This document shows positions 1 through 49,306 of a stretch of 49,306 bases of DNA, piece by piece (the stretch's first letter is position 1; each line of letters starts with the position of its first letter). The position numbers were made by a program, and so were the translations under genes. Origin of the DNA: Deltaproteobacteria bacterium (lineage in GTDB: Bacteria > Desulfobacterota > Syntrophobacteria > BM002); assembly GCA_022340515.1 (NCBI GenBank), contig JAJDNT010000239.1, forward strand, positions 1 to 49,306, given 5' to 3'. The notes below the pieces were generated by a model, which made no database searches, had not been told where the DNA came from, and saw only the letters and a list, made by a program, of their open reading frames with translations.

Positions 1-1
1 A

Positions 2-1114
2 AAATTTAATAATCTGTTTTCACCGCTGAAGATCGGGCAACTTAGCTTAAGAAATCGTATAACCATGGCGCCTCTCTACCTTGGCTATGCTGGAGAAGGT
101 GGCACGGTTAGCAAATTACAATTAGATTATTATCGAGAGATGGCAAGTAGCGGTGTGTCTCTGGTTGTGGTTGAGAATGCCACGGTTGATCATCCTGACG
201 GTAGTGGTTCCAACAGAACAATAAGAGCTGATACTGATGATAATTTAGCGGGCCTGAACCAACTGGCAGCCACCATAAAACAGGCAGGTGCTTTGGCTTG
301 TCTGCAGATCAATCATGCCGGACGTTTTGCTGGCTGTGCACAGCCAGTGGCACCCTCTGCGGTGGAGACTTTTGGTCGCCTGCCTAGGGCTTTGAGCAAG
401 AAAGAAATAGGGGAGATAGTGGGCAAATTTGCCGATGCAGCTCTGAGGGTAAAAAATGCCGGGTTCGACATGGTAGAATTGCACGGAGGCACTGGCTATT
501 TACTTGCCCAGTTCGTCTCTCCCCGGACTAACAAAAGAGAGGATGAGTACGGGGGGGCTCTAGAGAATCGTCAAAGGTTTCCTCTGGAAGTATTGTCTGC
601 AGTAAAAGATGCGGTGGGAGAATTTCCCGTAGGCTATAGGTTTCTGGCTGACGAATGGCTCGCTGATGGTCTCAAGCTGGAGGAGTCAACCCAATTCGCC
701 CAGTCGCTGCCCTCAGCAGGTGCCGCCTACATTTCAGTCATGGGGGGTACATATGAATCCTTTTTTTTGCCGGAGATTATAGAAAGATGCAAAAATAAAG
801 GTTACATGGCTGATTTGGCGGCGGCAGTAAAAGAAAAGGTTGCTGTGCCCGTTATTACCGCTGGCAGAGTTGACACCGGAGAGGTGGCGGAGCACATAAT
901 TGCAAGCGGTAAGGCGGATTTAATCGGTCTTGCCCGGGTTTTATGGACAGATCCTAAATGGCCTCAGAAAGTAGAGCAAGGGAGGGAGAATGAGATTCTC
1001 CATTGCGACCCTGAATGTGATACCTGCACCCAATTAGTTACGAAAGGAAAGCCCGCCTTCTGCGTAAGGTGGCCCCATGAAAAAATGCGCGCCTGGAAAG
1101 ACAAGTTCGAATAG
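2..1114 (+). CDS. NADH:flavin oxidoreductase / Old Yellow Enzyme family, 5'-truncated by window edge
   Basis: Frame is open from base 2 (KFNNLFSPLKIGQLSLRNRITMAPLYLGY...), the typical OYE N-terminus upstream of the ORF-track Met at 65; HGGTGYLLAQFVSPRTNKREDEYGG motif. Confidence 0.9.
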   Translation, partial: KFNNLFSPLKIGQLSLRNRITMAPLYLGYAGEGGTVSKLQLDYYREMASSGVSLVVVENATVDHPDGSGSNRTIRADTDDNLAGLNQLAATIKQAGALACLQINHAGRFAGCAQPVAPSAVETFGRLPRALSKKEIGEIVGKFADAALRVKNAGFDMVELHGGTGYLLAQFVSPRTNKREDEYGGALENRQRFPLEVLSAVKDAVGEFPVGYRFLADEWLADGLKLEESTQFAQSLPSAGAAYISVMGGTYESFFLPEIIERCKNKGYMADLAAAVKEKVAVPVITAGRVDTGEVAEHIIASGKADLIGLARVLWTDPKWPQKVEQGRENEILHCDPECDTCTQLVTKGKPAFCVRWPHEKMRAWKDKFE

Positions 1115-1228
1115 AGTTGGCAGCTAGGAGATTGCAGCCGGCAGATAAAGGCTGGCCAAAAAAATAGTCGGCAAACTCGATGATTTCTTCGGGAATCTAA
1201 TGGACTGATAAGACATATAAATTACGTG

Positions 1229-1265
1229 TTTTACCCATTTTTTACCGGGTAAGTTTTGGGTAAAA
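1229..1265. promoter_or_regulatory. Inverted repeat upstream of the SDR gene, candidate operator
   Basis: TTTTACCCA (1229-1237) / TGGGTAAAA (1257-1265) perfect 9-bp arms, with nested ACCC...GGGT, directly upstream of ATG 1282. Confidence 0.4.
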
Positions 1266-1281
1266 AGAGAGGTCTCGAATA

Positions 1282-2016
1282 ATGGCTGGTGAGCTTTTAG
1301 GAGGCAGGGTTTGTTTGATCACTGGCTCTAGCCGGGGGATCGGTTTGGGAATTGCCCGGGTCTTTGCAGATAATGGGGCAATTGTCACTCTCCATGGTAG
1401 GGACAAGGCGACACTAAGTCAGTCTTTGGCGAGCTTGCCCGAGTCGTTTAAGCATGACTATATTGCTGCTGACCTGAGCACCCTTGAAGGATCGAAGAAA
1501 CTGGCCGAGAGGCTAATCAGGCTAAATGAAAAGCTGGACGTACTGGTTCATTGTGCAGGGATTCTAGGTCCTAAAACTCCTTTGGCTGCCTACCCTCACA
1601 AAGACTGGGATGAAGTCATCTGGGTCAATCTCACCGTACCATTTATTCTCACCCAGGAAATCTTACCAATGCTGAGAAAAGGTGATCGGCCCTCAATAAT
1701 ATTTATCTCGAGCGGAGTGGGACGCCTGGGCCGTGCTGAATGGGGAGCTTATGCGGTTAGCAAGTTCGGGGTGGAAGGGTTGACTCAAGTGTGGGCCCAA
1801 GAGTTGCGGGGAGAAAACATAAGGGTAAATGCTGTAAATCCGGGTGGAACCCGCACCCAGATGAGGGCTGCTGCCTACCCCGAGGAAGATCCCATGATTC
1901 TGCCCACACCGGAGGATATCGCCCCGGTTTTTGTTTGGCTGGCCAGGGCTGATACTGAAATTAATGGACAAAGTTTGGAAGCTAGGGACTGGATCGGCAG
2001 GGATCCGGCAACCTAG
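1282..2016 (+). CDS. SDR family oxidoreductase
   Basis: TGSSRGIGLGIA Rossmann motif, HCAGILG, YAVSK catalytic motif. Confidence 0.92.
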   Translation: MAGELLGGRVCLITGSSRGIGLGIARVFADNGAIVTLHGRDKATLSQSLASLPESFKHDYIAADLSTLEGSKKLAERLIRLNEKLDVLVHCAGILGPKTPLAAYPHKDWDEVIWVNLTVPFILTQEILPMLRKGDRPSIIFISSGVGRLGRAEWGAYAVSKFGVEGLTQVWAQELRGENIRVNAVNPGGTRTQMRAAAYPEEDPMILPTPEDIAPVFVWLARADTEINGQSLEARDWIGRDPAT

Positions 2017-2101
2017 GCACTAGGTTCAGGTGGACGATGCGAGGGGGGGGAGCAACGGGGTTACGGAGATTAAATGTCAGACGACAGAGGACAAATTTTT
2101 C

Positions 2102-2262
2102 AAAGTTCTGAATACCCGCCCGCCTCGCCTGAGCGACTCGCGATGGCGGGCAGGTCGAACACCAGAACAAGGAACCGCAGAATGATGAAGTGATCACTTC
2201 GATATTCGAAATTCCTTGTTCGACATTCTGCGGTTCGAAGAATGGCTAGCTCAGATCAATTC
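2102..2262. repeat. Intergenic repeat family A, copy 1, with a ~40-nt GC-rich insertion at about 2115-2154
   Basis: Near-identical to 6877-7000: CAGAACAAGGAACCGCAGAATGATGAAGTGATCACTT.GATATTCGAAATTCCTTGTTCGA.ATTCTGCGGTTC. Confidence 0.85.
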
Positions 2263-2276
2263 AATTTTGATTGTTT

Positions 2277-2325
2277 TGCTCTTGAATTCTGAATTCTGAC
2301 TCCTGACTTCTATCTCCTGTCTGCT
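2277..2325. repeat. Heptad array
   Basis: tgctctt gaattct gaattct gactcct gacttct atctcct gtctgct in strict 7-nt register. Confidence 0.85.
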
Positions 2326-2328
2326 TGA

Positions 2329-2874
2329 TCACTCTTGGATCATATCCGCCAACTGCTCAGGTCTAAAATTCAGCCTTTTGAAAAGCTTTCTTTCAATCCC
2401 TTGGCAAATATTGAAATTCATTCGTACCAGTTGGCTAAGTCTAGAATCATTCTTACCGTAGCGATCTATAATGTCGTGCATCCTTTCGTCCAGGTTGACC
2501 ACTGAGGTATGTAAAACTCTCTTGTCTCCGTAGTAGACAATTTCCTTTTCGGTATACACTCCATCGAGAGAATAGCTCTTCAGCCAGATATGCTCAGCGA
2601 CGATGTCGGCGATTTCATCTAAGTGGTGTTTTAAACATATCTCCCTACCAATAGCGGCGTGATCACCACCTGTTTGGAGACATTGGGTCTTAGCGATGTC
2701 GTGGAGCAAAGCTCCCGCCACTGCCTTATCTACCGAAATCTTTACTCCGGAATGCACCAGGCCGTGGCAGATGGCCCTGACAATCTCAGCTACCACAATA
2801 CTGTGTTCTCGAACGTTGTCCAGCATCCGGTACTGATCCATCAAATCATAACATTCTTTCTCAGTGGGTATCAC
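2329..2874 (-). CDS. HD domain metal-dependent phosphohydrolase
   Basis: ORF 2329..2907; LLHDIAKT and HHLDEIADIVAEH motifs. GTG at 2874 overlaps the upstream MFS stop (GTGA), so it is the likely start. Confidence 0.8.
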   Translation of the reverse strand: MIPTEKECYDLMDQYRMLDNVREHSIVVAEIVRAICHGLVHSGVKISVDKAVAGALLHDIAKTQCLQTGGDHAAIGREICLKHHLDEIADIVAEHIWLKSYSLDGVYTEKEIVYYGDKRVLHTSVVNLDERMHDIIDRYGKNDSRLSQLVRMNFNICQGIERKLFKRLNFRPEQLADMIQE

Positions 2875-4388
2875 CGCACAACTTTCCTTCCCGGCATCAT
2901 TGTACACATTATAATGCTGAGAAAAGATACTATCAATGCCGTCCAGAAAACGGCTTGCACCCCCTCACCAATGGATGCGCGGACGGCCGTGAGAGCATTT
3001 TTAGAAAGGGATTCCACAATTTCTGGACGAAGAAATTCCTGCAAATTTTGGGGCAACTGAGCGGCCATATCAGGCGGTATCTCCGAGCGCAGCGGAGAGT
3101 TCAGCAGGTTGCTAATTGATTTGTCTATGTAATGGGATACCAGAGCGCCGGAAAATCCAATTCCTATTGTTCCCCCCAAGGTTCTGGCAAATTGTTGTGA
3201 AGATGTGGCAACGCCCAAGTCTGTCTCTTGCATGCTATTTTGTACCTTTAGTAGAGTCGAAACGGAAACAAATCCCATACCAATACCGATGGGACAAACA
3301 ACTGTACTAAAGTAAAATAGACTTGTGTGGGAGTTGAAGGTCAAAGTCAGAGTAATACTGACAAACATGAGACTTGCTCCCACCAGAGCAGATACTTTCT
3401 CTCCAAGTCGGTTCACAACCAGGCCGCAGAGCAATGCCCCGGCCGACCAACCCAAACTCAGGGGGACCATTACCAGACCCAGCTCCGCGGCGGTTCTTCC
3501 CAATGTGCCCTGAATGAAGAGGGGAAGAAAAGCCAGCAGGGAAAATATTGCGAAGCTGCTGAAAAAGGCAGTTCCATTGGGTAGAGTAAAACCGGGTGTT
3601 CGCAAGAAATGCAGGGGCAGGATCGGCTCGGAGGCCTTTGTTTCAACGTACCAGAAAAGACCGGCCGCAGAGGCAGAGAGCACAACGAGAGCAATCAAGC
3701 CTGGTGAGTACCACAGGTTAGCCTCACCCAAGAGGAGGAAGGCAATCAACAGAGCCAGGATGGAGGTAGTCAGAGCAAAACCGCCTAGGTAGTCAACAGA
3801 GGCGCCGGCCTTTTTCTGGCGCGATTCCTGGAAATATCTCAGGATAAAAAAAACTGCCAAGGCACCGATGGGCAGGTTAAGGTAGAACACCCAGGGCCAA
3901 GTCAGATAAGTGACAATAACCCCCCCCAAAATCGGACCCAGAACGGATGAAACTCCCCAGACGAAGCTGATGAGTCCCATCAGCCGGCCGCGTTCCTCCG
4001 GCGAAGATACTTCAGAAACGACGATATAGGCGAGGGCGAAATTGCCACCTGCCCCGATGCCCTGTAAACCGCGCAAGAACACCAGCTGTGTCATACTATC
4101 CGCCATGCCCGCTAGTAAGGAGCCAATGAGAAAAGTTGCTACCGCAAAAACAAAGAGTTTTTTACTGCTGTAAAGATCAGCTAATTTACCGAACAAAGGC
4201 AGGGCAATGGTGCGAGCCAGCATGTAGGCTGAAAAAACCCAACTATAAAGTTCTAGACCCCCCAGATCGGCAATGATGGTGGGCATTGCTGCCCCAATGA
4301 TGAGAGCATCCAGGGCACCTAAGAAAACCGCCAGCAAGGCGGCGGTAAGAACGAGAACTCTGGAATTTTTTGTCAGGGCAATGGTCAC
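2871..4388 (-). CDS. MFS transporter, DHA2/EmrB-QacA-type drug efflux
   Basis: 505 aa, ~14 hydrophobic segments, LDALIIGAAMPTIIADLGG start typical of DHA2. Confidence 0.9.
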   Translation of the reverse strand: MTIALTKNSRVLVLTAALLAVFLGALDALIIGAAMPTIIADLGGLELYSWVFSAYMLARTIALPLFGKLADLYSSKKLFVFAVATFLIGSLLAGMADSMTQLVFLRGLQGIGAGGNFALAYIVVSEVSSPEERGRLMGLISFVWGVSSVLGPILGGVIVTYLTWPWVFYLNLPIGALAVFFILRYFQESRQKKAGASVDYLGGFALTTSILALLIAFLLLGEANLWYSPGLIALVVLSASAAGLFWYVETKASEPILPLHFLRTPGFTLPNGTAFFSSFAIFSLLAFLPLFIQGTLGRTAAELGLVMVPLSLGWSAGALLCGLVVNRLGEKVSALVGASLMFVSITLTLTFNSHTSLFYFSTVVCPIGIGMGFVSVSTLLKVQNSMQETDLGVATSSQQFARTLGGTIGIGFSGALVSHYIDKSISNLLNSPLRSEIPPDMAAQLPQNLQEFLRPEIVESLSKNALTAVRASIGEGVQAVFWTALIVSFLSIIMCTMMPGRKVVR

Positions 4389-4560
4389 AGCTAGGGCCTA
4401 AATTTTGAAAAGTCTTTGCAAAAAAGGTCGAAGGACCTAATATACCAGTTAACTATGCAATGGTCAGCTATGAGCTGTTGACAAGAGAAAAATGTTAGAG
4501 CCCCAACCAGAGCAAGCCTTTATAATTGGGGCCTGTTGATTTGTTTTTTCTAAGACCTGT

Positions 4561-4588
4561 AGCTGAACACTGAAAGCTGATAGCTCAG
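4561..4588. repeat. Heptad array (4 units)
   Basis: agctgaa cactgaa agctgat agctcag. Confidence 0.7.
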
Positions 4589-4601
4589 GAGAGACTAGGA
4601 C

Positions 4602-5489
4602 ATGAGAGAATTAGAAGGAATGCACTACGAAGGCACCATTATTCGCCCCCCCAGCGAAGCATTGAGCATTCTTCTCCAGGTGACACTAGGCTGTTCTCAT
4701 AATAAGTGTACCTTTTGTGGGACTTATAAAGATAAGCATTTCACTATTAAGGATGACCAGACCATTATGGCGGATATACGGTTCGCCTCAAAATACATGA
4801 GTAATCAACATCGGCTGTTCCTCATGGATGGAGATGGGCTAATAATTCCACAGAGAAAGCTAGTGTGGATATTAAAGATGATCAAAGAACACCTCCCTTG
4901 GGTAAGAAGGGTTGGCGCCTATGCCAATGCCAAAAGTGTCAAGATGAAAAGTGATGAGGACTTGGTTGAGCTCAAGGAAAAAGGCCTTGGCATTCTATAT
5001 CTGGGCGTTGAAAGTGGCGATAACGAAACACTTAGGAGGGTTTGCAAAGGTAGCACGGCAGAAAATCTGATCAAACAGGGACAGAGGATAAAAGCAGCCG
5101 GGATCAAGCTTTCAGTGACGGTTCTTCTGGGGATCGCCGGTCGCGCGAACTCTCTCAAGCACGCCAGAGCAACGGGAAGACTTCTCAGCGCCATGGATCC
5201 AAATTATATTGGTGCCCTAACCGTAATGATCTTGCCAAACACACCCCTTGATGATGATTATAGGGCAGGTCGATTCGAACTCCCAGACACCCGTGAACTT
5301 CTTGTGGAATTACGAGAAATGTTCAAGCACACTCATTTGAGTGGTGGTCTTTTCATGGCGAACCACGCCTCCAACTATCTGCCAATCAAGGCCAGGTTGC
5401 CTAAGGACCGGGAGAAGACTTTGGCTCTCATTGATGCGGCACTGCGAGGTGAGATTGATCTGAAGCCTGAATGGATGAGGGGATTATGA
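4602..5489 (+). CDS. Radical SAM protein
   Basis: TLGCSHNKCTFCGTYKDKHF cluster motif (CX4CX2C), GILYLGVESGDNETL. Confidence 0.9.
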   Translation: MRELEGMHYEGTIIRPPSEALSILLQVTLGCSHNKCTFCGTYKDKHFTIKDDQTIMADIRFASKYMSNQHRLFLMDGDGLIIPQRKLVWILKMIKEHLPWVRRVGAYANAKSVKMKSDEDLVELKEKGLGILYLGVESGDNETLRRVCKGSTAENLIKQGQRIKAAGIKLSVTVLLGIAGRANSLKHARATGRLLSAMDPNYIGALTVMILPNTPLDDDYRAGRFELPDTRELLVELREMFKHTHLSGGLFMANHASNYLPIKARLPKDREKTLALIDAALRGEIDLKPEWMRGL

Positions 5490-5496
5490 GTTTCGC

Positions 5497-5559
5497 CGGT
5501 CTAGACGGTTTGACCGGCTTGATCGACTCAACTGGTTTAACTGACTAAACCGACAGAAA
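5497..5559. repeat. Nonamer array (7 units)
   Basis: cggtctaga cggtttgac cggcttgat cgactcaac tggtttaac tgactaaac cgacagaaa in 9-nt register. Confidence 0.75.
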
Positions 5560-5574
5560 TGGGTTACTAATACC

Positions 5575-6756
5575 ATGGAGACTGCTGGCTGGCCCAGAGC
5601 AATCATTCACCTCGATATGGATGCCTTCTATGCTGCCGTTGAGGTTTTGGACGCTCCCGAGCTGCAAGGGAAACCGGTTATCGTTGGCGGTAGCAAAGAG
5701 AGAGGTGTGGTTTCATCTGCCTCCTATGAGGCCCGCAAGTTTGGTGTCCATTCAGCTCAGCCCATTGCCACTGCGGCACGATTGTGTCCCCAAGGGATAT
5801 TCCTGCCGGTGAGAATGTGGAGATACCAGGAGATTTCACAGCAGATTTTTGAAATCTTTCGGCGTTTTAGCCCACTAGTTGAGCCTCTCTCGCTGGATGA
5901 GGCTTTTTTGGATGTGACTGGCTCCACCCGTCTTTTCGGACCCCCGGAGGAGATTGCCAGAAAGATCAAAGAACAGGTGGCCGAGGAGACAGGGCTTACC
6001 GTCTCTGCCGGAGTTGCTCCCAGCAAGTTTGTGGCCAAGATCGCCTCGGACATGGAAAAACCAGATGGGCTTACCATAGTACCGGAAGGGAAGGTGGAAG
6101 AATTTCTAGAATCCCTGCCTATAGAAAAAATGTGGGGAGTGGGGAAGGCAACTCGCAAGATTCTTGCACATCTAGGGGTAAGAACTATTGGAGATTTAGG
6201 TCGACTATCCTCAAAGCTTTTGACGAGGAAGTTGGGAAAACAGGGGCTACATCTTTATCTCCTTGCCAAAGGAGTTGACGAGAGGGAGGTAGAGCCGGCG
6301 CGTGGGGTCAAGTCCATTGGCCATGAGGACACTTACCCCATAGACATCTCCGACTTAGGAGAGGCAAGAAAAAAACTACTTTCTCTCGCCACCAGGGTGG
6401 CAAAAAGACTTCGAGGTTACGGTTTGGCCGGCAAGACTGTAACCCTCAAAGTGAAGTATTATGACTTTGTGCAAGTTACCCGCTCAATTACCTTTGCAGA
6501 GCCAACAGATGACAACAGAAAAATATTTCATGCTTGTTGTGATCTTTTGAATAAGACCGAGGTGGGTAGAAGGCCGGTAAGGCTTCTTGGCATATCTTTG
6601 TCACAGCTCAGTGACTCAAATGAAACAGGGCAGCTTTCTCTTTTTGCAAAGGAAGAACCGGATAAGAGGAGGAGCCTGAACAAGGCCCTTGATACTATCT
6701 CAGAAAAATTCGGTGATAAGGCCATAGTTCCGGGGACTCTTTTGGAGGATAGGTAG
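5575..6756 (+). CDS. dinB: DNA polymerase IV (Y family)
   Basis: IIHLDMDAFYAAVEV, SLDEAFLDVTGS, and little-finger region. Confidence 0.97.
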   Translation: METAGWPRAIIHLDMDAFYAAVEVLDAPELQGKPVIVGGSKERGVVSSASYEARKFGVHSAQPIATAARLCPQGIFLPVRMWRYQEISQQIFEIFRRFSPLVEPLSLDEAFLDVTGSTRLFGPPEEIARKIKEQVAEETGLTVSAGVAPSKFVAKIASDMEKPDGLTIVPEGKVEEFLESLPIEKMWGVGKATRKILAHLGVRTIGDLGRLSSKLLTRKLGKQGLHLYLLAKGVDEREVEPARGVKSIGHEDTYPIDISDLGEARKKLLSLATRVAKRLRGYGLAGKTVTLKVKYYDFVQVTRSITFAEPTDDNRKIFHACCDLLNKTEVGRRPVRLLGISLSQLSDSNETGQLSLFAKEEPDKRRSLNKALDTISEKFGDKAIVPGTLLEDR

Positions 6757-6772
6757 TAGCAGGCAGAAGGTA

Positions 6773-6870
6773 CTAGGCACTATGCGCTAGGCACCAAGGG
6801 GTCAGTGGTCCGTGGCAAAAAGGCAGAAGACGGTATATGGAGGAGGGAGGTCAGGAGACAGACCACAGAT
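6773..6870. repeat. Degenerate heptad array (14 units)
   Basis: ctaggca ctatgcg ctaggca ccaaggg gtcagtg gtccgtg gcaaaaa ggcagaa gacggta tatggag gagggag gtcagga gacagac cacagat. Confidence 0.55.
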
Positions 6871-6876
6871 GATTTA

Positions 6877-7000
6877 AAGTACTGAATATCGAACCGCAGA
6901 ACAAGGAACCGCAGAATGATGAAGTGATCACTTGGATATTCGAAATTCCTTGTTCGATATTCTGCGGTTCAAAGAGGCGGCAGCCCAGATGAATTCAATT
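6877..7000. repeat. Intergenic repeat family A, copy 2 (uninterrupted)
   Basis: Direct copy of 2102-2262 lacking the ~40-nt insertion. Confidence 0.85.
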
Positions 7001-7083
7001 CTGATACTTTCTCCTCAATTCCCGTTTCGACTACTGGCCTCTAGCTCTATGCTCCGTGCCAAGATTCGAGATGAGAAATTAAA

Positions 7084-8106
7084 ATGACTAATCCTATGGA
7101 AGAAGATTTAGTTGAGACCCTAAGGGTAAACGAAGAAATTGCCCAGAAGTTTTTTGAAATTGAGGTCAGTATCTTGTCTATCCTTAATTTCAGGGATCTC
7201 TTTGAGAAGCTGCTTACAGAGATTAGGGAAAAATTCAGTGTACCCTATGTCTGGATATCTATGATAGACAAAAGCGAGGTTTCAGATCTGATCAAAACTC
7301 TAGAGTCGTCCAAAATCCTCAAAGAGCGATTGAACGTCATAAGCAAGAGTAGTTTTCTTGATCTAATCGAGAACGAGACCAAACCAGTACTTATAAGTGG
7401 CGACCTTAGGCCCTATTATCAGCTTCTTCCCCAAGGACAGATGTACTTCATTCGCTCTCTTGCCATTGCTCCCATAACCCTTGATGGTGAAGTCATTGGC
7501 AGCCTGAACCAGGCAGATCTCACCAGGCTGAGGTATCGACCAGGAATGGACACTCGATTGCTGGAGCAGCTCGCGGTCAAGGTCTCCATCTGCCTATCAA
7601 ATGTTACAGCCCATGAGAAATTAAAATGGTTCGCTTGGAGAGATCCCCTTACAGGTCTTGTCAATCGCAGGGTGATGGAGAAGGTGCTCAAGCGCGAATA
7701 TAAAAGGGCTGAGCGATATAAGTCCCCTCTAACCCTGGCGTTTTTGGACTTAGATGATTTCAAGGCTGTGAATGACAACTATGGTCACGACCGAGGTGAC
7801 GAATTACTTCAATATGTGGCAGAAGTTCTTGAGGACCTGACTCGCGATAGCGACTTAGTCTCCAGGTATGCAGGGGATGAATTTGTAATAATTCTCCCGG
7901 GTACAAGCACTAAGGAGTGTCTCCTCCTCATTCAGCGGCTGCAAAGCTATTTTCACAAAAATCCTATGGATGTTGATGGCGAAAAAATAGCACTTTCGGT
8001 AAGTTACGGGATATCTTCAATTGAAGATGTCGGCGTGAATGATCCTAATTCCCTCCTGAGGAAAGCAGATCAGATGCTTTGTAGTGCTAAAGAGCAGAAA
8101 AAGTAG
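7084..8106 (+). CDS. Diguanylate cyclase: N-terminal DUF484/GAF-like sensory region plus GGDEF domain
   Basis: DPLTGLVNRR ... RDSDLVSRYAGDEF (AGDEF active-site variant, upstream RxxD I-site). Confidence 0.92.
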   Translation: MTNPMEEDLVETLRVNEEIAQKFFEIEVSILSILNFRDLFEKLLTEIREKFSVPYVWISMIDKSEVSDLIKTLESSKILKERLNVISKSSFLDLIENETKPVLISGDLRPYYQLLPQGQMYFIRSLAIAPITLDGEVIGSLNQADLTRLRYRPGMDTRLLEQLAVKVSICLSNVTAHEKLKWFAWRDPLTGLVNRRVMEKVLKREYKRAERYKSPLTLAFLDLDDFKAVNDNYGHDRGDELLQYVAEVLEDLTRDSDLVSRYAGDEFVIILPGTSTKECLLLIQRLQSYFHKNPMDVDGEKIALSVSYGISSIEDVGVNDPNSLLRKADQMLCSAKEQKK

Positions 8107-8123
8107 GGCAGCCTCAGGGTAAT

Positions 8124-8311
8124 CCTAGCCCGGATATTTCATGAATTGCTGTCGCGAGATCACGAAGATGGGCTTGCCACCTGGCAACCGCAGGGTGTTG
8201 GGCCTGAGGCGTACCTGAACGGTACGTCGCAAGGGGCGATACCCGAGGACGCCAGGAAGGAAGGCCATATTCCCGATCGCAGCAAGTTATTTATGAAATA
8301 TGCGGGCTAGG
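8124..8311. repeat. 188-nt inverted-repeat element (MITE-like or structured RNA)
   Basis: Ends CCTAGCCCGGATATTTCATGAA / TTATGAAATATGCGGGCTAGG are inverted complements; inner arms ttgctg..gatc / gatcgcagcaa; hairpin gcgtacc-tgaac-ggtacgt. Confidence 0.8.
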
Positions 8312-8744
8312 TAATCTGGTGGACGTCCACAACTCTTATCCGATATTTGAGAGTTCTCCCGGCAAGGGGATGGTTAAAATCGAGGACAAAATAGTCATCC
8401 TGGATGTCACCTACGAAACAGAGACCTTTTTCTCCCTGTGATATTTCCACCTGTAGTAGGGTGCCTTTTTTAAGTTTTTTACCTTTAGGAAATTCTTCCA
8501 GCGGTACGCGCAGGACCCTGGTATCATCAAACTCACCAAAGGCTTCATCGGGCTCAAGCTTGAATTCCCTTTCAGAGCCAGGATTGAGACCGACAATCTC
8601 CTCCTCTATTTTAGGAAAGACTTCACCCGAACCAAAGCGAAAGACCAAGGGGTCCTTCTTATTGGTGCCAAGCACTCTTGTCCCTGACTCCAGAAAGGCT
8701 TCGTATTCGATAGTAACGTACGTTCCGGGACCAACCTGCGGCAT
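8307..8744 (-). CDS. FKBP-type peptidyl-prolyl isomerase, SlyD-like
   Basis: YVTIEYEAFLESGTRVLGTNKKDPLVFRFGSGEVFPKIEEEIVGLNPGSEREFKLEPDEAFG. Confidence 0.9.
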   Translation of the reverse strand: MPQVGPGTYVTIEYEAFLESGTRVLGTNKKDPLVFRFGSGEVFPKIEEEIVGLNPGSEREFKLEPDEAFGEFDDTRVLRVPLEEFPKGKKLKKGTLLQVEISQGEKGLCFVGDIQDDYFVLDFNHPLAGRTLKYRIRVVDVHQIT

Positions 8745-9220
8745 GGCAAGAACCTTCTCTTCTGTTGGAATCAGTGGTATTAACAGGTCTTAAAAGGTAT
8801 TCTCTGAATTTTCGTGGTTAAATTATAACGAATTTGCCCAAGTATTGGAACCAGTAAAGTCACCAGGAGTTTCCCCATATTTTCCTTTTGAATTTCCCAC
8901 CCATTATGGTGATTATCTGGTTGGCCAGAGTAAGCTACTCGGTAAACCAGCATAGTCGCTGCCACTCATAATACCGATTTGAGCCGATTGGTTTGTCCTC
9001 GCGCCGATGCAGAAGGTGGTCTTTCCAGGCAACGGAGGCTTCACACCGGTTGCTCCGATGCTCTTTACCTCGCAGCTTACTCTGTCCTTCCCTGAGACTC
9101 GGAACGAAAGAAGAAGCACCAGAAAACTATTCGCACTTGCAAATCATCCGCAACTCTGCAATGGACTGCGTCCACAGTCAAGGGACAAACATTTTTTGGG
9201 TAAACTCCTCGTAAAGTTCT

Positions 9221-9300
9221 CCTTTGGCTGTGGTTGACTCAATGACTCGTAAAGGGGATAATGCGCAAAATTCGGCACAGCCAAGGGCTAAACCTAATAA
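9221..9300 (+). promoter_or_regulatory. Candidate structured leader RNA upstream of the lytic transglycosylase
   Basis: CCTTTGGCTGTG (9221-9232) pairs with CACAGCCAAGGG (9276-9287), 12 bp with one G-U, followed by CTAAACC. Confidence 0.4.
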
Positions 9301-9335
9301 ATAGACTTCTCTCCTTCTCCCGATGGAGGTGGTTT

Positions 9336-10469
9336 ATGCGAGAATTATTAATAACTTGCCTTATTGCTATTTTGCTTTTTACAGTTTCCATGGCCTCTGG
9401 TCAGAAGAAAGACTTCGAAGAAGAACAAAGACTTCAACAGGAGCAATGGGAGGAGTTAACCAAAGAAGGGGAGGATTTGTTCATAGAGACGGAGCAGGAG
9501 TGGCAGCAAATGCTCCGGCAACAGCAAAAAGACTGGGACCGGATGGTGGCGGAGATTAACCGCATCTGGCTAGACAGCCTTACCACCACCAAAAAAGAGT
9601 GGGTAGATTACAGTGACCAATACTCCACTCGTTCCTACGTGAACTTTGAAAAAGGGGATATGGTCCTGGCTACCATGATCAAAACCAGTGAAAGCCGGGT
9701 CACCGAGGTGAGCAAAGAGAGACTCAGAAGGCAGTTGGCCAAGGCCCTTTCCTCCAGCAACCCTTCAGGCCGTTCTATTTTGGCAGGCCAAATCGTAGAT
9801 AGTCGTGGACAGCCGGTGACCCAAGAAAACCTGGATCGCTATCTTGATGAAGAAGTTTTTCCTAGACTTAAGCGCGACCCGCAGCCTCTGGTGGGTAAGG
9901 ATGGTTTGCCCCGCTATAAGCTCTCGGTTCCCATGAAACTGGTCCCCAATCATACAATGATTAGAGCACAACCCTACATCCCTGAAGTAAAACGGCAATC
10001 CCAAAGATTTCGCTTGCGGCCAGAGTTGGTAATGGCAGTGATGCACACTGAGTCATATTTCGACCCTTTGGCAAGATCCCATGTCCCCGCCTATGGACTT
10101 ATGCAACTGGTGCCAATTTATGGGGCGCGGGAAGCTTATCAGTATGTCTACGGACGAGATAGAGTTCTTCCGGCCAACTACCTTTACCAGCCCACCAACA
10201 ACATCGAATTGGGAGCGGCCTACCTAAGCTTATTAACCTACAAACATTTCGCCGGAGAAAACCACCCAGTTAAGAATCTGTATTTTTCTGTTTGTGGTTA
10301 CAACTGGGGCCCCACGTCTATCCAGCGTAAGATAATCCGTCGGTATCCCACCTCTAACATGACTCCAGAGCAGCTTTACGTGGTTCTGCGCCAACGGACG
10401 CCTCGAGAGACAAGTGACTATCTCCAGCGGGTCACCCAGCGGATGCCCATGTATCAATCACTTTTTTAG
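9336..10469 (+). CDS. Membrane-bound lytic murein transglycosylase, MltC-like (DUF3393 + SLT)
   Basis: Start chosen at ATG 9336 (GGAGGTGG upstream; signal peptide MRELLITCLIAILLFTVSMASG); HTESYFDP...AYGLMQLVP SLT motifs. Confidence 0.87.
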   Translation: MRELLITCLIAILLFTVSMASGQKKDFEEEQRLQQEQWEELTKEGEDLFIETEQEWQQMLRQQQKDWDRMVAEINRIWLDSLTTTKKEWVDYSDQYSTRSYVNFEKGDMVLATMIKTSESRVTEVSKERLRRQLAKALSSSNPSGRSILAGQIVDSRGQPVTQENLDRYLDEEVFPRLKRDPQPLVGKDGLPRYKLSVPMKLVPNHTMIRAQPYIPEVKRQSQRFRLRPELVMAVMHTESYFDPLARSHVPAYGLMQLVPIYGAREAYQYVYGRDRVLPANYLYQPTNNIELGAAYLSLLTYKHFAGENHPVKNLYFSVCGYNWGPTSIQRKIIRRYPTSNMTPEQLYVVLRQRTPRETSDYLQRVTQRMPMYQSLF

Positions 10470-10494
10470 TCAATACAATTAGTTAGTGCGGTGA

Positions 10495-11160
10495 TTAAGG
10501 GTTCATCTTGGCCTCTTTGATCAGCTCTGGTTTTGGTATGAGGGCACCGGTGGGACAAATTGTGGCGCAGGCTAGGCAACCGTGACAGGGTAGATCCACT
10601 GGCTCGGCGCTGCCGAAGAAACCGATGACGGTGTCGAAGCCCCGTTGAGCAAAGGTCAAAAGATTATGACCATTTTTTTCCCGGCAGACATAGACGCATT
10701 TCCCACAAAGGACGCAGCGATAGGGGTAATAAGTGAAAAAAGTGAGGTCGACTTCTTCCTCAACTTCTCGGTCTATGTATTCTAAGGGTTTGGGATTCAA
10801 GCCGACCTTGAGGTGCTTGGCAATGCGAATCAACTGACAGCTGCCTTTAACCGGACAAACTTTTGCCTCGCAGGGATGTCCGGACATGAGCAGCTTAAAG
10901 GCCGTGCGCTGCAGGCGTCTCACTGTAGGTGTGTCGGTTTTCACCACCAAGCCTTCCCGTACTTTCTCTGTGCATGCGGTCACAGGCCGGTCAAGGCCAT
11001 CGATTTCTACAAAGCACAGTCTGCATGAGGCATGGGGGTGCTGCCTCGTTTTTATAAAACACAGATTGGGGATAAATATCCCGTTCTCCAGACACGCCTG
11101 GAGAAGAGAGTTTCCTGCTTCCGTCTTGATCTCTTTGTCGTCGACAATAAGTTTGATCAT
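10495..11160 (-). CDS. NADH dehydrogenase-type iron-sulfur subunit (NuoG N-terminal / HoxU-like)
   Basis: 2Fe-2S ferredoxin domain, CX-rich HPCEAKVCPVKGSCQL, two 4Fe-4S motifs (CVLCGKCVYVC, CHGCLACATICPTGA). Confidence 0.9.
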   Translation of the reverse strand: MIKLIVDDKEIKTEAGNSLLQACLENGIFIPNLCFIKTRQHPHASCRLCFVEIDGLDRPVTACTEKVREGLVVKTDTPTVRRLQRTAFKLLMSGHPCEAKVCPVKGSCQLIRIAKHLKVGLNPKPLEYIDREVEEEVDLTFFTYYPYRCVLCGKCVYVCREKNGHNLLTFAQRGFDTVIGFFGSAEPVDLPCHGCLACATICPTGALIPKPELIKEAKMNP

Positions 11161-11325
11161 TGTTACCTTGCGGTTATCTGGATTCAGAGGTTCAAAGTAA
11201 TGGGTGCAGGCTCAACTCGGTTCCCCTTCGCTTCTCAAATGGAATAGGGGATAGTAAAAAGTCCAAAACCACCCCCTGAGCAAGAACCTCAGATAACTCC
11301 TGATTTCATATAGCTGTAAAAGCCT

Positions 11326-13278
11326 CTAAACTGCTGACTTCTTGCTTTCCTTTTTCTCCTCAGGTGGTCGCTCGATAATGGGAGCTAGCTCTGGTGGTGA
11401 AACTTTAAACACCGCGTCGTATTCCGGGGGGCAGACCGACCTGCATTCCCCACATTTGACACAGAGCTCCTGGTCTATAGCTTTTTTCCTACCTTTGGTG
11501 GTGAATATGGCATCCACCGGACAACAGCCAACACAGACTTCACATCCTCGAGCGCATTTTTCCAAGTCAATGTAGTAGGCGATAAGAGTTCTGCACTTTA
11601 AAGCCGGGCATCTCTTCTCATTGATGTGGGCTTCGTATTCTTCCCGAAAATATTTGAGTGATGTTAGCACTGGGTTGGGAGCAGTTTTACCCAGTCCACA
11701 GAGAGAGCCGTCTTTGATGTCCTTGCTTAATGTCTCCAGTAGTTCAAGATCTTTCTCCCGACCTTCGCCTTTGGTGATGCGATCCAAAATATTGAGAAGG
11801 TGGTTAGTGCCGATGCGACAAAAGGTGCATTTGCCGCAAGATTCCTTCTGGGTGAAGTCAAGAAAATACCGGGATACGTCCACCATGCAGCTGTCCTCAT
11901 CCATCACCACCATGCCGCCCGATCCCATCATCGCCCCTGCTTGAGTGAGGGAGTCGAAATCAATTGGAGTATCAAGAAAGCTGCTGGGCAAACAACCGCC
12001 CGAGGGCCCGCCTATTTGTACCGCCTTGAACTCCTTTTTCTTGGGAATTCCACCGCAGACATCAAAAATAAGCGTCCGGAGACTTGTTCCCATGGCAATT
12101 TCAACTAGCCCTGGATGTTTGACATTGCCCACCACGGAAAAGATGGCGGTTCCAGGGCTGTGCTCAGTACCGATGGTGCGAAACCATTCAGGCCCCCTTA
12201 GAATGATGCTGGGCACGGAAGATAGGGTCTTAACGTTGTTGACCACAGTCGGCCGCCCCCAAAGCCCCTTTTCTACCGGAAAGGGCGGGCGGTGCTGGGG
12301 CATTCCACGCTTTCCCTCTATGGACTGGATCAGGGCTGTTTCCTCGCCGCAAACGAAGGCCCCGGAACCTTGAAATACCGAAACCTCGAAGTTAAAAGAT
12401 GTTCCGAGAATGGAAGGCCCGAGGAGGGACAGCTCCTCGGCACTCTTTATTGCCTTCTGGAGGGCCTTTACGGCAAGGGGATATTCCGCCCTGACATAGG
12501 CAATGGAACGGTTGGCTCCCACTGCATAGGCACAAATTGCCAGACCTTCCAACAACTGGTGCGGATTGCTTTCCAGAATGGTGCGGTCCATGTAGGCCCC
12601 CGGGTCCCCTTCATCCCCATTACAAATAACAAATTTGTCATCTATTTCGGTAGCTCTGGCAATTCGCCACTTGCGCCCCGTGGGAAAACCGGCGCCCCCT
12701 CTGCCCCGCAGCCCCGATTTTTCTACTAGGTCAATTACCTCTTCAGGCTCAGCCTCTAAAGCCTTGACCAAACCGGAATATCCGCCTTTGGCAACGTATT
12801 GATAAATGTCATTGGGATCAATGTGGCCACAGTGTTCCATGACCAAACGTTGTTCCAGGCTGAAGCGGGGAAAGTCCATCACTGCAGGGATCAAGTCGTT
12901 TTCTTCCATGGCTCCCAAGACATATTTTAGAACTGGATCGCCGCCTTCTAGGTAGGATCTGACAAGGATTCGAGCTCGGTCTGCATTAATTTGGTAATAG
13001 CAAATGGGGGGAAATCCCGCTGTGGGATGATCTATGATTACCAGAGGTTCCGCATAGCAATGGCCGAGACATCCGACCGGTACGATGCGAGCCTTAATGG
13101 ACTTTTCAGAGAGGGCTTCTTCGAAGGCCTGTTTGGTCTCAGTTGCTCCAGAGGCTAGGCCGCAGGTGGACATTACGATAAAGATGGTTGGAATAGATTC
13201 TTTATTCTTTTCCTCGTTCCGCCGTTCCGACTCTCTCTGGATAGAAGCAAAACGTTCCCTAAGCTCTAGCTTACTCAC
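11326..13278 (-). CDS. NADH-quinone oxidoreductase subunit F-like (NuoF/HoxF) with C-terminal 2x4Fe-4S ferredoxin
   Basis: GRGGAGFPTGRKW, ICNGDEGDPGAYMDR, ESCGKCTFCRIGT. GTG 13278 overlapping the NuoE stop is a better start than the ORF-track Met at 13413. Confidence 0.93.
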   Translation of the reverse strand: MSKLELRERFASIQRESERRNEEKNKESIPTIFIVMSTCGLASGATETKQAFEEALSEKSIKARIVPVGCLGHCYAEPLVIIDHPTAGFPPICYYQINADRARILVRSYLEGGDPVLKYVLGAMEENDLIPAVMDFPRFSLEQRLVMEHCGHIDPNDIYQYVAKGGYSGLVKALEAEPEEVIDLVEKSGLRGRGGAGFPTGRKWRIARATEIDDKFVICNGDEGDPGAYMDRTILESNPHQLLEGLAICAYAVGANRSIAYVRAEYPLAVKALQKAIKSAEELSLLGPSILGTSFNFEVSVFQGSGAFVCGEETALIQSIEGKRGMPQHRPPFPVEKGLWGRPTVVNNVKTLSSVPSIILRGPEWFRTIGTEHSPGTAIFSVVGNVKHPGLVEIAMGTSLRTLIFDVCGGIPKKKEFKAVQIGGPSGGCLPSSFLDTPIDFDSLTQAGAMMGSGGMVVMDEDSCMVDVSRYFLDFTQKESCGKCTFCRIGTNHLLNILDRITKGEGREKDLELLETLSKDIKDGSLCGLGKTAPNPVLTSLKYFREEYEAHINEKRCPALKCRTLIAYYIDLEKCARGCEVCVGCCPVDAIFTTKGRKKAIDQELCVKCGECRSVCPPEYDAVFKVSPPELAPIIERPPEEKKESKKSAV

Positions 13279-13858
13279 TCGCTTCCCTTTCAGCCTTCTC
13301 CCTTTCTTCCCGTTCTCGCTCAATCTGGAATTGCACGAATAAACCTTCCACCTTGCTGGGTTGCATGTGCCCCTGCACATTTTCATCAACCACGGCCACG
13401 GGTGCCAGGGCACAGCATCCTACACAAGCGACTCGCTCAACACTATATTCACGGTCAGGAGTTGTTTCCCCATCCTTTATCCCCAGTTTTCGTTCAAAGT
13501 TTTCCAGAATAATGTCGCCACCGGCTACGTGGCAGGCGGTGCCTAGACAAACCTTGATCTGGTGCTTACCTGGGGGATGAAAGCGAAACTGATTGTAAAA
13601 CGTAGCCACTCCAAAAACTTCGCTGGGAGTGATGCTGAGGTGAGTTGCCACCATCTCCATGGCGGTGGAGGCGAGATAAGAATGTTTCTCTTGAATGGAC
13701 TGGAGGATGGGTATGAGGTTTCCCCTATGTTTTTCGAATCCGGGCAGCAAGACTTTTATGTCCTGGATCATTTCCCATTCTTCGTGATCCAAGTCGGAAG
13801 GTGCCATACCTACCCCGTCGTTGTAGAGTGCCACTAGTGGTTTATCCTCTCCATGCAA
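13271..13858 (-). CDS. NADH-quinone oxidoreductase subunit E-like (NuoE/HoxE), 24-kDa thioredoxin-like 2Fe-2S
   Basis: VFGVATFYNQFRFHPPGKHQIKVCLGTACHVAGG...CVGCCALAPVAVV. N-terminus uncertain (MAPSDLDHEEW possible). Confidence 0.92.
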   Translation of the reverse strand: MHGEDKPLVALYNDGVGMAPSDLDHEEWEMIQDIKVLLPGFEKHRGNLIPILQSIQEKHSYLASTAMEMVATHLSITPSEVFGVATFYNQFRFHPPGKHQIKVCLGTACHVAGGDIILENFERKLGIKDGETTPDREYSVERVACVGCCALAPVAVVDENVQGHMQPSKVEGLFVQFQIEREREEREKAEREASE

Positions 13859-13896
13859 CCGGCCTTAAAGATCTCAGGGCAGAGAATTCATCCCTC

Positions 13897-13992
13897 GCCT
13901 GGATATTCATGCATGCTACGGACTGGCGTGACCGCGAGCATGGGTATGCCATGTTCACGGACTCAAAAGGACGATTAATCAAATATCCGGGC
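13897..13992. repeat. Short inverted-repeat element sharing the GCCCGGATATT end
   Basis: GCCTGGATATT ... AATCAAATATCCGGGC; interior differs from 8124-8311. Confidence 0.5.
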
Positions 13993-14071
13993 TGACTGCG
14001 GTATGTTAATTATAGCACAAACTATCTATTCTTGCGCAACTGTAAGTTGCCATTTTGGAAGGTTGTTCGGC

Positions 14072-14097
14072 TTCATAGCCTGGTGGGGGGCTATGAA
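14072..14097. other. Stem-loop
   Basis: TTCATAGCC (14072-14080) / GGCTATGAA (14089-14097), perfect 9-bp stem. Confidence 0.6.
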
Positions 14098-14158
14098 CGC
14101 TCTATTTGGGGTGTAATGAAGGAGAGTTTTACTTATTAATACAACTGATTAAGTTTGC

Positions 14159-14977
14159 TTATTCTTCGGCCTCAACCTTTTTCAGCTTGAGGACTACCTC
14201 AGTTGGTTCTAATCGACCTTTGGCGGAGTCTCGTCTATATTCCTCAACAATTATCCTATCTTGGTAGATCTTTTTTACTATGCCATCGTGCTGACCAACG
14301 TACGTCCCCTCCTGAACCACATATCCCTTGCCGGTGGCGTCTTCCACCAAAGCCTTGTTGCCGAGCTGTCCCCAAATGATTGCCTTGAGGCCGGCTTGAA
14401 TCTCACTTAAAGGCATTTTCTGCAGTGGAGTAAGTTGGCGGCGAACCACGGTTGGGGCTTCCTCTGTGGCTGCGCTGGCCAGGATGAAAGCTTTGAAAGG
14501 ATCAGGTTTACCAGTGGGATCATATTTCCACCCGGTCTCAGTAGTAGCGAGTTCTGTTGTGGTAGTCGGTGACGAACTCGCCGTGGTGGTGGAGCTGCCT
14601 GGCGGTTTTTCCTGGGGAGCCTTTTTCTTGGTAGCAAGCATGACTGGTCCACTGGTTTTCGGGGCTGTAAGGCGGTAAGCTTCAGAATTGACGTACTTAT
14701 ACTCAAAATTGTTATCTTTTGCCTGTTGGATGGTCTTGGCATCCACGTATTTACCTTTGAGCTCATCCAGGCTTTTGGGTACATTCCCTTTCTCTTTTTT
14801 ATAGGCTTGTATCCCCTTGTGCATTTTTCGCAACAGTGCTATCTGAGGATTCTGTTCAACTCTTTGAACTGTGGTGGATGAGTGTTCTACGACCTTGGTT
14901 TTGTTGACATACCAGACGTAGTAACCGACCAGCGCCAATAGAATGACGGCAAGAATTATAATTTTCTTGTCTTTCAT
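14159..14977 (-). CDS. PilP-like pilus assembly protein with N-terminal TM and pseudopilin-like segment
   Basis: N-terminal TM; GWKYDPTGKPDPFKAF and PLSEIQAGLKAIIWGQLGNKALVEDATGKGYVVQEGTYVGQHDGIVKKI fit the PilP family. Confidence 0.7.
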   Translation of the reverse strand: MKDKKIIILAVILLALVGYYVWYVNKTKVVEHSSTTVQRVEQNPQIALLRKMHKGIQAYKKEKGNVPKSLDELKGKYVDAKTIQQAKDNNFEYKYVNSEAYRLTAPKTSGPVMLATKKKAPQEKPPGSSTTTASSSPTTTTELATTETGWKYDPTGKPDPFKAFILASAATEEAPTVVRRQLTPLQKMPLSEIQAGLKAIIWGQLGNKALVEDATGKGYVVQEGTYVGQHDGIVKKIYQDRIIVEEYRRDSAKGRLEPTEVVLKLKKVEAEE

Positions 14978-15148
14978 CCGTCACCCCCCGGTGATGTTGT
15001 GCTCAGCATAATGTTGGAACAGTTTGATTTCACAGTAGATAATTGTCTATATCTTATATGCAAGAAATATGCAAGCCGAAATGGCTAGTAGGGAAAGAAA
15101 TGTGTTGTTTGTCCGGCAAAGCCAAAAGATAAAGGATCTGCTCAGTTG

Positions 15149-15661
15149 TTAAAATCCCACCAAGTTGCGATATCCTTGTGAGTCGTAGTCATTCCGGGTA
15201 TCAAAGGTGGGTACCAATTTGTCGGATGGTATGGCTGGATCGGGAGCAACCGCTGGCTTCAGGTCGTAAGGGCAATCATCGCTGGGAAGCCAAAAGTAGA
15301 AACCTAGTTTCCCCCCCTCGTGGGCCACATAAAAGTCCCATCTATTATCAGCACCAGACCCCTCAGCATCATAAAGGATCAATAGGCTCATTCCTGGATT
15401 TAAGGTGATCTCCGGATAATCAGGCGGGGATGTTCCTCCTGGTACCAGGCCCCAGTTAGTGGGCAAATCAGTTTCAGCTCTGGTCAGCAGGTTTCTCATA
15501 AATGCTATGGTTTGAGCGTCATTGGCTTTCATCCTTTCTTCCTGGACAGTCTTGATTGCAATGGTGGCTAGCACTCCTATGATTGCAATGACCATCAAGA
15601 GCTCGACAAGCGTAAAACCTTTTTTATTTGAGACTGAAAAAAGGGTTATCTTGCAACGCAT
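15149..15661 (-). CDS. Type IV pilin / pseudopilin
   Basis: NKKGFTLVELLMVIAIIGVLATIAI class III prepilin motif. Met at 15661 (MRCKITLF) or 15691. Confidence 0.92.
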   Translation of the reverse strand: MRCKITLFSVSNKKGFTLVELLMVIAIIGVLATIAIKTVQEERMKANDAQTIAFMRNLLTRAETDLPTNWGLVPGGTSPPDYPEITLNPGMSLLILYDAEGSGADNRWDFYVAHEGGKLGFYFWLPSDDCPYDLKPAVAPDPAIPSDKLVPTFDTRNDYDSQGYRNLVGF

Positions 15662-15783
15662 ATCCTTTTCCTCCAGCCAGAAAGAAACCATCCACTTTGA
15701 GTGTTATATAGTATACGCCCCATCTAGCCTATACGGAACCGGGGCAAAAGACCCATTGACCTGTCTTGCAGCCATGGAAAACT

Positions 15784-15799
15784 AGCAATAACAATGCCA
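15784..15799 (-). promoter_or_regulatory. Sigma-54 (-24/-12) promoter for the pilin gene
   Basis: Minus strand TGGCATTGTTATTGCT: GG-N10-GC spacing. Confidence 0.7.
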
Positions 15800-16147
15800 G
15801 TTTGCGTAAGGACACCAAAAGAGCTTTAAATGATCCATGCTAGTTTATTGTTAAAACTGAAAATGCTTGAAATGGCTCACACTTATAGAGTCAGTCTTCT
15901 TTCTGCCACAAATCTCAACTCACGAAGCTCTCTTGAAAGGTTTTTTTGCGATTTATGACAGTCTTTGTCATCGTCTGCCATCTCACGTCAGTTGATTGGA
16001 ATCAAACCCAATGCAAGATACCATACAAATTTAGCTGCAAATAGCCTGTCAAATCCCCCGGTGGGGGCTGGTTTGGTTGTAAAGATATAGTCTTCGAACG
16101 GAGAGTCGTTAGGCCCCGGCTTAGCCGCATGGGGCGAGGGCTTATTG

Positions 16148-16351
16148 CTAGCGCAGCTTTGTAGCGCCTTGCGTTTTTTTATACTCTTTAAATTCTGGGC
16201 AGTTGCGGCATGAAAAGCTCACCCAGTATTTCTTGACTGCCTCCTCTAAACACTTCTGGTAGTGGGGACAGTCAAAGTATCGATGGGCAGTTACGTTACC
16301 GTATCTGAGCTCTTTCTGTAACTCCTTAGCGGGCGTAGGCATTAATTCCAC
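16148..16351 (-). CDS. Small cysteine-containing conserved-looking protein
   Basis: CPHYQKCLEEAVKKYWVSFSCRNCPEF, four Cys; GAGGAGG upstream of GTG 16351/ATG 16342. Confidence 0.6.
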   Translation of the reverse strand: MELMPTPAKELQKELRYGNVTAHRYFDCPHYQKCLEEAVKKYWVSFSCRNCPEFKEYKKTQGATKLR

Positions 16352-16365
16352 TGCCTCCTCGTCTG

Positions 16366-16438
16366 GGTCTGATTGGTATCCTCCACAGGAAAATCGCTAT
16401 GGTTTAAGCCCTGCCAGGAGGATAATTCAGCTCAGACC
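16366..16438 (-). promoter_or_regulatory. Candidate structured 5' leader of the small Cys protein
   Basis: Nested arms GGTCTGA(16366-72)/TCAGACC(16432-38) and TATCCTCC(16377-84)/GGAGGATA(16417-24). Confidence 0.5.
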
Positions 16439-16520
16439 GAAATCAATGAATTATTACAACAGATTGTCAAGGCTATTTTATAACATTTTCAGGCAAAAAT
16501 GAAAAGTATTATCTAACTCC

Positions 16521-16685
16521 CCTGATCACCAGCAAGGCATCATCTGCCGTTCGACAGGCTCACGGCCCTGAGCCAAGTCGAAGGGCGGCGTTGCCTTCGA
16601 TCGCTCCTCCTTGCGGCGTATTGCCTCATACGGTTCAGTCGTCGCTCCTCGGCGCCTTGCATCTAATACCTTGATGGTGATCAGG
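16521..16685. repeat. 165-nt element with perfect 11-bp terminal inverted repeats
   Basis: CCTGATCACCA ... TGGTGATCAGG; internal GCAAGGC/GCCTTGC and GCCGTTCGACAGGCTC..GAGCC.AGTCGAAGGGCGGC hairpin. Confidence 0.8.
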
Positions 16686-16747
16686 AATACTCCATAAGCA
16701 GCTGATTTCAGTCCTGATAAGTAAATTGGACGGTGGTTTTGGGACTC

Positions 16748-17608
16748 CTAGGGCCCCGTGGCACTGTACCATGTACTATTGGGATACTTGGCAAGACGGG
16801 CGCCCCTGGCATCTTGAATTAGTTGGATTACAGCAGCTGCGTTGGCATTACCCATGGTGGCAGCCTGGCGTAACATGGGCAAGGCCGGGTCTTCAATGAG
16901 GGCTAGGCAAGCAGGGGCACCGCCCAGTATCTTTTTCCGGGCGAAGGCTGGAATTTTTGAGAGGAAACCGGTTGCGGGGCTGGAGGTTTCGCCTGCCTTT
17001 TGGACCAACAGCTGCAATAGGCGATTGTCGCTCATCCAAGCGCGGTCAGAACTGCTCAAGGTGCCGCCGTTCAAGACGATGTTACGCTTTTGCTGTAAAA
17101 TGGCTTGCAGTCCTCCAATTGCACCGTTGGCCACATCCGGGTTCGGGCTTTCCAGATAGAAAAGGATGGAGCCGAGATACTCCATGGTGGCCGCTTTTTC
17201 GAATGCTGCATCCAAAAACTGCTTGTTAACTTTCTTGTTCCAAGAAGTCTGGGGCATGGCAATCAATCTTGTCAGCACGGCCAAATTCGCCCCTGAAAGT
17301 CGATTGAGGGTTATGTGATATTGCTGTTTGTAGTAAACGGCCGAGTCTCTATTGCGCTCCAAATAGTATTTTTGGGCATGGCCATAGTAAATGAAGAGAA
17401 AAGCATTGTTGTTGGGATCATTTGCTTGATTTTGCGCCGAATCGATAACTTTGTCGTAATTGTTTCTGTCGAAGGCCTGGAGAATGTTTCGTTCCCAGTC
17501 GAGTAAAGGAAGTTCCGCCCAAGTGATGGACTGGGCCGAAAGATTCGTAACTCCAACGAGAAGTGACATAATAAAGGCTAAGGCAAAAAACCGTATCCTG
17601 TTGCCCAT
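16748..17608 (-). CDS. Secreted hypothetical protein
   Basis: 286-aa ORF with N-terminal signal peptide; no recognised family. Confidence 0.65.
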   Translation of the reverse strand: MGNRIRFFALAFIMSLLVGVTNLSAQSITWAELPLLDWERNILQAFDRNNYDKVIDSAQNQANDPNNNAFLFIYYGHAQKYYLERNRDSAVYYKQQYHITLNRLSGANLAVLTRLIAMPQTSWNKKVNKQFLDAAFEKAATMEYLGSILFYLESPNPDVANGAIGGLQAILQQKRNIVLNGGTLSSSDRAWMSDNRLLQLLVQKAGETSSPATGFLSKIPAFARKKILGGAPACLALIEDPALPMLRQAATMGNANAAAVIQLIQDARGARLAKYPNSTWYSATGP

Positions 17609-17627
17609 GACTTGGTCTCCTTTTCTG

Positions 17628-17652
17628 GCCCGGATATTTCATGAATCCGGGC
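17628..17652. repeat. Solo end-to-end version of the GCCCGGATATT element
   Basis: GCCCGGAT-ATTTCATGA-ATCCGGGC. Confidence 0.6.
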
Positions 17653-17750
17653 TGATAGTAGCAATTAAGAGATTGGCTGCAGATTATAGGAACGCTAAGC
17701 CCTTATGTCAAACCAACGATGGCGCCATCTGGTCAGTTGCCCGTGATAAG

Positions 17751-17834
17751 GCATAGAGCAGAGGGCATAGAGCATAGAGTTCAAACATTTCGAAATTCGA
17801 AATTACCAGACCTGCCTAGTCCTTAGTGCCTAGT
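17751..17834. repeat. Heptad arrays
   Basis: gcataga gcagagg gcataga gcataga gttcaaa; cgaaatt cgaaatt; tgcctag tccttag tgcctag. Confidence 0.8.
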
Positions 17835-17846
17835 TAGAATTGTGAT

Positions 17847-19490
17847 CTATTCTGAACCAGTTGGCAAATTTGCCAGTGGATTAGATCCGTCTAGCCCTTC
17901 TGGTATGGGTATTCCCAACAGGTAAGCTACCATGGGTACCAGATCCAAGGTTGAAGCTGGGGCATGGTGAACATGCTGGCCGGGGATTACTGATGCCAGC
18001 CCTGGTCCTGCCAGCCAGAAGGAGACGATGCAATCGTCGGGATAATAACTGCCGTGATGTCCATACTTGTCAAAGTCACGCTCGAAATAGTATCCTTTTT
18101 TGTTAATCAGCTTTATGTCAGGGGCTGTCTCCCTGGTGTATTGTTTTCTGAGCCCCTGAACCAGATAGTCACCCAATTCGAAGTGGTCTGCCAGCTCACT
18201 CAGAGGCCGCAAGGCCAGCCGGAAGGCAACATCGTCGCCGCCTGCCGCCTGATATCCTCGCCAGTCAAAGAGCCACCACTGATCACTCTCTCCCAGACCC
18301 TCGTGCCGTTCCCCAGGATACTGGCGGATAACCATTGCCTTCATAGAGGTCTTAACCTCCGGGTTGGCCAGGATGAGATCAACCGCCGGTTTGATATCTG
18401 CCAACAATCGGGGTGGATCCATCCATTTGCCCGTTTGCCGGTTCTTCAGGTACACTTCTTTGGTGCAAGCCCCTAGCATGATGATAGCATCGGCCCGACT
18501 ATTGCCTCTTCCCCAGCGGGGCAGCTTGAAGTGGCCTTTGAGACTGCGGCGCAAGGTTTCCTCCGGTATGTGCTTTTTGATGCGGAGAGAGCCGTGCTCA
18601 GAGGCCAGGACAAAGATGATATCCTGATAAATCCCGAGTTCTTTAAGCTTCTGGATCAGCCTGCCCATGAGGGGATCCAATACGGTTTTAGCGTAATGCT
18701 TTTGGATTTCCGCCATGGAAGCTTGCCGTTCTTTAAAATCACCTACGGGAAAGTGTGAAAACAGATCGGTACCCAACAGTTGTACTACACTCACATCAGG
18801 GACTATATGGTGGTATTTATAGATACCTTCAAGACTTCTCCTGTACGCTGATACATGGCCAGTGAGAAAACCGTCCAGGGTTTTGTTGTCTACGTATTGG
18901 CTGTTAGGAAACCATTTACCGTGGCGAAAACGATTTAGCAGAGAGGCATTACCCCAAAAAAACGTGCCCGATTTGATCGACCAATCAGCCCCTTTAGTTA
19001 GCATGAGCATAGCAGTCATGGATCGTTTACCAGATTCGCCAACGTAGTCAAACAATGACTTGACACCGCCAGCCTTTAAAATGTTGTTGATCCGGTCTTG
19101 GGAATAGGAGATGAGGGTGCGGATCTGATAGGTGGTGCGGTCAAACCAAATTGTAGAAACCACTCCGGTGCGCTTAGGATAAAGTCCTGTGTACATGGAG
19201 GTTACAGCTGGCTGTGAGGCAGCAGGAATGGTGGTAAAAACTTGGGGTAGATATACATAGCTCTGGTCGTTATTGCCCCCTTTAATAATTTCCCGAAAAT
19301 TGGGCAAATCATCAAGGCTCTCTTCCAGAATTTCTCGTCTGAGGCCGTGGAATTCAAGAACGATTATCTTGGGACCCTTCTCTCCGGCTGTGGTTCTCTC
19401 GGCACTGAGCGTAATAAGCAGCAAACAGACGATTATCACAAGAGGCAGAACCGCACTGAACTTTAGTGTCTGCCAACAATGAGGTGTCAT
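17847..19490 (-). CDS. Alkaline phosphatase superfamily / type I phosphodiesterase-nucleotide pyrophosphatase-like, exported
   Basis: Signal peptide; PQVFTTIPAASQPAVTSMYTGLYPKRTGVV; ASEHGS; HGSYYPDD. Confidence 0.8.
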   Translation of the reverse strand: MTPHCWQTLKFSAVLPLVIIVCLLLITLSAERTTAGEKGPKIIVLEFHGLRREILEESLDDLPNFREIIKGGNNDQSYVYLPQVFTTIPAASQPAVTSMYTGLYPKRTGVVSTIWFDRTTYQIRTLISYSQDRINNILKAGGVKSLFDYVGESGKRSMTAMLMLTKGADWSIKSGTFFWGNASLLNRFRHGKWFPNSQYVDNKTLDGFLTGHVSAYRRSLEGIYKYHHIVPDVSVVQLLGTDLFSHFPVGDFKERQASMAEIQKHYAKTVLDPLMGRLIQKLKELGIYQDIIFVLASEHGSLRIKKHIPEETLRRSLKGHFKLPRWGRGNSRADAIIMLGACTKEVYLKNRQTGKWMDPPRLLADIKPAVDLILANPEVKTSMKAMVIRQYPGERHEGLGESDQWWLFDWRGYQAAGGDDVAFRLALRPLSELADHFELGDYLVQGLRKQYTRETAPDIKLINKKGYYFERDFDKYGHHGSYYPDDCIVSFWLAGPGLASVIPGQHVHHAPASTLDLVPMVAYLLGIPIPEGLDGSNPLANLPTGSE

Positions 19491-19591
19491 AGGCTTCTTA
19501 CTCCATTCCCACTATATATCCAAAGACAGGGATTACAGGAAATAACCGTTCAGAATATTTAACCCTAAGATTTTGCTTTTATCTTTACCCA

Positions 19592-20707
19592 CTAAAATCC
19601 CAGCCTCAAAATCAAATAGAGTTTTGGGTCTCGATCACGGTCAGTTACACTCTGCCCTAGGTCAAGACCCACCTCAAAGGGGATTTTGCCAAATACAAAC
19701 ATTTGTAGTCGGATACCACCACCCACGCCAACTTCCGCTCCGGAAATAGATTTACTATCATCATAGTCTCGCCAGATTTGACCACTGTCCGCAAAGACCA
19801 CACCGAGGAGTTGCTGGAAGTGAAAGAGATCCCAAGGGGTGGTGGTCCGGTCTATAACCAGGAAAGGATAGCGCATTTCCAGACTGGCAGCCCACAGTTT
19901 CTCGCCAGAAAACTCGTTGAAGTCGTAGCCTCGCAGACTAGCCTCGCCCCCCAAGACGAACAATCTGGGATCATCCTTTTTCACCCCACCGTGAAGCCGC
20001 AATGATATTATCAACCGTTGGCCGGCTCCAAAGTACTCGTCCAGGTCCAGATTGTTGTAAAGCCGAAGGTCACCGGTATAACTTTGATAGGTGCTCTCAC
20101 TTCCCACGGCCTCATTACCATATTTTGCAGTGAGATTCACCTGGCTGCCGGAAATAATCTCCATAAGGTAGTAATCGGCCGTATCACGAACCAAACTGAG
20201 GGTGAAACCGTTTAGTCGCTCCCACTCATCGGGCAAATCCACCCATGCAATTTCATAGCCGGGAACTATCCTATGATACAAGTCAAAAGGAAAGCTGAAA
20301 GTAAGACTGCCACCCACCTCCCGGCGCCAGTCATCCTTGTCATTACCTGTGTCTTTTAAGTCACCGAAGAAGGTGTTCTTATCGAAGAGATTTATGCCAA
20401 CAGCGGGATACCAGCCGAGGTAAGTGTAGCCTGCCTGTAATTGCTCCTTACCACTTTCTGTCCCCATGCCGCCCCGGAAGCTAAGGACATGGTCTCCGGT
20501 GTAATTGCTCGCCTGCCAATCTATACCGGCAATGACACCATCTTTTTCGTTGTAGTCGAGGTAAGGAAAAAAGTAGTCAGTGGAAAAGCTGTCACGATAG
20601 TCTTGCTCTTTATAAGTTTCCCCTAGGCAGGGTAAAGTTAAGAAAAAAAGACAGAAGGACACAAGTATAAAAAACAACACGCTGGGGCGCCCAAATGGCT
20701 TCCACAT
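19592..20707 (-). CDS. BamA/TamA (D15, surface antigen)-like outer-membrane beta-barrel
   Basis: VLGGEASLRGYDFNEFSGEKLWAASLEMRYPF and C-terminal LRLGF; start moved to MWKPFGR (20707) with signal peptide. Confidence 0.8.
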   Translation of the reverse strand: MWKPFGRPSVLFFILVSFCLFFLTLPCLGETYKEQDYRDSFSTDYFFPYLDYNEKDGVIAGIDWQASNYTGDHVLSFRGGMGTESGKEQLQAGYTYLGWYPAVGINLFDKNTFFGDLKDTGNDKDDWRREVGGSLTFSFPFDLYHRIVPGYEIAWVDLPDEWERLNGFTLSLVRDTADYYLMEIISGSQVNLTAKYGNEAVGSESTYQSYTGDLRLYNNLDLDEYFGAGQRLIISLRLHGGVKKDDPRLFVLGGEASLRGYDFNEFSGEKLWAASLEMRYPFLVIDRTTTPWDLFHFQQLLGVVFADSGQIWRDYDDSKSISGAEVGVGGGIRLQMFVFGKIPFEVGLDLGQSVTDRDRDPKLYLILRLGF

Positions 20708-20738
20708 TTTAATCTTGCCAGTTTTTGCCCGACAACCA

Positions 20739-22469
20739 TCAGGGCCTGCTACCATCAGCGACTCCAGACTCCCATGGCAACATAGCGTTTTCAAAAATCT
20801 GATATTGGCCGTGGCGAAAATAACTGAAGAGCAAACGTTGCCCATCCGAGCTGACCCGGGGTGAGAATATTCCACCTATAACTTTGGACAAAGGTTTCGT
20901 GGCACCGCTTCGCAGGTCCAGGAGGTGAAGATTGAAGATGCCAGTCTCGTCGGAGACGAAGAGGATTGCCTTGGCCTCAGGCAGGAATAGGGGCCATATT
21001 TCATCTTGAGCCGTGTCGGTAAGGCGGGTTTCTTCGCCGCTAAAAAGATCTTTGAGTACCAGGTCGAATTGCATTTGGTACTCCCTGGAGAAAACTAAGA
21101 ATTTGCCATCTGCAGACCAATGAGGGTAGGCTTCATCGTTTGGCGTCTGGGTCAAGGGTGTGAGCTCGCCTTTCTCAAGATTGATTTTATAAATATCGGC
21201 AAAACCGTCAACTGTTGCTACAAATCCCACTTCCGCATCTCCTGGGAGAAAAGCTGGAAAGCTGTTGACCCTCAGGTCCTGCTTGATGAGGTTTGCCTTT
21301 TTACGGTTTAAATCGTAAAGGAAAAGATCACTGCGATTGTCTTTGTCACTAACAAAAACTAAGCGCGTGCCGTCGTGAGACCAGTTCAAAGGAGCAGGGT
21401 ACAAATACCGTTTTTGCAGTCTAGTGAGCCGGCCGCTTGACAGTTCCAGTAGGTAAAGGGAAAAGTCGAATGATTCGTTTTCCCAGTCGGATAAGAAAGC
21501 AACCTTGCTACCGTCGGGACTATAGGCAGGAAAAAGGTTCCACCCTTTATTGGCGGTGAGAAGCCGGGCCTGGTGAAATGGGTCTTGCCATCCTTCTCCC
21601 CTTGCCCAGAGCCGTTTGCTGGCATACTCTCGCCAGGCCCACTCCAGCTGGTAGGGATCTTTGCCGGTAATCTCATAGAGTGCGCTGCGCAGGTTAAGCT
21701 TGTTTTTTATCAATCGGAGTAGACGGGGGATGGTCTCTGGGCCATAGGTTTCAACCAAAAACTGGATGAAAAGATCACTCTGGTAGTACGCTAGGCGGAT
21801 CTGGTGTGGGGGCAAATGGCTGAAGCCCCGCAGTTGGTTAAGAGGAATAAGTCTATGATCCATGACCGCATCCCTAACGTACATGGCGGTGGTGGAGTCC
21901 CAAGCCTCAGATTCATATTCAGCAACACCTTCCATGAACCACAGAGGTGAGAGCACACCAGTGAGTATGATCTGCAGTGAGCGGTAGGGGCCATCGAGGA
22001 GGTATTTGAGTTGGACAGCGTGGGTGATTTCATGGAGAGCCAACCGCTGCAAATATTTGTCATTGCTATGAACCGGAAATGCAACCCTTTCTTTGAAAAA
22101 TTCAGTGAAGCCGCCGCTCCCCCTTACTAGCCCAGTGACAATATTGGTGGCTTCATACTCCTTCTGGGAAGGGTAAATAAAGACGGGGATAGTTTCCTTA
22201 AAGGAAATATCCAGATCTTGGCTTATACGTTCAAGGTGGGTTCCATAAATGCGGGCCACATCGAGGGCTCGTCCTCTCAATTGGTCCGGATAAATAACCC
22301 GAAAGCCGTCGCCTCGAATCTCCTTCCAGAGGTAATCGGTATCGTGCACTTTATTCTTGCCGTACAAGCCCTCGGCGCCTGTGACGGTCATTCGTTCACG
22401 AGTACAGGAAAACAGAGCCAAAAGTAATATAAATAGCCAGAGTCTATGAGGGGACATTAGTCTTTCCAT
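20739..22469 (-). CDS. Peptidase MA-like HExxH metalloprotein with TolB/PD40 beta-propeller repeats, lipoprotein signal
   Basis: LALFSCTRE lipobox; LALHEITHAVQ...LWFMEGVAEYES; multiple FPAYSPDGSKVAFLSD repeats. Confidence 0.85.
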   Translation of the reverse strand: MERLMSPHRLWLFILLLALFSCTRERMTVTGAEGLYGKNKVHDTDYLWKEIRGDGFRVIYPDQLRGRALDVARIYGTHLERISQDLDISFKETIPVFIYPSQKEYEATNIVTGLVRGSGGFTEFFKERVAFPVHSNDKYLQRLALHEITHAVQLKYLLDGPYRSLQIILTGVLSPLWFMEGVAEYESEAWDSTTAMYVRDAVMDHRLIPLNQLRGFSHLPPHQIRLAYYQSDLFIQFLVETYGPETIPRLLRLIKNKLNLRSALYEITGKDPYQLEWAWREYASKRLWARGEGWQDPFHQARLLTANKGWNLFPAYSPDGSKVAFLSDWENESFDFSLYLLELSSGRLTRLQKRYLYPAPLNWSHDGTRLVFVSDKDNRSDLFLYDLNRKKANLIKQDLRVNSFPAFLPGDAEVGFVATVDGFADIYKINLEKGELTPLTQTPNDEAYPHWSADGKFLVFSREYQMQFDLVLKDLFSGEETRLTDTAQDEIWPLFLPEAKAILFVSDETGIFNLHLLDLRSGATKPLSKVIGGIFSPRVSSDGQRLLFSYFRHGQYQIFENAMLPWESGVADGSRP

Positions 22470-22484
22470 TTTTATATGACCGGG

Positions 22485-23414
22485 TCAGTTCGATTCTTGC
22501 AGGCTTCTGACGGTTTTTTCCAGATCCAAGCATGTATTGGTGGAAAGCACCTCTGCCTGGCGGTAAATCCACCGGACCGAGCGACCAAGCATCTGGCCGG
22601 GGCCGATTTCAACCATGGGTGCCAGATTCTGCCGGACCAATTCCTCAACCACTCCTACCCACTGAACTTGACTGCGAAGTTGATTGGAGAGCAACTGGGC
22701 CACCTCGGCTGCTTTAACTAAAGGTTTTTGGCTGATATAAGAGAGGATAGGAGTATGGGGCTCATTCATTGAGGTGTTGTTAATCTTTTTGGCCAGGCAG
22801 TGATCGGCCGGGGTAAGGAGGCTACAGTGATAGGGTGCTGCTGCAGGGAGAAGGTCGGTCTTTAGGGCTTCTGAGTCCGCTGCCAGTTTCAACAGCTGAT
22901 CTACAGCCCACCGTTCGCCCGAGACGATTATTTGGTGTCGAGTATTCACTATGCTGACTTCGACTCGTCCTTTCACCTGGCGGCACAATTCCTCCACCTC
23001 TGAAAGTGACAGTCCGAGTACAACCCCCATGCCACCCTGGCTGTTGGCCTCGTTTATACAGCGCTCGGCCTCCACGATGAGGGTGAGACCAGTTTCAAAG
23101 CCCACAACTCCGGCAGCGTAGGCGGCTCCATAAATGCCCGAGCTATAAGGTGCGAGCGCTGCTGCCCTGACGGATCTATTGGCCAAAAGATCGGCCACCA
23201 TGCAGCTTATGGTATAGACTGCCAGCTGGGCGTTTAGATCCTTGTTGAGTCTTTCCTCAGGACCGGAAAACATGATCTCTCCCAGGGGCAATTCGAGATG
23301 ACGCTCCGCTCGCTTGAGCAGGTCCTCACTCTCAGGGAATCTTTCGACCAGGTCACGACCCATGCCCACATATTGGGCCCCCTGGCCTGGAAACAAAAAG
23401 CAGCAGCCGTTCAT
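22485..23414 (-). CDS. FabD-like (malonyl-CoA:ACP) acyltransferase family, atypical active-site surroundings
   Basis: FLFPGQGAQYVGMGRDL start, PYSSGIYGA at the GHSxG position, PYHCSLL His, MVEIGPGQMLG. Confidence 0.85.
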   Translation of the reverse strand: MNGCCFLFPGQGAQYVGMGRDLVERFPESEDLLKRAERHLELPLGEIMFSGPEERLNKDLNAQLAVYTISCMVADLLANRSVRAAALAPYSSGIYGAAYAAGVVGFETGLTLIVEAERCINEANSQGGMGVVLGLSLSEVEELCRQVKGRVEVSIVNTRHQIIVSGERWAVDQLLKLAADSEALKTDLLPAAAPYHCSLLTPADHCLAKKINNTSMNEPHTPILSYISQKPLVKAAEVAQLLSNQLRSQVQWVGVVEELVRQNLAPMVEIGPGQMLGRSVRWIYRQAEVLSTNTCLDLEKTVRSLQESN

Positions 23415-23428
23415 GGCCGTCTCCCGGA

Positions 23429-24118
23429 CTAATAACTCTGTACCTGGAAACCTTCCGGCGGTTCAACGCTAAATAGGTCGTCTGAAAAGCCAGAGTTTTC
23501 TATGAGGTTTGACAGATAAATGAGAGTCCAGTCATCATTACCCTCTAAAATAGCGATCTCATTTGGTAGCCAGGTTTCGGGATCTATTTTAACTTCCAGC
23601 CGTTTGAAATATCGTGCACTCTTGGCAGATTTTGGTTCCAGGTCCATCTTTATCCATCTTCGATTGTCCCCGCGGGAGACCACTGTGACCTCTATCTCAT
23701 ATTGACGCTTGAAAGCTTGCGGATTATCGGTCGCACCGGTGATTCGGTCCAAAAACCCTACCCCCGACGGGCCGCGGTAAAGAGTCACTTTCTTGAGGTC
23801 TGGGTAAAGTAGGAGGATTTTATCTTCCCTAACCACTAGGGTAAGAGGGGCAGGTCGAACCACTTCCCAGCGCAAGCGACCAGGGGGCTGCCAAAACAGC
23901 TCACCTTCCGACTCCATGGGTCTTACCAGAAGCCGGGAGTATTTCCGTTGTTCAAAAGAACCTTTGAGAGTCTTTATTGTCTTGGCTTTGGCCTGGAGAT
24001 GATCCAGAACTTCTGCCACAGTCAGATGGGTTCCAGCCTTTACCTGCTGAGAGGTAAGGGCACTCATACCACCCAGAATAAGTCCTAGATGGAGCAGTAG
24101 TTTCAAAAATCTGGTCAT
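23429..24118 (-). CDS. Outer-membrane lipoprotein carrier protein LolA-like
   Basis: TIKTLKGSFEQRKYSRLLVRPMESEGELFWQPPGRLRWEVVRPAPL; the ORF-track start at 24145 lies in the heptad array, so ATG 24118 (MTRFLKLLLHLGL) is likely native. Confidence 0.87.
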   Translation of the reverse strand: MTRFLKLLLHLGLILGGMSALTSQQVKAGTHLTVAEVLDHLQAKAKTIKTLKGSFEQRKYSRLLVRPMESEGELFWQPPGRLRWEVVRPAPLTLVVREDKILLLYPDLKKVTLYRGPSGVGFLDRITGATDNPQAFKRQYEIEVTVVSRGDNRRWIKMDLEPKSAKSARYFKRLEVKIDPETWLPNEIAILEGNDDWTLIYLSNLIENSGFSDDLFSVEPPEGFQVQSY

Positions 24119-24121
24119 TTT

Positions 24122-24156
24122 CAATTCGCAATCCGCAATCCGCAATCCGCAATTCT
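24122..24156. repeat. Heptad array (5 units) inside the LPLAT-LolA junction
   Basis: caattcg caatccg caatccg caatccg caattct. Confidence 0.9.
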
Positions 24157-25037
24157 CATAGTGGCTCCACTATGTACCACTGGTCCGGATAGCGGCGGAT
24201 GTATTGTTCAAAAACCGTGGCAACCTGCCGCAAGTTGTGTTGCAGTGCCTTTTTACGGTCAGGGCCGTATTTTAAATCCAAGGGGGGTTCGACGACACCA
24301 CGATAGCGTCCCGGAGCCTCCATGACGGAAAAGGCAGGCAGAATCGGTGCACGAGCGGCCATTGCCAACAGCACCGGGCCAACTGGCAGCCGCACTGGAC
24401 GATTGAAAAAAGTTGTAACCTCTGCTCTATCGGTAGCAAAAACCCTGTCACCCAAAACAGCCACAACCTCATTTCGATTCAGAGCCTTAACCAAATCAAT
24501 GGCGCCGTATGCTGACTCCTCTACTTCGATGATCCTTATGCCATGACGCATTCTCATCACATTGATCAGAGCGTTGGTAAATGTGGTGTTGTGCTTTAAG
24601 GCCACAACGTTGACCGGATAGCCCATGGCCCGAAGTCCCAGGCCTCCAATTTCCCAATGGCCCAGATGAGCAGTGAGGAGCACCGCCCCTCTCCCTCTCT
24701 GCAAGGCTGCATCGATATGGTGGTGCCCCTGGTAAAGTTGAGCAAATGCCTGGCTTTCTTCCAAAGTCATGTTCAGAAGACGAAAAAAATCGACAACGTA
24801 GATTCCGTAGTTCTGGAAGAATCTCCACAGGAGCAACTTTCTATTAGCTGGTGGGTTGTAGCCGTTAAAGATAAGGTCAAAATTGTGCGAAACATGCCGC
24901 CGGTCTCGAGGCGAAAAAAGATAGGCAAGCGCGGCAACCAATCTTGCCAAACCATAGGTAACAGCTGCAGGCAGTAAACTGACGGTCTTCAGAGCTTGCC
25001 TATACAAAAATGGTTTATCTAGGAAATGTTCACGCAT
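24156..25037 (-). CDS. Lysophospholipid/lipid A acyltransferase family (LpxL/HtrB-like)
   Basis: GAVLLTAHLGHWEIGG (HX4E-like), VLGDRVF. Confidence 0.87.
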   Translation of the reverse strand: MREHFLDKPFLYRQALKTVSLLPAAVTYGLARLVAALAYLFSPRDRRHVSHNFDLIFNGYNPPANRKLLLWRFFQNYGIYVVDFFRLLNMTLEESQAFAQLYQGHHHIDAALQRGRGAVLLTAHLGHWEIGGLGLRAMGYPVNVVALKHNTTFTNALINVMRMRHGIRIIEVEESAYGAIDLVKALNRNEVVAVLGDRVFATDRAEVTTFFNRPVRLPVGPVLLAMAARAPILPAFSVMEAPGRYRGVVEPPLDLKYGPDRKKALQHNLRQVATVFEQYIRRYPDQWYIVEPL

Positions 25038-25329
25038 GGGCTTTCACCGTCTCCCTAGATAGTGGAAACTATTTTCTCTGTCAACATCGCTCTCGCTATA
25101 AGTAATAATTAGACCATATTAAGGTTATTTCTTCAGGAATTTCTCCAATAACGTTTGCCTGTGGCTGTAGATTCAGCTCTTAGAGAGTTGTGGGTGATGG
25201 GGTCCCCCACTCCGCCGCAGGCGGAAAGTGGCCCTGGCCATACCAAAGAGTCACCAGACTCTTTCTTACCGCGATGATTTCAACTATAATACCGAGGCTC
25301 ACTATCTATCTCTACAGTGGAATGTGAAA

Positions 25330-26649
25330 ATGTCATTGAAAATATTGCTGATCTCACCCATAGGACTCAAGAAGATTCTGGGGGCGGACTTTTTCTTCAA
25401 ACTGCCCTTTCTGGGCCTGCCTACCGTTGCTGCCCATACGCCGCCGGACTGTGAAGTCAAAATGGTTGACGAGCGCATTAGTCCGGTAGATTTCACCGAT
25501 GATGCCGATCTAATTGGGATCTCGGTAATGACTCCTCTCGCTACCAGAGCATATGAGGTAGCCGATGAGTTCAAACGGCGGGGGAAGACTGTGGTAATGG
25601 GCGGCATGCATGTCTCGGCCCTTCCAGAGGAGGCTTTAGAGCATTGCGATGCCGTGGCGATTGGAGAAGGTGAAAAAGTTTGGCCCCAGATGGTGGAAGA
25701 CTTCAAGCGGGGGGAACTCAAGGAGGTTTACCGGGCCGATAAATTATTGGATCTGGGTGAGTCGCTGCCTCCCCGATGGGATATTATCGACAAGACCCTG
25801 TATAGCCCTGTTGACTTCATCGAAACTACCAGGGGATGTCCAATCAATTGCAACTTCTGCGCGGTCACTCAGTTTTACGGGGCCAAATACCGCATCAAAC
25901 CCATCCATCTTGTTGAGGAGATGGTGGCAAGGGTGAGGCCGGTGGATAAAATCTTCGCCCTCAAGAACCTTATATTTTTTGTTGATGATAATATAGTTGC
26001 CAATAGGAAACACTGCATGGCGCTGTTGAAAATGCTGAAGTCCTATAACATTCAGTGGCTAGGCCAGGCTTCGATTTCGGTTGCAAAGGATGATGAACTC
26101 CTAAAGTTGATGTCCGAAACCAGATGTCTCGGGCTACTAATAGGTATGGAGAGCCTTTCTGAGGATACTCTGGCTGAGTGTGGGAAACGGATAAACAAAC
26201 CGGCCGAATATTTGGAGGCCGTGGCCAATTTGCACCGTTATGGCATAGGGGTAAAGGCCACATTTATTATTGGCTTTGACAACGATGATATCTTGGTATT
26301 CCCCAAAATGGCGAGATTCATTAATAGATCTAACTTTGACAGTGTATATTTCAGTATTCTAACGCCCTACCCGGGTACCCGGCTTTTTGAGAAGATGGAA
26401 AGTGAGGGCCGACTGCTGCATAAGGATTGGGAGAGGTATGACACTGCTCATGTTGTCTTCCGTCCCAGGAAAATGACTGTCGAGCAGCTCGAAGAGGGAT
26501 TTGTTTGGCTTTACAAGAGAGCCCTTTCAATGAAATCAATAGTGTTGCGGCTGGCCCGAGCCAGAACAAATCCTCAGTTTTTTCTTCCCGACAACTTGGC
26601 CTTTAGATCGTGCCTGTTCAAAATGCTGCGAGGAAATAAGAAAATTTAA
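25330..26649 (+). CDS. B12-binding-domain radical SAM protein
   Basis: ILLISPIGLKK...; TTRGCPINCNFCAVTQFYG CX3CX2C; ORF 25228..26649 with probable start ATG 25330. Confidence 0.9.
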   Translation: MSLKILLISPIGLKKILGADFFFKLPFLGLPTVAAHTPPDCEVKMVDERISPVDFTDDADLIGISVMTPLATRAYEVADEFKRRGKTVVMGGMHVSALPEEALEHCDAVAIGEGEKVWPQMVEDFKRGELKEVYRADKLLDLGESLPPRWDIIDKTLYSPVDFIETTRGCPINCNFCAVTQFYGAKYRIKPIHLVEEMVARVRPVDKIFALKNLIFFVDDNIVANRKHCMALLKMLKSYNIQWLGQASISVAKDDELLKLMSETRCLGLLIGMESLSEDTLAECGKRINKPAEYLEAVANLHRYGIGVKATFIIGFDNDDILVFPKMARFINRSNFDSVYFSILTPYPGTRLFEKMESEGRLLHKDWERYDTAHVVFRPRKMTVEQLEEGFVWLYKRALSMKSIVLRLARARTNPQFFLPDNLAFRSCLFKMLRGNKKI

Positions 26650-26668
26650 GATTGACCCCGTCGGGTTA

Positions 26669-26745
26669 AGATTGCAGATTGATAGTGGCAAGTCGTATAC
26701 TCCAATCTAAAATCTGCAGTCTAAAATCTAAAATTTGTAGTCTTT
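26669..26745. repeat. Heptad array with inverted partner
   Basis: agattgc agattga (26669-82) and aatctaa aatctgc agtctaa aatctaa aatttgt agtcttt (26704-45). Confidence 0.85.
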
Positions 26746-26773
26746 AATACTTCAACCGAATGCGCGACTCTGC

Positions 26774-27409
26774 ATGCTTTCACTGAGCGGTTCTCGATCA
26801 ATATTCCTTTTAGCTCTAATGGCTTTGGTCTTAACTGGCTGTGCTACTCCTCCAGCTGTTCCAGAGAGACTCGAGTTTCTCAACTATAGGGGACAGGTAA
26901 ATGAACACCATATTCTCATCCAGGCCCCACCTTCTCGCGTCTTCCATGTCCTTACCGATTTTGATCGGTTCGTAACTTTGACTCCCACCGATCGAGTTCA
27001 ACTCAGAAAGATAACCCCCGGTCCTTACCAAGTTGGCACTTCCATTAAAGCCGAAACCATCTATAAGATAAAGCTCACCTGGGATTCACAGGTGGTGCGA
27101 ATAGACAAAGATCGTCTCTTGGCACTACAGTTCCAAAACGGGCCCTTCCAGGGGGGTTATGAGGTATGGGAACTCAAAGCTAAGGGAAAGTGCACCAGGG
27201 TGAGCCATACCTTGGTCTACAATATTTCCAATTTCTTTTATCGATTGGTGTGGCTGCTGAAGCAGGGAGAGAAAAGGCACAACACCCTCACAGAAGTCAC
27301 CCTGCTGAACCTGAAACGGGAATGTGAGGAAGGACTCTTACCCCCCTTTATGGGGGGGCCGCGAGAGGAGGACAGCTGTGACCTCCTGTCTTCTTTGCCG
27401 AGGAAGTAA
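26774..27409 (+). CDS. Lipoprotein with SRPBCC/START-like domain
   Basis: MALVLTGCATPP lipobox; EHHILIQAPPSRVFHVLTDFDRFVTLTPTD. Confidence 0.7.
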   Translation: MLSLSGSRSIFLLALMALVLTGCATPPAVPERLEFLNYRGQVNEHHILIQAPPSRVFHVLTDFDRFVTLTPTDRVQLRKITPGPYQVGTSIKAETIYKIKLTWDSQVVRIDKDRLLALQFQNGPFQGGYEVWELKAKGKCTRVSHTLVYNISNFFYRLVWLLKQGEKRHNTLTEVTLLNLKRECEEGLLPPFMGGPREEDSCDLLSSLPRK

Positions 27410-28205
27410 GTTCCGACCTTTTATTCGTGAGGGCGAGTGGCAATACCTGCGCTGTCTCGACTGCAGTCTCATCTTTCTCGATCCACAACCTTCGAAGGGA
27501 TTTCTCCACAATCACTATCAGGATTACCTACCTGCCGATGACTGGGGGATTGAAAGTTGGCATAAACTTATGGCCCAGGTTTTCGCCAAGAGCGCTGGGC
27601 TCATTCAAAATGAGATCCCCGTTCCGGGACGATTACTGGACATTGGCTGCGGTTATGGCTTCTTCCTGGAGGAGATGGCTCGGCGGGGCTGGCAAGTGGA
27701 GGGAATTGAAATTTCAGCCACCGGCTTAAACTACGCCCGAGAGAAGTTAGGGCTAAATGTGTCAAAAAATCCCTTGCCCAGACCCGACTGGCAAGATAAT
27801 TGCTACGATGTTATCACGCTATTTTATGTGATCGAGCACTTGCAGAACCCACTGGTTGTGCTCAGGGAGGTGCATCGGTTGCTCAGGGTCGGTGGGTTGT
27901 TGCTGCTAAGGTGGCCGCATACCGCCCCCATTGCCAGAATGTTCAGGCCCTGGGCAAAGAGGATGAAACTATATCAGGCCCCCTCTCATTTGTTTGACTT
28001 TTCGCCAGTGACTATATATAAAATCCTTGATCAACTGGACTTCCATAAGATTCGCACCACAGTCTGTGGCTGGACCAAGCCAGCCAACAAGGGTGCCCTC
28101 CTGGCGGCATGGCTCTTTGGCAGTTTTGGTGAGCAGTTGGCCAGAGTAACCCGTGATCGTCTGCTCTTGCCTGGGGTGAGCAAAACTACCTTGGCCCGAA
28201 GCTGA
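27378..28205 (+). CDS. Class I SAM-dependent methyltransferase with N-terminal zinc-ribbon
   Basis: CLLC...CLDC, LLDIGCGYGFFLEEMARRGW, DVITLFYVIEHLQNP; GTG 27378 proposed start (ORF 27324..28205). Confidence 0.88.
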   Translation: MTSCLLCRGSKFRPFIREGEWQYLRCLDCSLIFLDPQPSKGFLHNHYQDYLPADDWGIESWHKLMAQVFAKSAGLIQNEIPVPGRLLDIGCGYGFFLEEMARRGWQVEGIEISATGLNYAREKLGLNVSKNPLPRPDWQDNCYDVITLFYVIEHLQNPLVVLREVHRLLRVGGLLLLRWPHTAPIARMFRPWAKRMKLYQAPSHLFDFSPVTIYKILDQLDFHKIRTTVCGWTKPANKGALLAAWLFGSFGEQLARVTRDRLLLPGVSKTTLARS

Positions 28206-28285
28206 CTTCCAACCAAAACGCAACCATCGTGGTTTAGAAGAGAATGGTTTTATTGTGGCCCTAACCAGAACTGAGTGAGGTAGAA

Positions 28286-28663
28286 ATGTCCAGGTTCACT
28301 TTAATCACTTTGCTGGGTTAATTTTTACTCTTGAGCTCTTTTGGCTGTGTTGGCAGGGAAGGTATTATTCGTCTCAACACTGATCCACCAGGGGCTACAT
28401 ACTATGTGGATGGAATTGAAAAAGGAAGAACGCCAGCGGAGTTTACCTGGGATTCCAATTGGCCTTGCTTGCTCGAGATCAGGAAAGAAGGCTATTATAC
28501 CGAGCAGGAACTCCTCAACAAATATTGGGTTTGGTATCAAGAGAGCAAAGGAAACTATCGTACGATTCGGGTTGGAGAGGCTAAGAAGAAATGGACAGTG
28601 ATCATTGACCGGAAGTTGAAAGCTGCACCATCAGGAGTAGCTTCTGAAACCGCAGGTCAGTAA
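28286..28663 (+). pseudogene. PEGA-domain lipoprotein gene with in-frame TAA in signal peptide
   Basis: ATG 28286 (upstream GAGTGAGG) reads MSRFTLITLLG*FLLLSSFGCVGREGIIRLNTDPPGATYYVDGIEKGRTPAEF; TAA at 28319-28321. A TTG at 28331 is the only downstream candidate start near the lipobox. Confidence 0.75.
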
Positions 28664-28746
28664 GGAAATTCAACTTTTCACAGAGCTTGGTGATTGGAGG
28701 ACTAAATAGGGTAAAGTAAATAATTACGATTAGACACCTGGAGCGA

Positions 28747-30969
28747 GTGCAGTTGACTTTATCAGAGAATTCACAATTTGGCTGCGATTTCGAGGGGCAT
28801 AGAGCTTCTAAAATTCAGTCTGCCCCTGGGGCGCCGGTCGTTGGCATACCCCGGGGTCTTCTCTATTTCAAATACCAACCTCTGTGGGCAACGTTTTTCT
28901 CTCACCTGGGGATCCAGGTCCTGGTCTCAGAACCGACCAAAAGGTCCAGTTTCGAGACAGCTCAAAGTCTCACCCGCAGCGATCTTTGCCTGCCTGTAAA
29001 AGTCTTTCTCGAGCATGTTTACAGATTAAAAGATCAGGTGGACTATCTCCTACTGCCGCGGCTTATCAGCGTAAGTCCCGATGCTTACATGTGTCCCAAG
29101 ATCCTGGGATTGACTGATATGGCCCGGAATGTCTTTAGCGATCTGCCTAACCTTCTGACCCCACGGGTAAATGCTAAACTTCCAAAGCCGGAGGGATTTG
29201 CCGAGGCATGTTTCGAGTTAGGACTTCATTTTAACCGCAGCAGATCACAGGTGGGGATTGCCTGGGAGGCTGCCTGGGAAGCTCAAGGGAAATACGAGCA
29301 AAGGTTGCTAAGATATCCCCTGGATGAAGCTTTAAAACCGTGGGACAGAGCCTTTGCTCAAAAAAACGGCAACTCTGAATTTGCGCCTCGATACCGGGTA
29401 GCAGTTATTGGTCGACCTTACATCTCCTTTGATAGTGCCCTCAGTCATGACCTGCTAAATTTGCTTCAGCGGCAGGCTGTTGAGATTGTTACCCCGGAAT
29501 CCCTGCCCAAGGAGGTCATAGAAAAAGAGAGTGAGAGACTGTCGAAAAAAGTCTACTGGCAATTGGGAAGGGAGCTGGTGGCCGCGGCTTTGCACTACAT
29601 GAGAGATGAAGATGTGGATGGCATCATCAATGTTTCCAGCTTTGGCTGTGGCCAAGATTCCTTCACCAACGCCCTGGTGGAATATTTCGTCAGCAAACAC
29701 TCAGACAAACCCATTCTTAGCCTGGTCATGGATGAGCACACCGCCGATGGTGGGTTAAATACCCGAGTAGAGGCATTTCTGGACATGATGGACCAGAGGA
29801 AAAAGAATGGGAACTCGGGATGGAAAGGGTGGGGGAAGAGAGAAGGTTTGCATCCGACGGGCGGGATTGTAAAAAATCCTAAAGCCGAAAAAATGCATCT
29901 AACCATACCGCACATGGGACATCTCCACGTGGGTTTCGAACAAGTGTTCAGAAATCTGGGTGTCCACATTACCATGCCACCCCGTCCCAATAAAGAAGCC
30001 TTGATGCTGGGTACGCGCTATTCTCCTGAATGCGCCTGTCTGCCATTTAAACTGAACCTTGGTAATATGATCCAGGCGTTAAATCAAGGCGCTACCGATA
30101 TTATGATGCCTGGCGGCTTTGGCCCCTGCCGTTTTGGCTACTACAGCGTGATCCAGGAACAGATCCTAAGAGATCTGGGCTACGAGTTCAGGATGGGTCG
30201 TGCGGATGATCCGGACAGTCTCCGAGACATGTTGGACATGGTAAAGAGGATCGCCGGCCTCAATACCAAGTGGGATTCCTACAAAGTCTTTTTCTTCATT
30301 CTTCATCGCCTTGCCCTGGTGGACTGGGCTTTACGTCGTTCCCACTGGTTGCGGCCTAGGGAGGTTGAGAAACATGCCACTGACCGGGCCCTGCGTCGCT
30401 GTCTCAAAATCATTGAGGAGACAAGTCGATTCCGTGACCTTTGGTCTGCAAAAAGGAAAGTGCGTCAGGTACTGAGTACAGTGGCCTGCCACCGTAAGCG
30501 GTCGATTCTCCGAGTGGGAATTGTGGGTGAGATTTTTATGGTGCTGGAGCATTATGCCAATATGAATGTGGAGGAAAGGCTGGGTGAGATGGGAGTTGAG
30601 GTGCATCGTGGCCTTTGGCTCAGTGACTGGCTAAATGACCGTTATCGGTTTAAGCTTTTCCGACGAAACCAGTACAAGTGGTCCCTCCGTCAGGCCAGAC
30701 CATACCTTTCTGAACCTAGTGGAGGTGAAAGTGTAAAATCGGTGGGAAAATCAGTGAGTTTTGCCAAAAGGGGTTTTGACGGTATCGTTCACCTCATGCC
30801 CTTTACCTGTATGCCGGAGCTGGTAGCTCAGACGATCTTGGCTAAGGTGTCTAGGGACTACAACATTCCTGTCCTCACTCTCATCTTCGATGAGCACACT
30901 TCGCCGGGAGGAGTGCAAACCAGGTTGGAGGCCTTTGTGGATCTGATAAACCGCAAAAGAACCTTATAG
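28747..30969 (+). CDS. Acyl-CoA dehydratase activase-associated protein (DUF2229 / 2-hydroxyacyl-CoA dehydratase D-like)
   Basis: VGIPRGLLYFKYQPLWATFFSHLG, YSPECACLPFKLNLGNMIQALNQGATDIMMPGGFGPCRFGYY. Confidence 0.87.
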   Translation: MQLTLSENSQFGCDFEGHRASKIQSAPGAPVVGIPRGLLYFKYQPLWATFFSHLGIQVLVSEPTKRSSFETAQSLTRSDLCLPVKVFLEHVYRLKDQVDYLLLPRLISVSPDAYMCPKILGLTDMARNVFSDLPNLLTPRVNAKLPKPEGFAEACFELGLHFNRSRSQVGIAWEAAWEAQGKYEQRLLRYPLDEALKPWDRAFAQKNGNSEFAPRYRVAVIGRPYISFDSALSHDLLNLLQRQAVEIVTPESLPKEVIEKESERLSKKVYWQLGRELVAAALHYMRDEDVDGIINVSSFGCGQDSFTNALVEYFVSKHSDKPILSLVMDEHTADGGLNTRVEAFLDMMDQRKKNGNSGWKGWGKREGLHPTGGIVKNPKAEKMHLTIPHMGHLHVGFEQVFRNLGVHITMPPRPNKEALMLGTRYSPECACLPFKLNLGNMIQALNQGATDIMMPGGFGPCRFGYYSVIQEQILRDLGYEFRMGRADDPDSLRDMLDMVKRIAGLNTKWDSYKVFFFILHRLALVDWALRRSHWLRPREVEKHATDRALRRCLKIIEETSRFRDLWSAKRKVRQVLSTVACHRKRSILRVGIVGEIFMVLEHYANMNVEERLGEMGVEVHRGLWLSDWLNDRYRFKLFRRNQYKWSLRQARPYLSEPSGGESVKSVGKSVSFAKRGFDGIVHLMPFTCMPELVAQTILAKVSRDYNIPVLTLIFDEHTSPGGVQTRLEAFVDLINRKRTL

Positions 30970-31938
30970 ATCGCCAGTTTCCCATTTGCCGCAACGATCC
31001 CCCCAGCGCACCAAACGTTCCTGACCTGGGGCCACAGGAATCTTCACTTCCATCACTTCACAGCCGTTGGAACACCCCTCACATTCAAAGCCACTAAGTT
31101 CGTATGGTATCCCCCCAACTTCAAAACCACGGAAGCGGGTTTTCTCTATTGAACTCACCGCTTCCTTAGCTAAAAGTGCAGCACCGATGGCCCCCATTAC
31201 CTCAAAGTCCGGGGGGACTAGTAATTCTTTTCCCAGAACTTGCTCAAAGGCAGACCGCATGCCCACATTGGCAGCCACGCCCCCCTGAAAGAGGATGGGG
31301 CGACGGAGTTCCTGGCTCTTGACCAGATTGTTCAAGTAATTGCGAACCAAGGCCTGGCAAAGTCCGGCTATGATGTCTTCCACACTGTGTCCCATTTGTT
31401 GTTTGTGGATCATGTCCGACTCCGCGAAGACCGTGCAACGGCTGGCAATTTTTACCGGCTTTTTGGCCTTGAGAGCATGTTCTCCAAAGGATTCGATAGG
31501 GATTCCCAGGCGATAAGCCTGTTGATCCAGAAATGAACCAGTGCCGGCGGCGCAGACTGTGTTCATGGCAAAGTCGATGACAGTGGAGTTTCGCAAAATT
31601 ATGCTTTTGGAGTCCTGGCCACCAATCTCGATAACCGTCTGGGTCTCCGGCTCATGGTGAAGAGCTGCCACGGCATGGGCGGTAATCTCGTTTTTAATCA
31701 CATCGGCACCTATTAAAATGCCGGCTAGATAACGGCCACTGCCGGTAGTACCCACACCAGTAACAGTTAGCTCGCCGTCCATTTGCTCAGCCAACGCCAT
31801 TAGGCCGGTTTGCATCGCCTTCATGGGCTGGCCGTGGGTACGTAAATATTGCTTGTGGAGCACTCTGCCGTTGTCATCCAAAAGCACTAAATTTGTACTA
31901 ATAGATCCCACGTCGACACCAAGATAAGTGGCTTTCAT
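30964..31938 (-). CDS. Acyl-CoA dehydratase activase (BcrA/BadF/BadG/HgdC ATPase family)
   Basis: LGVDVGSISTNLVLLDD, IEIGGQDSKSI, NTVCAAGTGSFLDQQA, FQGGVAANVG. Confidence 0.93.
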   Translation of the reverse strand: MKATYLGVDVGSISTNLVLLDDNGRVLHKQYLRTHGQPMKAMQTGLMALAEQMDGELTVTGVGTTGSGRYLAGILIGADVIKNEITAHAVAALHHEPETQTVIEIGGQDSKSIILRNSTVIDFAMNTVCAAGTGSFLDQQAYRLGIPIESFGEHALKAKKPVKIASRCTVFAESDMIHKQQMGHSVEDIIAGLCQALVRNYLNNLVKSQELRRPILFQGGVAANVGMRSAFEQVLGKELLVPPDFEVMGAIGAALLAKEAVSSIEKTRFRGFEVGGIPYELSGFECEGCSNGCEVMEVKIPVAPGQERLVRWGDRCGKWETGDL

Positions 31939-31956
31939 GACCAGATCCTTAATTGT

Positions 31957-32190
31957 TTGTCCGTTGTCAGTTGTTCAAATCGTTCAATCGTTCGCCTTCG
32001 GTGAAGTCGTTCAAACCGTAAAGACCTAAGTAGCCAGTAGTCAGTAGCCGGTAGCCAGCAAGGAAAAAATATAGTTCCATTTCATATCTCCTGGCTCCTG
32101 ACTCCTGAATTCTCCCTCCTTTACCTTATGCCTTGCGCCCTGCGCCTTGTGCCTCTTACTCCATGCCCTATGCTCTATGCTCTGTGCGCT
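31957..32190. repeat. Composite intergenic array: 3 heptads, 6 nonamers (31970-32023), 4 heptads (32029-32056), 15 heptads (32086-32190)
   Basis: Unit boundaries verified by base counting; the last block overlaps the MMPL stop codon at 32168-32170. Confidence 0.85.
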
Positions 32191-34729
32191 TGTCGTCAAT
32201 CCAGGCTAAGACCGCAGGCAAAAGAAAAAGAGCGGCGAAAAGGCAGGTAAGAATGCCCAAAGCTGTAACCCAGCCGATGCTGCGCAGGCCAGGATAGTGA
32301 GAACTGACTAGAGAACCGAAGCCGATGATTGTGGTCAGAGAGGTGAGCACGATGGCGCGACCAATGTGGTTGAGGACCATGGCAAGGTTCTCTTTGGAGT
32401 TTTGGCGCCAGCGATGAACAATGTGGATACCATCATCTATCCCTATTCCCACAATCAGCGGCAGGACAATGAAATTGGCGTAGTTGAATTGAATTGACAA
32501 CAATGCCATCAACCCCAACATGGACACTATGCCGCCCATCAGGGGAACAGCAGCTAGTGCCGCAGGAAAGGGGTGTCGAAAAGCCAAGAGCAAGGCTAGA
32601 GCAATAGCCACTGCCGCTAAAATTAAAGAGTCGCCAAGGTCGTGCCACACTAGCCCTTTGAGATGATCCGTCAAAATGGGCCAGCCTGCGAGTCGCCATT
32701 CGCTGCCATCGAGGCCACTTTCCCTTGCGGTCATTTTAATATCTTTGTCTAAACTGTCCAGATCATCTTTGTCCCATAAACCTTCCCGAGGGAAGACAAA
32801 AGTAAACAGTTTTCGGTTTGGACCTCGATTTACCAGAAAAGTATCCAGCAACTGTTCGAGGTTCGCATTTTTGAAGCTCTCTCGATCCACCCTGCCTTTT
32901 GGGTGCACCAGTGTTCTTAGCCAGTTCAAGTATGAGGTGTACTCGGGGAGGAACTGAAAGCCGTTTTCCTCCAGCGCCTTTTTAAATGTGGTCTCGATGC
33001 GGTCGGGGTTGAGTTGGCTAGCATGACGCTGATAAAAATCTAGTGCTAACCGCTGATTTTCAGGCGATGGCCAGTAGGCGAGGATGCTGCGATAATGAGA
33101 CAACTTCTCTGCATCTTGAAGTTTAGCCAAAGCCTTGTCAAGTTTCCAGGCTCGGTTCAGCAGAGTTGCATCATCTTTACCTTCCATTACCAAGAGAACA
33201 TAACCGCTCGCGCCCCCCATGATGGCCTCCACCTCTTTTTCCACCGCCATTCGACCAGCCTCTTTAGGTCGCAAAGTTCTTAGATCGTCTTCAAAGGAAA
33301 TGTTTAAGGCTGCAATAGCTAAAGCTGCAAGTAAAAAGAGGCTGAGGCATACAACCCGGCGGGGATGTTTTACCACAGGCGATATGAGATAATTGAGGCC
33401 AAAGTTAGGAATGGGCCTGGCAGATGCCGATGGCACCGTGTTACCCTGCTGCCAAGCGAGGAGGGCAGGCAAAACCACTAGCATGGCAGTTAGGCAGGCA
33501 AGGATGCCGATTCCGGTGATGATCCCCAGTTCCTGGAACCCTCTGAAAGAGGAAATACCAAGAGCGAAAAAGGCTGCTGCCGTTGTCAGTCCGCCCATGA
33601 GGATGGCTCCACCACTTTGAGTCAAGGCAAGGTGTAGGGCCCTGGCATGATCCTGACTCTGACTGGCACCTGCGTATAGATTGAGAAGGTGTATGGCAAA
33701 GTCGATACCAAGCCCGAGTAATACAGCAGCAAAAGCGCCGGTGAGTATGTTGACATGACCATAGATGAGCTGCAAAAGGCCAAAGGTCCAGATGAGAGCC
33801 ATGGCCAGTGGCAAGAGCATTAAAAAGAGGAAACGTAATTTACGGAAAACGAGAAAAAACAAAATGTTAACCCCAAGAAATGAAATGAGCAGGCTGCTTT
33901 GCAGGTCTCTGCGGGTTAAGGCTTCATCCTCCTGGGCAATAGCATAGCCACCAGCAAAAGTGATTTCGGGTGCGGCTCCAGCCGTGGGGTGAGATTTGCG
34001 CCAAGTGCTGATGGCCTTTTCCCCTGCCGCTGAAGCTGCTGCCATTAGTCTCTTGGTATAGGTGATATCTCGGGCTGATTGTTTAGGTCTGATGAAGACC
34101 AGAAGATGACTTCGGGTCTTATCCACCAAGTAGCCATCCTCGAGCTCAAGGCCAGCAAATGACTGCTGGGCAAACCAGCGGGAAAGCCATAAATGTCTCA
34201 GTCCCAGAGGGTCCTTAAGGATTAGGTCCCTGACACCACTCTGCATTGGCATCAGTAAAAGCCGCTTGTTTTCTTTTATTTGACGGGAAATGGAGGAGTC
34301 GCTCAAGCGCTCGAGCAAATCAAACCGTTCCTGTTCTGACAGGAAGAGGCCAGCATTGGGCAGTAAGACTTCGGCAAAGAACTTCCTTTGCTGAGTGGTA
34401 ACCTTGGCTTCCAAGTTGTCTATACCAGGAAAGGATGCCATTTCTTCAACGAAGCCATCGACGATTTGCTTGGCGCTTTCCAATTCTCCAGGTTCAACCA
34501 CACTCACAACCACCACAAGCACGTCCTGAGGACCGGCGTCCATCAGATCTGCAAGCAATTTTTTGGCCTCACTCTCCTTGGCAGGCATGAGAGAATCCAG
34601 GCTTGAGTCCATGCGAAGTTGAGTGATGAGTAGAATAGATAAGATGGTGCAAACTGAGGCAATCAGAAGAATCAACCTGTGGTATTGGACAATGCGATCT
34701 GCTAAAAGGGTGAAAAAGGGCTTGGTCAT
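32168..34729 (-). CDS. RND superfamily MMPL-type lipid exporter
   Basis: 853 aa, two TM bundles with large loops, GLGIDFAIHLLNLY and GIGIDDGIHIVHRW. Confidence 0.9.
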   Translation of the reverse strand: MTKPFFTLLADRIVQYHRLILLIASVCTILSILLITQLRMDSSLDSLMPAKESEAKKLLADLMDAGPQDVLVVVVSVVEPGELESAKQIVDGFVEEMASFPGIDNLEAKVTTQQRKFFAEVLLPNAGLFLSEQERFDLLERLSDSSISRQIKENKRLLLMPMQSGVRDLILKDPLGLRHLWLSRWFAQQSFAGLELEDGYLVDKTRSHLLVFIRPKQSARDITYTKRLMAAASAAGEKAISTWRKSHPTAGAAPEITFAGGYAIAQEDEALTRRDLQSSLLISFLGVNILFFLVFRKLRFLFLMLLPLAMALIWTFGLLQLIYGHVNILTGAFAAVLLGLGIDFAIHLLNLYAGASQSQDHARALHLALTQSGGAILMGGLTTAAAFFALGISSFRGFQELGIITGIGILACLTAMLVVLPALLAWQQGNTVPSASARPIPNFGLNYLISPVVKHPRRVVCLSLFLLAALAIAALNISFEDDLRTLRPKEAGRMAVEKEVEAIMGGASGYVLLVMEGKDDATLLNRAWKLDKALAKLQDAEKLSHYRSILAYWPSPENQRLALDFYQRHASQLNPDRIETTFKKALEENGFQFLPEYTSYLNWLRTLVHPKGRVDRESFKNANLEQLLDTFLVNRGPNRKLFTFVFPREGLWDKDDLDSLDKDIKMTARESGLDGSEWRLAGWPILTDHLKGLVWHDLGDSLILAAVAIALALLLAFRHPFPAALAAVPLMGGIVSMLGLMALLSIQFNYANFIVLPLIVGIGIDDGIHIVHRWRQNSKENLAMVLNHIGRAIVLTSLTTIIGFGSLVSSHYPGLRSIGWVTALGILTCLFAALFLLPAVLAWIDDKRTEHRA

Positions 34730-34751
34730 GACTGTTCAGTTTTAGTGTCCA

Positions 34752-34784
34752 TAAAAAAACAAAGCAGGCTATTTGATGCCTGCT
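34752..34784 (-). terminator. Rho-independent terminator for the CsgG-NHL gene
   Basis: Minus strand AGCAGGC-ATCAAATA-GCCTGCT followed by TTGTTTTTTT. Confidence 0.85.
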
Positions 34785-34836
34785 CGACAAGTAATTTTAC
34801 TCATATTTCTTGCAAGACAGCCAGGTAAGTTCAATC

Positions 34837-36495
34837 TTAATGGGAAAACTTCTGCACCCGACAGTTGCCCGTGTCCGCCACAAAGACGTTGCTGGCTCCA
34901 TCAGCGCATAATCCATAAGGTTCAACGAACTGTCCGGAACTCTTCCCTGGGCCTCCGTAGGATCTGAGGTTCTGTCCGGTAGGACTCATTTCCCAGATCA
35001 GGTGGCTGGCTGCGTCCAGTATCAACAAATTCCCGGATGATTGGTCAATGGCAATATCAACCGGATATGTGAGTCTGTCGGTGAAGGCAGCAAGAAAGCG
35101 ACCTTGCGAGTCAAACTTCTGGACTCTTCGCATTTTAGAATCAGCTACGTAAACATTGCCACTTCCGTCCACTGTGAGTCCGAAGGGCGAAACAAAAGAG
35201 GCACTGCCTTTTCCCTTGCTGCCCCAAGAGCGCAAAAATCTTCCTTGGCTGTCAAAAACTTGCACCCGGTTAAGTTTTGCATCCACCGTGTAAATATTCC
35301 CATCCGGACCCACAGAGATCCCACTCAAAAAGGCGAAATCGCCGCTTCCCCTACCCTTTTGCCCCCACTGGCCCTGGTAAACGCCGTTAAGGTCGAATTT
35401 TTCGATTCGATAGTTATAGGTATCGGCTACGTAAACATTGCCTTCACCGTCGACAGCCACATCCCAGGGCAGAGCCAAACTGCCGGGGCCGCTTCCCTTT
35501 TGCCCCCAGGCTTTCATGAAGGTCCCGGAGTTGTCGAATACTTGTATCCGGTTGTTGTAAGTGTCCGCCACATAAATGTTGCCCGAGGCATCGGCAGCCA
35601 CTCCAAAGGGTTTTAAAAAATCTCCTGAGCCATCGCCCTGCCTGCCCCATGCCACGGAAAAACGAAGAACGGTGCTAGCGGAAGTCGAGTAGGGGACACC
35701 GATAATGGGACCACTTGGCCCAGGTTTGATTGCCCCTACGGAAACCACATTTTGACCAACCGCCACGGACTCGTTGGTTTTTTGCTCGATGACTCTGGCA
35801 AAGGCCAGTTTCTCCTGAACCTCAGTCACCTGGAGCATGCCTGTGGCAATCTTTTCGATGCCCAAGATCTCACCGGAGACGGGGTGTTTTATGATCTCGC
35901 CCTCCCGGTAAACTTGAAACTTCATACCCGCTTTTGCCCCAACAGATTTTCCCACATCAAGGATAAAAGTCTCACCCTTTTGATGGATGATGAATCCCCG
36001 CAAGGGGAACTTGCTAACCAATTGAGCCACAAAAGGTCCGATCTTGTTGGACATGGAGCCAACGCTGTTAGCTGCCAGTCGATCAGCAACTTTGATTGTG
36101 GCACTTTCAGTCTCAATGATCTTGACGTTTAAATCTATACCTTGTCTGTGGCTTATTACAGCCCCGGTTACTATGTATGTGGCTCCGAGCACTCTCCCCA
36201 ACTGGGCTGCTGTATTCACATCAATGAGCCCGCTCGAGCCCAATTGTTGTTCTTGGATCAGCTCCTCTAGAGCTTGCCGCTCAATGACGTCGAAACGGCC
36301 CTGGTTGACGAAGGCGGTGGCGAGCCATTGGGCGGCAACCTTGCCTAGCTCTTCAGATTTAGCCTTTTCTCCCTGCGATTCGAGGTCGACCACGGCAATC
36401 CTGCTGCGGGCAGCAGCTAACACACAGGAAGCCCAGAAAGACAAGGCAATGACGAGAATAACGCAGATTGGTCTCATCCAACGGCGTGGCCTCAT
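34837..36495 (-). CDS. CsgG/FlgT-like N-terminal domain fused to NHL-repeat beta-propeller, exported
   Basis: SRIAVVDLESQGEKAKSEELGKVAAQWLATAFVNQGRFDVIERQAL; repeated GNVYVADTYNYRIEKFD-type NHL units. Confidence 0.85.
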   Translation of the reverse strand: MRPRRWMRPICVILVIALSFWASCVLAAARSRIAVVDLESQGEKAKSEELGKVAAQWLATAFVNQGRFDVIERQALEELIQEQQLGSSGLIDVNTAAQLGRVLGATYIVTGAVISHRQGIDLNVKIIETESATIKVADRLAANSVGSMSNKIGPFVAQLVSKFPLRGFIIHQKGETFILDVGKSVGAKAGMKFQVYREGEIIKHPVSGEILGIEKIATGMLQVTEVQEKLAFARVIEQKTNESVAVGQNVVSVGAIKPGPSGPIIGVPYSTSASTVLRFSVAWGRQGDGSGDFLKPFGVAADASGNIYVADTYNNRIQVFDNSGTFMKAWGQKGSGPGSLALPWDVAVDGEGNVYVADTYNYRIEKFDLNGVYQGQWGQKGRGSGDFAFLSGISVGPDGNIYTVDAKLNRVQVFDSQGRFLRSWGSKGKGSASFVSPFGLTVDGSGNVYVADSKMRRVQKFDSQGRFLAAFTDRLTYPVDIAIDQSSGNLLILDAASHLIWEMSPTGQNLRSYGGPGKSSGQFVEPYGLCADGASNVFVADTGNCRVQKFSH

Positions 36496-37874
36496 GTCTT
36501 ATCTCCTAGAGACTGCTTCAACTGGGATTGCTTCTGCCAAGCTGGATCAGCAAAGGTCTTGTAAGAGTGAGCAAACTCGTCAATTTTTTCTGCCAGTTCA
36601 GTGAAGATGATCTCCGCCCCCTCGTGGGTGAAATAAGCGCCATGCTTTAAGGCCAACTCCCGGCCCACCTCTGGGTGGTCAACCAGCATGCAAGGACGAT
36701 ACAAGTTGTCATCGTAAGGTATTTTGGCTTTTATCGCCTGAAAAAGCGGCGAATTAAGAGCCTCTTTGAGAGGAGTGTCGTGGACATTATGTGTGGCGAA
36801 GTGGCAGAAAACGCAAGGTTCTACGTCTCCCTTGGAATTGATATGGGCATATTTGCGGCCCCCTGACATGCAGCCATTTACTACGGGACCATCATTCCAA
36901 AAATCTATGAAGAGCATTGGTTTACTATCTCGCCAGCGACTAAGTGAGGCCCGCAGATGGTCTCTTTGGGCAGGAGTGGGCATAAGTTCGGTCTTGGGGT
37001 CCCTTCCCACTGGAACATACATGAAGTAGCAGCCGAGGAGACACCCCTTGTCGATCATAAAATCAACGAATTCATCACTGGTAATAGTGTCGTGGTTCTG
37101 TCTGGTTTGGGTGGCAGAATAGCCGAAAAGTACTCCTGCCTGTCGCAACATGTCCATGGCACCCATAACCCGCTCAAAGTGGCCAATTCCCCGCCGCTGA
37201 TCTGTAAATTTTTTGTAGCCCTCGATACTTATGCAAGGTAGCACATTGCCCACCGAGATAATTTTTTCAACCATCTTTTCGTTAATGAGGCCCCCGTGAG
37301 TGTAGACCAGAAAGGACATGTCATTGTGCTTGCGAAAGACGTCGAAAATGTCTTGACGGAAAAATGGTTCGCCTCCGGAAACGGTAATGAAATAAATGCC
37401 CATTTCCTTGGCCTCGTTGAGAATCCGATCTATGGTCTGAAAACTCAATTCTTCCTTTTGCTGGTAGCTGCCGGCATAACAACCGAAACAGTTAAGGTTG
37501 CAACGCATAGTTGGGCTGAGGACCAAGAATCCCGGCGGATAGTAACCTCCAGGCTTTTGAGCAAAGCTCTTACGTTTATTTGTTCCCACCAAGAGTTGGT
37601 TGATTACATAGCTCTGAATTATGGTCTTGCGGTGATGGGGATTGAGTGATTTTAGTATTTTCTTGGTAATTTCCAGGCTGGGGTGCCCTTGATCGAAGAG
37701 GTCACGGATCCAGCGAATTCTGCGAACATAGTAATCCCTCTTCGCTAGTTTCTCGGCAATTTTAGCCACCGATCTATATGTGAGCTTGAAGAGTTTATCA
37801 TTATTAATACTAGCCAGAGAAGCCATTAACAAGTTAATGGCATAAACCTCCAGCCGATGGCTATTAGTCTTCAA
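36492..37874 (-). CDS. Radical SAM protein (SPASM-like C-terminus possible)
   Basis: LSPTMRCNLNCFGCYAGSY, FITVSGGEPFFRQD; C-terminal Cys-containing region. Confidence 0.9.
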   Translation of the reverse strand: MKTNSHRLEVYAINLLMASLASINNDKLFKLTYRSVAKIAEKLAKRDYYVRRIRWIRDLFDQGHPSLEITKKILKSLNPHHRKTIIQSYVINQLLVGTNKRKSFAQKPGGYYPPGFLVLSPTMRCNLNCFGCYAGSYQQKEELSFQTIDRILNEAKEMGIYFITVSGGEPFFRQDIFDVFRKHNDMSFLVYTHGGLINEKMVEKIISVGNVLPCISIEGYKKFTDQRRGIGHFERVMGAMDMLRQAGVLFGYSATQTRQNHDTITSDEFVDFMIDKGCLLGCYFMYVPVGRDPKTELMPTPAQRDHLRASLSRWRDSKPMLFIDFWNDGPVVNGCMSGGRKYAHINSKGDVEPCVFCHFATHNVHDTPLKEALNSPLFQAIKAKIPYDDNLYRPCMLVDHPEVGRELALKHGAYFTHEGAEIIFTELAEKIDEFAHSYKTFADPAWQKQSQLKQSLGDKT

Positions 37875-38066
37875 GATTTCCCTCCAAGAATCCGCAGTTC
37901 ACTCGTGAATTTCTATCCTGATTCCTTTTCTCTCTTCTTATTACCACTTGAGATTTCAGAAGCAAGCACAAAATTAAGACGTCGAGAAGGGAACCGCTCT
38001 ATCATAATCTCCTTCTGCCCGAACCGTAGCCTCCAGGACGCCGGGGTAAGGGAAGGAAATCATCAA

Positions 38067-38612
38067 TCAGGCAATGAGGTGGTAAAGCCGAATCAGACCG
38101 TCGCCTAATCCTATAAACATGAGGCTGCCCAAGAGGCTGCCGACAATTAGCCAAGGATAGCTCTTTTTTTTGGGCATGGCTATAATGTGGGCCAGAAACA
38201 CGCCGCTCCACATGCCTCCTCCTTTGACTGGCAGCATAGTAAGGAGTACAACACCCACACTACCTAAAGCTTTCAGCCTTTTAAAGATACCTCGATCTTC
38301 GGCTACCTCACCTTTTTTCTGAAAATAGTTACTTAGTCCCTTGAGACGTTTGCTGGTAAATGTATGTTCGTACAAGTAGTAAAAAAATGGAACCTGCAAA
38401 ATGTCCATAAAAACAACGAGGGGGAAGAAAAAAAGCAGATTGAGTCTGAAAAAACTGGCGGTTAAGATCGCTACCGGCCTTCCCCCTACAACGTAGAGAG
38501 CTATGAAGTAAAGCAGGCTGTGCTCATGAAGATGCTGCTGCAGCCATAAAACCGAATCTCCCATTAATTCAACACCAAGTTTCGAGCTTCCGATCCCGCC
38601 CGGGTGCTCCAT
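38067..38612 (-). CDS. Small multidrug export-like integral membrane protein
   Basis: Hydrophobic 181 aa; LLTMLPVKGGGMWSGVFLAHII...YPWLIVGSLLGSLMFIG. Confidence 0.6.
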   Translation of the reverse strand: MEHPGGIGSSKLGVELMGDSVLWLQQHLHEHSLLYFIALYVVGGRPVAILTASFFRLNLLFFFPLVVFMDILQVPFFYYLYEHTFTSKRLKGLSNYFQKKGEVAEDRGIFKRLKALGSVGVVLLTMLPVKGGGMWSGVFLAHIIAMPKKKSYPWLIVGSLLGSLMFIGLGDGLIRLYHLIA

Positions 38613-38715
38613 TTAGCCTCTGCCGCCTTCACGGTCTTTCTAAGCCTTTTGTTGAAATGTCCGGGCTAGAGGTCGGAAGTCTTAACTATTTAGCTTAACT
38701 GCAGGTATTTTTCAA

Positions 38716-39939
38716 TTACTTTTTGTTCCAGGTTCGGCTTCCTCTCCGGGTACGGACGTGAACAAAGTCCTGACTTAGATAGAAAGGCAATAAAGCCAGA
38801 ATGCTCCCCAGGATGGGCAAAGGATCGCGCAAGTCAATGATGTCATAAGTCAAATTGGGCTTGCAAAACTGGAAAAAACTGGGCTTCAGATGCCACCTTT
38901 GCGAATTTTTGAGAAAATGTAGGATGTCTCCTGGCAGCAACCAGCGGCACAAATGTCCCAACCTGTAGTCCAACACAGGGGGAAAATCCAATCCTAGAGC
39001 CACTAGGGCAAGGAGGTAGGGAAAATTCACCCCGGCGTTGGTGGCCAGGGCTAACGATCCCCAAAAACGTGGATTTACTTCAAGGAGCTTGGCCTTGCCG
39101 TCACGACTGTCTATTTTGAATTCAACCATAGCAACGCCGGTTAAATGCAAGTTTTGCACTAGTCTGGCGCCATCATATCTTGCTTGATCGTGGATAATAC
39201 TTTCTCTTAGAGTGCTTGGACCACCCTCTACCGGATACTCTCGGATGCGCCTGTGAATGAAGCTGGCACGCACGTTATACTCTTGGTCCAGAAGGAAGCT
39301 GGCGCCGATTCCTGCACCATCAGGAGGCAATCTTTCCTGGATCAGCGGCAATTGTCCGGAGAGGAATACTTGCTCTAGAGCAGGGGAGAGCTGAGAAGGC
39401 TCAGTGACATAATGCACACCTGCACTTCCTGATCCAACCCTTGGTTTGACCACCACCGGATATTGCAGCTGCCTGCCAAGCGTCTCTCTCTCGTCAATGT
39501 TGGTGATCTCAAAGGTTTTGGGGGTGGGTATACCCAAGGCTGTAGCTTTTCTAATCACCTCGAGCTTGTCGCGGGCAAAGAGGAGACTATCGTAGGAGGC
39601 AAAAGGCAGTCGGGTGATGGCGGCAAATCTCTCCCGGTGTTGAGCGAGCAAGAGAAGGGTATCTTCCTCCATGGGCATGAGCACCTGATGGGGATGGTGA
39701 GTGAGGTAGTCTTCGAGGAAATCCAAATATTGGGAGGGTTGCAACACAGGGGAGGGAGTGCGTACCCGTCGATAACAGTAGCGCGAGAAAAGCCCTGGTG
39801 CCAAATAAGTGGACTCACCAACGGTAACTCGCAATCCTATACGACCCAGGGCTCGAACAGCGGCAACGGTTTTACGCCAGTACCCGTCTGTGACGAAGAC
39901 TCGCATTCTCTTCAGATTTTTTCTGGTCAAATGAATCAT
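38716..39939 (-). CDS. ATP-grasp domain protein
   Basis: YPVVVKPRVGSGSAGVHYV, GVAMVEFKIDSRDGKAKLLEVNPRFWGS. Confidence 0.87.
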   Translation of the reverse strand: MIHLTRKNLKRMRVFVTDGYWRKTVAAVRALGRIGLRVTVGESTYLAPGLFSRYCYRRVRTPSPVLQPSQYLDFLEDYLTHHPHQVLMPMEEDTLLLLAQHRERFAAITRLPFASYDSLLFARDKLEVIRKATALGIPTPKTFEITNIDERETLGRQLQYPVVVKPRVGSGSAGVHYVTEPSQLSPALEQVFLSGQLPLIQERLPPDGAGIGASFLLDQEYNVRASFIHRRIREYPVEGGPSTLRESIIHDQARYDGARLVQNLHLTGVAMVEFKIDSRDGKAKLLEVNPRFWGSLALATNAGVNFPYLLALVALGLDFPPVLDYRLGHLCRWLLPGDILHFLKNSQRWHLKPSFFQFCKPNLTYDIIDLRDPLPILGSILALLPFYLSQDFVHVRTRRGSRTWNKK

Positions 39940-40031
39940 GGGCTCGTTCGAACCTAAGAAACCTATTTTTTCCTTAAATGGTGTGATCTTCGATGGGTCA
40001 GGTCGAAGTTAAATAGCTTTGCCAGTGAGGT

Positions 40032-40108
40032 TTCAGTATTCAGGTGTCAGGATTTACTCTCTCGTTTTCTTTTTCCTGACACCTGACACCTAAGATCCTG
40101 CATTCCTA
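40032..40108. repeat. Heptad arrays in inverted arrangement
   Basis: ttcagta ttcaggt gtcagga ... tcctgac acctgac acctaag atcctgc attccta; perfect 11-bp stem AGGTGTCAGGA/TCCTGACACCT. Confidence 0.85.
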
Positions 40109-40247
40109 CTATAGCAAAGGCGAAGAGGAATCACTACTAGAGTCCGCCTTGACGCCAGGAGCATAATTTGGTAGACAACACTACCTTTTCTCTAACGTCA
40201 GCTTATCTTGTGTAAACCAACTTACTGGTGCCGAAAAGTTTGATTTC

Positions 40248-40982
40248 ATGAGATTCAAAGATAAAATTGCTCTCATCACCGGTGGAATTCGTGGAATTGG
40301 TGCCGCCATTGCTAAAAGATTTCTTCAAGAGGCTGCCCAGGTTGTGGTAACCTACTCCCAGGATCAAGATCAAGCGCGGAAATTTCAAGACGAACTGGGC
40401 GTTGCCAAGGTCAAGGTTCACCAGGCGGATGCCTCTGACTTTGACCAGATGAAAGCTTTGTTCGACCGGATTATTGAGCAGTTTGGTCGTCTGGATATTC
40501 TGGTCAATAACGCTGGCATAAGGCGTGACAATTTAGTAATGTTCATGTCAGAGGCAGAATGGCATGAGGTGCTGCGGGTGAACCTGCAGGGGACTTTTAC
40601 CTGTTGTAAGCTGGCACTAAAACCCATGATAGCGCAACGGTGGGGACGGATGATCAACATCGTCTCTCCCAGCGGAATCATGGGCCGTGAGGGCCAGGCC
40701 AATTACGCCGCCGCCAAAGGGGGAGTGGCGAGTTTCACCAAGTCTCTGGCAAGAGAGGTGGGCAAACTCGGTATCACGGTAAATGCCGTTTCACCCGGGG
40801 TAATAGACACTGATATGACGCGGTCTTTACCTGAAAAAATCTTGGCCGAACTCAAGCAGTCAATTCCCCTGGGCCATTTTGGCCAACCGGAAGATGTAAG
40901 CGGAACGATTTTATTCTTGGCCTCAGAGGAGGCATCTTACATTACCGGTCAAGTTATAAGCGTTGATGGAGGTCTGACCTAA
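40248..40982 (+). CDS. 3-oxoacyl-ACP reductase (FabG-like SDR)
   Basis: TGGIRGIGAAIA, NNAGIRRD, YAAAKGGV. Confidence 0.93.
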   Translation: MRFKDKIALITGGIRGIGAAIAKRFLQEAAQVVVTYSQDQDQARKFQDELGVAKVKVHQADASDFDQMKALFDRIIEQFGRLDILVNNAGIRRDNLVMFMSEAEWHEVLRVNLQGTFTCCKLALKPMIAQRWGRMINIVSPSGIMGREGQANYAAAKGGVASFTKSLAREVGKLGITVNAVSPGVIDTDMTRSLPEKILAELKQSIPLGHFGQPEDVSGTILFLASEEASYITGQVISVDGGLT

Positions 40983-41040
40983 ATCGCTAATTGGAGCAAA
41001 TCTTGCAAGGCCTGATCATGAAAAAATCATCCAAGTAGTG

Positions 41041-41070
41041 CTCATCCGAAAACGGCCGTTTTCCGATGAG
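41041..41070. repeat. 30-nt near-perfect palindrome
   Basis: CTCATCCGAAAACGGCCGTTTTCCGATGAG, one mismatched pair. Confidence 0.85.
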
Positions 41071-41075
41071 CGCGT

Positions 41076-41163
41076 TCAGTTATCAGCGCTCAGCCATCGG
41101 CAACATAAATATAAATACAAAATATTAAGCTGACGGCTGATTGCTGAATGCTGACAGCTCCAT
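41076..41163. repeat. Heptad arrays in inverted arrangement
   Basis: tcagtta tcagcgc tcagcca tcggcaa / gctgacg gctgatt gctgaat gctgaca gctccat. Confidence 0.85.
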
Positions 41164-41212
41164 GCGGGAATCTCGGATTTCCGGATGGAAAGTAACCAAG
41201 GAGGAACAACCA

Positions 41213-41515
41213 TTGCAGACCCCCCTGCTGGAGCGAAACAATCTGATCGTAAATCTAAAGGAACTCATAGTGCGAACTCTGCGGTTGGAAGATGTCAGCC
41301 CCGAGGATATTGCTGATGCAGAACCTTTGTTTGGTGAAGGCCTTGGCCTCGACTCTATTGATGCCTTGGAGTTGGTGGTGGCCATCGAGAGGGAATATCA
41401 GGTTGAGATCCCGGACGCCGAAGTGGGGCGAAGGGCTTTTGCCTCGGTCAACGCCCTAGGAGATTTCATTTTGGAAAAGAGCTCAGCTCAGAAGGCTTCA
41501 GATGCGGTGGGTTGA
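41213..41515 (+). CDS. Acyl carrier protein
   Basis: EGLGLDSIDALELV phosphopantetheine site. ORF-track start 41141 lies in the heptad array; TTG 41213 has AAGGAGG upstream. Confidence 0.88.
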   Translation: MQTPLLERNNLIVNLKELIVRTLRLEDVSPEDIADAEPLFGEGLGLDSIDALELVVAIEREYQVEIPDAEVGRRAFASVNALGDFILEKSSAQKASDAVG

Positions 41516-41927
41516 GACCACGACCACAGTCAGATTCAACGAGGTGGATCAATGGGGCATTACCTGGTACGGTCACTACTTTGCTTGGTTTGAACTGGCT
41601 CGAATGAAAGTATTGGAGAAGTTTTCCCTCCTGCCAGAACAATTCACCGCTTTAGGATACATTGCTCCGGTGGTGAGTGCTCAGTGCGAATTCAAGAAAC
41701 CCGCCCGCACTAATGACATCATCACAATTCAAACACACCTTCTCAAACCACAGACAGCATCTCTGACATTTCGATTCGAAATTTTGTTGCAGAATGGCGG
41801 ATCCTTACTGGCCAAGGGTGAAACGCTTCAAGTCTTGCAAAAACTTGATGGCACCGTAATATACAAACTCACCGGTACCATCAAGGACCGAGTTGAGTCC
41901 ATGGTCCGATACTTCTGGCCGGACTAA
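41502..41927 (+). CDS. Hotdog acyl-ACP/acyl-CoA thioesterase (4HBT-like)
   Basis: VRFNEVDQWGITWYGHYFAWFELARM. Confidence 0.87.
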   Translation: MRWVETTTTVRFNEVDQWGITWYGHYFAWFELARMKVLEKFSLLPEQFTALGYIAPVVSAQCEFKKPARTNDIITIQTHLLKPQTASLTFRFEILLQNGGSLLAKGETLQVLQKLDGTVIYKLTGTIKDRVESMVRYFWPD

Positions 41928-41983
41928 AATAAAAATTGCTCAGACCTGGCCCCATTCTTCTGGCGAATCACGGTTTTAGAGAT

Positions 41984-42421
41984 ATGTCACTTTCCCATGA
42001 GCAGGTTCAGGACTTGCTGCCCCACAGATACCCTTTTCTCTTTGTCGACAAAGTTACCACCCTGAAATCTGGTCATAATGTTGAAGGCACATTTCGGGTC
42101 ATGACCGACCATCCATTCATCAGTAGAGTTGGAGGGGTTTCGGTTTTTCCAGCCACTTTGGTGATTGAAGCCCTAGGGCAGCTGGCAGCACTCTGTATCC
42201 GTTATCCTCAGCTAGCCCAAGAGGTTCGGCAACGGGCCCAAGGATTTCTCGTCCGCATTGACGAGTGTTCATTTTTGCACCCGGTATATGCAGAAGAAGA
42301 GTTGCTGCTCGCAGCCAGTTTGGTTAAACAATTCTCTGCTCTGTATAAATTTGACGCCAGGGGGTTTGTTGATCATAGAATGGTGGTAAAGGCTTCTTTG
42401 ACCCTTTACCTGGAGTTCTGA
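41984..42421 (+). CDS. 3-hydroxyacyl-ACP dehydratase (FabZ-like)
   Basis: VQDLLPHRYPFLFVDKV, FPATLVIEALGQ; ATG 41984 preferred over TTG 41936. Confidence 0.88.
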   Translation: MSLSHEQVQDLLPHRYPFLFVDKVTTLKSGHNVEGTFRVMTDHPFISRVGGVSVFPATLVIEALGQLAALCIRYPQLAQEVRQRAQGFLVRIDECSFLHPVYAEEELLLAASLVKQFSALYKFDARGFVDHRMVVKASLTLYLEF

Positions 42422-42422
42422 A

Positions 42423-43151
42423 ATGGTGGATCGCAGTGCGGTCTCTCTTAGATTTTGTGCTCTTATTCCAGCTTACAACCTTGCTAGCACCATCTCGGAG
42501 GTGGTTTGTAAGACTAGTAAACACTTAGGCGAAATTCTGGTAGTGGACGACGGTTCCCAGGATGACACTGCCCGTCTGGCCAAAGAAAGTGGGGCCAAAG
42601 TTCTCAGAATTGCCAAAAACCAGGGGAAAGGTTGGGCCTTGCGCTGCGGGTTCAAGCATCTGCTGCAGAAGCCTTGGGAGGGTATCATTACGCTGGACGG
42701 GGACCTACAACATGACCCGGTGGAAATCCCCAATCTGATTAAGGAGCATGACAAATCAGGGTCACAGATCGTTATCGGCTCTAGAATGGTGCAAACAGAG
42801 AGGATGCCCTGGATAAGATATTGGACCAATAGAATTGGAGTCTATTGCATCTCATGGGCGGTTGGACAGCCTCTGACAGACACCCAAAGTGGATTTCGGC
42901 TCTATCGCAGAGAAGTTCTCGAAACCATTCCACTGTGGACCACCCGTTACGATACCGAGACAGAAATATTGCTCAAGGCCGGTTTGCTGGGAATGCAGGT
43001 AACCTCTATCCCCATAAAGACAATTTATTACGAGGATGAGCAAAATAGCTCTTCTTTTAGGCCCTTTCCGGACACCTTTCTCATCTGTATGGTATTTCTC
43101 AAAAGCCTTTTTTGGAGACGAGGATGGTATCTTAGGAATTTTGTCATATGA
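42423..43151 (+). CDS. Glycosyltransferase family 2
   Basis: ALIPAYNLASTI, VVDDGSQDDT, LDGDLQHDP. Confidence 0.93.
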   Translation: MVDRSAVSLRFCALIPAYNLASTISEVVCKTSKHLGEILVVDDGSQDDTARLAKESGAKVLRIAKNQGKGWALRCGFKHLLQKPWEGIITLDGDLQHDPVEIPNLIKEHDKSGSQIVIGSRMVQTERMPWIRYWTNRIGVYCISWAVGQPLTDTQSGFRLYRREVLETIPLWTTRYDTETEILLKAGLLGMQVTSIPIKTIYYEDEQNSSSFRPFPDTFLICMVFLKSLFWRRGWYLRNFVI

Positions 43152-43156
43152 CTGTC

Positions 43157-43191
43157 GCCTAGCGCAAAGAGCATAGCGCATAGCGTAAGCT
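43157..43191. repeat. Heptad array (5 units)
   Basis: gcctagc gcaaaga gcatagc gcatagc gtaagct. Confidence 0.8.
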
Positions 43192-43244
43192 GGAGCAATT
43201 AATGATTGGATTACGCAGTTTGTCGACCACCGGGATAAGATAGT

Positions 43245-44465
43245 ATGGGTGAAATCGGGGTAATCGTAACTGGCATTGGAATCATCTGTGCTCTGGGAGA
43301 GCAGAAAGAAGCGTTTTGGAATGGTCTCAGCCAGGGAAAGTGTGGACTTGGCGAGATTGACCTTTTTGATGTATCCGGCTACCGCAGTCGTGTGGGAGGG
43401 CAGGTGAGGAATGTTGATTTCTCTTCCAGGCTTTCCCTACATGAAAGTCGCCGCTTGGGCCGGTGTGATAAGTTGGGGTTGTGGGCCGCCCAAGAGGCTC
43501 TGAAGGAAGCAAAGATCATGGAGCGCGATCTGCCGCCGGACCGAGTTGCTGTTGTTATGGGCGCCGGTGCCGGCGGTGTTTTTGAGGCAGAGCATTACCG
43601 CCGCCAGCTCTATGAGAGACGTCCCCGTCCCCGACCTTCTTTGCTTATGCCTTTTCCTGCCTGCAATCTTACCGATGCTATTGGAAATCTCTACGGTTTT
43701 TCCGGAGTCCGCTCCACTATCGCCACAGCTTGTTCTTCCAGCGCTACCGCCATAGGCTACGGGGCGGATCTCATTCGCTCAGCAAAGGCTGACGTGGTTA
43801 TTGCGGGAGGAGCTGAGTCCCTCTCGGAGCTCACTTTTTCTGGCTTTAATGCCCTACGTTCGGTGGACCGGAAGACTTGCCGACCTTTTGATCGGAATCG
43901 GGAGGGATTGGTACTAGGTGAGAGTGGCAGTATCTTGGTTCTTGAGTCTAAAAGGCTTGCAGCGGCCCACGGGGTATCCGGATATGCCGAGGTCCTGGGA
44001 TATGGCATTTGCGCCGACGCTTACCACATGACCTCTCCAGATAGACAAGGGGAAGGAGCGCAGAGAAGCATGTTTAATGGACTTGGCGCTGCTGGCATAC
44101 CGGCGGAAGCGGTGGATTATATCAACGCCCACGGCACTGGAACAGTGATAAACGACAAAGTGGAAACCCTGGCGATCAAAAGGCTTTTCGGGGAAAGATC
44201 CCACTCGCTCCCCATAAGCTCGGTGAAGTCCGCCTTGGGACACTGCCTTGGGGCAGCCGGAGCGCTGGAGGCCATTGCCTCCATTTTGGCCCTTTATCAT
44301 GGGGTAGTTCCTCCAACATTGAACTATGAGGAACCTGATCCGGACTGCGATTTGGACTATGTACCCAATGAGCCTAGGGTGGCCAACATTGGGGTGGCCA
44401 TGTCAAACTCCTTTGCTTTCGGTGGTAACAACACCACCCTGGTGTTTGCAAGGACTGATCTATAA
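43245..44465 (+). CDS. Beta-ketoacyl-ACP synthase (FabF-like), active-site complete
   Basis: STIATACSSSATAIG (Cys), INAHGTGT (His), KSALGHCLGAAG (His). Confidence 0.94.
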   Translation: MGEIGVIVTGIGIICALGEQKEAFWNGLSQGKCGLGEIDLFDVSGYRSRVGGQVRNVDFSSRLSLHESRRLGRCDKLGLWAAQEALKEAKIMERDLPPDRVAVVMGAGAGGVFEAEHYRRQLYERRPRPRPSLLMPFPACNLTDAIGNLYGFSGVRSTIATACSSSATAIGYGADLIRSAKADVVIAGGAESLSELTFSGFNALRSVDRKTCRPFDRNREGLVLGESGSILVLESKRLAAAHGVSGYAEVLGYGICADAYHMTSPDRQGEGAQRSMFNGLGAAGIPAEAVDYINAHGTGTVINDKVETLAIKRLFGERSHSLPISSVKSALGHCLGAAGALEAIASILALYHGVVPPTLNYEEPDPDCDLDYVPNEPRVANIGVAMSNSFAFGGNNTTLVFARTDL

Positions 44466-44479
44466 AATCTAAAAAAGTC

Positions 44480-45715
44480 ATGGCAAGAATACCAATAAGC
44501 ATAACCGGCTTGGGCATCATAAACGGGCTGGGTATTGGAAAATCGACATTTTGGCACGAGCTGGTTAGGGGTAAATCTGGTATAGCACCGATTATGGGTT
44601 TCGATACTGGCAAATATGTTTGCAATCTTGGGGCTGAGATACCCAATTTCAATGCCAAGGATTTTATGGAACCTCGCTTTTATCGCAGACTAAGTCGCCA
44701 ATCTCGCCTTGCGGTTGCCGCGAGCATCGAAGCCATAAATGACAGTGGCTTGGAAATCTCGGAGCTGAACCGCCAGCGGATCGGAGTGGTCTTTGGAACC
44801 GCCTTTGGTAGTACGGAGCAAACGGATGCGTTTTTTGTAAGCCTTTTGGATCATGGTCCACAGGCGGCTGACCCAATACTTTTTCCAGATACGGTGCCTA
44901 ACGCTCCTGCCAGCCATGTCGCCATGTATCATGGGATACAAGGTCCCAATAGCACCTTTTGCCAAAATCATCTCTCTGGTGAATGTGCCCTGGCTTACGG
45001 AATAGCATTGTTGGAGCAGGATAAAGCAGATGTTGTGCTGGTGGGAGGTGTTGACGAACTATCGAACATCCTATTTCACAGCCTCGACTCGGTTGGTGCT
45101 TTGAAGCCCATCAAGGAGCGAGAGACACTCCAGCCTAGCCAATTTCCCACAGGTAGAGGATTCATTGTCGGCGAAGGGGTTACCTGCTTGGTGTTGGAGC
45201 GGGCGGAGTTTGCGGAGAGGGCAGAGAAAAAGAGCTATGGAACTATTTTGTCCCTGACGCTAACCAGTGGAATCGTGGCTCAGGCGCACTATGAACGAGA
45301 TGGTGGGGCCATGGCGCAAGGGATGCGGGTCGCATTGAAGGAGGCCAAGATCGCAGTGGAAGAGATTGGTATTATTGGGCTGGCCGCTAATGGGGTTGAT
45401 GAGCTTGAGGAAGGAGAAACTAAGGCTTTGGAGGAGGTTTTTGGTTATAGGTGGCATGCGATCCCTAGGCTACCAGTTCGTTATTTCGTCGGTGAATTCG
45501 GTAGTGCAGGCCTCCTGAACGTGGCAACTATTTTACTTTCCTTGGCCGAGGGAACTATACCACCGACCGTTCGAGGATCCGATCTGACCGGTTCTTTTGG
45601 TAAAGCTCAAAGATTTGCACTTGCGACTGATGAAACTATTGTTGCTGGAATGGCCATAGGTTCTACTTTTGGCGGCGGGAGCGCTTGTACGATTGTTGCG
45701 AGGCAACCGGAATGA
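44480..45715 (+). CDS. Beta-ketoacyl synthase homolog lacking catalytic residues (chain-length-factor-like)
   Basis: KS fold motifs present, but GPNSTFCQNHLSG, AANGVDELEEGE and RYFVGEFGSAG replace Cys/His/His regions. Confidence 0.87.
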   Translation: MARIPISITGLGIINGLGIGKSTFWHELVRGKSGIAPIMGFDTGKYVCNLGAEIPNFNAKDFMEPRFYRRLSRQSRLAVAASIEAINDSGLEISELNRQRIGVVFGTAFGSTEQTDAFFVSLLDHGPQAADPILFPDTVPNAPASHVAMYHGIQGPNSTFCQNHLSGECALAYGIALLEQDKADVVLVGGVDELSNILFHSLDSVGALKPIKERETLQPSQFPTGRGFIVGEGVTCLVLERAEFAERAEKKSYGTILSLTLTSGIVAQAHYERDGGAMAQGMRVALKEAKIAVEEIGIIGLAANGVDELEEGETKALEEVFGYRWHAIPRLPVRYFVGEFGSAGLLNVATILLSLAEGTIPPTVRGSDLTGSFGKAQRFALATDETIVAGMAIGSTFGGGSACTIVARQPE

Positions 45716-45828
45716 TGGAAAGGTGGAATAATGGAATGATGGGTCGAGAGGAATTAGACCAATGAGAAAAGACTTCATCTGCTTTAAGTCGCCAGAATTC
45801 CAATATTCCATTATTCCAACATTCCTGC
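45709..45828. repeat. Octad arrays in inverted arrangement
   Basis: ggaatgat ggaaaggt ggaataat ggaatgat (45709-40) / attccaat attccatt attccaac attcctgc (45797-828). Confidence 0.85.
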
Positions 45829-45860
45829 TAGGGCAAAACAGGTGACCCAAAGGCGATCTG

Positions 45861-47240
45861 ATGCGCATACTCCTGATTTCACCAAACACCGAAATGCTAC
45901 CCGACCCAGTCTTCCCTCTTGGACTGGCCTTTTTGGGCGGTGCGCTCGAGCTCAGCGCCCACGAGTACCAGGTCCTTGATCTTTGCTTCGTTGAGGACTA
46001 CGGAGAAGCTTTGGAGCGGGCTGTAGCTAATTTTAGCCCTGAAGTAATAGGACTTTCCTTGCGCAATGTAGATAATGTGGCCTATCCCAATACCCATTCC
46101 TATCTGCCTTTTTACCGGAAGGTGGTTTCACATTTGCGAAAGCTTACCACCGCACCCATAGTTCTGGGGGGCTCGGGATTCAGCCTTATGCCGGGACAAA
46201 TATTGAGAGATCTGGAAGCAGACTATGGTATCGTGGGTGAAGGTGAGATTTCTCTTATTCTTTTCCTTGACCAATTGGAGCGTGGCCAGTCTATCTATCG
46301 GGTGCCCGGCCTCATTACAGCCCATTCCAACAAATCCTCACAAGCAATTTCACCACAGCGTTTTTCCATTCAGGATATCATTATGCCTAGCAGGGAAAAG
46401 CTTGCCAATGAAGCTTACCTTCGTTTCGGCGGCATGGGAAACGTCCAAACCAAGAGAGGTTGTGGCTTTTCATGTGTCTACTGTACTTACCCTTTGATTG
46501 AGGGAAAAGAGATTCGGTTGCGATCACCTAAGCAAGTTGGAGAGGAAATCCAGCACCTTTATGATCAGGGTGTCGACAATGTTTTCGTTGTTGATAATGT
46601 GTTCAATTTCCCCCCGCACCACGCCCAATCAATATGCAAGGAAATTTTACAAAGGAACTTGGAGGTGAAGTGGAGCTGCTACCTCAATCCACAGTTTGTA
46701 ACCGAGTCTTTGCTGTCTCTAATGAAAGAGTCTGGTTGTACCGGAGTAGAGTTTGGCACTGACGCCGGCTCCGACTCGGTTTTGAAGAGATTGGGAAAGT
46801 CATTTACTACAGAGGAGGTGCGGCGAGCATCGGAACTCTGCCACAAAGTAGGGCTATCCTCATGCCACTCCTTGGTTTTTGGTGGTCCGGGGGAAAGCAA
46901 GGAAACCCTCCAAGAAACCTTTGCTCTCATGGACGAGGTCTCGCCTACTGCAGTAATTGCCATGGTGGGTATAAGGCTTTTTCCAGGTACAAAACTTGCG
47001 GATTTCGCCTCCCCCGTAGATTTGATTATCGAAGACGACTCAATGTTAAAACCGACTTTCTATCTGGCTCAGTCAGTACGTCCTTTCGTCCTCGATATTT
47101 TGTACGAGCATGTGAAGGAGAACAAGAACTGGATTTTACCGGGGTCAAACGTAAATATCGACAGAAGACTACAAGAAAAACTGCGACGCTTTGGTCTCAA
47201 GGGACCTCTGTGGGAACATATGCAAGTAAGGCGAAAGTAA
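45861..47240 (+). CDS. B12-binding-domain radical SAM protein
   Basis: RILLISPNTEMLPDPVFPLGLAFLGGALE; KRGCGFSCVYCTYPLIEG. Confidence 0.92.
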   Translation: MRILLISPNTEMLPDPVFPLGLAFLGGALELSAHEYQVLDLCFVEDYGEALERAVANFSPEVIGLSLRNVDNVAYPNTHSYLPFYRKVVSHLRKLTTAPIVLGGSGFSLMPGQILRDLEADYGIVGEGEISLILFLDQLERGQSIYRVPGLITAHSNKSSQAISPQRFSIQDIIMPSREKLANEAYLRFGGMGNVQTKRGCGFSCVYCTYPLIEGKEIRLRSPKQVGEEIQHLYDQGVDNVFVVDNVFNFPPHHAQSICKEILQRNLEVKWSCYLNPQFVTESLLSLMKESGCTGVEFGTDAGSDSVLKRLGKSFTTEEVRRASELCHKVGLSSCHSLVFGGPGESKETLQETFALMDEVSPTAVIAMVGIRLFPGTKLADFASPVDLIIEDDSMLKPTFYLAQSVRPFVLDILYEHVKENKNWILPGSNVNIDRRLQEKLRRFGLKGPLWEHMQVRRK

Positions 47241-47246
47241 AGATCC

Positions 47247-47386
47247 AGCTGGCAGCTGGCAACAGGCAGCGCGCAGTGAACACAAGGCACTTTGGAATTT
47301 TTGATTTCGGATTTGGAGAGGCATAGAGCAGAGGGCATGGAGCATGGAGTAAGGAGCCAGAAGTCAGAATCCAGAATTCAGGAGAA
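47247..47386. repeat. 20-unit heptad array
   Basis: agctggc agctggc aacaggc agcgcgc agtgaac acaaggc actttgg aattttt gatttcg gatttgg agaggca tagagca gagggca tggagca tggagta aggagcc agaagtc agaatcc agaattc aggagaa. Confidence 0.85.
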
Positions 47387-47401
47387 AGGCAATCAAAGGC
47401 T

Positions 47402-47500
47402 TTTAAAGCCTTGAACGATTTGAACGAATCCGGCGAAGCCGGATGATAGAACGAATTAAACGATTTCAAAGGTTTCAACGTTTTGAACGGATTGAACAAT
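47402..47500. repeat. 11-unit nonamer array with in-register hairpin insertion
   Basis: tttaaagcc ttgaacgat ttgaacgaa tccggcgaa gccggatga tagaacgaa ttaaacgat ttcaaaggt ttcaacgtt ttgaacgga ttgaacaat. Confidence 0.85.
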
Positions 47501-47557
47501 GGATCCGCTTGGGGCGGAACCACGGACGATGGACCAGGCTCTGCTTGCGATAAGGGA

Positions 47558-48385
47558 ATGAGCGTGCTGAATCTCCTCACGGTGGACTTGGAAGACTGGT
47601 TTCATATATGCGAGGTGGAAAATCTGTTGCCTAGGGAAAAGTGGAACAGTTTTCCATCCACCGTGGTTGCAGATACGGAGAAACTTTTGACTTTGTTCGC
47701 TCAGGCGAGTTCACAGGCAACTTTTTTCGTACTCGGCTATATTGCAGATAACCACCCTGAGCTAATTAAACGCATTCATGATATGGGACACGAAATTGGC
47801 TATCACGGCTGGGATCATGAACTAGTTTACAACCTGAGCCCACGAGAGTTTCGCCAGATTTTGCGCAAGGGAATTGACTGTATCGGAAAGCTGATAGATA
47901 AGAGACCCGTTGGTTTTCGGGCGCCCCAGTGGTCGATAAATGATCGCAGTAGTTGGGCTTTAGAGATTTTGGCTGAGGAGGGTTTTGTCTATGACTCCAG
48001 CCTGGCTCCCCTAAAGATTATTGGAAACGAGTCCTATCCGAGGATCCCCTGGAAGATAGAAACAACGACAGGATACTTATGGGAATTACCGCCCTTGACC
48101 CTAAAGACTCCCTTTGGCCACTATCCCGCCGGAGGCAGTTGGGGCTTAAGACTTTTGCCTTACCCCGTACTTAGACACAGGGTGCGGGGATTCAACCGGC
48201 GCCAGCTGCCCACACTTTTCTATTTTCATCCCAGAGAGTTCGGCGGGAATAAGGGCTCTATCGGCCTTCCTCCATCGAAGAAGTTTGCCCTGTACGGCGG
48301 TATCTGGGGCAGCGAATCGCAGCTCATCAAGCTTCTGGCTGATTTTCCCTTTACCTCCATCGAAAATTATCTGAGTAAATTTTAA
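47558..48385 (+). CDS. Polysaccharide deacetylase with DUF3473-like C-terminus
   Basis: LLTVDLEDWFHICEVE, GHEIGYHGWDHELV, GFRAPQWS; start at ATG 47558 preferred over 47483, which lies in the nonamer array. Confidence 0.9.
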   Translation: MSVLNLLTVDLEDWFHICEVENLLPREKWNSFPSTVVADTEKLLTLFAQASSQATFFVLGYIADNHPELIKRIHDMGHEIGYHGWDHELVYNLSPREFRQILRKGIDCIGKLIDKRPVGFRAPQWSINDRSSWALEILAEEGFVYDSSLAPLKIIGNESYPRIPWKIETTTGYLWELPPLTLKTPFGHYPAGGSWGLRLLPYPVLRHRVRGFNRRQLPTLFYFHPREFGGNKGSIGLPPSKKFALYGGIWGSESQLIKLLADFPFTSIENYLSKF

Positions 48386-48395
48386 ATCCTCCCGG

Positions 48396-48442
48396 CCCCC
48401 CATCGTCCGCCTGAGGCGGACTCAGGCGAGGCGGGTGGGGGG
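48396..48442. repeat. GC-rich hairpin between convergent genes
   Basis: GTCCGCCTGAGGCGGAC (48405-48421), flanked by CCCCCC/GGGGGG; CTCAGGCGAGGCG is the reverse complement of 2121-2133. Confidence 0.8.
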
Positions 48443-48446
48443 ATTT

Positions 48447-49115
48447 TCAAATACTCTTCAATTTAATTTCCCTGTTATTGACCATCAGATAGTGGGGCGG
48501 GTATTCAGTCCAGGCGCCGGTATTGATGTAACGCACACCTTGGACAGTACGATCCTCTGGGTGGTGAGTATGACCGCAAGCAATGGCTCCGAAGCCTTTT
48601 TCTTTGGCGAATTTCACCGCATCGAGCATAAGCTTCCTTCGATAGAGTCGGTAAAAGGTCTCGAACTTACTGGCGAATTGAGCCACGTTCACTGGTTTGC
48701 GGCCCGATTTTACCAGAATAAACTGGACCACCTTGAATGGTCTGAAAAGCTGTTGAATCTTCGCCTTAGTTTTGTCGAGTTCGTTACCGTGGGTGATTAT
48801 CAGACGGTTGTCAACAGTGTGGATGCGCTTAAACTGGATTTTCCCTCTATCTCGAAGCAGAGAGCAGTCGTCGTGGTTTCCACGGATCCAAACAATATTT
48901 CTACGAAAAGATTCCTTCCCAATTAGATCAAGAATTTGCAGATTTTCCCGGGGCAAATTTGGATAGGAGCTGTCGATGATGTCACCGTTGAGAATAAGAT
49001 CGCATTCTTCAGGCAAGTTTTTGATGAAAAAAGTTATGAGGTGAGATAAGGTGTGGACAGACTCTAAATGCAGATCACTAATTACAACTGCTTCCATGGT
49101 GTCCTTAGATAGCAT
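48447..49115 (-). CDS. Calcineurin-like metallophosphoesterase (UDP-2,3-diacylglucosamine hydrolase-like)
   Basis: VVISDLHLES, LNGDIIDS, IRGNHDD, THGNELD, ACGHTHHPE. Confidence 0.9.
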   Translation of the reverse strand: MLSKDTMEAVVISDLHLESVHTLSHLITFFIKNLPEECDLILNGDIIDSSYPNLPRENLQILDLIGKESFRRNIVWIRGNHDDCSLLRDRGKIQFKRIHTVDNRLIITHGNELDKTKAKIQQLFRPFKVVQFILVKSGRKPVNVAQFASKFETFYRLYRRKLMLDAVKFAKEKGFGAIACGHTHHPEDRTVQGVRYINTGAWTEYPPHYLMVNNREIKLKSI

Positions 49116-49181
49116 ATTTCAAAATGCGGAGGCGGGTCATTTTGGATGTGCACCTGGAGTATTGGAATACTGGAGCAACTC

Positions 49182-49283
49182 GATTGCTGATTTGGGAATG
49201 CGGAATGCGGATTGTGTACTTTACATAAAGTTTCTGATTTCCCATTCATGTTTTTAAATCCGAAATCCGAGATCCAAAATTAC
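49182..49283. repeat. Heptad arrays in inverted arrangement
   Basis: gattgct gatttgg gaatgcg gaatgcg gattgtg / aaatccg aaatccg agatcca aaattac. Confidence 0.8.
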
Positions 49284-49306
49284 AATTACTCCATTACTGC
49301 ACAACT

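Follow-up and report, generated by a model that had tools for sequence, protein, structure and literature searches.

BIMEs of enterobacteria are mosaic combinations of short spacer motifs and are built from palindromic REP units. The intergenic element described here, found at 47 kb of the window (the whole stretch of DNA that was analysed, 49,306 nt), shares with them the mosaic of spacer motifs but is made of heptad arrays where BIMEs have REP units. The BOX elements of Streptococcus pneumoniae are dispersed over intergenic regions as composites whose end modules are fixed and whose tandem internal modules vary in number (PMC3049150). The heptad element is also composite, with distinct modules in a fixed order and a variable tandem module, a likeness of kind. 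Unlike in BOX, the modules are degenerate heptads and the variable array lies on the 5' side; the BOX host is unrelated. In REPINs, which are linked to RAYTs, the repeats come as inverted pairs (PMC3116915). Like REP and REPIN sequences, the element is short, intergenic and present in many copies, it has a palindromic core (module D), and Y1 transposases occur in most of the genus. It is, however, longer than a REPIN, heptad-built and often devoid of the palindrome. In REPINs, every unit that replicates has a pair of palindromic REPs in inverse orientation; no such constancy was found here, D being absent from many copies.

Heptameric intergenic repeats have been described in Xanthomonas and Nostoc (PMC4692102), and TAACTGA repeats in Beggiatoaceae (PMC4679880). 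Heptad repeats in bacterial spacers are usually ascribed to polymerase slippage at single loci. These repeats and the cyanobacterial STRRs resemble the element in their 7-nt period, intergenic position and degenerate words, and some words of its module B are identical in Nostoc. In the descriptions of those repeats, however, each tandem array consists of a single word family, whereas here several families are joined in a fixed order with non-repeat parts and are dispersed as a unit. In kind, BOX elements and REPINs are the closest systems; in building material, the closest are the heptameric repeats of Xanthomonas, Nostoc and Beggiatoaceae. Since module B lacks a local origin and the palindrome is absent from many copies, the element is filed with neither simple heptad repeats nor REPINs. 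It is a novel form of modular dispersed intergenic repeat, BOX/REPIN-like in kind and built from heptads. No description of ordered multi-word heptad cassettes was found in the largely open-access literature searched.

The 47-kb site lies in a spacer of 317 nt, flanked by the gene of a B12-binding radical SAM protein (45861-47240, TIGR04072) and by that of a polysaccharide deacetylase (approximately 47558-48385). The sequence-only reading had described 47247-47386 (140 nt) as one array of 20 heptads. The period of 7 was confirmed, but the stretch is a mosaic of an AGCTGGC-type part, a GATTTCG-type part and a composite of modules A and B, with its core at 47320-47397. The spacer contains the following features:

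47247 to 47288, forward strand: heptad module of the AGCTGGC/GCAGC type, an upstream neighbour outside the A-B core (sequence; TRF 47246-47270, period 7), which opens the same spacer in the related genomes G005 and G004.
47289 to 47319, forward strand: stretch of the GATTTCG/GATTTGG type (Q), often found 5' of module A (Q-before-A adjacency; joint matches q54-q124 and similar).
47320 to 47351, forward strand: module A, a variable tandem array (GCATRGR)n of variable length and homogenised within the array (nhmmer match 47320-47395).
47352 to 47386, forward strand: module B, a rigid five-word cassette AGGAGCC AGAAGTC AGAATCC AGAATTC AGGAGAA (word tests; copy alignments).
47387 to 47398, forward strand: start of a non-heptad tail (GCAATCAAA...), broken off at 47 kb (copy alignment).
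47412 to 47503, forward strand: nonamer array (GAACGATTT type) and a small GC-rich hairpin (TRF 47459-47497, period 9).

The adjacency of a GATTTCG-type stretch followed by module A was observed 9 times against 3.4 expected. The part at 47350-47397 matches the family consensus at 96%. The 47-kb copy retains A and B, breaks inside the tail and is without D. The stretch 47320-47397 is probably one copy, truncated at its 3' side, of a dispersed intergenic repeat with a modular build, and this repeat is essentially genus-specific.

The full element would begin with the variable array A, followed by the rigid cassette B, a unique tail of about 40 nt, the palindromic D and an inverted closing heptad array. 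Alternatively, a CTGGCTAC-type heptad array (C) may take the place of D after the tail. In the aligned copies, module A is (GCATRGR)n, B reads AGGAGCC AGGAGTC AGAATCC AGAATTC AGGAG (with AGRAGTC as the degenerate form of the second word), and the tail after B, GAAAAGCAATCAAAATTGACTTCATCT, is common to the copies and not heptad-periodic. Many copies in the source genome continue into D (GAACCGCAGAATGTCGAACAAGG...CCTTGTTCTGCGGTTCGA), which is near-identical among copies, and some D modules carry a nested GC-rich palindrome, always at one identical site. D is followed by TATTCAGTACTTTGAACCATCTG and then by closing heptads of the TCTGACCTC type. Related sites elsewhere in the window are listed below:

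2066 to 2311, reverse strand: full-length copy comprising B, the tail, D (palindromic, with a GC-rich insert nested in it) and closing heptads.
6840 to 7060, reverse strand: full-length copy with partial A, B, tail, D and closing heptads (6840-7041 in the match to the complete element).
17750 to 17782, forward strand: module A alone (alignment; nhmmer).
31950 to 32078, reverse strand: continuation of the 32-kb cassette, with AGTAGCC-type heptads and then nonamers (84% identity in a 199-column alignment with a non-orthologous spacer of G002, a sister species).
32079 to 32190, reverse strand: the partner proposed earlier for the 47-kb array, with A words, ARGGCGC words and B-type words (alignment; nhmmer).
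43157 to 43189, forward strand: weak module A-type stretch (nhmmer E=7.5e-4).

The 47-kb array had been read as a repetition, in inverse orientation, of the ordered words at 32 kb. The local alignment of 47247-47386 with the reverse complement of 32086-32190 scores 44, compared with a mean of 24.0 (sd 4.5) when the heptads of both sequences are permuted; 3 of 1000 shuffles reach 44 (p=0.003). For 47314-47386 alone, the same heptad-shuffle null gives p=0.010. The pairing therefore passes the comparison with shuffled heptads that the sequence-only reading had set as its own test. Shared words and order hold over 43 nt (essentially module A and two words), but the full A-B order is shared far better elsewhere: better ordered partners (own_L047, L045, L042 and others) score 86-99, values reached by 0 of 500 shuffles. 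The 47 kb/32 kb pairing was thus discarded as the key relation, being significant but weak beside other loci; the array at 32 kb is a relative of mosaic make-up and not the source. The inverse orientation applies relative to the window but not otherwise: each array sits in a tandem spacer and reads in the direction of its flanking genes. The smaller subsets indicated at 17751-17785 and 2277-2325 are real; the first corresponds to A alone (17750-17782) and the second to B and tail (2269-2316). At 32168-32190, the 32-kb array enters the 3' end of an HpnN-like transporter gene, so that array words form the last codons of the gene.

Copies of the element are numerous. A query with 47303-47397 (BLAST and iterated nhmmer) gave 122 matches in two genome samples, 55 of which span A and B, and the reversed-sequence control of the profile search gave none. 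The samples consisted of 534 kb of the source genome, partly chosen for having matches, and 848 kb of G002 (26% of that genome). In contigs of the source genome picked regardless of matches, 13 A/B matches were present in 185 kb. A 209-nt probe reaching from B to the closing heptads had 43 matches in the source genome (a draft of 342 contigs, some of which end inside arrays), 40 in G005, 35 in G008 and 21 in G002, many of them 83-96% identical. Within the genus, the composite is present in dozens of copies per genome. The consensus of B and tail was found in all 10 genomes of the genus. From other genera of the same family, G010 gave 3 matches and G012 gave 1, and the consensus was found in 0 of the 44 remaining genomes of the class that were searched. 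The A-B-tail composite is essentially restricted to the genus and its near kin.

Phage records contained no match to the element. B-type words alone also match plasmids of Anabaena, Pseudomonas and E. coli, and plasmids of Nostoc hold B-like words with inverted partners but without the tail; these plasmid matches are at the level of words only. For instance, the Nostoc plasmids NZ_CP024790.1 and NZ_CP046704.1 carry B-type words, and their inverted heptad arrays draw on this vocabulary as well. Because the plasmid matches have B words without the tail, the words common to different phyla may be convergent.

Whether the words arose in place or were copied together can be read from their positions. 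In 39 copies of B, word identity was 0.799 at the same position between arrays, 0.614 within an array and 0.616 between different positions. As these copies had been found by similarity to B, the test was repeated on tail-anchored sites (at least 13 of 15 tail bases, intergenic, n=12). Same-position identity of B was 0.720 there, and the maximum in 300 shuffles was 0.626. For module A, identity within the array (0.513) was higher than at the same position between arrays (0.430), and its length ranged from 1 to 7 heptads. A preceded B on the same strand in 19 cases, while the other three arrangements occurred 2, 1 and 0 times, with a shuffle expectation of about 2. Since B words are closer between arrays at the same position than within an array, independent tandem growth is excluded for B, but not for A. 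Pure slippage was rejected for B on account of its position-specific words. A tandem 7-nt period above chance, as expected of heptanucleotide SSRs, is present (368 arrays versus 0 in the null), but the local tandem origin of such repeats was found in A only and not in B. The proposal of multi-word cassettes instead of independent repeats is thus upheld by the position-specific B words and the fixed order of A before B, with the exception of A, which is an ordinary variable tandem array. A simple quantitative test hence separates tandem growth (A) from block copying (B) within one element.

The comparison with a sister species showed how quickly the spacers change. From 28.9 kb onward, the window runs collinear with the main block of G002. 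At 47 kb, the spacers of the source genome, G005 and G004 open with AGCTGGC-type words and those of G002, G008 and G009 with GTCCGTTG-type words; later modules differ, and true orthologous spacers have little in common. The 32-kb cassette of the source genome aligns, with 84% identity in 199 columns, to the spacer that in G002 is the orthologue of the 47-kb one, so one cassette occupies non-orthologous loci of two species. Most of the 26 spacer gaps compared between the source genome and G002 hold different modules, a comparison with one sister species (91-97% protein identity) in which spacers are largely saturated. From the fixed order, the similarity of blocks and the differing blocks at orthologous sites, it is very likely that whole blocks were copied between spacers. 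Part of the similarity among copies could be due to gene conversion in place and not to new insertion.

At 41030-41198 of the window, an inverted pair of heptad arrays of about 160 nt (TCAGTTATCAGC.../GCTGACGGCTGA...) is absent at the orthologous G002 site. An octad hairpin at 45709-45825 (GGAATGAT.../...ATTCCAAT) persists in G002, where its words have changed. A 283-nt insert without G002 counterpart (L031 4165-4448), with the ends GAGACTGTTCAAT...ATTGAACAGTCTC, looks MITE-like. Another MITE-like element, distinct from this insert and with ends of the CCCGGATATTTCATGAAT type, was seen at 8114-8288 and at the G002 site orthologous to 8973, so that its placement differs between the two species. 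At L115 650-1286, a GC-rich stem (GCCCCACCCTTGCGGCTCCGTGCAAGGATGGGGC) and the sequence following it are strongly kept between species while the rest of the spacer is replaced; the stem region had no Rfam match.

Exchange through heptad homology is a plausible route by which the element may be copied, and one to which we give slightly less than an even chance. Heptad arrays would supply repeated homology for strand exchange or template switching between spacers, which would swap and truncate modules, and the A array would expand and contract by replication slippage. Many profile matches stop where A meets B (model positions 32-38). At 2089-2345, a heptad arm is present in both species (31 of 35 bases alike, by eye), whereas the tail and D are found in the source genome and not in G002. 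As to the hallmarks of a MITE, the element has imperfect inverted heptad arms, but the 26 spacer gaps revealed neither a clean, exact empty site nor a target duplication for it. Active copying was likewise not observed. Exchange between heptad arrays is favoured because breaks cluster at module borders, target duplication is unseen and a heptad arm persists without the inner block.

The main rival is a non-autonomous transposable element, REPIN- or MITE-like, whose palindromic D would be recognised by a Y1 (RAYT-like) transposase acting in trans to move it. We regard it as possible but rather unlikely. It would agree with the RAYT link of REPINs and with a D that is palindromic and near-identical among copies. 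Y1 transposase genes were moreover found in the source genome, in G002 and in six other members of the genus (8 of the 9 genus genomes searched). Nevertheless, G008, a genome 95% complete, gave no Y1 match although it contains 35 element matches, and modules are not clearly enriched at Y1 loci; a RAYT-linked origin is disfavoured on these two grounds. D is missing from many copies, that at 47 kb among them, and the 26 spacer gaps revealed no target-site duplication.

An explanation by function is improbable. The arrays would then be RNA or DNA hairpins, e.g., 3'-end or transcription terminator structures, conserved for their structure. An inverted partner lies within 150 nt of 108 of 338 arrays, versus 29 in the swapped-neighbourhood control and 13 for direct partners, and array density is higher in tandem and convergent spacers (1.75/kb) than in divergent, promoter-containing spacers (0.81/kb), both as hairpins of this kind would have it. 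The folding results speak against it. The B-tail regions fold no better than shuffles (mean z -0.5), and the full element folded as DNA gives z -0.93; with these values, a strong conserved hairpin for B-tail-C was rejected. Furthermore, the orientation of the element shows no bias to gene direction (45 vs 34), Rfam gave no match at the gathering threshold, and orthologous sites differ in module content. Rather than regulating the flanking genes, the elements probably persist as non-autonomous passengers that the spacers tolerate.

The least probable explanation, and a very doubtful one, is that of independent SSRs, each enlarged at its own locus by slippage, with a 7-nt period favoured, and alike only through the same favoured words: in many bacteria, long simple repeats are most often heptanucleotide repeats (PMC4679880, PMC4692102), B-type words recur in the plasmids mentioned above and module A is variable in length and homogeneous within the array, but the position-specific words of B, the fixed module order and the non-repeat tail and D common to the copies contradict it.

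The period of 7 dominates well beyond the element. In 1.38 Mb of the source and sister genomes, 368 period-7 arrays (149+219) with a score of at least 12 were counted, whereas a first-order Markov null of 342 kb contained no array at any tested period. At the same threshold, there were 25+30 arrays of period 8, 21+10 of period 9, 1+5 of period 6 and at most 7 each of periods 10-13; period 5 was almost absent. Only 14 of the 368 arrays lie inside genes, as delimited by a simple purpose-made gene caller. In the window and the 1.38-Mb sample, tandem periods are almost exclusively 7, 8 and 9 nt. Exchange through heptad homology could, more speculatively, be part of a wider scheme, for which our expectation is low: the spacers of the genus might be assembled from shared modules of 7-, 8- and 9-nt words with ordering rules, and heptad arrays might provide the homology for module exchange between non-orthologous spacers, leading to rapid combinatorial turnover of intergenic regions without a dedicated transposon end.

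Sister genomes show blocks at different spacers. Together with the word test, they make it directly testable how heptad repeats gain a shared vocabulary and spread. Degenerate heptad arrays should therefore not be treated as independent simple repeats.

In each of the radical SAM paralogues of G003, G004, G006, G009, G011 and G012, there is a single in-frame TGA, an indication of a selenoprotein.
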